Shown here in pieces: positions 1-64,000 of a DNA stretch of 64,000 bases (position 1 is its first letter; every line of letters begins with the position of its first letter). The stretch lies in the NCBI GenBank assembly GCA_916610825.1, contig OU744454.1, positions 1,265,001 to 1,329,000 on the forward strand, read 5' to 3'. A model generated the notes under the pieces. It was given only the letters and a program-made list of their open reading frames with translations, did no database searches and was not told where the DNA came from. The DNA comes from Haliclystus octoradiatus (Eukaryota; Cnidaria; Staurozoa; Stauromedusae; Haliclystidae). The position numbers and the translations under genes are program-made.

Positions 1-220
1 AACACCCAACTTGATAGTGAGAACTATAATTAATGCGATATCTAATTAGTAGACTTCGTAGAATACGAAAAGATAATTATAATCATCTAGATTGATTTTG
101 GAAATATCTATATTATGACATTCAACTCTCAAATACTGTTACGAATATATTGCGCCATTATATCTTAATTAAAAAGTTATTTTATGAAATCAAATATGAA
201 TTTGAAATTAATTTGCTTAC

Positions 221-364
221 CTTACGAATGTTCCTTGTAACGACACTAACACCTAGACCCTTCTTAATATTCTCTCTGCTAGGTCGGAGAAGAGTTTTTC
301 GCATTTTATTGTGATCAGTAATACAATTACCAAATATATTCCCAACAATATGCTTACCAGGCAT
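221..364 (-). CDS. Probable first coding exon of an unrecognised gene (partial)
   Basis: The minus strand has an ATG at 364 followed by 48 open codons that end exactly at a strong donor (AAG|gtaagc, intron starting at 220). The peptide begins MPGKHIVGNIFGN and ends VVTRNIRK; it is basic and has no domain I can name. The exon length (144 nt) is a whole number of codons. If real, the rest of the gene lies to the left, outside the window. I see no homology that I can name, so the call rests on the start-plus-donor arrangement only; a chance open frame is possible. Confidence 0.4.
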
Positions 365-2643
365 TGTTATTTTTTGGTGTAAGAACAAACTTACAATTTC
401 AAATTATGGTTAATTTGAATTTAATCATTTGCATTAGACGTTCGTTCTGCTATGTTAACTGCATTTGTCCATCAATAGATCTATTTCGTAGTCTCTATTA
501 CCACATGTGCAATGTCGAATTGTTTGTAACTTCCACGGATGACTACGAAACAATACTTATAAAATATTAAACATCATAACTGGTTGCAAAGGAAAGAACT
601 TTCTCTGATTAATACGTTGTATACAAATGAATAGTCGGCTTGAAATACAAAGACTTATCTACACCATAAGGAATTTAAAACATTTTTAAACGCAGCGCGT
701 ATATCTCTTGATTTTATTTCTAAATTTATTTTTTAAATGATGCCAAAAGTGTTAATATAATGTTTCGTACAATTAATATTATATTGCCCGTTCATGGAAT
801 GTGCCTTTATAATAATATCAAAAGGTCACAATACTATTTCTTTGCTAAATTCCCATAAACCCTTTACGTCATTATATTTATTCAGACATTTGTTCAGAAC
901 ATTTTTATCCAATTTGAGATAAAAAAAATATTTTGCAAGCTATAGGGGGATGGGATTTATATATTTTGACTTTTGCTTTATTTTGAAAATTAAAAATAAC
1001 ATTCAAACCATATATACCAACACGTGGAACTTTTTGAATTACGACATAAAGCAGAGCTACAGAATGGAATTCAAAATTTGCAGGTCGGTCAAAACCTCAA
1101 ATTGATGCCAATGCAAAAAAGTATAACAATTATTCCTTAATTATACTAACATTGAATTGAACAATTCAAGTTTATAATTGAAAAACAAAATATTACATTT
1201 AACTGAGCATAGGGCATACAACACGTTGGTCCAGGATTTAATGTCTATAGGGTATACTTCGATTTTAATTGAGAGGGTATATACTATAGATTGCTTGGTA
1301 TTGAGAGATAATACTATTTGATTAAGTTTGTTTCTCGTTAGTGATTTTGAAAATATATTATACATATGGAAGAACATTACACCTGCTTCGAATGCACATG
1401 TATATTGAGAATCGAGCTTATTTCCCCGCTTATTTCAGCATTGAGTTTACATTTACAGGAATTTCGGGTATTTCCTCGCTAGTACAAGCCTGCATGTATT
1501 ACATTATTGCAATACTTGTATACAAGGGCAATGAACAGCTCAGCGTAGAACTCATTTTGATCCAGCATGGCCGTGGAATCGCCCGCAGTAGTGCTAAAAT
1601 GTAATTTAATGTGTGACTATAGTAGTGTATGGTTTGTACTAAATTGGAATCGGGAAGTCTTCAAGGCACAATCGGCAGCATAATTACGATCGTTGATTCA
1701 GGCAAAAGAAAACATCTTTATAAGAACATTGATCCCAGATCACTATACCGGGAATTATTTCAGAACAAGATATAGAGCGTTTTAATAGGCGTTAAGTGCA
1801 GCTCAATTTGAAATTCCAAGGTGACATATTTTTTTACAGTCTTCACAAAGGCATTACTTGAGAAAGATATTCAAGCTTCTTCAGGATTGGACTAGATCAA
1901 ATGATATTTAATGAGAAAATTATGATTTTGATGATATTTCTTGCTTGTTTGCTTTCGTTTATTCATCAAATGGATTGTCTTAATTATTTATCCGCAAATC
2001 GGCGGGTAATCGAGAAGCTTGTTATCACCGGAGTTACCGGTAAGTGTGTGTGGGTTGTACGGCGGAATGCCCTTGCCGACACGGAATTATGCTGCCAGCC
2101 AATCCATGATCATACCAGGGTTTGAACCCAAGACACTGCGGGCAAAGGTCCAAAAGCCCAAAGCTCAACATCGAGTAAGTGCAATCGACCGACATCATAC
2201 CTTACAGTAGACAGACAACCATTTAATACTGGCTGTAATATGGCTATAATAGCTGTCATCAGTACTGCTCAGAGAACAAAGAACTGACTTCACCATACTA
2301 TCTAGGTCAAGGTGAACTGAGCAACTAGGCAAAGAATTAGTCAATTGAAAATAAACATGTGTCATACCAGAGTGTTCAAAACTATCGAGAAGTACACGGT
2401 GATTACAATATTTGTTATTTGTGCATAGGTCGTCCGTGCATATAGATAAACATAGCTATAGTAACATGGTACTGTTCACGAAAGTCAAATGAAGTATATG
2501 GACCCTGAATACATTGTAACATTAGAATAATGATTATTATATAAAAGTACTGTGTTGTCTCTCTGCTGTTTCAATTTATTGATAGCAGTATCATTTACAT
2601 CATGTATTTTTTCTGAAAGAGTTTTACCCTGTTTGAATAAAGG

Positions 2644-2645
<2 letters not shown>
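365..2645. other. Gene-free stretch, mostly A+T-rich, unassigned
   Basis: No exon with good splice sites and a recognisable product was found. Short open frames on both strands have no family character. Around 2085-2165 there is a tRNA-like block (GGTTTGAACCC) that belongs to the second tRNA-related repeat family also seen near 11.7 and 55.7 kb. Confidence 0.4.
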
Positions 2646-2675
<30 letters not shown>

Positions 2676-3294
2676 CATACATACATGCATACATACATAC
2701 ATACATGCATACATACATACATACATACATACATACATACATACATACATACATACATACATACATACATACATACAGACATACATACATACATACATAC
2801 ATACATACATACATACATACATACATACATACATACATACATACATACATACATACATACATACATACATACATACATACATACATACATACATACATAC
2901 ATACATACATACATACATACATACATACATACATACATACATACATACATACATACATACATACATACATACATACATACATACATACATACATACATAC
3001 ATACATACATACATACATACATACATACATACATACATACATACATACATACATACATACATACATACATACATACATACATACATGCATACATACATAC
3101 ATACATACATACATACATACATACATACATACATACATACATACATACATACATACATACATACATACATACATACATACATACATACATACATACATAC
3201 ATACATACATACATACATACATACATACATACATACATACATACATACATACATACATACATACATACATACATACATACATACATACATACAT
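2646..3294. repeat. (ACAT)n tetranucleotide microsatellite, about 650 bp
   Basis: About 160 near-perfect copies of ACAT/ATAC, with isolated variants such as GCAT (near 2686, 2706 and 3085) and CAGAC (near 2776). The period of four makes every frame open on both strands, which produces long artificial open frames of YIHT or MYVC repeats. These are not genes. The array ends directly against the foldback at 3302. Confidence 0.98.
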
Positions 3295-3299
3295 AGAGA

Positions 3300-3434
3300 G
3301 ATAAAGTCAAAGACTAGACGTTGTCTCAGTTACTCAAAGTCACGAGCGATAGAGAACAAAAATAAGAACCGTCTGATGAGAGCTATCGCGCGAAGTTCTG
3401 AGTAACGGAGACAGCGTCTAGTCTTCGACTTTAT
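3300..3434. repeat. Foldback of two inverted hammerhead-like repeat units
   Basis: The left half (from AAAGTCAAAGACTAGACG) and the right half (ending CGTCTAGTCTTCGACTTT) are near-complementary over about 50 bp each, with a loop around 3352-3380. The right half carries a degraded hammerhead ribozyme core at 3369-3408. The left half looks like a truncated inverted copy of the same unit. Related units lie at 17838-17925 and 35864-35945, all ending in a TTTCTA-type tail, so this is a dispersed family and not a local hairpin only. Confidence 0.75.
3369..3408 (+). ncRNA. Degenerate type I hammerhead ribozyme motif (copy A)
   Basis: Reads CCGT (stem I), CTGATGA (core box 1, 3373-3379), a GAGC-TATC-GCGC stem II with one A/G mismatch, GAA (3392-3394), a very short stem III of G-U type pairs, then GTA and ACGG closing stem I. 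The order and spacing match the hammerhead core. A15.1 is changed to G and stem II is imperfect, so activity is doubtful. It sits inside the foldback next to the ACAT array. Confidence 0.55.
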
Positions 3435-3485
3435 TTCTACCATATACATTATACATACATACTTACATGCATTGTGTTCAATGCC

Positions 3486-3526
3486 ATCATAGATTATAGA
3501 ATACATGGTATTCTATAATCTATGAT
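3486..3526. repeat. Perfect 19-bp inverted repeat with 3-nt loop
   Basis: The arm ATCATAGATTATAGAATAC is followed by ATG and then its exact reverse complement. No gene uses it. It could be a terminal hairpin of a small element or a short foldback; function unknown. Confidence 0.9.
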
Positions 3527-3637
3527 ACCATACATGCAGAGCTATTGATAATTGTTGATAATTGTTTGTAATAATTATAATGATATTTTTCTGATGCATA
3601 AATAACCAAAGGCATAAGCACTACATTACTAGTTATT

Positions 3638-4864
3638 TCATTGTCGAAGTAACGGATTACGGATTCCAATTTCGGGTGTTGATTGTGGACCGGATCGTAC
3701 CATTCTATTCAATCTCAATTGCTGTATTCGTCTACATTGTTCAACGTTCGCTTCTGGCTCATTCTCCTCAGCGTCCATTTTAATTGATTCCCATAATTTA
3801 AGAAAGTTTGATACAAAACAATATATAGGTAAACCAATTACAACTGCCCCAAGTAAAGTCACAAAACCCCCAAAGAATTTACCCAAATTTGTTTTGGGAT
3901 ACGAATCCCCATACCCCACCGTTGTTATTGTATTAACAGACCACCACATAGCCTCTGGAACACTTTTAAGTAAACTATTAGGGTCCATTCCCTCTGCAAA
4001 GTAAACGAGGCTTGCACTCAAAACGAGAATAATACTTAATATAACACCAAATAGTAATAGTTCTTTTCTGCTTGCATAAAGCGTAAATATCAAGGCACGC
4101 ATACCAGTTGAATACCTCGTAAATTTCATTACTCGGATTATTCTTAGAAGACGAATAGCCCGTAAAGCTGAAAATGTCCCTGAACGTGTCCGTACTACAA
4201 ATTGTAAAATATAAGGAATCAGGGATAATAAATCTATGATATTTAAAGGGGCTTTTATAAAACAACGTCGATTCGTACTGACTAAAATTCTCATAAAATA
4301 ATCTATTATGAACCAAATGTGGCATATATGATCAATTATACGAAATGCTTTCATAGTATTTGGTTGTTTTTGTAAATCTGCTACTGATTCCATACAGCTA
4401 ACAGAGATACTAGCAATTAATGAAATAACGTTAATAACACATATGACTTTTGCACCATTTAATTCGCTTGGCCAATTAAATAAATGCCAGATTGTTCGTC
4501 TTAACCAACCTTCTGTTGGCGCTTTTTCTTCACCTAACATTATATGATCGACGTTCTCCAAATACGATTTACGCTCGCCTGGTTCTCCGATTTTAAAATA
4601 TGTAATTTCCCTTAAAAACTGTGGTTCTGGTATATTATCTGGTTTAATAAGTCTTCCATTTGATTGGTAATAATATAAGATCGAATCAAATATTGATCGG
4701 TTACGATTAATAAAATATTCTTTACGATGGGGATCGTAAAATTGTTCCCGACTCGAAGCCGATCCGAGAAGCGTATCAGGAAAACGCAGTAATGTGCTTT
4801 CGTAAGTTTCAAATCGCAATCCGCTAATATTAAATGTCACTTTGTGGTCGAAAATCTTCGTCAT
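3638..4864 (-). CDS. Shaker/Kv1-like voltage-gated potassium channel, intronless
   Basis: 408 aa in a single exon, starting at ATG 4864. Residues 6-97 form a Kv1-type T1 tetramerisation domain (GLRFETYESTLLRFPDTLLG; EYFINRNRSIFDSILYYYQS). Six membrane segments follow, from about residue 137 to 370. S4 (RAIRLLRIIRVMKFTR) has arginine or lysine at every third position, so it is a voltage sensor. The pore has TITTVGYGDSYP, the K+-selective filter. Two things are odd: S2 has Asp in place of the usual Glu (WFIIDYFMR), and S6 reads GLPIYCFVSNF, so the second proline of the PVP hinge is missing. The protein should form tetramers in the plasma membrane and pass K+ on depolarisation. The family call is secure; the exact Kv1 orthologue is not. 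Lack of introns suggests either an ancestral intronless family or retroposition. Confidence 0.95.
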   Translation of the reverse strand: MTKIFDHKVTFNISGLRFETYESTLLRFPDTLLGSASSREQFYDPHRKEYFINRNRSIFDSILYYYQSNGRLIKPDNIPEPQFLREITYFKIGEPGERKSYLENVDHIMLGEEKAPTEGWLRRTIWHLFNWPSELNGAKVICVINVISLIASISVSCMESVADLQKQPNTMKAFRIIDHICHIWFIIDYFMRILVSTNRRCFIKAPLNIIDLLSLIPYILQFVVRTRSGTFSALRAIRLLRIIRVMKFTRYSTGMRALIFTLYASRKELLLFGVILSIILVLSASLVYFAEGMDPNSLLKSVPEAMWWSVNTITTVGYGDSYPKTNLGKFFGGFVTLLGAVVIGLPIYCFVSNFLKLWESIKMDAEENEPEANVEQCRRIQQLRLNRMVRSGPQSTPEIGIRNPLLRQ

Positions 4865-5354
4865 AATGTTAATGATATATAGCTAGGATAATACCTTTCA
4901 AATCTTTTTCGCTTTGTTTTATTACGTGTAATACTTTCCTCACATTCTTTGTTTACAGTTGCTAGATTGTTTGTAATAAATTTGGTTGATTTTATCACCC
5001 GTCTTATTAAATGGTATGAATGAAAAACGACTCGGATGGTGTTTAGGTCACTCTTCTGTACATATGTAGTTGATCATTCATAAACAAACGCTCATTAATT
5101 ATTTATTATGCCATGTCAATCCACCAACAAATAATCAAAAATAAAACGACATTGACGTTCAAAAGCTAAAAAAATTACAACAATAAAAAGACAGAAAAGT
5201 AAATTGAATATGTTTATAATATTAAACAGAAAATTTCATTTTCTACGCGGATAAAGAGTAGGTTTTCATTCATCATCGACTTACACCAGCATGTTTTTTA
5301 AAAGCCTCATAACAATATGACAAATTGAGTTAAAAAACAGATTAAAATAAAAAG
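4865..5354. other. Kv upstream region / MED12 downstream flank
   Basis: No coding signal. This is the presumed 5' flank of the Kv gene and lies beyond the MED12 stop codon (minus strand), so it may include 3' untranslated sequence. No clear TATA box can be assigned. Confidence 0.4.
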
Positions 5355-5740
5355 GATGAGGCTGAAATAGAGAAATATGTATTTTGCACATCTGTCCTGA
5401 TCCTCACGATCAATCATTTCCCGACAGAGTTGAAAGATGTTCAAATTTAAAAATATTTTCAAATATCTAACAAATGGAGAACACGTGTCTACATGGAATT
5501 GCGATCCTTTTTCTATAATGGTTGATAATCAAACATCATTTTAAAATGATGAGGCTGAAATAGAGAAATATGTATTTTGCACATCTGTCCTGATCCTCAC
5601 GATCAATCATTTCCCGACAGAGTTGAAAGGTGTTCAAATTTAAAAATATTTTCAAATATCTAACAAATGGAGAACACGTGTCTACATGGAATTGCGATCC
5701 TTTTTCTATAATGGTTGATAATCAAACATCATTTTAAAAT
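5355..5740. repeat. Recent 193-bp tandem duplication
   Basis: The segment starting GATGAGGCTGAAATAGAG at 5355 is repeated at 5548. The copies are the same length and I see a single base difference (AAAGATG versus AAAGGTG). It lies just downstream of the MED12 stop codon on the minus strand, so it may be in the 3' untranslated region. Near-identity implies a very young duplication, or an assembly artefact. Confidence 0.95.
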
Positions 5741-5889
5741 GATGAGATAACAGATTTCCATTCTATTAGTTTACTCTATAGTATGAATTATGAACAAATC
5801 AGATGTTTGTATTTTAAATATATTCAATGAATTACATACATAATAAGAGAGGTGAGAACGGTTAGTTTTACAAAAGTTAAAGCATTAAA

Positions 5890-8800
5890 TCAAGGAAAAT
5901 GTTGCTGCTGCTGGAATTGAGTCAATCCACTCGCAGAACGAAAATCTGTAGCAGAAGATGGGCGTGAACGTTGCTGTAAAGCTTGTAAATCACTTGCTTG
6001 ATGCTGCGAGGTAACTGCGTGGCCTGCCGATAATTGTCTTTGATAAGCACCAACCATTATATCAGACGAGGCTGATTGTAAACGAGGATTGCCTCCACCA
6101 CTGGACAATTGGCGTTGCATAACGGCTCCTTGATTTGAGAAATATAAAGATGATATAGAAATCAATCTTAACTAATTTAAAAAGCCATCAGTACTGACTG
6201 AATATTGATTGAAGAAAGTTGAATGGCATGTTCAACAAATCATGTTTTCAAATAACAGAAAAGTGAATTGCCTCAGTCAGATAACAGTATTTTGTTGTTT
6301 TAAAGATTTGAAAGAAAAGACAACATACATGCTGGGGTTAAAACCAGTAGTTAATAAACACTGGTCTTAAACAACGATGTAATTAAAACGATACGACGCA
6401 ACACAAAGAAAATAATGAATATGCTAGCTGAGCTTATATATTATAACACAGAAGGAGATGAAACATATCGCGTTTGAAATAAATGACATAGTCAAATATT
6501 GATAGGCTAACAGACATTTCGGATAACGCTGTCTCGGCAAATTAAAACTCAAAAGATTTTGCAGGTGGATGAAAATAATCAAAATATTTTACACATCGAA
6601 TTTTACAACAAAAATGAAATGAATACATTCCAATTATGCTACGTTGAATAATATTTGTTATTAGTTTATACTTTACACAAATCATTCATAAATAGAACAT
6701 GTCCGTCAGTACAGGAAATCAGCACCGTAAAAAAAAAAAAAAAAGGAAGGTGTTCCGATAAATTACACCTGGTCATAATTATAGGGTTTTGACGTAACAT
6801 GGTATAGAGAATTCACAAATCAAAGAAATTAAAGAAATATTTGTAATTAACAATTTGTTTTACAACATATTTGCTGTACTTGGAATTTTTCTCTGTCTGC
6901 AGGATAGTGTTTGCTATTTACATCCCGCGTGATTATTACTATCGAGTGGTAACTCTCTTTAATTAATCATTTCATATAATATGATGAGCGACATTCCTCT
7001 CTGTTGTGCTCAATGTTACCCGCTTTTTGATGTGATTCTCCCTTTAAACTTAATACATACTTTATGGACTATCCCTAGCATTATTTATCGTGCTATCTGC
7101 ACCCTTATCTGGGGTTGTGAAATGCATTTCAAAGAGTTCCTTTGAGCCTTAACTCTGTATCGCATGGAAATTTCCTAACAAGTTATTTGAGAGTAAAAGA
7201 TAGCGGCTCTGGAATGTTTTACGAAGAAATTTTTGATCAACCTAACAAGTTGGACACATTTTTAAGCACGACAGTTCACGACAAGTTCATATTCAAAAGG
7301 TGGTGAATTCATTCTGTGATCCCGATTATTTTTATAAACAGTTTCAATGTTTAATGAACATATGAATGGACTTTCCATAGATAGTTCATTATCTACTTAC
7401 TAATTAGCCTCTGAGACGGACCGAGGACGAGGTATCTATAGTTTTAGTACAAATCAACTTACAGTACAAACAAAGCTAATTACAAACACATTCGTTTTTT
7501 GAAGTACCAATGTCACCAATCAACTTTTACCAGTCATGTTCTATCGAAAAATATTATTTAACGATTGAGCAACCAATCAGAATGCAGATCATCGAATTAG
7601 TACATTAGTCTGGTTCTACTTCTTGTATTCTACTAATCAATGATAGTTCATGAACTTTTCATAAATAGTTTATTAATTTTTTATAAATATGCTTTTTACA
7701 TAAGAGATATTTAACGTTTATGACATCTTTCTGAACTGTTCATGAAGTAAATTTCACAAAGAAAATATATAAGGTAGAATGCGGCCATATTTCGTAAGGT
7801 TACCTATCCGATAGTTGACTTCTTCAACGGCTACTACAATGGTAATATTATATTTGGATACTCCAGGGCCGGTGGTTAGTATCATTCCCTTTCCTTCAGG
7901 TTCATTTTATAACCATGGAGTCATATCAAGAAGGATAGGATAAGATACGATTGATTCACATAATTTTAAAAGTTTAAAAACATGCAGGTAGCACAGTACT
8001 TTTCCAAGTCATAGCTAATAGTGTGTAAGTATAATAGGTGTGCTAATCAAAACGGTAAAGGCTAATCATCAGCTACATATAAACACTGCATTCAAAAATC
8101 ATAAATTTGAATTATGACATCAAAGTTTACTCTTGTGAATAATTCTTTCCAGTTAATTAGAAACGCAAATTGTTTGAAAATTGTTTTGGAAGAAGTCTAC
8201 AGGTTTTTTATCAAGGGTTTTAAGATAATGATTTCAAATTCTACGTTAAGCAAGTTACGTCAGCTACGTACCTCCCCTTTGCAGAGCCTGTTGAATTGAC
8301 TGGGCCTGCGCCATAGATCTTTGCATTGGCGCCAATTGATGTTGAAAACGAGGTTGATTTTGTTTAGTTTGAGGCTGTGAGGCAGGCACTGCTCTTCCTT
8401 GTAAAAGCTGATGAAGATTTGATTCCTGTATCTGGTTGTTTGAAATCGAGAATTGTTGTTGTTGCTGCTGTAAAACTGAATATAACAGAAAACAAGATTA
8501 CGAGGCTCTCGTGATTACAAGGGTCTCGTTAGATGAAAATACGTTTCTGATACCTTTTCCAATCCAACTTCAGGAATTTCCAAATGAATTTCATTTGCCT
8601 TGATACAAAATTATTGATTCGTACTGATTTTATTACAAATTTATGTCAGTGATATACTGCAGTCTACTTATTGGTTAAAATGTTAAAAATTATTTTACTT
8701 AATAATGCCTCGCGGATCTCCCTCACTAATTTCACTACGATCCCTCTCTATCCGCATTCGAACTTAGCATTCAGTTATCAATAATTTCATGATTGACAGA

Positions 8801-11800
8801 TACGCGTGAACGTTGACAGTTGCCCGTGAAGTAATTATCTGTCTGAAATTCATTTTAAAAAAAAAATAGAATTTCTGCAACTGACTTGCTATGATGTTTA
8901 CATTTAGTCCACTTACAGTCAAACGATGCAGCATTTGGGGCTGATGAATTTACTTGATAGATCTGTTGATAAAGACGAAAGCAAGAAGCCATAAAATGTA
9001 AATGCAGGGGTGGTACTAGTGGAAGATGAGGAAGCCCTAGTCCCATTGTCAGGGAAGGTTAACCCCACTGTTGGCACTAACAGATCAGAAGGCATTATAA
9101 ATTTGATGCAAATAACGTAAAACATGAATGTGACTTGAAAAAGGATCACGTGACACCATGATGACTTTGATATGTTTGTAAGTTACAACTAAAAAATCGG
9201 CATATCAAAGAAAGCGGGATTAAGATCATTCAAAACATGAATTAGAACTTTCTGCCACTTCACTTATAGATTATGTCATCTACCGCTATTTCAACATATG
9301 AGATAGATAATCATAACTATAAATTTAGGCAAGGTAGATGACCTGATTAGTTCATAATTACCTTGCCTGGGGCAGTAGAGGAGAACTCTAATGGAAGGCC
9401 AGATGATGTTTGAAGACCAGAAGACGCCACATGAAGGACATGATCACTGCTTACAGCGAAATTTTCTGCTTGTTGTCTAGCAAGTTGCTGTTGTAGTTGT
9501 GACATTGGATTAGAACTATCCAGGGTCATAACCCCTTGTTGGTGCATAGAAACGGGGGTACCTGACCGTCCTTTTAGTAGTACTTGTAATGGTGTATTGA
9601 CTGTTTCAGGTGTGGTTGTTCTAGAAATGGAGTTAGATCTAAATGAAATAGAAAAACAGTTTATTAATCAGCTGTCCATAGAATGGGACATGTAATTAGC
9701 AACCGCCTATAATATCTAGATTATGAACCACCTATAAATTGGTCACAATAGACAGGTGGTCCTTATATACAGGGGTGATCAAGTAGAAAAATGCTTTCGA
9801 AACTAAACCTAATGCTTTCCATACATAACTGAAGTGGCCATTATAGACAGGTGGTCTTAAGATACAGGGTTGATCCAATAGAATAATGATATTTGTATAT
9901 TGTTGAGGTGGTCGCTAGATACAGGTGGCTGTTAAATAGAAGCAGTCGTTACAGCATTTATCTCATAGTCTTCATGACATATATCATTCTCTTCATCATA
10001 ACATGCCTTCAAAAATACAAACTGGTTATAAAACTTTTATGGGCTATTTTTGGCACTTGCTACCACTCACAGAAAATCTGGACAAAACACATCACTACGA
10101 TTGTATTTTACATCAAAACTGTTATTCTAGATCGAAAAAACTTGAAACTTGTCTCTAAATCCATTTGGAAAAATATATTTATGCCTGAACTATCTACAGG
10201 TCTTTCACATACCAAGAGAGGATTACCTCAGATAGCAGATCTGATGATATCTGATTGAATGTACTTCGATTCCCCCTAGGTCAACTCAGCATTGACTTTA
10301 TCTGAAGATCAAATGAGTATCATCTACACGCTGCGCATTGATAATCAAAATCTGCAGTGTCGAGGCTGAGATCAATAAATATAACGAATATCTGCAATTA
10401 TTGCTCTTAGTGTAAAGAGCCGTTTCTCTAGAAACAGAAGAGTGGCTCAGGTGCCTTTAGTACGGCAATACCATTTCAATTACTAACATTAATTACTTTG
10501 CTGCATTTAATTAATTACTACCTTGACAAAGATTGTTGTTGTTGTTGTTGTTGTTGCTGCTGTAATAACATCAACATTTGTTGCTTCTGTTGAAGTTGTG
10601 CTTGCGTTACATTTGCAACATTTTGATTTCCTTGCGGCGTCCCTTGGCGTGATTGCCGTTTTCGTTTTTGTGGAACTTCTTTGCTCTGCATTGGACCTCC
10701 ATCAGGGGTTGAAGGTCGCTGACCTGATAGTTGCTTCATTACTTCAAGTTCACGCGGCGAACTTATTGAGTTTCCACGAACAGATGCTAAAAGTTGAGCA
10801 AGCGCTCCGCTACCTCCTGGAGATGTAGCCGATGGGCCTAGAAATAATAATATGGTTATTTACTATTTGATAATTCACAAGTGGTACAATACTCCGTCCA
10901 AGACGAAAATTAACAACTGTGCGCTAGTTACTCATTAAGTTTTATTTCAAATACTTTCAATTAGCAGTTTCATGTTGCTATATTACCTTCAGACATTAAA
11001 GTATAAACATTGAAAATAGATTGGACAATGGCTCTACTGGACATAGACTGGAACTAAGGATAAGAATACCAATTTCTGATTAAATTTCAATAAGAAAAAG
11101 TAATTTTTTAGAGATTGGTTTAAAATGGCTGAAATCCACCAAAGGCCAATTCTTATAATGTGAATGAATCACGGTATGTGACGCAGACTAACAAAATACT
11201 GAATAATCTAACGTCTGTAAAAATCTTGTTTCTATATATTGTGATCAATCCTGCTAAGAAAGCTTATAGTTTATCAGGTTTCTGTATAAATGATGATGAT
11301 GTTGATGACTGATAACTGAACAAAATTATTTAAAAGCCTCTTACTGAAGAAAGGAGTCACTGGAGTTGTAGGGTTCGTTAATCTCCCATCTGCTTCATCA
11401 GAATAAGGCTCAGCAGCATAATAAGAGAACGGCATTCGTTTTTGATGCGTATGATGAACCAAAGAGCGAGCTTGTTCAAGGTATTTTAAAGGTTTTCTTT
11501 CTATACGAACAGCTCCAAATGCAGCCCAAGAAAGAGGTGCTGGGTTTTTGTGTCCCTCTAGAAGATCCCAAGGACTAGTTGTTTGAACCCCAGTGATCTT
11601 CAAGCCCTAGGATAGAAAAAAAATATCTTAATAAATAACAATGTTCATTTTTGTGGTTGTTGGATTGACAATTTTACCACAAACCGGATGAGCGTGTGAG
11701 ACTGGATGCCATTCCCAAAGCCAACCAATAGTTTTTCGGCCAGGGATTGAACACAAGACACTGCAGGTTGAGGTCTTAAAAACACCGTAACCACTACAGT

Positions 11801-14800
11801 CATTACACTTAGGCATCAGTAATGTAACAGTTAAGCATTTTGATATTGATCTGCAATATCTTGTGTTGATTTCATAACATAATTTTGACATCAACACACC
11901 TATCCTTTAGACCAATCACAAGCAGGTATTTGCTGCTCCCCTAATAAATATCCCATATGGGACTGTTTTACATTGGATAACTTACTGAAGTTGGCTCATC
12001 TTGATCTTCATCCGTACCATGTTTATTAAGGGGTGTTGACGACCCACCAACAGGGACATCAGGTGTTCTTAAAGATTCTGTTGTAATGATTGATTCAAGG
12101 GGAGATCCAATTGGTAGCAACTGTTCACATTGTTTGATTGAGTTTGTACCTGGACGATTGACAAGCTCTTTCTGTAAAACAAAAAATAGATAGTGCAATT
12201 TAACTGAAAAGAGCTGTATAACTGTGCCTCAAAAATCAATGCCAATCAATGCATATAGCATTATATCATGTGATTGGCAAAGTACTAAGCATTTATCATA
12301 ATTAATCTGAGACATTTCTGTAAGAATGTACAAGGGTGGTACAGGATTTGAGGGTAGTAGTATGTACGTGGTAGGTAGTAGGACAATGCAGCCTGTGTTG
12401 CTATTCTGTGTTGCTGTAGGTATAAGTCAAAATCTTCTGGGAATGGGAAAGGCCTGTCGTTGTTTAAGATCAGACAGCACTATCTGAAAAACTATTTGCA
12501 GAATCACAGCTGTATGTGATATTTGATGACTTGCAAAGCCTTTGCATTTGACTTGTGTGTTGATGATGGTTTGTGAGGTGAAGATGAACTAGGAGGGTGG
12601 ATGTGGGTACCCAATAAGAAGGCATTGTCTAACTTTAGCAATATGTTCTAAATCCCTAAATCATACCCTCAATCTTCTCACGAGAGTTCCATATTTCTGT
12701 AGGTCACTTCCTGATTGAATTTGAGTAGCATGATTATCATTCAGTTGAACAGTGTTAAGAAGGACAACTATCATGTCCAATAGGTCTGTAAACATTGAAC
12801 TGAAATGCAAAATAATAATTAATGCATAAAATTAGGTACACAGTCAAACCATCTATAGAACCACCTCTAAACAGCAGCCACCTCTCTATAATGGCCACTT
12901 TGGTAATATTACTAGATCAAATTTGGTATGACCACTTTAGGGAGGATTAGCTCAGATGGCAGAGCAGCCGAACTTCAGATCTGATGAATGTGGTTCAAAT
13001 CCACCGAAGGTCAGCCTTGACTGTATCTAAAACATCAAATGAGTACAATTTTCTGATGACGGATGGAATGGTCGAGAGGGAATTGCATTGTGCATTGATA
13101 ACTGAGGCATATCTCATATCTGCCATGAAGCCTGTTGAAATTGATCTGCAGTGTCGCGGCTGAGATCTATCAAGAGCATGAAATATCATTGTCCTCAGAG
13201 AAAAGATCTACTCTACTATTAGCTCGATATATATATTTCTTTAGTTTCTTGGTTATCAGGATCACAAAAATAGGAAAGGAAAAGTTTCTTGTGCTAAGAG
13301 GAGGGTACCTAGGAGCTGTAATTCTAGAATCACAGAGGTAAAATTTCAAAATTCATGTTTTACAAATGTCAAAGTTGTATTGTACAATTCATGTTTGTAG
13401 AAAAAGTTGGTTTCATTTTCCTGAGATTTCCATTTTCTTTTCTCAACCTAGAAAGAACACAATTCCTTCTATAGGCAGCAAATGTTATTTCTTTCATAGT
13501 TTTACCAATTTTGCACAGAAAAATTGATTTTACCCATCTTTTTAAACAACATATAGTTGAAAAACAATACAAAACTTCCCTATTGTCAAATACTCCTTTC
13601 TCACAACTTTTTTTGACAAATTGAGTTATCACACAATTGAATTGCAATTTTTATTGATTCTTGTTGGTTCTCAATTCCTGTTTTCAAGGAACTCCATCAT
13701 ACGAGAGGTGTCAAACTCATTGCAATTATCATATCATCAAACGTTGACTTACTCAAAAGGTGCAGTCGCTCCTTCAACCACCACGCCGCACACAGCTAAG
13801 CGGAATAATGTCACTGTCCATTCATATATACTCTGTGATGCTTTTTGAATTATATCAAACATTGCACCAACCTAGGACAGATAAAAGTATTGAAAATGAA
13901 ATGAAATGATACGTGTTGGATCATGTATTTTATTTGTCGTATTGTGTTTTTGTGTTTGATGCCATCAAACAATTTCAAGGATTTTTGTTATTGAACGTCT
14001 TTGTCATTTTTTTCAAACCATTTCGCTTGAAATTTATTGAACCCTTTTGATGTTGTGGCTTCTCCATGGCTTCCTTTTAAGCTCAGTCAAGATTCTCTGG
14101 GTTTTTCTAGAATAGTCTTGAGAAAGTCGGATCTATCTTACCGTTAAGGCGCTCTTGATAAGATTGCTTCAAAACACAACAAACACACGTTAGATGAAAC
14201 AGATTTCTTGCGTAAAAGTTTCCATCATTTCCGTTGTCGGCTTAACGCGTGATGACACCAGGCTTTTCATGGTGTTTCTATCATAGCATCATGGGTTCCA
14301 CCTTTTAGTTAAAAATGAAAGACAAAATTCAACTTACCAAATTCAGCCTAAGATGTAAGGCTTCAAGTAGAAAGCTTTGTCCATTTGCACTAGTTGGAAA
14401 CTTTTCCTACGATAAACAAAACATCTCGATTAATAATCAATATTTCGATAGAGCAACAATTTATGTACAAGTTGAAGTCACAAAAAATATTTGAGAGATG
14501 CGAATGGAGTCTCATATATTCATAATGTGACGTGATATATATTTGGTCATACAAATGCATACATATTTGTAAATGATTACAAGTAGGCTAATAATTATGA
14601 CCAGGGTCAACCTGTAAGTTAAGCAAGACTGCTCGTTTTTTTGGGTGATAGCTGCGTGAAAAATGAAAAAAATTGATCAGCAGGCAGGTCAACAAAGTGA
14701 CGTCAATATTTAAATTTTCTCGGATTAATTTAAAAGAGTACATTACTGAGCGGATCGGCATCAAATTTCTACAAATCAGTGTTTTTATTCAATATACATC

Positions 14801-17800
14801 ATAATCAATTATTTATTTGCAAAATATTCTTTTAGTAGACAACAATATTGAAAATTACAAATAAAAAAGTGGTTACCCCATATGGTGCTAATTACTCTGC
14901 CATTGAGGTAACAGTGCATTAAATGATAATCAACAGTTGTCAAATGACTTACTTTACTTGGGGCATTGCAAAAATTTGACAGTTGAGTATGCAGAGAATT
15001 AAGAAAAACATTTTTATTATCATCTTGACCTCGCAGGCAACTGAGAATCAGTGTAAACATTGATTGTTGTGATTCATGGGTGATTCTGAAAATAACAAGA
15101 TTGAAATATTAAAAATCAAAGGAAAGGACAAGTTTTTCTTGAGGATGTTTTGCACAATGTGAATGACATGAGAGACACAACACAAAAGTCCTACAAATGC
15201 AGAACCATTTATAGATAACTTTGTAGAAAACGTTGTCTTACTGATTGAACATAGGGCTCAATGCAAAATATAGCAGAGCTTAAATAATAAAAGTCAGAGA
15301 ATCAGACAATCATGTTTGCTACTTGTTATGTTTGCTAACTTGAAATATTTAACAGTTATTGATTGAAGATGTGATGAATATCGACTGATAATGACTTATG
15401 ACCCTGAGGTCATTATGCCTATAATCATCAAACCTGGGATCAATAACTGGTCAGTTTTGTGATAACTATTCATGACTAAAGGGTTACCACATACTTGCCA
15501 TGTTTGTATTCATATTTACTAAACGAGAAAATATTGGGAGACATGAGTGAAGCGCTAAAAAATCACGAGCTCCGAGCGAGTGATTTTTAGCTTCCCGAGT
15601 GTCTCCTAACATTTTCGAGTTTAGTAAATATGAATACAAACATTTGCAAGCATGTGGTAACCCTTTTCTAAAATAAAACAAATGTCGGAATCTCATTCGA
15701 GGGCGAATTTTCAATTCATGAATTCACAATTTAAAATTCAATTTCAATTCATAAACAAAGCATGAAGAGAATCCCACAACAAGATAGATTTTGTCGAATA
15801 AAGAAAGACATATACAAGAACGTCTGTAATATAAGTGGTACGATAGTTCTTTAGCAAATTAATGCAGTAATTGTTATTTAAATTTTAGGTTTACCTTGAA
15901 ACAGCGTAGCCTATAATTGTCTTTCATTCTGTGTTTTTATTTTGCATGTTACACGACCAATAACTCATTTACCACGCTTTTCGATAAATAAAAACATCTT
16001 GAGCTAAATGTCGTTTTCTAAATCAGAGCCATTATTGAGATATTTATTGGATTGTTATCAAAAAGTTATAAATTCTGTAATTTATCACAGATCAAAAACT
16101 TTTTGAAGCTTGCGGTTTTTCCCGGTTTTCGGAGCCATGTTTTACCCTAGGATTTCATGCACGCTCTTTCGACCAATCAGATCGCAGAAAACCTTCGTGA
16201 TATTTTAGAAATGAGTTTTATGTATTTAAATGCATCATAAACGCAATTATCCGCTGGGTCTTTATGCCATACCAATAAGAAAATCAGTATTGACAGTTAT
16301 ATTAAAATTGTATGTCCTGTCACAAAAATTTTCTATCCCTAAAGTCAGACATGACTACAGCATATCGTTGAAACAATTTATTTGCTTCAAATCATTAAAT
16401 TTATAAAGATATACATGAAATACAAGGGCTTTCACAATTTTTAATAAAAAGGGAAAATATTTAGTTTTGATGGAATAATTATAACCTGAAATTCGTCAAG
16501 TCTGGGAATAGTGCAGTGCAAACACATACAGTTCTTCAACTACCTCTCATCATCTTGATAATTCAGTTTCATGATCCCTTAATTTTAATATTTAGTCATA
16601 CGCTTCATCATTTGACAGTTATTTAGGTCTAATCTGGTGTTGAATTGTATTTATTCTTAGATCAACAACATTTGAGCAGGCATAGAATAAGCATTTTCTT
16701 AGAAATTGTAAGTGGTTTGGACCCAATATTGTCTGTCTTACATAATGTTTACATGAAGAAGCAGAACTTGCCATCAATGAAATTGGCTAATATGAATTTA
16801 GGTACCGGTATATAACAGCCAGCTATAAGAGGTAGATAAATTGACCACTATAGACACGTGGTCTTTATATACAGGTATGATTCAATAGAAAATAGCATTC
16901 TAGACATACAGTCATGGTCACTATGGATAAGTGGCAGCGGTGACCATTATAACAGATTAGACCGTAATTCATGACGTGCTATGACATCAGCGAGGTTTCT
17001 GATGAATAGGTTGACAGGGATGACAAAACAAATATTAAATCAGCCCAACCAAAAATCAAAACATAAAGATGAATCAACATTTTAGAGATTTGGAGTAAAT
17101 AGAAGCAAATTACTTAGCAGAATCTTTCTCGTTCCACCATTTTCCACGTTCCATTTTCTCTGCAGCAGCTTTTAGAATTCTACCTTGAACAGTGACTGGC
17201 AACTTAGCAATCAATGGTCCAATTAGAGTATGTCTATCATTAACAGCATCTTGCGTTGTCTTAGGTATCGATTGAAGAGAAGCTGATTTACTAGTGCCCA
17301 ATAATGATGACATCACTGATCTGGCAACAGCATTTAGGAGACGAGAGATATCCTATTGAAGATAAAAATAAGTTTATTAAAAACAGATAAGGCAATGTGG
17401 CCTGCATAACATAAAAATGAGTGAGTAATTCAAGCAGCCAATAAATAGTTTAAGTATACATCTTTTGATATCTTTATCCTTGTACCTCTAGTTGGTTTCT
17501 ACTAAAACAATAAGACAATTCACCCTTCTTGGCTACCATTGGCAATAGTCATTTTGGAGGACCTCTGTGACTATTCGACCGTAGCCAACTCGTGCTCGTT
17601 GTCTAATTGTTAAATATCTTCAATTGAATAGCTGACATATTTCAAGTCATACCTCTTTTGATGCTTGGAGTATCATCAATTGAAGTTCAAGGTAACAGCT
17701 TTGTAATGACCAATGATCTAAATTCTGGAATCAAAAAATTTGAACGGCTCAACAATTGTCCGTCCACAAGCAATAATGATATTACTTTGTAACTGTTACT

Positions 17801-18444
17801 TATGGTATAGTATACAGTTTTTAATTATTTGAAATAAAAATGGTCTAATGAGAGCTATTGCGCAAAATTCTGAGCAACGTAGACTACCTCTACTCTTTAA
17901 TTTTATATTTCTACATAATTAATTAATTAATGTATAAAAGTCAGTTCAAGTTGTAAACATTTCTCTTACTCTTTAAAATGGTCACAGGCGACGATGATTA
18001 AAACGTTGAGGTTATTTATAAATGAATTCAAAACTCACTGATGCCATTGATTTTTGTAATCAAGTATAAAGATGTAGCACTTTAAATAATTGAATAATCA
18101 AAGGTTTTGAAATCTGTAGGCCTAGTAGTATTGTTATCATATATTAATCTTTGTATCACTTCCTTTGATGTCACAGTACTAATATCGTTAATTCATTGTA
18201 ACTCATGTAAATACCGTCTCTCGACACTTGTAAACTCATTCCTTGCTTGGTGCTCTCACGAATAACATCTAAAATCAATCTGTTGTACTACTATCTCTAT
18301 CCTGCTTACACACAGTGTTCTCATACTATTACAAAATCCTACCTCACAGAGTCGATTAGTGACAGCTTCAAAGTCATCATTATCAAGAGTTGTGGATAAG
18401 TTGTCAACATCAGATGATGAACAAAGACGGATGATTTGCCGTGC
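5890..18444 (-). CDS. MED12: MED12 exons 27-40 (C-terminal block, Q-rich tail)
   Basis: Exons: 18343-18444, 17653-17724, 17114-17352, 14953-15085, 14338-14406, 13753-13871, 12667-12799, 11986-12171, 11345-11606, 10522-10837, 9362-9638, 8917-8962, 8272-8475, 5890-6128. Matches to human MED12: NLDHWSLQSCYLELQLMI (exon 28), PLIAKLPVTVQGRILKAA (exon 29), LILSCLRGQDD (exon 30), EALHLRLNLVGAMFD (exons 31-32), SPWDLLEG and APLSWAAFGAVRIER (exon 35). Exon 36 has a run of about ten glutamines. Exons 36-40 are Q, S and P rich and weakly conserved, like the PQL/OPA-type tail of the family. Exon 38 is only 46 nt; its boundaries rest on phase and splice signals. Confidence 0.92.
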
Positions 18445-21400
18445 CTATTAATTAAAAAGAAATACAGCATCTCCATAAAATGTTAAAAATAAAAATAAGG
18501 TAGGGATCTGGAAACACAATTTGACAACTTGAGGGGTATTTCAAGTAAAATTTCAACTCCTCTTGATCTGACTGTTTAGTTTACGCAGAGTCTCACATCT
18601 CTTGATTTGAAAAGCAATTTATGTATTTGTAGGGAATATACTGTAAGCATAGGGGGGACGTTTTATTGATAATTTTCAAAGTGGAATACTTAGAAAAGTA
18701 ATACTCAAGTAGTAATGCTTAGCATTAGTTCATATGTAGCATGGGAATATTCTTGATGGATATGTCTATTGCGATAGCTATTAAAGAGCGGCATAGTCTA
18801 TGACTCTATATGTATTATATATAAAGTCAAAGCTGTTATAACGGTCACCTCTATATAGCAGCCACCTGTCTATAGTGGTCACTCTTTCAATGTCCAAAAT
18901 GGCATTTTCTGTTGAATCAAACCTGTATATAAAGGCCACCTGCCTATAGTGGTCAATTTATCTACCTCTCGTAGCTGGCCGTTATATACAGATTTCACTG
19001 TATACAAGTAATTTTGTTTCTGAGGTCCATAGTTACATAGAATGTATTTTGAGTTTCATTTGAAATTAGGGTTTGCTTGTTCAACTTACCATTCTGACTT
19101 TCAGATAAGGATCTAGCAGCATATCACGTGTTAAAAGCTTTTCTGCCCGTTGGAGAAACTTCAGTTGAATCCATCTTTGGCAACATGAGATACATAAAAC
19201 ATGGCTAGCAAGTGAACGCAGGTCAGAAAGAGTTGCTAAGATAAATACAAACATAAACACAAATAAAAACATTATACAATTTCTGATAAAATAATATTTG
19301 GATAAATCCAATCAGAATTGTTGGAAGTGCTTGGAATTTAGGATAGGTAACTAGGCCTACAATGTATAAGACACACTATATCAAAACAGAATTAGGCCTT
19401 AACATGGACCAAAAGGTAAGCTTGTCTTCTTTTGAGGCACGGGGTCCTTTTAATATAGTAATGTATACTAGTTATGGAATAATTAATGACATTCATACAC
19501 ATGTTGGCAGACACAAATGATGTTAAGGGATATAAGTGAAACATTTTAGAGTCATGGGAGATTATGATGGAACATTAAAACCTGTGCATGGTCCTGTATT
19601 CCTCCATAAAACCGTCAATTTATTTCATCAACAGCACTTCACAAACAATCTGACAAATATATAGACATTTAGATATATATACGGTAGATAAAAGTAAGCT
19701 AATTATCAGCTTGTAGTCACAAAACATCAAATGATGAAAAGATTATTATACTGATATCTAATATTTTGGTAACAATTAGCACACTTTGAAGACATCGCTT
19801 TCTTTTGAAGGTAGTGGTCTGGTGGCAATACAGTACAGTTCAAAGCACTGCTTAAATGGCCACTATATAGAGGTGGCTGCTATACAGAGGTAAACATTGA
19901 AAATCAGATGTTAATAACTTACAAGCAGGAGTAGGGTTTGCAGACAATAAGTTGGTAGATGATGAAGAATTCTCTAAATAATCTGATGAATTCATGTTGA
20001 CAAGACTCAAAAATATTTCATCATTTACATTCGAAGTTGAACCATTTGTTGACATTGACGACATTTTATTTGAACCTTGTTTCGGGTCTTTTATAATCAT
20101 GAAAAAGAGACAACAATAATGATAAATCTAACATAATACATACTACATCTATGATCATATCTACAAATAGATATTATCTCTGTAGCAGGTTGGATGACAG
20201 GAAACAGGAATTAATAGTACTATTATATTGCAACGCATAATGAATAAAATAAAATAATAATGAAGATCTCTATCAATTGCAATTAATAATAATATTAATC
20301 CATCTCTTAAACACAAGTGCCTATTTATTGGGGGATATTAACAAATTTACATACAAATTATGCTACAAACGATTAACATGTGTGAACTGACGTGGAATCG
20401 AACGCCGGCTCCTAAAAATCTTACCCTACCTGTATTTGACAGAACCAGCAGCAGTTTTAAGATGGGTAACACAGATTCTAGTTCGGCATTATCAAGCGCC
20501 CCAGTCAGTAGTCCATGGTCTGATGTTGAACAGAACGGTACACTTGTTAATCCACCAGTGAACATTGAAAGTGGATGGCTAATTGTTTCATCAAATAATT
20601 TGAGTAGGATGTGACAGGTTAATTTTGCCCCATTTTTAGCAGTGTCTTCGTCTCCTATAATCAGAAATTCAAATTCAAATTTCAAAAATAGTCTAAAACA
20701 TGGTCCCACAGAGTGTTTTCGCCTTCCAGAAATTAGATTTATTATTGAAAAACTGAACATCCAAAGTGGTTCTTATAATGTTGTTATTTTTTAAATTTGG
20801 AGAGAAAAAGGAAATATTATCAATTCTTCTTTTGAACTTTGGCTATCCTCTCAGAAACGTTGCTTCCAGATAGCAGGGTTTTATCGGACCTGGTCTGAAA
20901 TCTAGGATATTACAATATTTGAGTGGATTTCAATGGGGGAAATACAATAAATAACCAGTGTCCAGAAGGGTAAAAATAGTCTGAAATCCATTCAAATCTG
21001 AAACTTCTCTGTATAATAGAAACACATTCAAAGATAGGTGTTGGGTTGTAGGGATAGGGAGTGAATCACAAGAGTATAATTTAATTTTGGTTAAGCTTGT
21101 AAGATACCGGTGTCAATTTTATTCACATAAAATAAATCTCAAATTTCAGCATATTTATCAATGAACTACTGTATGTATGTTGTATAACCAGCTTATAAAA
21201 AGTCAACAGACGTTAAATAGCATGTCCAGTCCATGATGATAATAAGACCATTTGGGAAACTTTGATTCACAGTGGAATACATTGTATAGAGAAATCGTTT
21301 TCCAACTGATCTAATTGCAATCGTCTTCTTAGAATATCATTACAAATATAAAAAGCTCAAATATTTTCTTTTTTGTAATCTATTTGTCGTCTGATTCCCT

Positions 21401-24400
21401 GTGAAAAATTCAAATCTTCAGACCAAAATTGGCCCAATCCTCATAATCCCTTAACTGTTGATGAACTGTTCATGAACATCAAATGGCCTGATTTTCACGA
21501 ACTGTTCATGAACTGCTCATGAACCAAACTAATTTTAAACATTGACTACAGTCTTTACATTAACATCATGGAAACATAATAGATATATATTGATTCATTA
21601 TTTACCACAAGACAAACCAGCCTGTAAAGACGGCAACGCAACATGTTTTAAGAAGTCAGCCAGCGTGAAGCAACAACGAGAAATGAGAACGCAGACCAAA
21701 ATGGACAATGAATTGAATACCGTTGATTCGGTTATCTAAGTAAAACAAACAGATACGGTAATATTAGTAAAGGATGTGGGGATTAGCTGAGATAGCAGGG
21801 CAATCGGAATGTGGTTAAAATCCCCTGAAGGTCAACTCAGCCTTGACTTTATTTAAAACATGAAATAAGTACAATTGAAGGATGGCAGATGGAACGATGC
21901 AGAACTGGTGCAGAGGGGATTGCTCATTGACAATTGAGACCTATCTGCCATGAAATATGATGAAATAATGAAATTGATTTGCAGTGTCGCGTCTATGATC
22001 AATAAAGAGCATTTGCAATCACTGCACTGTTCTTAGCGAAAAGAGCAACTTATTTAATGATAGAAGAGTGACACGGGAATGCCTCAATTACTACTCATCA
22101 ACAAACAGTTACAGTATATGTAAATATATCTGACAAGAGAGGGGCAGAAAAAGGCTATAGTTAAATTCCATAACAAATATAATATTTCAGTACAGCATAG
22201 ACAATTATGTTTATCAACTCACATTAATACTATTCACAAGGTCATTGAAGCCCAAAGTACTGTTACCACAACAACACAGCGCCTTGACAATACCTAACCA
22301 TTCATTAGCCAATGCACTAATGTGAGATGTTGTTTCTGCACATAACACTGCTACATCATAGACTCTGATAGACAAATAAAAAATATATAATGACATACCA
22401 TAATGGTAGTAAGTCTTAAGAGCAGGGCTGTAATCAGGACAATCATTGGTATATAATAGTGCAATTTACTAAGGTTTTCTGCAAAAGTTAAGAAATTCAG
22501 AGAAAGAAAAATAACTTTTAAAATTTGCAATAGCTCACGTAGACAATCATACTGTTGCGTTTCTTATATCATCATGACAGATTGTTTTGCCGCACTTATC
22601 TTCAGTGTAAATTGACTACGGTAATACAACAACCAGACGGTACAAGCAGAGAAAAGGCCTTTTGAAGTAAAATGACCAAAAGTGTCTACAGAAAGGGTAA
22701 ACGCAACTCTGCTTAAGAGGGCTTCTTAACAAGTCAGGAAAACATGCAAATATATTGTACTAAAAATAGAGACACGCCTCTTAGCTCCATCCAAATGGCA
22801 ATATAGAGACCTGTAAAAGTTGCCACATTCAAAGAAACTGCCTGAAAACATTCAAGAAAATATCTTGTGGAATGCCTGAAAAGTGGTTTAAAATGTCAAA
22901 TCAGTTACTCCTCCTTAGGTTGATTCTGTAGACTTCTTTGTTGACTACACTTTTGAAAAACCTGATTGTAATAAGTCAGTAGAGGGTTTGCAATGTTCCA
23001 AAGATAAACACTTTGCTTTCAAACACTGCCCATGTGATGAATTCAGTAATTAGTAGAATATAAGTATGATGTAAATTAAGTATGAGAAGTAATAAACATA
23101 CTGTTCAGCTTCATTTGTTCTGCATATCTCCATAATAACACTACAAACAAAGCTGTAAAGTTCAGCAGGTCTTTCACTGCTGAGATGAGTCTGCCATATT
23201 GGATCAAGTTGTTGGTGTCTGCAACAGGTGAACAGATAAAAATGTAAAGTCTAACCTGTTCTAACGGTCACCTCTATACAGCAACCACCTGTCTATGATG
23301 GTCACTCTTGCAATGTATAAAATAGTATTTTCTATTGAATCAACCATGTATATAAAGACTACCTGCATACAGTGGTCAATATATTTAACTCTCGTAGCTG
23401 GCTGTTATATAATGTACAGGTTTGACTGTATACAATTGATAATTAATTGTTCAAAAATAATTGTGCATAGTTTAGTGCATAGAAACATCAACAATAATAT
23501 GAATGAAAGCTCTCTGGACAGGGTGGAAACATGTGTCAGACCAACCACATCAACATTAGTAAATTAAATACATTCAAACGTGCTATAGCGGTCACCTTTA
23601 TACAGTGGCCACATGTCTATAGTCTATGCAATGTCTAAAATAGTATTTTCTATTGAATCAAACCTGTAGATGAAGGCGTCTGTTTATATTGGTCAATTTA
23701 TCTACCTCTTGTAGCTGGTCGTTATATACAGGTTTCACTGTACCTTGGATTAGCTACATATTCTGAGAGCACAGAGGATTCCCAAAGAAGCGACGAATTA
23801 GATGGCATTGTTGTTGTGCCAATAGTTTGTCCGATCTTCGTGTAAGCAGTACTGAATATGTCAGCAAAGCGACCCTGTGAAAAGATCGCAATTTCAAAAT
23901 TTTGAATTTGAACAGTAGGAAACAGTCATACTGTAAAGAACTCTAAGTTGATGTTTTTTCTGTGCTCTTGCTACACTGCTTTCCATGCAACCATCGCAAC
24001 ATAATTCGCAGCCTCTCATTTACTGTATTTGATCAATATCGAAACAACTTACCCTTAATCCTTCACAACTTGTATATAAGTTATACAACAGTTTTAAAAC
24101 CGCTCTTTCGGTTGATGTGCAAACAGCTGGGTCAGCAATATTTTCAACAGTTTGAAGTGATCTAGAGAGAGATAAAATATTAACACGATCATAAATTGTC
24201 ACACATGAAGGGTATAGTTGCGCATGGAAAGAAGCCAATTATAGTTATCATCCATCATCTCAAATAGACACAGTACAGTCAAACCCGTAATAGTGGTCAC
24301 CCCTATAAAGCCTTGCTTTCATTTAGAATTGGGAGGCAACGGCCACCGGTGTAATAGAATGCACAGGAAACAGATTGAACACTAATCAATTTCACACATT

Positions 24401-27400
24401 CAAAGCCGATCATATTTGACATGTTTGATATTTGGGAGAAGACCGGTGACTGCCGCCGGTGACTTCAGATTCTAAATAGAGACCAAGCTTAACAGATGAA
24501 TTTTAAATGAAAGTTAAATTAAAACAAATGTTAAATAAAATAAATAATAGACTTACCCACGGAAAATAATTGAGGTTAGCTCAGGCGATGTTAAAAGACA
24601 TGCATAATATCTGTATATGATTGACACGACCAGTAAGAGCTTTGGAGGTAGAGTGCCTTGAACAGAGCTTGATTGTGGCACCAAGCCACCAGCATAACCC
24701 ATTTCTTTAGATTGTAATAAATCACTAACAAATTCAAGAAGACCTTCAATGTCACCACTTAGTTCATACAGATTAATTAAAAATGCTAGCTGATAGATAG
24801 ACGGTACAGGTGACATGACGTTGTATTCTGATGGCTTTGCATCTCTGAGTGCTGTAAGAATCCCATAACAACGACTGGTGATGTTGTACTGATCATAAGT
24901 GCTAGCACCGATGAAGTTCCTGAAAGAAATATAAACTTACAATAAATATAGAAAATAATAAGTTATGAGGTTCAAAGTATATTTGGCGGGGATTATATCA
25001 GAAGGGAAATCCCCCAAACTCAATATCTGATTGTCTGTGGATTCCACTTCCCCTTCCCCCAGCCCCTCTAAGGTCAACTTAGCCCTTAGTGTCATCTGAA
25101 CATCACTAGCTATCATTTTTGTGATGACGGAAGGAACATTTCTGAGAGGATTGAACTATGAAGAGCTAAGACATAATGCCGTACCTTGACAATCTGTCAT
25201 GATGATAATCCAACGATGACATGATGATAGTGATACCAACTGAATTACCATTTATACGTTCTATTCGTTAAATGTATTTACTATTGGCAAACATTTACAA
25301 CTTACTTGAAAAACTGTTCAACCTTTTTGATATATTCCCTTTTCTTTTCCTGTTGAATTGCGTTAAGTTGAGAATCGTGTTGGTCAACCAATGTTCCAAC
25401 TACATCAATTACTAGCAGCAAATCTGCAGCCTCTTTAGATATTTCCTTTGCATGTTTGAGAGCCTCCTTGCGGCGTTTTCCAACCCCAAACAAAAGAATT
25501 GATCTTTGTTTTGACTCATGGGATACATCACATTCAGAAGGAGGCAGAGGAAAATGTAATGCGAATATTTGATGACCTGCTGCTTTACGTTTTGACAGAT
25601 CGACGGCAACAGATGTACGACCACTCATGCTTTGACTGTCATCCGTGACAGAGCTTTTTGTTGAAGGAGGAAGAGTTACAAAAAATCCTGCAATGAAAGA
25701 CATAACTTGAATTTAACTAAGAAAATCCTCTTCAAAGAAAAGAAAAGGGTCTGCTGTTTACGCACATGTAAACCAACAACACGGAAAATTATTTTCTGAA
25801 AAAATTTTTAAAGTTTTGAAAAAAATGCAAAAACAAATTTGTCTGCTTAACTCACAAAATGCTTGCAATCAGGCAAATCAAGCCAAACCTCAACACTCAG
25901 TCTGACTCAATCAAATCTTGGCTTTTTCCAGCGGCATATTGAAAAGCTATTGTTCTTGCCTTTGTGTAAAATACGCTATTGTTATTAAAGACAATAAAAT
26001 GACCAGCAGCCTTTGCATATTTTTGTCTTTGAGCTCTTGACCCCGATTTCAATCACTCGTTTTCATGATACACGACCCGCCTTTGTGTCTCCTTTGCACA
26101 CATATGCGATTTTGCAAAACATTTCGTAAAACGAACATGGAAGCATCTCTGCCAAGTTATTTATCAACGAACTGGTTTGGAAAGTTACAAGAGCAATAGA
26201 GGTGGACGTCGTAAGGGCTTTCAACGCTTGAAGAAATGTGTACCACGAAAATCAATTCACTTACTACTAGCGCCATACGAATTGAGGACGGAAAACAGAG
26301 TTGAAAACTACAACTGAACTCGACTGATTCAAAATTTCATGTTGGTGTGTACTTGATACAAGAATATTGGGATTGAAAGAACGGGAAGAGATTTGTTAGC
26401 ATTCAAAATCGAAATTTATCACCGAAACAAAATGAATTTATAACACCAGGTGAATTCGTTTTTTAATACGGATACTTTGATCATTCAGACTCCAAATTAT
26501 GTTTGTAAACACGTAGGCTTCCTTTTAAAATAGTCATAGTTACATACCTATGTATGTTTCATATTGCATTATTTTTCTGTAGTATTTATGCCCGTAAATT
26601 GTAAAATTTAGAATCAATATGAATTTAATTAGTGTTGATTTGAAAGTACATTTTATCCAAGTTGTTTTGATTTGCGTCAAACTTCTCAGACAGATAATCG
26701 CACTTTGACTCCCATTCCGCTATTTATTTGTGAGCCGTATACATTTGTTGGCTATCTATAGCCATAGACTTTGGGTTTCGACAAATAAGAATGAGATTTA
26801 TCCAAAACTAAAATTGATAAACCAGACTATTTTCTCAAGCTTTCTGTAGCAACAGCCATGAGGACAATCCTCTGACGTCACTTTCCAAAGGATTAGCCTC
26901 GTTTCTTGTAATCAAAACAACAAAACAGAGCAAAGGCTGCTGGTCATTTGAAACTCTTTAAAGTATCCCGTTCTAGCACTTTGTAAACTCTAACATTTTT
27001 AAACTCATGTATTTTAAATAATTTTTTTTTTTTAATAAATTTCTGAAGATGACATAAGCAATGTCGAAAGCTCAATCAACGTCTATTTTATTGTTTACTT
27101 TTATTACAAAATTAATAAGTAGAAACTTACTGATAAAAAAAATCTTCTTCAATTTCAAAAATACAGAAAGAGCACACAGTATTACAAATCTGATTCCATG
27201 ACACAAAAAATTAACACAGGTCATGTTAAACAAAGAAGAATGATGAAAAAGACTTTTTCGGAAAGAGTTTAATTTAACCTCTGTATTCCCTGTATAAATA
27301 CCGTTGTAAGTTAGTGATGAAATGTGATTAGCCAGAAGCTTAATAAGAACACATGTATTTTACCTGATAAATCTTTGTCTGCATTGAGTAACTTTTGTAG

Positions 27401-30400
27401 ATCATGTTCTTCGTGTAGTAAGTCTTCATCGAGTGTAGTTTCATAATTAATATTAAAGGATGGATCAGAAAGGCTAGTCTGTCTATCATTATTTTGTGAC
27501 TTCATAGCCTTGACAAAATAACAAAAACACAAATTAAATATCCTAACTAAATATTTGAACTCTCCCTATCAATCTCTACCATAGCAAATCGACTAGACAA
27601 GAGCCCAGTGTTGAAACTGTTTAGGATTCAGGAAGGCAATTGAACCTTTCATCAGAAAATGACGGTCTATCTTATTATAAAATGGAACAAATGAAACTTT
27701 CATTAAAAACCCAAACATCGAAACGCTGTGACAAACAGTAACCCGGATAAATAGGAACATCGTTTCGAAATATGGTTTCGATGATTCAAACTTTTCTGAT
27801 ATTTTTGATTGATACATGTGACGTCCACAGGAAAGGATTCACTGAAAACGTATAAGGTATTTCAATTTTATAAATCTACAATTGATATATAAACACAAGT
27901 GTTGTGTCATGAAGCAGGAGGTAGGCGCGGTGAAAGATTTTCTGAAGCCTTTTGAGTGTCTCATAACAACCTAAGTGTTTATATAGCCCATATCGCACAG
28001 AAAATGTTTATTATTTGACTATTGTTAAACTCACATTAAAATGAATCCCATCTGAATTTGAATTTTCTTGTTGTTGATTGAGGTCATCCTTCAGATTGAT
28101 AATGTTTCCAATGTCACCACGAGCGATTAACATATACATATATTTATTATGAGAGAAAACATCCCATCGTATAAATTCCCCAAACAGAAAAACTAACTGT
28201 TTGAAAGATGGTAAATTAACAACGTCGGTTTGTTCGCCTGATGAGTAAAAATAAAATAATCATAATTTACTATTTGAAAATGATCTGATTGTTGAGGCTG
28301 GGCCAATAGCTTAATAGCCATCCGCGCGTAGTCATTTTCGTATCGGTTTGGCATTCGAATTACATTACACCAAATTAATCCTGTATACCAGGGCTGACGA
28401 GCAAACAACATTATAACAGGATAGATAGAATTACTATTCTAAACCTATAATGTCATAATCAAACATAATCCTGCAATTCGACTGGATGATTCAGATGTAT
28501 GGAAGTTCTAGGATAAAGATTGCTCAAAAATTCCCAAAATTATTAAATGTCTTTAAATTGAAAGAAAAACAGAAGACGGAAATTTGTCAGAAAGCATTGT
28601 AAATATTGATTTTGTTCAACTTGAATTATAATTGCCTTCGAGCCTTGTGCTTTCAAACATTCAATTATGTCTCCCAGCCTCCCCTTTTGTAGTAGATATG
28701 AATACAGGCCCATTCAAGTGTGTGAGAACGTCTTACCATTATTATTTTAGAGGTGATTAGCTCAGTTGGCAGAGCAACCGAACTTCTGATGGGGTCATAT
28801 CTGATCGATTGAGGTTCCAATCACCCTGAGGTCAACTCAGCCTTGACTCTATCCAAAACATCAAATGAGTACTATCTAAGAATGGCTGATGGAATGGTAC
28901 AGAGGGAATTGTATTGTGAGTAGCTGCGGCGTATCGTTGCGCATTGACAATCAAGGCCTACCTGCCATGAAATCTGTTGAAATTGATCCGCAGTGTCGCG
29001 GCTGAGATCTAAGCAGCATTTAACATCATTTACTTACCGTAGATAACAGCTTGTTTATCTAGGAATTCCATGAGACAATTTTGAAACGGTTGAATAATGA
29101 TTCTATCATCAGGTGTATCATCAGCACCTTGTTCGTCACCCTTTGATAAATAACAACAACAAAAATAACATTATTAAAACCATAAATCTATAAAGTAAAA
29201 TTGATGTGACATTTAGGATGTAATGTTAGTGAAGATTGAGCTTTATCACGCACCAGAGCCACGGTTCAGCCTTCTGGAATATTCTTTGAGATATTCCAAC
29301 ATTTTTCTGAAATTTGTGTTGAGGTTTGACTGTTTGACTTATAAATCATAAAAATATCAAATTTTCTTCTGAATTTCCTCTAACCACTAGGAATGTAAGA
29401 TTCCTACTTTAATCAGACCCTGGCCACGGGAGGCAGTTCACCCCTTTCCTTTGCAGCACAGGGGCAAGGTGGAGTTAGAAAGTGCCATTTTTTCAGAAAA
29501 TGCAATATTTGTAAATCAAATTTGTTGATGTAAAAGACAAAAATTGTAAATTGGGGCCAATATCAAGATTTTGTCATGAAAATATGAATGTTTCAGTTGG
29601 GTTGCTTGCCTAAAAACAAAGTCAATTACAGGCCAACATATGGCCCAAGAGCTGTTTGGAGAAAGTTTTGAAAAGTTCCCTTTTTCGTTAATTTGATTGA
29701 AAAGATTTGAATCGGTTTGGGTTGAAATATACAGTATAACACTGGAGATGTCATGCCACCCTATCTACTATATTTTATTTGGTAAGGTAAAAGATAAATA
29801 TTAAATTAAATATAAGTAAAATGTCACCTCGTCATTCATTTCATTTTGCCGTTGAAGAAGTAGCCTAACACAAACTAACGCTCTGTGGATGCCATGGCGA
29901 CGATCAGTTACAGCCCAATCACAGAGCAGTAAAACATTTGTTCTATCTTCCTCTTGCTGACACTAGAAACACAAACATAATCCATTATTATTAATTGATC
30001 CAAACTCTTCTTGTTTCCTATTGGCTAATCAAACATTGAAAATTCCTTATTGTCTTTGAACGTGACATTATAGGTTGAGACAGTAGGGCAAAGCTTGATG
30101 TATTACGTTGCGATAATATGTAAAGGTTAATAGCAGATCATCAAGGTTTCAAGACTGATGCGATAGGGAAACATTTGTGAACAAATGTTTCACTTTTCAT
30201 GATGGCCGAATCTACAAGATTAACTACATTAATTAACAGAAGCAGACAATCGACAGAACGTAAAATTCACATAAAGCATTCATAAAATGTCATAAGTACT
30301 GTCTCTCTGTTTCTTGTTATTAGCCAAATTGTAATGTGGAGCTCACCAACAATGAATTTACAAACAAGCTTACGGTCAAAAAGCCTTATGCATATCTTTG

Positions 30401-33400
30401 GTGTTTACGTCATGCTTACATGGATACGCTTATTTATTGGAAAACAAAAGAATCAAAGACCAAGAAGCTCGCATGCTGTATTTTTTTTAAAATGCTGAGA
30501 AAGCTTTGACAGTGAATCATGGAATGTAGATTAGATTTAAGAGGTTAACAAAAAAAATCGACAACAAGGTATGTAGTGTATTTTTATCTACGCTTTTATG
30601 TGAATTTAAAGTTACCCGGACAAACATGCCGATTTAAATCTGTGGCACTTGGTCTATAGCCGTAACTCTCCTTCTTTGTAAACAGCAATTTAGATATACA
30701 TGATTCTAAATAGACTTCACAGCAATCAGCAAATAATAAATTCTGTATTTCAACGTCTATTGTAAATAACAGATAATATACACTCTATACCTTTGTAAGT
30801 TCTTTTGCAGTAACAGGAAATATCTTTTTATAAATTGATTGTAATGGTATTGCGGAATCTGTTTTGAAGAAATCGCTTCTATCCAATACATCCAGAATGG
30901 CCAATGTTTTACCAACTAGAAAGAACAATTATACAACTTATATACAATGCTTACGAGTTCCCATTTATCTGCAAACCTGACTTTGGAACACAATAAATCA
31001 TTTTGTGGTCAAATTCTTGTCAAGTGCAAATCCAGATAAATTTTTGGATAAATGTTTGAATAATAAATTAGCTCCACATATTGAAATTCGACTTGTAAGT
31101 TTTACATACCTTTTGTTACTACAAATTTATTATGGAAAGAATTAATGTTGTACAATGGTGTTTGCATGCCTTTTTTGTATAAGTAAACATCTGTTGATAA
31201 TTGGAGAAGCTAGGTTGTGCAGTGGTTTAAAAACAAAGGTACATATTCTTTAATCGATTCTATCTTCAAAAAGCATCCGATGTAATGTTTTAAAGGAAAG
31301 CTCAGAGGACAAAATGGAGAATTATGGTAGCTGTACCATCTAATGCCTAATGGGCAATTACCTACCTCTTATGGCTGGCTGTTATATACAAGTTTCACTA
31401 GGCTTGGACCTTTTACCTGTTTCGCTTTCTTGATGAGTTGATGATAGCCATTGCCTCTCTGCTGCTCTGCCTCGCTCTTGAATCTTTTCTTCAGCGGTTT
31501 GGAGATTTATCCGCGTCTAAAATGAATTCATTATATGAAAACTTTGTAGTCAGCTATTATCATTCTTTTAATTTCAATATAGACTAAAACCCTTTTATAA
31601 ACTAAAAACAAATCTCCAATGAAGTCTGTTTACAGAAGGTTGTTTGCATTTTGAAGCAAACATTTTAAATTAACTTTTTTACTTACAAAGTCATTGAAAA
31701 CAAAACTTCACAATAGAAGTCTTTCTTAAATGAAGACTACTTTTATTGGCACCGTATTATATCTTTGATAATAATTGTCATAATTTCCTGTTCCTCTTTG
31801 TGTTCTAGCATCAGACAAAACATTGTATCGTCAAATTTTGAGTAGGAATTTCTGAAAAATGTTTATCCTAGAATTTCCAGACAAGTGAACAAACCAATCA
31901 GATAGCAGAGGTCTGATGCATATTTTATAATTTTTGTTAATAAGTATAGATGCATTTTCAATACCTAAACACAAACACAAACACAATACAAAACAATAAA
32001 TAATTACCATAAGAAAATCTTCTCTCTCATCCGTATCAATAGATAACTCCTTTGAGACATGAGATAGCAAAGCACTAGGTGCACATTGCAGACGGTCCAA
32101 AGGAGAACCAAGTACAGACGTACGTACATCTCCTCCACTTTGACTGCTTGATGGATTGAGAATTATTTTTGCGGCACTCCACACTAATGCTGTTGGACAG
32201 CATAATGTTATTGCTTGTATGATGCCACATAAAATAACGACAAGCGACCGATGTTGTTCACATTCTTTATACTCGTCCAGTGCAGATAATACAGGGCTGA
32301 AATCAACGCGAAATACATGTTAAATCCTTTAAGCAACATGCATAAGTTGTTGAATCGACCACTATGGACAAAAGAACTAAGTTGTTCACTAGATCATTTC
32401 AATAGAAGCAATGATTTTTGTACACTGTGTTGCTGATATGGCCACTCTAGACAGGTGGATGTTATAAATAGGTAGTCACTATATTCAGTTTGGCTGTGAA
32501 TATCTGGAGTTTTGTTGCTAACATGGTAGATCTATACCTTGTATTTCTCATGGGTGACATTGGTCTTGCTTCACCATTAGTTCCGTCTTTATCAGCTACG
32601 TTAGCGTCTCCTTGCATTTGTTCTGCTTCTATATTTAAAAGAGTTAATTTTCTTATGCAGCACGTTGAGAGTGACCTGGAAAGTGTCTGGGTACTAGTGA
32701 TTGAGTTCAAATGCTGAAATAAAAATAATAATCAAATTAATATTTTATTTACATTATTATAACACTGTTTATTTTTGATAAATAAATATCGCTTTACAAT
32801 TACTACCCTACAATAAACACGCTGTGCTTATGCAATTAATGTGCTGGGATTCTTTTTTTCTTTCTTACATCTTCTTTGTTAAATGTTATTTATTTTATTA
32901 CTTAAAGCAGACATTAAAGTACACATCTTGAAAATGAATGAAAATTAGACTGAAATTATGACTGACTGACTGAATTTAGACTGAAACAGACACATTTTAG
33001 AGTTTATAAAGGCAGAAAAAAGCTAAAATATGTTTCATCTCTGTTTCACATTTTCATGCTTACTTGTGTCAAAAGTATTATTGTATTGTTTTTACGTAAG
33101 AATGAAATTACTTGTCACGTCGTTCTACTACAAAAATTTGAAAACACAGAGCAGGCAACATAGCTTTACAATTGACCGCTGCTCAACCAATCAAATTGCT
33201 CGATTTCCAAATTGACTTTTTGATCAATGACTAAATATATATAACAGTCATGTATATGATCAAGACCATTTTACTCTATCCCAGTGTTGATTCAATGAAA
33301 TACAGCTGATAAGTTTACAAAAATATTTCTGGTGACTATCAACACTGGTTACAATAATAGTTTATGACTATGAAAACTATGAAAAATAGTATTCGCTTTG

Positions 33401-36400
33401 ATCAATGAAAAGTTACGAAGTACTGTAATTGAAATCTTATAATAAAATGTTGAATAGATATGAAACCCAGCAGCTGTCTGACTAATTACCTTCAGTATAA
33501 GCGGTAAAATGTGTCTAATCAACGCATCATCTCTATTCTTCAATCTTTCCATCAATTCAATCAACCATTTTAGAAACTCCTGCTTGTCTAACAGATTCTC
33601 CTTAAAAAAAGATTAAAACAATTCTTGATCAAGATTCAAGATAAATTCAAGATATTGGACATTATGTTCACTTGTCAGGCTACACAAATATTGTTTTATT
33701 TCCTGTCATAACCAAAACCAGAAGCTTTAGTGCTTGGCTTTTGTATATTGTAATTAAATATGATTCCATGCACGGTTTATAAGGAGAATGAGTTGTCTAG
33801 CATGAGAAATGTAGCGTCAAGCAGACTAACATACTCTAGTAGTTGTGATAACCTTTTTAATAAATGTTTCATATTCTATCAGAGGACATCTTAGCAGAGT
33901 GAAGAAAGTTTCTACATGTAAATTAAGGATAATTTGAAAGAATAATTATTTATGTACGAATCTGTAGTTTTTACCATCATTGTTCTATATATAATATATT
34001 ATGAGTATGAATCTTGTAAATAAGCCTATGCTTGTCTGTTTTAAATTTAAAGTTATGGAAATATTCAGAGGGCCCTGGAGGGAGATAATCCTGACAATTT
34101 ACCAAGTCATCCATGTTATAAATACCGTAAAAGAAAACTAATAACAAAAAATTTAATTATAAAATCCATGGCATTGGAAGGTAGCAATCTTCTCTAATGA
34201 CTGACAAAGGTTTAGCCTTTCAAAATCCTAGAATATTCTAAACTTCTTTCTTCGGCATTTTTTGCTCAAGTTTGGTCTATAAATCATTATCATATCAATT
34301 TTTATTTGAATTTGCCCTAGTCTTCTGAAACCTAGCATTCCAGAATATCGACCCACCTCCATCAGCCAATCAGATAATCGCATACTGTAATTCCATTGTT
34401 TCAATGCAAGCTCTACGTCTGCAGATGGTCTTTGATGAACTACACTAGCATATGGTTGACCGTATGATTCAACCAATCGATTAAGCTGATCTTTCATATA
34501 CTTTGTCAAAACGCAAGTCCATTCTGAAATACAGTAAAACCTGTATATAACAGCCAGCTATTCAAGGCAGATAACTTGACCACTATGAGCAGGTGGCATA
34601 ATTTATATACGGAGTTGATTCAATATAAAACACTGTTTTAGACATTACAACAGTGACCCCTATAGAGTCATAGACAGGAGGTCACTCTATAGAGGTGACC
34701 ATTAAAATAGCAGGTTTGACTGTGTAGAAATTTTATAATGAACTTATAACCATAGACTGGAGGTCGCTCTATAGAGGTGACCATTAAAATAGCAGGTTTG
34801 ACTGTGTAGAAATTTTATAATGAACTTATAACCATAGACAGGAGGTCACTCTATAGAGGTGACCATTAAAATAGCAGGCTTGGCTGTGTAGAAATTTTAT
34901 AATGAACTTATAACCATAGATAGGAGGTCACTCTATAGAGGTGACCATTAAAATAGCAGGCTTGGCTGTGTAGAAATTTTATAATGAACTTATAACCATA
35001 GACAGGAGGTCGCTCTATAGAGGTGACCATTAAAATAGCAGGTTTGACTGTGTAGAAATTTTATAATGAACTTATAACCATAGACAGGAGGTCGCTCTAT
35101 AGAGGTGACCATTAAAATAGCAGGTTTGACTGTGTAGAAATTTTATAATGAACTTATAACCATAGACAGGAGGTCACTCTATAGAGGTGACCATTAAAAT
35201 AGCAGGCTTGGCTGTGTAGAAATTTTATAATGAACTTATAACCATAGACAGGAGGTCGCTCTATAGAGGTGACCATTAAAATAGCAGGTTTGACTGTGTA
35301 GAAATTTTATAATGAACTTATAACCATAGACAGGAGGTCACTCTATAGAGGTGACCATTAAAATAGCAGGCTTAACTGTGTAGAAATTTTATAATGAACT
35401 TATAACCATAGATAGGACGTCACTCTATAGAGGTGACCATTAAAATAGCAGGTTTGACTGTGTAGAAATTTTATAATGAACTTATAACCATAGACAGGAG
35501 GTCACTCTATAGAGGTGACCATTAAAATAGCAGGTTTGACTGTGTAGAAATTTTATAATGAACTTATAACCATAGACAGGAGGTCGCTCTATAGAGGTGA
35601 CCATTAAAATAGCAGGTTTGAATGTGTAGAAATGTTATAATGAACTTATAACAAATTAATTTGGTGTTGATCAATTAAGAAACATAATAACTCTGCGTTA
35701 AGATCTTTTCTATACAAGTATAACTTGAAAGAGTTTGGTACCAGATATATATATATATATATATATTATGAATAATTATATATGATTATGAATAAACATA
35801 TGATAAATATAAATATATGATATCTATTATATAATTATATAATTATATAATAGATTATGAATAAACCGTCTGAAGAGCGTCTTTACGCGAAACTCAGAGT
35901 AACGAACCGAACTCGTAATCTTTGAGTCATAATTTCTATATTGCTCTGCTTTTAGCATTGAGCACTCTCATTGATGTTTTGCCTCACACATTTATAATTA
36001 TATATATATATATATATTAAACATAAATGTTGACATATTGATATTCTGAGAAGTGCCTTTCCCGTTTCTACTAGCAAATGTAGTTAATTCAAATATAAGT
36101 TGAAAGAAAAATAATAATAGACCAATGTATGACGTTATCACAGCCATTCAAAGCTATTTTAATTTTTGTGATTGGCTTAATGTTGCTTAAAAATTAACTC
36201 ATGTCGATACCATGTATAGCACTTATTGTCGTACTGAAAAAGGGTCTATGATAGATTGGGTTGTCCCACTGTGCCTCTATCTTAAATCAGGATTGCATAC
36301 CAAGAAAATCTCTCATCTAACACATACAAGACTATTAAAAATTTCATTATATTCAAGACCAATATTTTTATTTCAAATATCAATCAATATTTACAGATCC

Positions 36401-39400
36401 TAACCATCAATCAAGCAATTAATGAATGTAAATCTACCTTGTGACGGATCTGTTGATGCTCGTTTCTTCATTTTTGACTCAGAAATTGTGTTCTGATAAG
36501 ATGATGTCACCTGAAAAAGATTGCACAGAATTGTTAAGGTAAGTATAATTAGGATTAACATAGACTTAGCGGTGTGACTGGATCTGGTTGGTGATGCCAG
36601 TTATGCTATTGTTCAACTACCTCTCTTATTATGCTGCCAGCCTCCCACCAACCAAAACACTAGACCATATTTTATCATGTTAAGGATTCGAAATAAAAGG
36701 TTTGAAAATATTAAAAATGATCACCCTCTCTACTCTACTTAAGTCAAGTACTGACCTCTCAAATTAAGAACTAAAAACAAGAAATTAGAGTTAGAATGGT
36801 ACCACACCATTGATATATTGAGCGTTTTACAGTTGTCTTTGTGTTTTGATGCCCTAAATATTTTAATTGAAGACAGTGCCAAAACTAGAGTGGAACAATT
36901 CAACTTACATATAAATACTTGAAGAAAACACAATGCAGCATGTCTGTATATCAAAACAAATTCATTACCTTTAAAAACCAAGCTGCTCGATTCATTGGTA
37001 CATTGTGTTCACAAAGACTGCTGAAAATATCTTCTTTTTTGTTAAATATTGGCACCTTGAAATTAAAAAAGTCAGAGCTATAGCATTGATCCCTTATTAG
37101 CAGATTTACTGATTATAGCATTACATCATTACTATTTTTCAGGAGCGCATTTTCAAGACCAAGGACACACAGTCACACATTGCCATACTTCTTGTTCGCT
37201 CTCTGCACAAAAGTATAATTTTTAGAGTGCATTTCTTCCCTTTAATAATTCAATTGTCAGGAGCCACTTTATCATTCATTCCAATGACACCGCTATAAAT
37301 TCTGGCAAACATTTATCCATTCTTTTTTCCAAAGGAATTACAACTGGGAATAGCTTAGTAAACACACACACACATACACGCTATCAATCAAATCAATTTC
37401 AACAAAATTTGAGCAAAAATTACAACACTGGTTGTTATGTGTAGGCCTATTCATTTTGCTATGTCCATCCTGTGGTCATATTTATCTCTACCTTCTTCCC
37501 AAGAATTGATAAAGATTTTGTTTTCGCTAAATCGCCAAGCCAGGCCATGACCTGAGGCTTTGATCTTGGAGTGACCTATAAATAAAAAACAGAGAATGTT
37601 TATTTAATCAACCGATAGATTTAATTCCTATGCCTCCCATAGAAATAGTGAATGTCAGAATAAAACAATAAAAACATTGATAATAATACCATCCAAAAGT
37701 TTTCTTTGTTGACTTGCAATTTCTTCTGTGTGTTATCAAGAAATGAATTATTCTTTTCTTTTTGTAGCTGAATGCCATTGTATTGTACTGCAAACTGAAC
37801 AACAAAAATAACAACAATATGAAAACATCTCATGTCGAATCATTTCATTTTTAATCTATAGGAACTTGAATAATAATTGTTTGTATCATCACCTTTGATA
37901 AATTGAATGAGGAAAACAATTCCTTTGCAGAACCAAACTATCATTAAAAAAAACAATAAAATGATAACAAAAGGCTTCAAACATCATCAATATGTTTTAC
38001 ATTGGTAGATTAATGTTGGGACTGCAAATATTAAACAATATAATTCGAACAGGCACATTTTTCTAAAGTTTAAAAGTATTCTTAATCCATAAATGATTCA
38101 TAAAGTTATTAATGAAACTGAGTAGGAGTTGCATAAGGATGAAACTAATCACTCTTATATATAAATAAGGTCATTTTAAATTGCAAGCTTGACCAAGAAA
38201 ATTTACAGTAAAATATTTGCATGAACTTTCAAGGCAGAATTATGTGGTCGCAGGCACCGAAATATGTTTTCAACCTCTGATGTTTTACTGTTTGGGTGGC
38301 AACCTCAACATTTTAGATAAATTGATGATTGGAATGAAGGAAATACAAAACACAATCTCAAAGATTGTCTGTGGAAGCATGCCCCCTCCCGATCACAGAG
38401 ATCGCATCTTTGATGCCACTCGATCGGGGCTTCAGATTGGTATGCCTTTATTGTTCTTAGTTGTGTCAATAAAACACTACATAAACACTCTTCAATTAGT
38501 CATTCAAAATGAATTTGAATATCATGCTTCAGCTATGACAAAGAGTAACCCGGGCAGACAAGAACATTGCTTAGAATCATGGTTCGACGATTCAACCTTT
38601 TCTAATATCGAACAAAAAGTATGATAATTCACGACCGATATTGGACAATACATGTGATTGTAAGATTCACAGGAAAGGATTTGTTGAAAACGTAAAGATA
38701 TTTCTATTTTATAAATCAAGTAGTAAACACTTTCTCGTGCAGCATGGGTTCAATATAAACACTCAGGTTGTTATGGGGCACTCAAAAGGCTTTACGCTTT
38801 CCTTGCTCCCCATGACGTAACACTTGTGTTTATATAACCTATATTGCACAGAAAGTGTTTAAAAATTGAATAGGCTAATATGAATCAGGATATTTACCTC
38901 ATTTGAGATGGCGGGCGGGTTTGCAAAACCTCTTTTGACGCTAGTTTCAGACAAGTCATCCTGAAAAAAATTCATTCTGTTATTTCGATACAATGTGAGA
39001 GGAAGCTCAAACTTAGCCTGCGTTCATTCGCAAAAGAATAGGTTCTGTGTGACTTGCGCAGTTCTCTGTCCAGCCACTTCTCAAAAACCTAGAGCGGAAG
39101 TTTCTGATCGATGCATGGTAAAGCTATTGTTTTTAGTGAATAATTTTGTAGTAATAATCACCTCTGTTCGATCAATTAATTGTCATAGCTACGAAGCCTA
39201 AAATAGAACTTATTGCAATCATGTCAACTTAAGTAAAAAAAGTAATGTGAGAATCCCGGTGAGATTCATCTTAAACTTGCATAATTATGTGACATTAATC
39301 TTATTCTGATACAAGGCCTGGACAGAGAAATCGAGCAATTCACACAGACCCTATTATTTTGTGAATGAATCGCGGTCTGTAACGCAGGCTAGCTCAAACT

Positions 39401-40775
39401 GAGCCTAAGTTTTTAACAGGACCTACTGTCAGAACCCTCTTAATACATCATCATTCTTCATCATCATCACTTATTCGAGAATCTGATAAACGGTTTTTTC
39501 ACAGGACTGATATGTTTGAAGTTTTGTCATGCTTCTAATCAATGAATTCACAAAATCACGGGAAAACGAAATAACTAAACATAATGTAGGCTCACAGTTT
39601 GAATTTCCTGAAAATGCTATTAAACTTTTTGTTTGAGTTTTTATCTGAATAAATAATGATGACAATAATAAGGAAAAAAGGCAGTGAATTACGGAATGTA
39701 AATTCATAAATTCTTTATGAAAGTTAATTTCCAAATGAACCAATATATATAACTTTGATGAGCTCAACTGAGATCTTACTACAGTCAAACCTGTTATAAC
39801 GGCCACCTGTATATAGCGGCCACCTGTCTATAGTGGTCACTTTTGCAATATCTAAAATAATTGATCCCATTGAAATAGCCCTATATATGGAGGCCACCTG
39901 CATACAATGGTCAATGTATCTACCTCTCATAGCTGGCTGTTATATACAAGCTTCACTGTCGCAGAAATATAATTTGAGAGTTCGGATTTGCCGCACATTT
40001 GGTCTTAGGCCTATTTCAGTTATTTTCACTTTAACGAGACAAACGTTCAATTCTAAAAAAGCAATTTTAGGTTTTAATTTTAATGTATATCTACAGTAGG
40101 ACTACATTTCATTTATAACTTTTAATTTACAAAGAACAGCATATACCTTTCAATATGCAACATTTAAATCCATAAAATGATTTTGGATTTTAATTACATT
40201 GTAAATACATCATTAAATTTTGAGCTTGTGAAACGCATAGAACAGCAATGAGTATACGCTATAAAAAATTTATTACTACTATCATTTTTATGATTACAAA
40301 GAGTGCAGTCTGGTATCTGGTAGAATAGAAAAACAATTCAAATCAATCTTGGACATATCATCCATATCCACGTCCACGAGATGCGTTATAAATCCCATCA
40401 CTAATTTGATTTATTGATGGTTGAGAACATGATCAAATGAGAAAACCCACTCTAGCAAGTTAGCTTAGACATCGCAGTATACAGATCTATAGCAAATGCT
40501 CAAGTTCACTATCTTTACTAGCCTACGCCTAGGCTACTGTAATTAGAATTGAAATAAGTTTCTGATGTATTATCTATTATGTATGTACTAGGTAACTAGA
40601 GTATAAAATTGTATGGTTAGGTGTTTTTGTTTGATAGGAGTGATAATTAATGCTTAAATTATGTTTAAATATTCATTAAACCTACTTCTCTTTGTTTTGC
40701 AACTTGTAAGAATACGTCTGGTGGTCCTAATCGTGGTTTCTTCAACGGCCTAACATAAACTCCGGCAGCCGCCAT
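5890..40775 (-). CDS. MED12: Mediator complex subunit 12, 40 coding exons
   Basis: Encodes the large subunit of the Mediator CDK8 kinase module, which activates CDK8/cyclin C and regulates RNA polymerase II transcription in the nucleus. The start MAAAGVYVRPLKKPRLGPPD matches the conserved MED12 N terminus. I identified 40 exons between 40775 and the stop at 5890-5892; their lengths sum to 6363 nt (2120 codons plus stop) and all phases join without a frameshift, close to the 2177 aa of human MED12. The LCEWAV-domain signature appears as LLLCDWAV in exon 13. The C terminus is glutamine rich, as in the family. The Gly of SVKRGF (residue 41) corresponds to human Gly44, in the segment that contacts CDK8. 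Introns are full of MITEs and SINEs. Exon coordinates are in the three block entries. The gene is head to head with GINS4. Confidence 0.97.
6129..8271. other. MED12 last intron, 2.1 kb
   Basis: No exon with supporting phase was found. It holds A+T-rich unique sequence, an A17 run near 6730, and degenerate GTTCATGAA-type repeats around 7620-7745. Confidence 0.5.
10213..10490 (+). mobile_element. tRNA-derived SINE copy (diverged)
   Basis: Begins with a tRNA-like A box (GGATTACCTCAGATAGCAG), then the conserved GGTCAACTCAGCATTGAC block, CTGCAGTGTCGAGGCTGAG, and the 3' block TAAAGAGCC...AGAAACAGAAGAG and GCCTTTAGTA. Same family as the copies near 12.9, 21.8, 28.8, 45.6, 49.7 and 62.8 kb. It lies in an intron of MED12, in antisense orientation to the gene. 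Confidence 0.8.
11690..11815 (-). mobile_element. Second tRNA-like SINE family, copy
   Basis: On the minus strand the block reads like a tRNA 5' half followed by a B box (GTTCAATCCCTGG). The same arrangement, with GGGTTCAATCCCTGGC, is seen at 55724-55797, and a third fragment at about 2085-2165. It does not fold as a full tRNA. Confidence 0.55.
12839..12935 (+). mobile_element. CAGT-ended MITE fragment
   Basis: Starts ACAGTCAAACCATCTATAG and continues with CAGCCACCTCTCTATAATGG, matching one end of the TA-target MITE family. It is interrupted by the SINE beginning at 12941. Confidence 0.75.
12941..13215 (+). mobile_element. tRNA-derived SINE copy
   Basis: A box TTAGCTCAGATGG (12947-12959) and B box TGGTTCAAATCC (near 12991) show an RNA polymerase III promoter derived from a tRNA. 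The body has GGTCAGCCTTGACTG, a block ending CAAATGAGTACAA, GATGGAATGG, and the conserved CTGCAGTGTCGCGGCTGAG. Truncated after the block AGAGAAAAGA. Confidence 0.88.
15478..15666. mobile_element. 189-bp foldback element
   Basis: AAAGGGTTACCACAT at the left is mirrored by ATGTGGTAACCCTTT at the right; complementarity continues for about 85-90 bp per arm (through TTTGTATTCATATTTACTAA and GGGAGACA) up to a short centre near 15572. Such full-length palindromes are typical of foldback MITEs. It lies between MED12 exons 29 and 30. Confidence 0.9.
16808..16965. mobile_element. CAGT-ended MITE, one end truncated
   Basis: Reads ATAACAGCCAGCTATAAGAG, GAGGTAGATAAATTGACCAC, then the internal GATTCAATAGAAAATA and a second set of GTGG/TGACCATTATAAC motifs. 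Matches the family consensus seen complete at 55361-55536. Confidence 0.75.
17838..17925 (+). ncRNA. Dead hammerhead-like repeat unit (copy B)
   Basis: GGTCTAATGAGAGCTATTGC GC-AAA and a TTCTGAGCAACG segment align with copy A at 3369, including the tail ending TATTTCTACA. Core G5 is A (CTAATGA) and G12 is A (AAA), so the ribozyme should be inactive. It lies in a MED12 intron. Confidence 0.5.
18823..19000 (+). mobile_element. CAGT-ended MITE, near complete
   Basis: Left end AAGTCAAAGCTGTTATAACG and right end TATACAGATTTCACTG are inverted terminal sequences; internal motifs GTCACCTCTATATAGCAG, CTGTCTATAGTGGTCAC, GTTGAATCAAACC are shared with other copies. TA lies at the right end, fitting a TA target. 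Confidence 0.88.
19090..31516 (-). CDS. MED12: MED12 exons 11-26 (central block, LCEWAV domain)
   Basis: Exons: 31417-31516, 30791-30915, 29828-29962, 29038-29140, 28035-28237, 27364-27508, 25306-25687, 24557-24919, 24053-24161, 23744-23874, 23102-23218, 22223-22364, 21606-21735, 20430-20654, 19923-20087, 19090-19235. Conserved blocks include ERGRAAE (exon 11), LLLCDWAVTDRRHGIHRALV (exon 13), IRWDVFSHNKYMYMLIARGD (exon 15), ALHFPLPPSE and ILLFGVGKRR (exon 17), LYNLYTSC (exon 19), ELYSFVCSV (exon 21), EWLGIVKALCC and GFNDL (exon 22) and KLTCHILLKLF (exon 24). Exon 25 is serine/asparagine rich and little conserved. The donor of exon 20 (CCAAG|gtacag) is completed by a MITE end. Confidence 0.94.
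19847..19893. mobile_element. CAGT-ended MITE fragment
   Basis: A short piece reading GGCCACTATATAGAGGTGGC and then CTGCTATACAGAGGT, homologous to one end of the MITE family, about 30 bp from the donor of MED12 exon 25. Confidence 0.6.
21400..21535. mobile_element. GTTCATGAAC-rich palindromic element
   Basis: Starts TTCCCTGTGAAAAATTC and contains three GTTCATGAAC-type palindromes with AAATGGCC between them. Similar blocks occur near 42.4, 54.6, 56.1, 59.8, 60.5 and 62.65 kb. Some have CCCTG(T/C)AAAA at both ends in inverted orientation. Confidence 0.65.
21775..22097 (+). mobile_element. tRNA-derived SINE copy, near full length
   Basis: Begins GGGGATTAGCTGAGATAGC, includes GAAGGTCAACTCAGCCTTGA, CAGTGTCGCGTCTATGATCA, the block CTGTTCTTAGCGAAAAGAGC, AGAAGAGTGACACGGGAATG and GCCTCAATTAC. 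It shows the whole unit to be about 320 bp. Confidence 0.88.
23247..23428 (+). mobile_element. CAGT-ended MITE, near complete
   Basis: Left end AAGTCTAACCTGTTCTAACG, right end ACAGGTTTGACTG followed by TA. Internal motifs (CAACCACCTGTCTATGATGG, ATTGAATCAACC) as in the family. Confidence 0.85.
23571..23740 (+). mobile_element. CAGT-ended MITE abutting the MED12 exon 20 donor
   Basis: The element ends TATACAGGTTTCACTG at 23740, followed by TA (23741-23742), C and then exon 20. On the gene strand the exon end and intron start read CCAAG|gtacagtgaaacc: the TA target site supplies intron bases +2 and +3, and the MITE end supplies the rest. The far end (CATTCAAACGTGC) is diverged. Confidence 0.85.
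27596..28010. mobile_element. Palindromic non-autonomous element, copy 1
   Basis: Shares an ordered series of blocks with 38365-38865: AGTAACCCGG, CGATGATTCAAAC-like, CACAGGAAAGGATT, TGAAAACGTA, ATTTTATAAAT, ACAAGTGTT, GCCTTTTGAGTG, CATAACAACCT and AGTGTTTATATA. The last part folds back on itself. No coding capacity. Confidence 0.75.
28750..29028 (+). mobile_element. tRNA-derived SINE copy touching MED12 exon 14 donor
   Basis: A box GATTAGCTCAGTTGGCAGAG and a weakened B box (AGGTTCCAATCACC) are followed by GGTCAACTCAGCCTTGAC, CAAATGAGTAC, GAAATTGATCCGCAGTGTCG. The 3' end stops about 10 bp from the donor of exon 14 (exon starts at 29038 on the minus strand). Confidence 0.9.
31344..31401 (+). 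mobile_element. CAGT-ended MITE fragment near MED12 exon 11
   Basis: CTACCTCTTATGGCTGGCTG TTATATACAAGTTTCACT is one end of the family. It ends about 16 bp from the donor of exon 11. Confidence 0.65.
32008..40775 (-). CDS. MED12: MED12 exons 1-10 (N-terminal block)
   Basis: Exons: 40686-40775, 38898-38960, 37690-37794, 37492-37575, 36969-37055, 36438-36510, 34357-34523, 33490-33600, 32538-32713, 32008-32296. Recognisable matches to human MED12 include KKPRLGPPDV (exon 1), SVKRGFANPP (exon 2), QVNKENFWM (exon 3), VPIFNKKEDIF and AAWFLK (exon 5), LKQWNYSMRL (exon 7), KQEFLKWLIELMERL (exon 8) and LCCPTALVW (exon 10). Exon 1 ends in phase 0 at GAA|gtaggt. The first intron (38961-40685) holds two MITEs. 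The acceptor of exon 7 lies only about 7 nt from a MITE end. Confidence 0.95.
32350..32500. mobile_element. CAGT-ended MITE, diverged
   Basis: Contains GACCACTATGGACAAAAG, ATTTCAATAGAAGCAATG, GGCCACTCTAGACAGGTGG and GTTTGGCTGTGAATA in family order, with heavy divergence. Confidence 0.55.
34532..34722 (+). mobile_element. CAGT-ended MITE next to MED12 exon 7 acceptor
   Basis: TA target at 34530-34531, then CAGTAAAACCTGTATATAAC and GGCAGATAACTTGACC, ending CAGGTTTGACTG. Exon 7 ends at 34523, so on the gene strand only TTTCAG and a base or two of older intron remain between the element and the acceptor. The far end runs into the 82-bp tandem array. Confidence 0.85.
34670..35641. repeat. 82-bp tandem array (11 full units) grown from a MITE end
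   Basis: From 34740 the unit starting GAACTTATAACCATAGAC repeats every 82 bp, eleven times, to 35641. Each unit contains GAGGTCNCTCTATAGAGGTG, CCATTAAAATAGCAGG, TTTGACTGTGTAG, which is the right end of the adjacent MITE plus about 25 bp of flank (AAATTTTATAAT and GAACTTATAAC). Units differ by a few recurring variants (TTTGAC/CTTGGC, GTCGCTC/GTCACTC). It lies in the intron between MED12 exons 6 and 7. Confidence 0.97.
35744..35863. repeat. A+T microsatellite
   Basis: (TA)n and imperfect TATAAT/ATTATATAAT runs, directly before the hammerhead unit at 35866. A second (TA)n run lies after it at about 35999-36017. Confidence 0.85.
35866..35904 (+). ncRNA. Type I hammerhead ribozyme core (copy C)
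   Basis: All conserved parts are present in order: CCGT (stem I, 35866-35869), CTGAAGA (35870-35876), a perfect 4-bp stem II GCGT-CTTT-ACGC (35877-35888), GAA (35889-35891), a minimal stem III (ACT-CAG-AGT, 35892-35900), A17 at 35901 and ACG closing stem I. The cleavage triplet is GTA, so cleavage would fall after 35901. A tail follows to about 35945 that is shared with two other units in the window. Short stem III, type I hammerheads are known from animal retrozymes and Penelope-like elements. Activity is inferred, not shown. Confidence 0.75.
38365..38865. mobile_element. Palindromic non-autonomous element, copy 2
   Basis: Homologous in order to 27596-28010. The 3' part folds back: CACTTTCTCGTGC and AATATAAACACTCAGG pair with ACACTTGTGTTTATATA and CACAGAAAGTGTTTA, around GGGGCACTCAAAAGGC and GCTTTCCTTGCTCCCC. 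The 135-aa open frame across it has no family character. Confidence 0.75.
39014..39391. mobile_element. TAGCCTGC-ended MITE, 378 bp, with 9-bp target duplication
   Basis: Terminal inverted repeats start TAGCCTGCGTT at the left and end AACGCAGGCTA at the right; further inward TTCGCAAAAGAATAGG, TCTGTGTGA and CTCTGTCCAG are mirrored. GCTCAAACT flanks both sides (39005-39013 and 39392-39400). Lies in MED12 intron 1. Confidence 0.9.
39782..39958 (+). mobile_element. CAGT-ended MITE, complete
   Basis: TA at 39780-39781, then CAGTCAAACCTGTTATAACG; right end TATATACAAGCTTCACTG. Internal GGCCACCTGTATATAGCGGC and CCATTGAAATAGCC. In MED12 intron 1. Confidence 0.9.
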
Positions 40776-40940
40776 TGCAAATTAGAAGAAGAAGCAGAAT
40801 AACAACAACCTCGTAGACAACATAGCAATTATTCACTCAAACGAGGAGATTACATTTGGCGGGAAATGTTACCAGAGAAGTCTAGAGAGCAAAATCCTTT
40901 CTATTTTGTAATTCTTAATTCAATTTAATTTAATTTTATA
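40776..40940. promoter_or_regulatory. Bidirectional promoter region, MED12 / GINS4
   Basis: Only 165 bp separate the two divergent start codons, so both 5' untranslated regions and core promoters must fit here or overlap. No TATA box is placed convincingly; TTGGCGGGAAA near 40857 is an E2F-like site (TTSSCGC-type), which would suit a replication factor gene. Confidence 0.6.
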
Positions 40941-41597
40941 ATGTCGAGCCCAATACGTGACCACGATCTAGGACTAGGAGAAAGTAGTGATGATGAAATT
41001 GAAGTATCTGCATCTGATGTTTTGGAACAGTTAGAAGAAGCTTGGAAAAATGAAAAATTTGCTCCCGACATTTTGGAATGCAAGTCAGAGATAGTCGAAT
41101 GCATGTTAGCCCATTTGCACGAAACAGAAGGCAGTTTACAAGGAGCGTCAAATTCAGATGTACTTGTTTCATTACAACGGTTAGAAGTTGATCGTGTAAG
41201 ATTTGTTATTGCAAGTTATTTGAGAACAAGATTACAGAAAATAGATCAATATATTTTACATATATACAGTGATGAGCAATCAAAGAGAAATGCATATTTA
41301 TCAAAATTATCACCGAAAGAACAATTATATGCCAAAGAATTTAGTGAAAATTTAGAAAATACATTAAAAACAATGGTGTTAGATAAATTACCATCAAACG
41401 TTAGAAAATTAAATAAAAAAACAGTACCACGTCCTAATTTAAATAGTTATGTTTTTATGCAAATGAAAGAGACACAAATTCAAGTTATGATTGATCCAGA
41501 AGAGGATCCGTTCGATCTAGATAAAGGATCGCAGCACATTGTACGTTTTAATCCGATTGCACCATTTGTTGCTGATAATACTGCTTCATTAATATAA
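40941..41597 (+). CDS. GINS4: GINS complex subunit 4 (SLD5), intronless
   Basis: 218 aa, one exon, near the usual length (human 223). SLD5 is one of the four GINS subunits that join CDC45 and MCM2-7 to form the replicative helicase. The N-terminal helical domain has VLEQLEEAWKNEKFAPDILE and REVD-like LEVDRVRFVIASYLRTRL; the C-terminal part has VPRPNLNSYVFMQ, DLDKGSQHIVRF and IAPFVADNTASLI, all close to the family. The start is set by the ATG after an upstream A+T-rich leader, just before the acidic SSDDEIEVSA segment. Divergent from MED12. Confidence 0.96.
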   Translation: MSSPIRDHDLGLGESSDDEIEVSASDVLEQLEEAWKNEKFAPDILECKSEIVECMLAHLHETEGSLQGASNSDVLVSLQRLEVDRVRFVIASYLRTRLQKIDQYILHIYSDEQSKRNAYLSKLSPKEQLYAKEFSENLENTLKTMVLDKLPSNVRKLNKKTVPRPNLNSYVFMQMKETQIQVMIDPEEDPFDLDKGSQHIVRFNPIAPFVADNTASLI

Positions 41598-43412
41598 TCA
41601 AATACAACTATTATATATTCTTGATTTAATATATGCATGTGACAGCGTTTACAATTATTCTAAGTACAAAATAGCGATCACAAATATTATGGGGACAAGT
41701 ATGTCCCTACACTTATAAATAGGGGGTGAATGGGGGGAAGGATTGCCCTTGACGTTTTGAGAATATGTCATAATCATGTTTCACAGGCTTCCATGAAGTG
41801 CAAGATCGCGTTTCACGACTAATTAAACTGTAAATACACCTGTAAATCTTCATTTTCAAACACTAAATTTCATCATTCCTTTCACGAATCACAGAAATTA
41901 TATCATTGACTTCACAGAACCATGACACTTGAAAAAATTCACAAGAATACCCTGTACCCCCGCTAGGGTATAAAACCGCCAAGAATAACCATTTAGTTCG
42001 TATTCAACTTAAAAATTGTCAAGGGATCTTGTGTGACACTGAATACAGCAGTCTGTTTTCACTATTCCGTAACTACATCTGACTAGGTCTTATAAAATAC
42101 TAGCGAATGACGTCTGACGTGATGTACTGATTAACACTATGCGCTAAGATATCATGAATAATTTAAACCAATCGCTGCATATAGATTAAGCAAACGGCAT
42201 ACATACTAATCTGTGATTGGTCATTCTGATTATCTCAAATTAGTACATCACCCCATTCATTAAAAGTTTACATGTCCTATACAAGACAGGTAAATTGAGT
42301 ACAGGGACACGTGGAGTATGTCTACGCTGAATGACTGTCAATTTCTGATCAGTGTAACAACGTAGTGTCATATTCGCATAATTAGGCCCTTCAATGAACT
42401 TATGGTCCAATTTTATGCCTGTTCATAAATCATCATGAAATATTCTTGAAAAAGTTCATGAAAAAGACCATCTAAATATTCATGAACTTTTTATAAAAAA
42501 ACTTCATAAATTGTTTATCCCAAGCAAAATTAATCCAATTGTGCAACATTCAACTGCAAGATATACCAGCAGTCACGGTTAAATGACTCGACAGCTCAAC
42601 AGGGGTCTATAGAGTGTTTTTGTGCTTACTATCAACTTCATATTTCAAAAGTGCCTGCAAATTGCTCAAATTATACACCATTTTAGTTAGAATAACATTG
42701 ATTGGAAACCTCTTGAAATATACAAACAGTTATTTCTTCAAAAAAATCTAGAATAATCACAATGAAATCAGTGCAATTTCAAAAGTTGTGCCTAGAGTGA
42801 ATTTTTTTATGATTGCGCCGCCAGATCCATCAATCCCCTCTGTTGACTGAGCTTTTAACTCGACAGATGCAATGACTCCTCATTTTAATGGAATAAATAT
42901 CTTTCCTGGTTCAACTGTGATCCACCTCTGAAGCGAATGTAGAATAAAAATATTCTCCATGAGATCACAATTCCATATATTTTAATAATGAAACTAAATT
43001 CTAATACATTATTAATTTTATAATAAATAAAACCTAGCATATATTCAATATGACATAGCAAGTAATATTTCATAGCTAGGCCTACATATATCAAATATTC
43101 AAATTACATAATTGTTCATAATTTGTATTATTATTCTTATTTTAATTAATTACGTTTATTTTTATTCTTACAAAACTATAAAGGGGTAGCACTCCATACC
43201 CCTATTTAAACCAAGCTTAATAACAATAGTTGATTATATATATTTTGATTGATCGATTGATTAATTATAGAGCTTCTTATATAAGTTCATGCACATTATA
43301 TAAGTTTTATATTTGCTCGCTGTATATATTTTACAATACGTTATAATTATTATAATATTATATAGTATTAATAAAAAAGCAAATACTGTTCTATTAAATT
43401 CAATTTAAATCC
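41598..43412. other. Intergenic, with diverged GTTCATGAA repeats
   Basis: No gene seen. 42380-42530 holds several TTCATGAA/TTCATAAA motifs, a diverged copy of the palindromic element. The rest is A+T rich and unassigned. Confidence 0.45.
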
Positions 43413-46400
43413 TTATGGAGGTACAACTGTAACAGGGATGTGACTATGGTGTAAGACGTAGGAACTTATGCTACCAAGAACTGTTCGGCGAACTTTATTT
43501 AATCCCCTTGAACCAATTATTATGCAGTCAACACCTTCGTTCTTAGCAACTTCACAAATACCAGCACCAATTGGCCCAGCATCTCGTATCATCTTATAGG
43601 AAAGCTACAAATGAAACAAAACAGGACAAATAAGATTATTGAAACTGCGTGTTGAAATTTTGGGTTAGAATGCACTTTCAGAGAAGAGGATTCTCATCCA
43701 CTCGTGCTAGTATATGTAGTAAAGTTAAATTTGGTGTTACGAGAGCATAATCGGATAATAATGTACTCAAAATATTACAATAGAAATTCCATTAGTGGTA
43801 AAACAAGATTGGTTGGCTGTTACTTTTCATCGTTAATTTTGAGTGTGAAATTAAGTTATCAAGGGACACTCAATAAGCAGTAGGCCTAGCCTCAAGTCAT
43901 TCATCTTATGTGGAACCCCTTACTTGACTTGTGACCTGCAGGGTAGAACCCCAGTCATCTACATCAAGGGTAGAAGGGGTTAGCATTAGTTCAAAGGGTT
44001 GACTGTGGAGAGATACAGGGGAGTACATGGGACGAGTGGTGGTTGTAACACCCTTGATATTCCTGATTTGCTGGAATGAAGGATGATGAGACAATCTGAT
44101 CTAAAGCGAAAATATATTATGATCTATCTAAGATGAATATGTTCAATGTTTCTAAACTATAAGCCTATTAGGATTGCATTTGAACAAATCCTGCGATTTA
44201 CATGGAATCAAACTGTCAGATCAGATAAGAATAAGATATGACTTATTTTAATCACATATGGCAACAGCTTATGTCAAACTAATATGACATCATCCAACTC
44301 ATGTTCAACCAAGCGCTGTAGTTGCTTACCTAGTCTTCTAAGTGAGTGGGATACGTGAACACAGCTTGAAGCAGTATAACCTATATTTTCAGTCAAACTC
44401 TTCATGTAGAACTTAAAAAGTATATATATTGGGCAAGAATAGGATCCAAGAAGAGATTGAGCCATCTTAAATCCTAGAAGCATTTTAACACTTTCTTCTT
44501 AAATTTTTGTTGGTGTTTGATCAATAAATTAATAAAAATAACGATTTGATTTGAATTTGCACTACAGTATAGCCTTCGGGAATCTAGGATTCCAGGATTA
44601 CCCGGATGTTAATCTTAATAAAATTGACCGAAATCAGGTCTTAAGCGTCATAACTGTAGGCTACATCTGAGATTGCAAGCGTTATGTATGTGGTCAGATT
44701 TAGCGTTTGCTGGCTTGCGTCGTGCTATGATATGGATTGTGTGACTGCCCTTGGTCAATAGAATCATGACAAAGATTTATAATTGATTGGATTAAAAATG
44801 TAATCCTACTTTCTTTCAAAAGAAGAAAAAAATCAATTGAAGATTTTTTGAAAAGGATAATCCTTTCAAATGTTGAATAAAGATGTTGTGAATACTATAT
44901 AATAAGATAATGTGATATGCTGGTAACAGGATAATACTTACATTATTTTTAAGACAAATTGATTCAAATTTGGTCAAAGCACTATCCATTTCAACGATTT
45001 CTTTCTCAACTAATTTTTGAAATTCATCAAGTGGTACAATACCTTTAGCTAGGAAACAAATTAGGAATCATTCATACAATAACTTGCTATCCACTACCGT
45101 GGTACCATGGTGGTAGGCCTACCAGTGAAACTCAATACAACATCATTTTCATCTATTTTCAAATAGACTGAAACAGGCAAATCGTAGAGATTATCTGCCA
45201 AAAGATCCTATCAACAGATTTCTTGATACGAAGTACCAATTGCATCTATCTGTAGTATTAGTAGGCTATCTATCCGTTATCTCAATAGGGCCATATTAGC
45301 TTTGGTTATTAAACAATTCTTGTTTCTAGATGCAAAAGCTATATTAAATATCATCGTACAGGATTATGTAGTAAAAATCTTAATGATTTAATCTAAGGCA
45401 CGGTCTGACAACTTCTTAAACATTAAAACATTTCAAATTTTCGTCAGAAAATTTTTGTTGCGGGAATTTGACTTTTCAATAATTAGAAACAAACTGTTGA
45501 GCCCTGATCTGAGGGTTGTGAGAGTATCGTTCGTAGGCCTACTATCAGTGTAAGTTAGCGACTTTGTTTCATGGCATTCATTAATTAGTAGGCGTCCATT
45601 CCATCTGCCATCCTCAGACGGTACTCATTTGATAAAGTCAAGGCTGAGTTGACCTTCGGGGGATTTGAACCACAGTCGATCAGATATGATCCGATCTAAA
45701 GTTCGGTTGCTCTGTCATCTGAGCTAATCCTAATTAGTAGGCTACCAGTATTATAAATTACTATATGATAATGGACATTCCTTGGGTCTACTAACATACT
45801 AAGATAGTTCTAAGATAATTATAATGATATTAACATGGTAGACTATATAATTAATATATGTCACTAATTACATTGACAAATTTTCACATACTGCTTTTGC
45901 AAAAGAAATTATCTTCAGATGGACGATACATGTGTAGCAGGAATATTTGATCATCTTTGCACATTAAATAATTGATGTAAACTGTAAAAAGAAAAAAAAT
46001 ATTTTCAAATCAAAATTATTATTGACTACCGGTAGATGAAAGACTGAATTATACACTAGGCAAAAGAAATTTAAGAAAAATTTGCCATAGCCTACCTATG
46101 CTGGGGCATGGCTGGGGGTAACCCCTTTAAATAGGGGGTGTGAGGCAGATTGACAATTATATGATACAATATGATAGATTTATCATATAATGTATACAAG
46201 GCAAATAGGGGTTGATATTGAATTAGGGCAACAATGATTTCACTCTTACATTATACCGCCATTTACAAAGTTAAAAGGAATACACCTTGATGAAAATCAT
46301 AAAAATGTATAAATTTATAACTCAACTTTGAATCTAGGTGATGCATATCAGAATGAACATTTTATCACAAATTAGCCTGACGTAGCCTCAACATATAAAA

Positions 46401-47729
46401 GAGAGTTTCAAAATATGTATGCTCATCCATCAATTCGTCATATTTTAATCATATGTTTTGTAAATATATAGAAGGGTTTTCACAGCTATGCATCATTGAC
46501 GTTGAGTGCGTCATCATTTACAGTAGAATTAATGATAATTTTCAATCTCTGCAAACCACCCAGCGACCCATCACGAAGTAACCCACTGCTAATAATACAT
46601 AATGTATAAATGGAGTTAAGTTTGGCGATTAAATGTCATTAATGTTGCTCCAAGATTTGTCTAAGACTAGACCTAAATGCGCACTTGAAAATGAGTTCCA
46701 AATGACCTTAACTGCTTAGAGATATCAGCTATCCAGGCTTGATTTATTCCAGTAGGGATATTTATTACATGTGAAGGCCTAATTACCAAATAAGCATGTT
46801 ACAATAATTCCGAACAATAACATTTTTATTGGGAGGTGACATCCCCCACCATCAAGGATTTACGGTTGTGGACTTTTAGGCACCAGGGAAGAAAATTCAT
46901 TGATTTACTAGTTTACTCTCTTGAAATAGAGATAATGATGATGAAGATATACTGATTGATGATGATGTTAAACAATAAAACATGCATCAGCGCTTTTGTC
47001 TGATATGTTCAATATTATTAATTACTAGATAAACACGAAAGGGTTGAAGCCAGAATGCAGAGTTTGTAATTTGTGCGGATAAGTTATATGTTAAATCAAA
47101 TTATAGTGTGGTTGGACCCTCAGTTTTTGTTACTTTTCTCCTAATTCTGAGGCTAGGTTTAGTTGAAAACGTAAAGCAAAATGTAAAATTAATACAAAAT
47201 GTGCATCCAGTAAAGGCCCAGATTAATGTTGAAATTCTTGTTCTGCGGCTAAGATTTTATCCGTCAACAACAAACTCTGCGGTCTGATACTCAATCATGC
47301 AGTTCTCACCAACAGCTCAATTCAAGCCCCCTGGATCACTGGATGTGGGGCAAATCGTTTATGACAATATTCCCCCCCCCCCTCCCCAGAGGAAAACAAC
47401 ATTTGAGAAATGTCAGAAATTCTTCTTGATTTTAAAGATTTATAGTAATATGAAAACTATTTTCTTGTAAGCAACATATAGGTATACTGTCTGTCTTATC
47501 GTCTCATATTTGCTTAAGTATGAGGAATGATTGAAAATGTATAGGTGTACACCACACCACATGTAATTAACCAGTAAATTTGAGATCATTAACTTATCTT
47601 CTTGACTACTTGTACAATCGCAAACGACCTATTCATGCAAACGAATCAAGCTGTTCATTCATACTCACAATTGAAGGCTTTTTCAGAGTTTTCACTCGCA
47701 TCCACAGGCATTAGCACATTTTTACCCAT
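43413..47729 (-). CDS. Universal stress protein, ATP-binding type (gene 1)
   Basis: Four exons on the minus strand: 47669-47729, 45892-45981, 44942-45048, 43413-43604 (61+90+107+192 nt), all in phase, giving 149 aa. The start is MGKNVLMPVDASENS, the usual first strand with the ATP-contacting Asp. The C-terminal part has IIGSRGLNKVRRTVLGSISS, fitting the G-2x-G-9x-G-S nucleotide-binding motif of MJ0577-type USPs, then YVLHHSHIPVTVVPP. Probably a small soluble cytosolic alpha/beta protein that binds ATP, linked to stress responses; the exact role in animals is not known. Intron 2 (45049-45891) carries a SINE fragment. It is paralogous to the divergent gene at 48399. Confidence 0.92.
43605..44941. 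other. Last intron of USP gene 1
   Basis: No further exon was recognised. The minus-strand open frames at 43906-44094 and 44274-44483 do not resemble a known family and lack matching splice phases. Confidence 0.5.
45588..45729 (-). mobile_element. tRNA-derived SINE, 5' half
   Basis: On the minus strand: GGATTAGCTCAGATGACAG (A box), GTGGTTCAAATCCCC (B box), then GAAGGTCAACTCAGCCTTGA and CAAATGAGTACC. 3' part missing. Lies in an intron of USP gene 1. Confidence 0.85.
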
Positions 47730-48398
47730 TCTTCCAAACTATTTCTGGGCTTTTCTTAATTGATAAATCTTCAAATTTGAATGAGTTCAGTGGCCTTCAG
47801 TTTAGAAAGCGTGAATCAAAGTGCACATGAATTTCTAAATGTGACGGTCTATTCTGTAGCCGGGTTGAATACTCATTCGTTTGCTGTATAGTAATGTGTT
47901 GTCGTTAAGTTGTGCAATTGTGCACCAAAAGTTTGCTAAACAAAGCATAAGATTGGATTTTCAGATAGAAGTTGCCGGCTGCAAGTTTAGCCTTTCGCTT
48001 CCATACCAATCACCAGACTGCATTCAAAAACAAGAGGTGGGTGTGAATAGGTGTCACGTTTGAACAGACAGGAGTGAGAATAGTATAAAATTCAATATTA
48101 CAACCAATCAAAGATAGAATTGTAGACATTTTTACATAATAATAACTAATCTAAATAGCAATGTTTTTATTTTAGTTTAATTTTTCTACCGATTTTAAAA
48201 TGTATTTTTAGGTAAATTTTTAGTTAAATTAAACTAGACAATATACCCCCTGGTTAGTTCCATTGTTTTAGCAGATGATCCCATGAAGTCATAAACTCAC
48301 TCTAACTTTGAAACTGAACAGTTTTCTGCCATCCTTAGTTTTACGCTGATAACTTAGAACTGATTTGAAAAGCTTTTGTCGTTGCATGTGATTTAATC
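47730..48398. promoter_or_regulatory. Shared upstream region of the two divergent USP genes
   Basis: 669 bp between two start codons facing away from each other. It should hold both promoters. Sequence is A+T rich; I cannot place a TATA box or heat-shock element with confidence. Confidence 0.5.
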
Positions 48399-50977
48399 AT
48401 GTCAAGAAAAATTCTGATACCCGTAGATGGCAGTGAAAACAGTCAAAGAGCTTTCGATTGTAAGTTTTTAATGTTGTATTTCTGTTTCGGGTTGTTTGCA
48501 TTTTGCAAGTTTGCAGAGGGGTTCACCATATTTCGGCTCTCAATTCGATGTTGTTTGTAAAACAACTACGTACTTATCAATAATAAATTACATGATTTAT
48601 CAAACAGTTAAATTGACAAAATGCTTCTTTTTGTTTCAGTCTGTATGGATGCTATTGTGAGGCCAGACGATATTCTGTTGCTTCTTCATGTCCAAAGTGC
48701 TCCTCATTTACAATCGTTTTCTTTGTCTGGTATGTTATAACAAAATATGTTCATGATTATTGTCATGTCTTTGTAGTGGTTTTATATTGTATTCACGTCA
48801 TCGCATATTTGTCTATTGTTAATCATTTCCTGTAAATCTATATGTGTGTAAACTGTATCACGTAAACGTCCTCTTTTACCTCTTGTTGTCTTACTGTACG
48901 GTCGTGTCTGTTGTATCAAAGAGCTCTGACTAACGGCCATAGTAGCCCTTAGCATCTCTCCCTGTAATGTCAGCAGACACGGCCTACCATTATCATAATA
49001 AAGAGTATTAACATTACATGGATTGTGTCGTATTAAATCTCCTACATCTTCAAGACTCGCTTCCTTTGAACATATGCCGCCATGTCAGGCGTTGACATCA
49101 AAATAGAAATCGATATTATCGAGCTATAGAAATTAATGAAAATAGCTCATTTAAAAGTTACATCCATTAGATTCTTTTTGAACAAAAAATGTAAGCATTT
49201 AATTTCGAAAGCTATCAGAATCCACGACTCTAACCTCAAAATTGTGTTATGTCTATCCCTCTATCCCCCGATGAAGATTTGAGAGTCACGGGATAATTAC
49301 TGGCAAATAATCCAATGTTTCTTAATTCTACTCAAATACTCAAAGTAGACCGTTTCCAGTGTTTATAACGTTCCTTGCTCCCCCTAAATACTTGCTTGAG
49401 ATAAAACTGTTAATTTCCGCAACCTATTCAAGAGGAACTACTGTTGCAATTGCATATCAATTAATGAATTAGGGTATTAGAAGATTACTGATTCTCAAAC
49501 ATAGCAAAACTACTTATCGTGAGTAGGCCTACCAGGGAAGAATGCATTGTATGTGTTCAAGATTGTCTCATCATCTGGAGGAATAATTTTATTTTTAGGT
49601 GAAATCTGTGAGGAATAACGAAATTTGAGACAGTAGTTCCTATCAAAGAGTGGTCCAAGTCATTCTTTCCGATTGTTCTGACTTTGCTGAAATCTGTTAA
49701 AATTGATCTACAGTGTCGTGACTGAGATCACCAAAGAGCGTTTAACATCATTACTCTCAGTGAAAAGAGCCACTCCTCTAGAAATAGAGGAGTTGTACGG
49801 ATGCCTTCGGTAGGGCGTTACCATCTAAATTACTTTTTAGGGCCGAGGTTGAGGGTGGTGTAAGTTTTCAGAGAGGGTGAGATAAGTGGGGCAATTCAGA
49901 GCCATCTATTTACAAGAGTTGGGACACTTCTGCCATTTTTGTATCTTTTTGCCTGGACCCGAGCACGTTTTTGACAGTGCGCATGTGCAGGAGAATGCTG
50001 TGTGTTTTTTCAGCCATATTGTATTGTATTTTTTCGAGCGTTTCACTTGAAATGATTGAGAACCTGTTTTCAAAAGAACAAAGATGGCATCCAAAAATCA
50101 CGTGACTGGCATCTGTCCAATTGGAGACGATAGCGGCACATGAAAGCGTGTCCCAACTCTTGTAAATAGATGGCTCTGGGGCAATTGCCACAAGGCCTGG
50201 CTAGTTTACAGGGCCTGTGCATTCTGCAAGCTTTTTGTATTATATTCTACTGTTTGTCATGATCTGATGGTTTAATCCACTAAATATTATAACCCTAGTC
50301 TTGTTTTTAATTTTCTAGAACCCTTTCAACCCCCAACTGAAGAATGGTACAAAAAACTGAGAGGTGAAGCTGAAAAAGCAAGTAAATTAATTGGACATTA
50401 CGAAATGCTTTGTGAATCTAAAAAGGTAAAAGTGCAATCCTTAACAAAATTACTAGGCTCATGCCCCATAATCCACCCTCCCCTTCGTCGTCAAAGTTTT
50501 ATTTGATTGCAACTCTGTTTTAAGCCGCCTATCAAGTTCATGTCATCTAATCTATATTGTTCTATCTAATCTATCAAGTTCATGTTATTTGAATCGAAAT
50601 ATGTGAAGATGTTATTTCAACCATCAAAATAGTGACATTAAATGTTACATCCTAAAATTCACAATAATATCTATGGAAAGTTTAACAATGTCCAGCAACA
50701 CCTTTTTTGCTATGTACACAGATACTCATTGTCATTGCTAGTATTATACGTAACATCAAATATTGCTTTCTTTCAGATTCAAAAGCAAACTTTGCTAGAG
50801 ACTGGCAAGCCCGGTGAATCGATCTGTGGTGCTGCAAAGAAACACAGCGCTGATATGATTGTTATGGGTTCTCGTGGTCAAAATGCAATCCGACGTACAT
50901 TTGTTGGCAGTGTTAGTGATTACGTTCTACATCATACTCATGTGCCTATCACAATTGTACCACCAGTTGAGAAATAG
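48399..50977 (+). CDS. Universal stress protein, ATP-binding type (gene 2)
   Basis: Four exons: 48399-48459, 48640-48729, 50319-50425, 50777-50977 (61+90+107+201 nt), 152 aa. Begins MSRKILIPVDGSENSQRAFD; middle part EEWYKKLRGEAEKASKL; end MIVMGSRGQNAIRRTFVGSV, with the complete G-2x-G-9x-G-S ATP-binding motif, then SDYVLHHTHVPITIVPP. The first three exons have exactly the same lengths as in USP gene 1, so the pair arose by inverted duplication. Intron 2 (48730-50318) has taken in a SINE 3' half and a hAT-type MITE. A polyadenylation signal lies about 110 bp downstream. Confidence 0.95.
49683..49835 (+). mobile_element. tRNA-derived SINE, 3' half
   Basis: Starts TGCTGAAATCTGTTAAAATT, then CTACAGTGTCGTGACTGAG, CAAAGAGCGTTTAACATCAT, CTCTCAGTGAAAAGAGCC, TAGAAATAGAGGAG and TGCCTTCGGTAGGGCG. 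It gives the best view of the conserved 3' domain. Confidence 0.8.
49897..50178. mobile_element. hAT-type MITE, 282 bp, with 8-bp target duplication
   Basis: Terminal inverted repeats of about 31 bp start CAGAGCCATCTATTTACAAG and end with the exact complement ...AGATGGCTCTG. GGGCAATT flanks both ends (49889-49896 and 50179-50186). An 8-bp target duplication with CAG-type ends is the mark of the hAT superfamily. No transposase is encoded, so it is non-autonomous. Sits in intron 2 of USP gene 2. Confidence 0.95.
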
Positions 50978-51087
50978 TGGATGTAACATCAGAAGAGGTC
51001 TTACGCAACACCATAACATGATGTTACAATAGTTTGCAAATATAGTTGTGTATTATAAGAGGGGCAATATAAATGTGATGAAAAGAA

Positions 51088-51093
51088 AATAAA
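51088..51093 (+). terminator. Polyadenylation signal for USP gene 2
   Basis: AATAAA about 110 bp after the stop codon at 50977, followed by T-rich and GTGTGTT-type sequence, the usual arrangement for a cleavage site. Confidence 0.7.
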
Positions 51094-51743
51094 AATTATT
51101 GTTATTTTCAATTTGTTTTATTGGTGTGTTTACAAACTTGCAACCTTTGGTGCAGACTGAAGCGTTTCTAAAGAAAATGTAAAAACTTTTATGTACATAT
51201 GTGTATCATGAATTCATGATAATCCCTGTATGTTTACAAGGAATGCGAGAAAGTTAACCATCCTACCCATTAATTACCCCCATGCATTGGCAAACCCTTG
51301 CATTTTATTTTGCAAACATTCTTATGTTGGAAACTATCCAGTCCAAGTCAGTCATCTAGCCAACTCAAAAGTTCAAATTTCTTATATCGTACCTATAGCG
51401 ATACGATAATATAATTTCAAATTCAAACGGTACTGATAAAAAATTTCCGACAACCATGAAAATACGAAATTGCTGTCCTCCGATATCTGAAGGGACAAAA
51501 TTCGAGCATCGGGGGTTCCCTTAATCAGACGATAAAATCGTTTCTTTACGCTCTGCTGGTTTGGCGTTTGCTGTTGCATAGTTTCAAAGTAGAATACCGA
51601 ACCATATGGGTATGGAAATTCGAAAAAATTTAAATTTCTTAATAATTGAAACATTTTGCACAGAAAATAAGCGTAAAATCTATTATTTTTTAAAAAATAT
51701 TATATCGGTCTTGGAATCTCGCACTTCGAGATATGCTTATATC
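51094..51743. other. Intergenic between USP gene 2 and tRNA-Ile
   Basis: No gene or clear repeat recognised. The minus-strand open frame at 51382-51654 has no family character. Confidence 0.45.
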
Positions 51744-51816
51744 GGCCCGCTAGCTCAATTGGTAGAGCGTGGTGCTAATAACGCCAAGGTCGTGGGTTCG
51801 ATACCCACGTGGGCCA
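51744..51816 (+). tRNA. tRNA-Ile (anticodon AAU)
   Basis: 73 nt, no intron. Acceptor stem GGCCCGC pairs with GTGGGCC (one G-U), discriminator A. D arm GCTC...GAGC, anticodon arm TGGTG-CTAATAA-CGCCA with anticodon AAT, T arm GTGGG-TTCGATA-CCCAC. A box and B box (GGTTCGATACC) are intact, and T runs follow within about 10 bp (polymerase III terminator). It closely resembles vertebrate tRNA-Ile(AAU), so it is a working tRNA and not a SINE. Confidence 0.97.
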
Positions 51817-52222
51817 GATACAGTTTTTCTGTTTTTTCTATTTTTGTTTTTATTTTTTTTTGTTTTGCCAGTTTCTTTTTCTTTGATCAGCATCTTTGGT
51901 TAAAGAAGAAATTATAAAAACGTTCAAGAACTGCGATTAAAACAGAGATTGAAATGGATTATCTCAACAACTTTTTAATCTCTTATTCCTAACGTCTGGT
52001 AACAAGCGAAGCTCTAATGTCATTCATGATGGCGCATTTTCTGTGTTGTCAAAAAAGTGAGCATGCCATGTCTTAGCAACGGCGTCTACACGCGTTTGTT
52101 TGTTACTTTGCTAGTGTTTTGAATTGGTTGTGAAAAAGGTCAACAGTAACTGTCAGTTACGTTTTATTGGAGATATCAAATTCGTCCTGTGTGTTATATT
52201 CTGTTGAGTGTTGGACGAAGCA

Positions 52223-55085
52223 ATGAGCGTCGGATTGACGAAAAGCCGTTCCCACGGCAAACCAAAACGAAGAGAACTTGCAGAAGAGCAGAAACAAGAA
52301 ATCAGAGAAGCTTTCGATTTATTTGATACGGACAAAGATTCTGCTATTGACTATCATGAACTCAAGGTACAACGTTCTAGAGGAAATGCTACAAACACTC
52401 AAATCATTCTGATACAATTTTTATAATTATTCAGCAGTTCACAGAATCACAGCTCCCCTCTTCAGAGTCTACCCAATATTTAATTTTCGATTTTAAAATT
52501 TGTAGGTTGCCATGAGAGCTCTTGGTTTTGATGTTAAAAAGCAAGATGTTCTGAAAATACTACGAGACTACGATCGTGATGCAACTGGGAAAATAACGTT
52601 TGATGATTTCCATGAAGTCAGTGAGTAGCTTGAGCCTGCAGACAATATTTATAGGTTACCTGAAAAATAACACATACAAGGAGATCTAATTCAGTCAGTG
52701 TTGAATGGCTCGTGGTGCGCAAAAAGATTATAATAAATCATTCTTAAGGACTAGAGATAACATGCGTTGATTGTAAGAAAATCTAGGCAGGTACATCTTA
52801 ACAAACATAATCTTTCTTTCTCACGTCATCATGTAGTTATCACTGTGGCTTTCTTGCTTTCATCATCAACTCCTATAGCCTATAATTAGCATACTTGGTA
52901 TCGATTTCAAACTTGATTTATGTGTAGATTATAAAAAGTGATTCTCACATGGATTACACGTGGACGTAATAATAATATGAAGGATTTTTTTTACATTTAT
53001 GATACAAAGTGGTTAGAGCATTGAGGTCCGGTCGCCGAACACTTTATTATTTTTGGTAAAGGTCTAGTTGTTCATTAGCCTGCATACCATCCCCAAGGTT
53101 TTCTGAAACCATAGGGTCTGTGAACTAATGTGTGATTCTCAGCCCAGCGAAAATAGCACCTGTATAAATTTGGTAAACTATTCACACCCCAATTCACACG
53201 CGGTCACAAAACATCTATTGTCATTAAATCACAACTCTTCGTCAATCACGACATAGTTGTCAGCCGCGATAATACGACTTAATGCATAAATTATATTCCA
53301 AACTCATGGGAGCTTGTTGGGCTGAAAATCACACATTAGTTCACAGACCCTATGGTTTCAGAAAAAGCCTCAGGGCTGGTACACAGGCTAGTCGTTCATA
53401 TTATTCGCATGCGCTGAATATATTTCAATGCCAAAGTTCCCATGCATCTCACTTTTGCTGTTATGATCTTTGTGATCGGTTTATTTTGCATTTTCGCGAC
53501 TTCATCATGTTATAAATAATATGTAGGTTGAATGTATATTTGCTGTTATATGATTGATGCAACCGGTTTGTGGAAAATTGATAAATCCAGAAAAAAAAAC
53601 GCAGCATAAAGTAGCTACGAAAAAATGGTCAGAAGATTGTTGGATTAAAATTGTGTAGGCCTATTTAATGCAATCCCATTTAGAATATTCATCTTATATT
53701 TTGTTGCTTGTTTTGTTTTCCCGGGCGCGGAATTTATAAGATTCTCGATAGGTTCACACCTAGATCTAGACCAAGCAAAGTCAAATAGCATGTGTTTGAT
53801 AATTAATCTTAATCTCAATCTTAATCTTACATGTCTTCTTCTGTCTTCTGTTTCAGTGACAGACTGGATGCTTGATCGCGATCCACAAGAAGAGATCTTC
53901 AAAGCTTTTCGATTGTTTGACGATGACCAGACGGGTAAAATTAGTATAAGAAATTTAAGACGTGTTGCTAGAGAACTTGGTGAAAGTATGACAGATGACG
54001 AATTAAGAGCAATGATTGATGAATTCGACAAGGATGGAGACGGTGAAAGTAAGTCATGTGACAAAATTGCAAGTTTCCATAACCTATAACGTTTTAAAAT
54101 GTAATTTGATTTCAAGTAAATCATCAGTTTTACACAGGGACTGTTTGCAATGTGTGTGCCGCAAATCTATCATCTGTGTAGTAGTCTAGTCCTGTAGCAA
54201 AAAACCAACCAATCATACATGACTCTTCGACTGGTTGATTGACTGGTAGACATGAGACACTTTGAATATTAGATCGTTGTTGGAAATACTGGTAGTCTAA
54301 AATTATTCACTATGATATCCTGATCTGATGCAGACATCGGCATTATTGTCAGACTCATTTTGCTATTGTAAAAACTCAGATAGAAATAAAAAGTGACTGG
54401 AAGTCAAGTTACCATACATACTTTTTAATTATTTTTGATTCTAATCAGTTCAGAATGTCATCAGTAAATAGTCATTTTCTGCTTTGATCTGATTGTGGAG
54501 ATCTTATCCTTTGGATACTCTGCGAAAAAAGTTTGTGAACCGGTTTGTTGTGTTTTTTAGGATTCTACCCTTGTGAAAACAGTTCAGAAATGGCCTAATT
54601 TTCAGGAATAATTGATGAATGGTTTATGAAAGATAGGCCATTTTACATTCATGAACTGTCTGTTTATAAGGTGTTCATGAAATTTTGTAAAGTTCATGAA
54701 CTCAAGTACCTGTAATTTGTTTGCAGGGGTTATACATGTTGTTGTTAAACATATTTTGATTACCTCGTAATATTGTGAATTGTCTTTAAGTTTCTTTGTC
54801 AGCTATGCCTGACCGTGATTTGTGGCGTTCTTTGTATAGCAAATATGTAAGGCGTAAGAGGGACGGCACATCCCTATAATGTGACTGTCTATACTACTAC
54901 TACTATATCTGACCGTGATTTGTGGTGTTCTTTATTATAGCAAATATGTAAGGTGTAGGAGGGACGGCACATTCCTATAATGTAACTGTCTGTCTATACT
55001 AATGTACTATGATTCTTATAATGCTCTTATTCTTGTTGCAGTAAACACAGATGAATTCTTGGCTATAATGACAGGAGATACATAA
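52223..55085 (+). CDS. CETN3: Centrin-3
   Basis: Four exons: 52223-52366, 52506-52620, 53857-54048, 55042-55085; 495 nt, 164 aa (human CETN3 is 167). Four EF hands: [12 protein letters not shown] (canonical, residues about 37-48), [26 protein letters not shown], and DKDGDGEINTDE. Landmarks are [39 protein letters not shown] and [11 protein letters not shown], close to animal CETN3. A Ca2+-binding protein of centrioles and basal bodies, needed for centriole duplication. The true start is ATG 52223; a GTG 15 nt upstream is in frame but not used in animals. Intron 2 holds a 316-bp MITE, and intron 3 ends with a 100-bp tandem duplication. Confidence 0.97.
53076..53391. mobile_element. TAGCCTGC-ended MITE, 316 bp, with 9-bp target duplication
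   Basis: Left end TAGCCTGCATACCATCCCC, right end ...TGGTACACAGGCTA, with TTTTCTGAAACCATAGGG and CTGTGAACTAATGTGTGATT mirrored inside. Flanks are GTTGTTCAT and GTCGTTCAT (53067-53075, 53392-53400), one mismatch. Same terminal type as 39014-39391. In centrin intron 2. Confidence 0.88.
54540..54735. mobile_element. GTTCATGAAC-rich palindromic element
   Basis: CCCTTGTGAAAACAGTTC at the left and TTGTTTGCAGGGG at the right are inverted; inside are TTCATGAACTG, GTGTTCATGAAA and AAGTTCATGAACTC, plus a mirrored AATGGCC/GGCCATT pair. Same family as 21400 and 59752. In centrin intron 3. Confidence 0.7.
54809..55010. repeat. 100-bp tandem duplication before centrin exon 4
   Basis: CTGACCGTGATTTGTGG begins at 54809 and again at 54909; both copies continue with TATAGCAAATATGTAAGG and GAGGGACGGCACAT. 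A few percent divergence. It ends about 30 bp before the exon 4 acceptor. Confidence 0.88.
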
Positions 55086-55360
55086 ATCGATTAATTTTGA
55101 AAATTACATATTTTCTGTCTACAATTTAGTCTCATATTAACAAATTATATCATCAACTTGTAGTCATATCGTGTAAACATTTTTGTAAAAATATATTATT
55201 CGTTTAGACTGATAGTTTGAACTGACATAGTAACATAGCAAAAGATAATTAATAGAAACAAATAGAAAATGATGTATTTTAAAAAGCATGTTGTGTACAA
55301 AACAGAATTATATACTTTACAGTTTACAAATTACTTTTTTTGATTTTATTAAAGTTTATA

Positions 55361-55536
55361 CAGTGAAACCTGTATATAACGGCCAGCTACGAGAGGTAGA
55401 TAAATTGAGCATTATAGACAGGTGGCCTTTATATACAGGTTTCATTCAATAGAAAATATTATTTTAGACATTGCAAGAGTGACCAATATAGACAGGTGGC
55501 CGCTTTATAGAGGTGACCGTTATAACAGGTTGACTG
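55361..55536 (+). mobile_element. CAGT-ended MITE, complete reference copy
   Basis: TA on both sides (55359-55360, 55537-55538). Left end CAGTGAAACCTGTATATAAC, right end GTTATAACAGGTTGACTG. Inside: GGCCAGCTACGAGAGG, GATAAATTGAGC, TTCATTCAATAGAAAATA, GACATTGCAAGAGTGACC. The TA target and CAGT ends suggest mobilisation by a Tc1/mariner-like transposase; none is encoded here. Lies just 3' of centrin-3. Confidence 0.93.
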
Positions 55537-56811
55537 TATAGCGGATACTAAGAGATTGCTTGTTTAGATAGAGAGAAAAAATGTATTCATACAACCAGAA
55601 ATTATACCAAAAAAATAGGAGAAGATGCGCTTTACCTGAATCTTTCAAAATCAATAGCTTAGACACAATAAGCCAATTTTGAGTCTCAAATTTCATTGTT
55701 TTGGTTCTGGACAACAAATAGTGTTACTGCCAGGGATTGAACCCAAGACCCTGATTGCCGAGGTCAAACATCCTAACCATAACACTAAGGCCCCCATCTA
55801 GTTAAATATAAATGCCGACAATGCAGTAGCTTGAAATAAAGGATAGCAGAATGAGTTTACTCTGATAATTGAGATCTTCAAGATAGTTAGATCATAATTA
55901 GTTTTCAATCGAAACAGTTCAACACAAGTGAGGTATCATAAAAAATAATATTATCACTCATGTTAATATTTATTTTTGTTCTTTTTCGCATAAAAGCCAA
56001 TTTGAAATGTCACCATTTTCAGATTATCCCTTACCATAAACTGTTTCATGAGGAAGTTACTAATAAATATGCCCTAGTAAAAACAGTTAATGAAGCCTGT
56101 AGTGAGAAATATGTGAAAATTGGGCCATTTATTATCCATGGCATGTACATAAGGTGTTCATGAACAGTACAAATACTTTTGCTGGGGTCGTCATGTTTCA
56201 ATCAATCAATCAATTAATTTATTTTATTTTCAATTCTCGTTTCCGACTGATAAATATACAGTTGCCTTAAAGGCATGTTTTACTGGAAACTATAAAGATA
56301 CGCAGTTAGAAACAAGACAGCATTAAAAAAAAAATTTTTAAATCATACATTTACATTTACGTTTCAAGCTTAATATGCACAATAATTAGAAAATCAAAAT
56401 ACATTTCACACAATCATTGATTCGTCTATTTATTATTCAAAATTCTAATTTTTTATCATTATTCAAATCTATAAAAAGCTTAGCTAAATTTCATTCAGCT
56501 TAGCTTTGTGTATTTAGTTAATATTTTAGATCAAATTCAAATCAATATTTATATAATTAAAATAAAATATGTATATGAATTAGTTTTGGACTCTTCTGCA
56601 AAATTAATTTATTCCTCTTTACAGTAATAAAATCAAATTTAAAACTTGAAAAATATATATCTTAAATGTTAATCCCATATAATAATCATTTTATGTCTAA
56701 ATAAATCTATCTATATATCAACTTTCTATTCTGGTATTTAAAATTAAAATGTGATTTTTTTATTATAAATTATTACTATTCTGTGAGGAGGTTATCATCT
56801 AGATGGTCAGG
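55537..56811. other. Intergenic between centrin-3 and the RUN-domain gene
   Basis: Contains a fragment of the second tRNA-like repeat (55724-55797, minus strand, with B box GGGTTCAATCCC) and a GTTCATGAA element at about 56075-56190 (CCCTAGTAAAAACAG to TTTTGCTGGGG). The rest is A+T rich. Confidence 0.5.
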
Positions 56812-59800
56812 TCACCGATCACTTTGTATACTGCGAAGGTGAATTATATCAGCATCTGCAACATGGTTTTGACGTTTATTATAAGTTTGTTCAAAGTCAA
56901 AATATAAATTAAAAGGCAATGAACAAAGTGCCATTAGATCATCAATGATATCATCTATAACATACCTTGTTGACATGTCGTTACTTCTCCAAAATGTATT
57001 TGGATAATAAAATGAATTTAATACTTTTTCAGACATTTGTAATAAACGAATCATGTCTGGTAATAATTTATCTTCATCTGTTGATGCATTTAATAGTTCG
57101 CAAATAAATGTACGGAAGTAAAAGCCTTGTTTATCAGCTAAATTGTGGTCGATTTGGTGTTTCTCAATCAATAGAACAATTTTCCTATAGACAGGAATCG
57201 ATATCCAATTGGATGCAAATGCCTTGATCATATGCCATAGCGAATATGTCTGGCTTGTACCAAATATTGACACCATTTCAAATGTATGGCCTTTCATTCC
57301 AACACAAAGTAGCTTACCAATGTGTTCACAAAATTGAAAACGAATAAATTGTCCAAAATTTGGTATCATTTTATCTGATCCTATGTTGCCTGTATTTACT
57401 TCAACGCCAATTCCCATGAAATGTAATTTAATAAATTCAATAGATTTATTTAGAGGTGAAATGACAGCTTCTTTAACATAATCAAGACTATTTAATTTAC
57501 GATCGTCAAAACTGTTTCTACGTGTTCTTAAATTCATTTCAATTTCATCAGCATACAAGCTAAGTTTTGAAACTGTGTTATTAAATCCAGTTTTCATATT
57601 AGCTGTGAGAGAGATACTTTTCTTCATTTCCACTGGTATTGTTTGTGATTTGTAATCAATATTAATATTAAACTGGAATCTAAAAAGTGCTGACAATAGA
57701 TTAAATATATCATCGATCATACATTTAATTTCAATATCATCTATTCTCCAAAACGTATCAGGATCATAATATAATTGTAAGATTTTCTGTGACATTTGTA
57801 ATGTTCGTAACCATTCAACAAGTATAACATCATCTTCATTAGATAAATTTAGCATCTCGCAAACAAACATACGGAAATATAATTGTTCTTTTACAAATAC
57901 TTTATCTTCAACCAACGCAAGTTGTTTTTCAATAAATGATATTAATTTCGAATAAACAGGTATAGAAATCCAATGATTTGCATGCGCTTTGATCAAAGTC
58001 CAAAGCATATCATTATGTACTTTTCCAAATAATGAAAATAATTTTGATCTTTTCTGTTTCATTCCAATTCTCAATAAATCTGCAAAACAGTCACAAAACT
58101 TAGAATAAATGCATTTATTAGAGTTTGAGAAGATATTAGTATTATTGTCATCTTCTGATTCGATAACGCTATCACATTGTATTTTAATAACATCAACCGA
58201 TCTTTGTAATGGTAAAATAATAGTCTCTTTCAAGTATATAATATGACTTGCACGGGCAGAAGCATTTGAATCATTTAATAATGTTAATGTATCATCTAGT
58301 ATGAAATCAGCTTTCAATGATTTGCTTTCTACAATTTCTGCATCAAAACTTGAACTAGAATCATTATTAACAGCAGGCACCTCACTTTTACGTGGCAATA
58401 ATTCAAAATTACTAACATCTGATTTTTTTTCCAAAGTATTATCACAATGAGAAATAATTTCTGCATCAAAATTTGAACTGGAATCATTACTACCAACAGG
58501 TACGTCACTTGTATGCGGCAATAATTCAAAACTAGCATCTGATTTTTTTTCCAAAGTATTATCAAGATGAGAAACATTTTTATATATTTTCCAACACCCA
58601 AGATGTTTTTGAGACGGAATCCATAAACAATAGAGATCATCACCCAGTGTAATGTATTCATTAGAATTGAAAATAATAGAATCAGTTTCTTGGATTAGAT
58701 AATCAGTGTGATCAGCTATTCTCCATTTATTGTTACGAGCCAATAGATGAACACCAGATAGACACATATACAATGTTGTCATACACTCTATCTGGATAGA
58801 ATGTACTCGAAGTAAATGTAATAGTAACCTCTTTGTTTTAATATTAACAGGTGCGTTATTGCCACGCTGTAAACATGTCTCACATTCATTTTCATGGTAA
58901 TTCTCTCTAGCGGTAATATCTTCTACGATTCTCTCTTTTTTATTACTGTCAATCTTATCCTGTTTATCTTTGTTACTTTCGACTACATTGTTATCAGGTG
59001 ATTGAACCCTATCAATGTCTGGCACATGCTTGTTTATCCTAGAATCATCAAGTAATTCCGTTTCATTTTCAACTTTAATGCTATCAAAATCGTTGATCTT
59101 TTCAACAGACGTAATAATGTCTTTTTCACCATTACTACAGCAATTATTAAAGTCATGGAGTGATTCTGTTTCATTTACATTGTCTTCAGTACCATCTAAA
59201 TTATCAATCTTTTCAACAGAGCTAAAAATGTATTTTTCATCTTTGCTTGAGAAATCAGCTGTTTTGTTTCCATCTAAATCATAATGCCTTTCACATAATT
59301 CTGTCTCTTTTTCCTTATTGATATCTCCAACTTCTGTATCACTTTTCCTGTCAGTTTGAGGCACCATTATCCAAGACGCATCATTATCTTTAGTAGATTG
59401 ATCATCATCTTCGAAGTTATATGGTTTAATACTTGGTTTCTCTCGGTTATAACTGTTTTGTTTTCTTTTTGCTAATTGAGCTTCGACATTAGCTTTGATA
59501 CGATCAACCGATGAAATTTTTGCCTTAAAATGAGAAAAATGCATTGCTCTCTTACTCAGAGTGTCAGAAAAACAAACTCAATTTTAATCACATCACAGGG
59601 GAATGATAAAGATTAACGGATGCTTGTTGAACCACGTAGATAGGTTCCAATCAACCTATTCATTCATCAAATAGTATTTTGACTTTGATGGCAATTAGAA
59701 CTTCATGAACATATTGTTACTTGCTTTCATTTAAAGGACTATCAGCACCGCCCCTGTAAAAACAAATCCATGAGTTCATGAACACTTCATGAACCCGTTC

Positions 59801-62800
59801 ATGAATGTGAAATTGCCTGAAAGTTACTGAACAGTTCATGAACTTTTTTTGCAGGGTGATAAGCTGCATACATGCAACTCCAGTGTCTCCAACATAACGG
59901 CTTTGATCCCTGACCGCTCACAGGTTTCGATAACAACACAAACCTGTCGAGCTTCTTTGGTTATATACGATTTATCATTTGCAATGAAAGATTCACATCT
60001 TTGAATTGACGATTGCGACTTTATGATCAATTTGCCTGAAAGAGAAATAAACACAAAACAAAAAGTTAAAATGGTTCATGTTCATCAATAACATTGTTTT
60101 CAAAGTAGATCAGATACAACTATACAGTTTAGAAATCGTCTGTATCATTATTAAGATATTATAATGGACAAAGATAGTGAAACTCAAGTTGACAGGTTCA
60201 AGAGTTTAAAAGAGATCATAATAGCATCTTACCTTTGGGTAAATAATCCAACAAAATTGTATTTAACATCTTCAAACATTGAATAATTCAATTAAAAAGA
60301 CAGCTTCTCCATAAAATATCAATAACATGAAACATTTAAAACGTGTCTTTGTTGAACTCATTCACAGAAATTTTCAAAACAGTAACCAATTTTCAAAAAA
60401 TTGAAAAAACTTGATGAGTTCATCACCTTGAAATTTCCCGATTGTTCATGAAGTAGCCAGTTAATGGAATGCTCATAAATTATTCCTGAACATCTATGCA
60501 ATATTAAGTTTATGAAGTGTTTGTGAACACATAAGTTTTTTCAGCAAAAGAATATCTATTTTTTATGTGTACCGGTAATAGATCTACACTGATGACCAAA
60601 TCACCAAGCCATAATAATAATAATTACGCATTATGCTACGGTATATGGAAAATTCCTTTTTTGTACTTAATGAGACATTTGATTTTGAGAAGCTTAACAA
60701 AACATGAGCCCGTAGATCTCACTTTTCGAGTATCTCACCAAGTATGTTGAGTGTATTATTTCCATAACGATCAAGAGCCTGTGATATATTTGATTTATAA
60801 AATAGTCAACATATATAGCTTTCTTTCCCAAAAGTATTTTTCTTTACGATAGTATTTTTGCATGATTTGTTTGAACGTTTGAAACTCTTCTTTGTTTATC
60901 AGACCTTTGGATATGCTAATCGAATCTTAGATGTTTTCGAACGTACCTATTTTTACATTGAACTGTTCATGGATTTTGTCACAGAGGAGTGAAGAAAGCC
61001 GGAAAAACAATGTAAAATATTTTCAAACTCCAATTTAATCCAACATATTATGTTCACCAGTCAGATCTGAATGCTGTGAGTCAATCTGATCCAAGATTCG
61101 ATCAGATCAGATCGGATTCTGTTTCGATTCGCATACCTTTAGCACATATGGTTATCTAATATGATAGCAGTATCCTAGCCTCAAATTTCATAGAGTATAA
61201 AATATCTTAATCTATCTTTACCTTCTATCATATATTTGCAAACAATCCTCCCATTTTTTCTCTCTGAAAAAGGAAACTCTCATTAGATAGTCGAAAAATA
61301 TCTCAAGAGGGCAGACTTGAAGTAGAAATGCATGAATAAACTAATTCCAAAGTGTTTACAAAAACGGCACAAAGTCAACAACTATTGTACAGCTCATCGG
61401 AACGATAATACCCTTGTCCATAAATCCACAGTGCTCAATTATTAAGTTAGTATTATAGTAGTAGTATCATATTATTGATAAAAATGAAACTTTTGTATTT
61501 ACGGCATTTTTGCAACAAAAGTTGACAATCAACAGTAGACATCGAAAATAGTTTTTTTAGAATTCTGAAAGTCAACAACGTCAAAAACGAAATTAACTGA
61601 TATTTTGGGCTGGTGTACTGCTACTATTTGCTAAGTGTTGCCGGCTGAGGCTTATTCTCTCACATTGAGTTCCAATTTTATTTAAATTCTGTTTTGATGA
61701 CATGCAAATATTGGCACTACTGGAAGAAGAGGCATTAGAAGGTGAAACAATAATCGCTCCGTAAAATGTAGATTTTAAATTGTTTGCGGTTTATACAAAA
61801 ACATAGTTTGTCTAGAAACTTGAAAACCAGATTGATGGAAGGGTAGGAAAATTCAGAAGTAAAAAATGGAAAATTTGAAAACATTAAGGTACAATGAAAC
61901 ATGTGTATAACAGCCAGCCATGGGAGGAAGATAGATTGACCACTATATACAGGTGGCCTCTATATACAGGGTAGATTCAACAGAGAATACTATTTTACAC
62001 ATATCAAATCAAGTGACTTCTAGTTTGGAGTCCCAGAAGTCTGAGCATAAATTTCAGACTAAAACTCAGAATTTTGTAATTTTTGTATAACAACTTAGTA
62101 GGATTTCTGAGACATTTGGTTTTGAAAAACCTCTTCCGATTCTGAAGCTAGATCCCATCGGTATGAACAACACCATCTAATTTCCCACTTCAGTCTATTT
62201 TGATGGTTCATGTGAAAAAATTTAAAACTTCTATCGATGTTTGAGTTAATGAGTATATCTATTTTGCACTACAATGAAATTGGATATTTTTTCAATTAGG
62301 ATATTTATTGCTTTTTGGTACATTGCGGGGAAAAATTAAGAAGGAAATTTTTGGATAAAAAGTTTGGATTCCAGAAGGTGGTCGATCTATATATAGAAGT
62401 GATCATTATAACAGGCTTGACTGTTAACATAGATATGTATGCAACACATTTTTCAATAAAGAATTAGGGTTGTCGGACTATGTTATAAAGAAATATTTAA
62501 ATATATATAAATTTGGGATCACATACCAAACAATTTGTCATTGCCACTCAATAAAAATTCTATAAAAAAGAAAATGAAAATCACAAGAGAGTTACAAATA
62601 TGTAAAAAAATCAGATGGAATTTTTTTCAAGGTGCAAATTAATGAGATAGTTCCCTGTGAAAACAGTCATGAACATTAAATGGCCGATTTCTAGAGAAGT
62701 GGCTCTTTTCTTTGTTGAGAGCAATGATGCTAAATGCTCTTTATTGATCACAGATGCGACACTGCAGATCAACATCAACAGATTTCACAGCTGCAGCTAC

Positions 62801-63714
62801 CCACAATGCAATTCCCTCTGGCCCATTCCACCCGCCATCCTTTAGATGGTACTCATTTGATGTTTTAAGGAAATGTCAAAGCTGAGTTGACATTCAGAGG
62901 ATTTGAACCACAGTCAATCAGATATGATCAGATCTGAAGTTCGGCTGCCTTGCCATCTGATATAATCCTTCCTACTGAACAGTTCATGAATAAGATTTAT
63001 ACTGTACTATGGTGTTGTGTTGTTTGATCGATTCAAGACCTTGATTGCGCCTTGTGAATTTCCTCTTTGAAAATCATTTGCAAAAAATACTTGTCAACCT
63101 TTTATAAGCATATTTTATCTACAAAATATGTCTTACCTCTATTATTTTTGTCAGAAAAGAACAAACGGGGGAATTGACAACCAATCTTGTTTGCTTTAGA
63201 AATAAACACAGGGATTTCAAGAACCTAAAATGATAAACAATTTATGAAAAAATATTATGCGAACCCCAATTTCACAAAAGGGTTCCTGCACGGCAGCCTT
63301 GTGCTTGGGTTCTCTGGTACCAGCATTTAGGATGTTAAGAGACAGTCGAAAGCTGAAAAACATTTTCTTTATGTGCTTGGGGTTTTCTGATGCTTTCTTA
63401 TTTCTCCCAAACACAAGGCTGCCAGGCAGTAACCCTTTAACACATATAGGTCCAGTAGAATAAACATCACCTCTTTGACTAAGAAACCAAGTGTTGTAAC
63501 ACACAATGACAAGAACGATCCATCAACAAAAAAAACCACTAGCAACTGAAAGAGAAAGTTGAAAATTAAAGTCGAAACAAAAATGTCAAAATACTCCATA
63601 AAATGAGAGGTTAATGAGATATCATTTTTACCTGGCTGCAATGTTCCAACAGAAATAATTGGTCTCCATTCATAACAAAATCAATCAAAACAACATGTTT
63701 TTGAATTTCCGTGG
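56812..63714 (-). CDS. Unrecognised protein with two RUN-like domains (3' part of a longer gene)
   Basis: The last exon is 2712 nt (56812-59523, acceptor TTTTAAG|GCAAAA). Upstream I find small exons with compatible phases: 63632-63714, 63137-63224, 62527-62559, 61223-61262, 60739-60778, 60233-60269, 59872-60035. Further 5' exons are probably beyond 64000. An alternative is a start at ATG 59544, giving 910 aa from one exon. In that numbering, residues about 435-640 and 688-895 are two copies of a RUN-like domain: LLRIGMKQKRSKLFSLFG / LLCVGMKGHTFEMVSIFG, then HWISIPVYSKL / NWISIPVYRKI, LYFRMFVCEMLN / FYFRTFICELLN, YYDPDTFWR / YYPNTFWR. These match the RUSC/iporin type best. RUN domains bind small GTPases or motors in vesicle traffic. 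The N-terminal half is acidic and repetitive. The RUN call is by eye; the small exons 61223, 60739 and 60233 are the least certain. Confidence 0.7.
58320..58575 (-). repeat. Tandem 37-38-codon repeat in the RUN-domain gene
   Basis: Two direct copies of about 114 bp encode LDNTLEKKSDASFELLP and CDNTLEKKSDVSNFELLP, each followed by a (S/V)NDSSS-FDAEI segment. A second, weaker pair lies near 59080-59240 (FSSVEKIDN / ITSVEKIND, each followed by NETE). Such repeats suggest a disordered linker before the RUN-like domains. Confidence 0.85.
59752..59862. mobile_element. GTTCATGAAC-rich palindromic element, short complete copy
   Basis: CCCCTGTAAAAACAAATCC at one end and TTTTTTTGCAGGG at the other are inverted ends. 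Inside are GAGTTCATGAACACTTC, CCCGTTCATGAATG and CAGTTCATGAAC. About 110 bp. It lies next to a small exon of the RUN gene: the right end is about 12 bp from the predicted donor at 59871. Confidence 0.75.
61892..62423 (+). mobile_element. CAGT-ended MITE split by an insertion
   Basis: The left part (CAATGAAACATGTGTATAAC, GGCCTCTATATACAGGG, TTCAACAGAGAATACTA) ends near 62010 and the right part (GATCATTATAACAGGCTTGA CTG) resumes near 62395. About 380 bp of other sequence lies between. Confidence 0.7.
62694..62971 (-). mobile_element. tRNA-derived SINE copy
   Basis: Minus strand: GGATTATATCAGATGGCAAG, GTGGTTCAAATCCTC (B box), GTCAACTCAGCTTTGAC, CAAATGAGTACCATC, CTGCAGTGTCGCATCTGTG, AATAAAGAGCATTTAGCATC, CTCTCAACAAAGAAAAGAGC. 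Near full length. In an intron of the RUN gene. Confidence 0.87.
63276..63438. repeat. 163-bp foldback
   Basis: AAAAGGGTTCCTGCACGGCA (then GCCTTGTGCTTGGG) is mirrored by CCCAAACACAAGGCTGCC (then AGGCAGTAACCCTTT). Arms are about 34 bp with four or five mismatches, centre about 95 bp. Lies in an intron of the RUN gene; the open frames across it are by-products. Confidence 0.85.
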
Positions 63715-64000
63715 CTACAATGAAAATTACTGAAATTTATTACACAATCACAAACGTACAGAAAATGCTTGATTCTGATTGGCTAAGGGAACTGCAATTT
63801 TGAGGTATTTCAGTCCAAAAGGAATTGGAACCTTGCTGTTCAAAGTAATATTTCATTTGAAGACGTGGTCCCCTTTTTATTTTGTTGTTGCAATAATCCA
63901 TACTTTTCTTTGTGAGTTTTATGGAGAATTTGCACATATATGATGAAAAGGAAATCTTATATTAATCTTACAAATTATAACATGTAAAGCGCTATTGAGC

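Follow-up and report, generated by a model that had tools for sequence, protein, structure and literature searches.

Minimal type I hammerhead ribozymes have reportedly been found in Penelope-like elements (PLEs) by Cervera and de la Pena (2014) and by Lunse et al. (2017). According to the accessible parts of the sources, such ribozymes have a short or absent helix III, are located in the pseudo-LTRs (pLTRs) of the elements, occur as thousands of dispersed copies and show no canonical loop-loop contacts (PMC6155905, PMC7761336). In the case of Poseidon of Anolis carolinensis (PAc), the available text describes that both strands of AT-rich target DNA are cut and extended at two adjacent internal start sites, the stretch between these sites forming a tail; the PAc hammerhead does not cut without the protein and is dispensable for insertion in vitro (PMC11167929). 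In the case of Adineta vaga Penelope, the available text describes head-to-head pLTRs, a tail on one pLTR and target duplications of 8-10 bp, and its authors proposed self-priming on an antisense template (PMC3846280).

Here we analysed a window of 64,000 nucleotides of Haliclystus octoradiatus DNA, in which an initial annotation had marked a type I hammerhead. With a probability of roughly 0.83, we read this feature as a solo pLTR of a recently active PLE, for which we propose a cycle with a hammerhead at the RNA 5' end and two start sites of insertion. It resembles the minimal hammerheads of PLEs in its short helix III, its location in a pLTR, its many dispersed copies and its lack of canonical loop-loop contacts. 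It differs from them, as far as the accessible parts of the sources go, in its inferred position at the RNA 5' end, in insertions that end at the cut, and in a helix III of 3 bp with a 3-nt loop in most parsed copies (PMC6155905, PMC7761336).

The minimal hammerhead core was located on the plus strand at 35866-35905 by a descriptor scan and by stem changes between subfamilies. It consists of the stem I 5' strand CCGT (35866-35869), CTGAAGA (35870-35876), stem II GCGT/ACGC with the loop CTTT (35877-35888), GAA (35889-35891), stem III ACT-CAG-AGT (35892-35900), A17 (35901) and, after the predicted cut between 35901 and 35902, ACGA (35902-35905). The CUGANGA, GAA and NUH core and the three stems are in register, as the initial annotation had described them with these coordinates, and its minimal type I form with a 3-bp stem III is likewise seen in the sequence. 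It had also called the ribozyme intact-looking, which was somewhat generous: the fourth stem-I pair is lost because ACGA replaces the ACGG of the family unit. With a 3-bp stem III and a 4-nt loop II, no matching loop-loop contacts could be recognised by eye. When 100 first-order Markov simulations of 64 kb were scanned on both strands, no match was obtained with at least 4, 3 and 3 bp in stems II, III and I, one match with 3, 3 and 3 bp, and four with 3, 2 and 3 bp; in the real window, 35866-35905 was the sole match at every setting. On the basis of these simulations and of the genome-wide excess of the pattern described below, a chance motif was rejected.

The Rfam hammerhead models, a check that had been suggested for this ribozyme with the absence of a hit named as a refutation, gave no match in the window and two sub-stretches, neither at the gathering cut-off nor at E values up to 10. 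Weak Rfam microRNA and snoRNA matches near the three hammerhead copies of the window were rejected, as they track the palindrome or the ACAT repeat. Folding gave a free structure of -18.8 kcal/mol for the window copy, compared to -6.5 kcal/mol with the hammerhead imposed (-17.9 and -9.6 kcal/mol, respectively, for the subfamily named A), and the unconstrained fold was the more stable one in all four subfamilies folded as well as in the window copy. This is in line with the PAc hammerhead, which cut only with its protein according to the available text (PMC11167929).

BLAST of the 397-bp family unit placed the whole element on the plus strand at 35854-36003 (q197-346 of the unit), a solo pLTR from the inferred RNA +1 to the second putative reverse transcriptase (RT) start site, and over these 150 nt the window copy shares 99.3% identity with the unit. 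The limits given previously (35866-35945) were thus too narrow, and TTTCTA, taken then as the end of the repeat, is one of two recurrent 3' ends, and the element continues past it to 36003. Within it, a short 'no-tail' form (35854-35941, plus strand) comprises the hammerhead and a side hairpin within an outer stem ATTATGA/TCATAAT and ends at putative RT start site 1 (TTTCTAT), as defined by the 3' end of partner copies at q284 and by the fold with imposed hammerhead. The remaining 62 nt (35942-36003, plus strand) form the 'tail' between the two putative start sites, as defined by copy ends; site 2 runs into (TA)n, and at 25 exact places in the genome the tail reads through into the leader of an open reading frame (ORF). 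To the left of the element lie A+T-rich filler without a recognised partner arm (35767-35853) and target-like (TA)n (35741-35766), and the A+T microsatellite context pointed out earlier is supported. We read the window element as a one-sided insertion that covers the stretch between the RNA start and site 2 and adjoins (TA)n; its left target end was joined without a recognisable partner arm. The copy starts exactly at +1 and thus has no promoter of its own; without an upstream TATA box it cannot drive itself. Lacking the promoter and one stem pair, it is probably dead.

The element sits among exons of MED12, all on the minus strand. Segments matching solved MED12 were found on both sides, at 34228-34557 (residues 184-247, E 0.00091) and 36954-37112 (residues 132-162, E 2.3e-05), and further away at 17110-17352 (residues 1423-1456), and a Med12-LCEWAV domain match lies at 31831-32319; an exon-like stretch picked by eye at 36403-36600 had no MED12 match. 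The element is therefore intronic, as initially annotated, and antisense to MED12, so that the ribozyme could not act in MED12 pre-mRNA; an element owned by MED12 was rejected because of the opposite strand. This intron also contains an array of about twelve 82-bp tandem repeats (34587-35706), 95-100% alike in its middle part, immediately to the left of the element.

To place the element in its genome (262 Mb, 33 contigs), a loose pattern CTGANGA-N-GAA-N-GTAACG was searched, which gave 659 + 671 = 1330 matches compared to 61 + 63 = 124 for the reversed pattern. The window element has at least 39 further copies that are 99% identical to it across 141-143 of 143 nt; two arrays account for 22 of them, and the number 39 is a lower bound because 40 of 1038 candidates were scored. 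Between subfamilies, both strands of the stems change together, stem I occurring as CCGT/ACGG, CTGT/ACAG, TTGT/ACAA or TTGC/GCAA and stem II as GCGT/ACGC, GCGC/GCGC, ACGC/GCGT or TCGC/GCGA. Among 60 distinct core-anchored sequences, stem I was paired at 72.5% and stem II at 77.9%, in both cases above all 2000 shuffles (maximum 70% each), which ignore sequence relatedness, a factor that inflates such counts. The two inner pairs of stem III (75.8%) did not exceed the shuffles (maximum 80%) in the same set. A U.U at the first stem-II pair was present in 20 of 54 sequences. Altogether this confirms 35866-35905 as a type I hammerhead and a member of a dispersed mobile family, and further copies with a kept core and compensatory stem changes, the second check suggested at the outset, do exist.

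What did not hold was the description of a small stand-alone repeat, since the element is the solo pLTR of an autonomous retroelement with an ORF. At locus L063 this ORF is carried in two overlapping frames of 603 and 312 aa and flanked by two direct element copies 2788 bp apart, and L075 holds two open 702-aa frames head-to-head. At least 63 matches of the family ORF were obtained in the genome (the best 63 of 3346 candidates, 56-100% identity), of which 48 had, by eye, open frames of at least 702 aa without a stop. The ORFs carry FDIENxYP, LYRDDG (YRDD), a cysteine cluster and YIGLTEG..FKxR..H near the C-terminus; we take the FDIENxYP, YRDD and YIGLTEG..FKxR..H motifs to be those of a PLE-type RT with a GIY-YIG endonuclease. 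Pfam recognised the family ORF neither as RT nor as GIY-YIG, and a PDB sequence search, BLASTP and whole-protein hhalign did not support a PLE identity. Split profiles were compared with L096, which Pfam identifies as a clear PLE in this genome (RVT_1 1.9e-10, GIY-YIG 0.00012); the family ORF was colinear with it over the catalytic motifs, but the match was weak (E 0.012 for the endonuclease part and 0.059 for the RT part, in single comparisons with hhalign probabilities below 4%). By tblastn, a 55-residue match to a GIY-YIG hit had an E of 0.012 among six short loci. No relative was found when viral contigs were scanned with the ORF alignment. As in PLEs, the pLTRs of the family contain a hammerhead, occur both as direct and as inverted copies and may or may not have a tail. 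Thus, from the architecture and the weak profile similarity, the window element is read as a solo pLTR of an autonomous family with an ORF of about 700 aa that belongs to the PLEs, and the initial comparison to Penelope-like elements fits on these two grounds, with Pfam negative. The Pfam-positive L096 represents a second PLE clade, in which a CTGAAGA...GAAA hammerhead-like string is found on both sides of the ORF, at 446 and 3054, a spacing of 2608 bp.

Upstream-extended copies allow the RNA start to be predicted. Of 13 such contexts in subfamily A, 10 have a TATAAA whose first base is 32 nt upstream of the left end that the copies share; in subfamily B, TATATAT lies about 33 nt before the left end in two of four. 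The common left end (+1) is thus probably the RNA start, with the predicted first base that of ATTATGAATAAACC, and given this TATA spacing the hammerhead would lie at the 5' end of the RNA. Folding with the hammerhead imposed gives a domain that starts at +1 with the outer stem, followed by the hammerhead and the side hairpin. The outer stem is ATTATGA/TCATAAT in A and has another sequence that is still paired in B and in the L094 subfamily; for subfamily A', the same kind of folding did not predict it.

The ends of the copies follow a defined pattern. When full-length elements and locus edges are set aside, the right ends of subfamily-A copies fall into two groups, q281-287 (TTTCTAT) and q346-351, and we read these two recurrent 3' ends as RT start sites. 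Many copies continue leftward into upstream element sequence; in the 17 without such continuation, the left end was at q193-197 in 12, at q180-186 in four and at q161 in one (counted by eye from BLAST of the unit, with arrays and repeated loci left out). Strict head-to-head palindromes number 115 genome-wide (control 0). We read 29 of them, namely 20 chosen by eye from 50 listed places, seven in L064-L074 and two in L022; the palindrome of L032 was left out of the count as one of its arms is truncated by the edge of the locus. Exactly one arm carries the 62-nt tail in 28 of the 29, including L074 and L082, where the tail breaks off early, and L081, where the second arm has about 18 nt of tail. 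If arms were independent with a chance of one half, at least 28 such cases would have a P of about 6e-8. The exceptions noted were L076, which has no tail and one truncated arm, and L111, with no tail seen on either arm.

The same pattern emerges when exact subfamily-A patterns are counted genome-wide. There are 37 ends without and 95 copies with a tail, and a tail copy lies within 6 kb of 23 of the 37 no-tail ends, divergently in all 23, and of none of the other 14; no pair of two no-tail ends was found within 6 kb. (TA)4 adjoins the no-tail arm in 22 of 27 palindromes (21 by script and L065 by reading). Target-site duplications of about 7-11 bp were seen by eye in L078 and L091 only, being not resolvable inside (TA)n. 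At the centre of many palindromes the arms overlap in a short palindrome, or a small stretch of the arm end is repeated, which is what microhomology-mediated end joining accompanied by local copying would produce. The one-tail pattern looks as if both target ends had been primed on one RNA at two start sites, and the present ends fit such two-ended priming better than self-priming on an antisense template.

Two further copies within the window had been proposed as diverged relatives, and sequence comparison bears out their homology to the element (3369-3436 and 17838-17925). The first belongs to an older palindromic copy of another subfamily at 3300-3436, beside an ACAT microsatellite. Its right arm holds the hammerhead (core 3369-3408), in which CTGATGA, GAA, GTA and a 4-bp stem I are kept and stem II has an A.G mismatch; the left arm is inverted and lacks the 5' half of the hammerhead, and a tail was seen on neither arm, as far as readable. 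The second is a decayed single arm on the plus strand with CTAATGA, AAA and GCA, and judged by these letters its hammerhead is dead in three core places. The long ACAT-type microsatellite (2485-3304), with open frames on both strands, ends at the palindromic copy at 3300. A single-exon Kv-type potassium channel gene of 408 aa follows at 3638-4864, with a sub-threshold Rfam K_chan_RES match inside it (32.8 bits, cut-off 51). Other repeats of the window include dispersed copies with the end TACAGTGAAACCTGTATATAACGGCC in both orientations, several between 16804 and 62002, which look like a DNA transposon family, and tRNA-like repeats (GGATTAGCTCAGATGGCAGAGC...) at 12938, 45634, 62872 and other places, which are probably a SINE family. 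Two foldbacks lie outside the hammerhead family, at 53099-53365 (48-nt arms, 98% complementary) and at 15500-15643 (54-nt arms, 85% complementary).

Beyond simple palindromes, the family forms two tandem arrays with units of 397 bp (C7) and 352 bp (C2). Both are mirrored, with minus-strand copies on the left and plus-strand copies on the right, and their units consist of the element, the leader and the first ORF codons (47 and 32 codons, respectively). Among exact subfamily-A patterns, divergent tail-tail pairs are restricted to the inside of these arrays, and the outer ends of each array are one tail and one no-tail. Beside the 352-bp array, another foldback hammerhead subfamily was seen (L062, record C2 13912000-13912450), with stem I TTGT/ACAA or TTGC/GCAA and a U.U at the base of stem II. 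It is quite conceivable, if not what we would expect, that the mirrored arrays arose from later unequal recombination rather than from copying of a circular or multimeric RNA at insertion, and the near identity of the units within an array would agree with this. However, the two arrays differ in unit type (352 and 397), within an array both arms are built of the same type, and the outer ends follow the one-tail pattern of the simple palindromes.

Some insertions end at the predicted cut. Exact counts for subfamily A with the same downstream anchor were 144 for CGG, 143 for ACGG, 135 for AACGG and 130 for GAGTAACGG, with all controls at 0. Thus, one copy is lost just before the bond, eight at the bond and five over the next four bases. 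This amounts to 8 ends at the predicted cut against about 1.2 per neighbouring step (6 over 5 other steps), an approximately sevenfold excess, with a Poisson P of 3.7e-5 for 8 events at the baseline of 1.2 per step; P is 2.5e-4 for 7 events, as L107 supplies two, and 0.0015 for 6 events, with L112 and L113, which have a common junction, taken as one. Seven of the eight could be located (L107 twice, L108, L109, L111, L112 and L113), and all seven are head-to-head junctions starting at ACGG and not point mutations. Among the five later losses, L106 also begins at ACGG if the preceding A is the partner's, and L110 looks mutated. L112 and L113 are separate palindromes with the same junction, in which the tail arm stops at ACTCG and the other arm at the hammerhead cut.

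The genome-scale cut-site count covers subfamily A only. In subfamily F, one of 28 bodies has a cut-site junction, namely a nested palindrome (L077, 100-240) whose arms are joined at the cut predicted for F, separated by a single base; no such junction was seen among 29 bodies of A', 28 of B, 5 of D and 4 of D' in the loci examined. The numbers of bodies given here contain repeated loci. About 6% of the counted subfamily-A copies end at the cut; therefore most templates were uncut, and judging from these copies uncut RNA is the main template, most copies running past the cut, as found in vitro. The excess of ends at the predicted cut among sister insertions suggests that the ribozyme works in living cells.

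An unlikely but serious alternative is that the hammerhead is a structural landmark bound by the RT and not a ribozyme, so that the ACGG ends would be RT stops or chance microhomology joins. The short arm of subfamily A indeed spans exactly the extended hammerhead, i.e. the outer stem, hammerhead and side hairpin domain, the competing fold is more stable, and cleavage was not needed for published PLE insertion in vitro, as far as the available text describes it (PMC11167929). On the other hand, the peak of the ends is a single position that lies within stem I and coincides with the predicted cut, whereas a stop caused by structure should come ahead of stem I and not once its 3' strand had been copied; in addition, in a second subfamily, F, one junction falls at the cut predicted for it. 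The accessible parts of the literature already document hammerheads, tails and inverted pLTRs in PLEs (PMC6155905, PMC7761336, PMC3846280, PMC11167929). The footprint of in vivo cleavage in insertion ends appears to be new, as a literature search, with most subscription papers outside its coverage, found no paper describing insertions that end where a PLE hammerhead cuts.

With these ends in hand, the locus can be compared to the individual systems. As in PAc, the hammerhead lies close upstream of two internal RT start sites, the tail is the stretch between them, both strands appear to be cut and extended, and the targets are AT-rich. The tail, however, is 62 nt compared to 30-40 in PAc, and the hammerhead lies before the first ATG, whereas it overlaps the ORF start in PAc. 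The one-tail pattern per insertion sets the present family apart from what the available text reports for PAc, as do ends at the cut site, of which there were none in the PAc RNA-seq reads described there (PMC11167929). With Adineta vaga Penelope, the family shares direct and inverted pLTRs, head-to-head palindromes, an optional tail on one inverted pLTR and perhaps short target duplications; it differs in its (TA)n targets, going by the accessible part of that source (PMC3846280).

The tandem 397- and 352-bp units with a type I hammerhead are of retrozyme size, the window copy being single, and resemble in this respect the tandem 170-400 bp units of animal non-LTR retrozymes as the available text presents them (PMC7229834). 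The differences from those retrozymes are the minimal instead of canonical hammerhead, the mirrored arrays, and units that are visible internal deletions of an ORF-bearing element (PMC7229834, available part). It is very improbable that the family is a stand-alone non-LTR retrozyme, a small ribozyme circle linked to PLEs by a borrowed enzyme only: the size of the mirrored units would fit, but they keep the pLTR, the leader and 32-47 ORF codons, and ORF-bearing copies are flanked on both sides by the identical pLTR type. A MITE-like foldback DNA transposon with a chance hammerhead-like sequence would account for the palindromes and TA-rich target sites, but was rejected as next to impossible in view of variable palindrome centres with unequal outer ends (28 of 29 one-tailed), single arms, an RT-like ORF in the family and 1330 against 124 pattern matches.

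The preferred PLE reading therefore leads to a possible cycle, built on what can be read directly from the copies, namely how they are structured, their two kinds of 3' end, their palindromes with the one-tail pattern, the spacing of the TATA box and the accumulation of 5' ends at the predicted cut. Firstly, transcription from the TATA promoter in the pLTR would begin with the first base of the hammerhead domain. The ribozyme would then form the 5' end of the RNA, and cutting, which we infer to occur in vivo, would remove the first 48 nt together with the cap. Secondly, the RT-endonuclease of the element would presumably cut both strands of (TA)n-like DNA, and each target 3' end would prime cDNA at one of the two internal RNA sites that lie shortly after the hammerhead, site 1 giving no tail and site 2 a tail, normally with one site per target end. 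Both cDNAs, probably templated by a single RNA, would run to its 5' end, which is the start site if the RNA is uncut and the base following the cleaved bond if it is cut, and would be joined head-to-head by microhomology. Priming at a downstream pLTR could give longer and full-length copies, and repeated copying the mirrored tandem arrays.

In its full form, we put this forward tentatively and at somewhat less than even odds: the hammerhead would be the capped 5' end of a PLE RNA that is cut off in living cells, leaving a 5'-OH template for insertion; one RNA would be copied from two fixed sites, one per target end, with cDNAs meeting head-to-head; and mirrored retrozyme-like arrays would result when the same ribozyme makes the template circular or multimeric. 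Whatever its details, the one-tail pattern and the mirrored arrays constrain the insertion mechanism of PLEs. If the proposal is true, minimal PLE hammerheads would gain an activity in vivo and a place in the cycle. It would also show how a retrozyme can originate from a PLE. The 352- and 397-bp units have the appearance of a PLE that internal deletion has reduced to a repeat of retrozyme size. Insertions ending at the predicted bond would then be an independent, searchable record of germ-line cleavage, one that could be counted in any animal with active PLEs.
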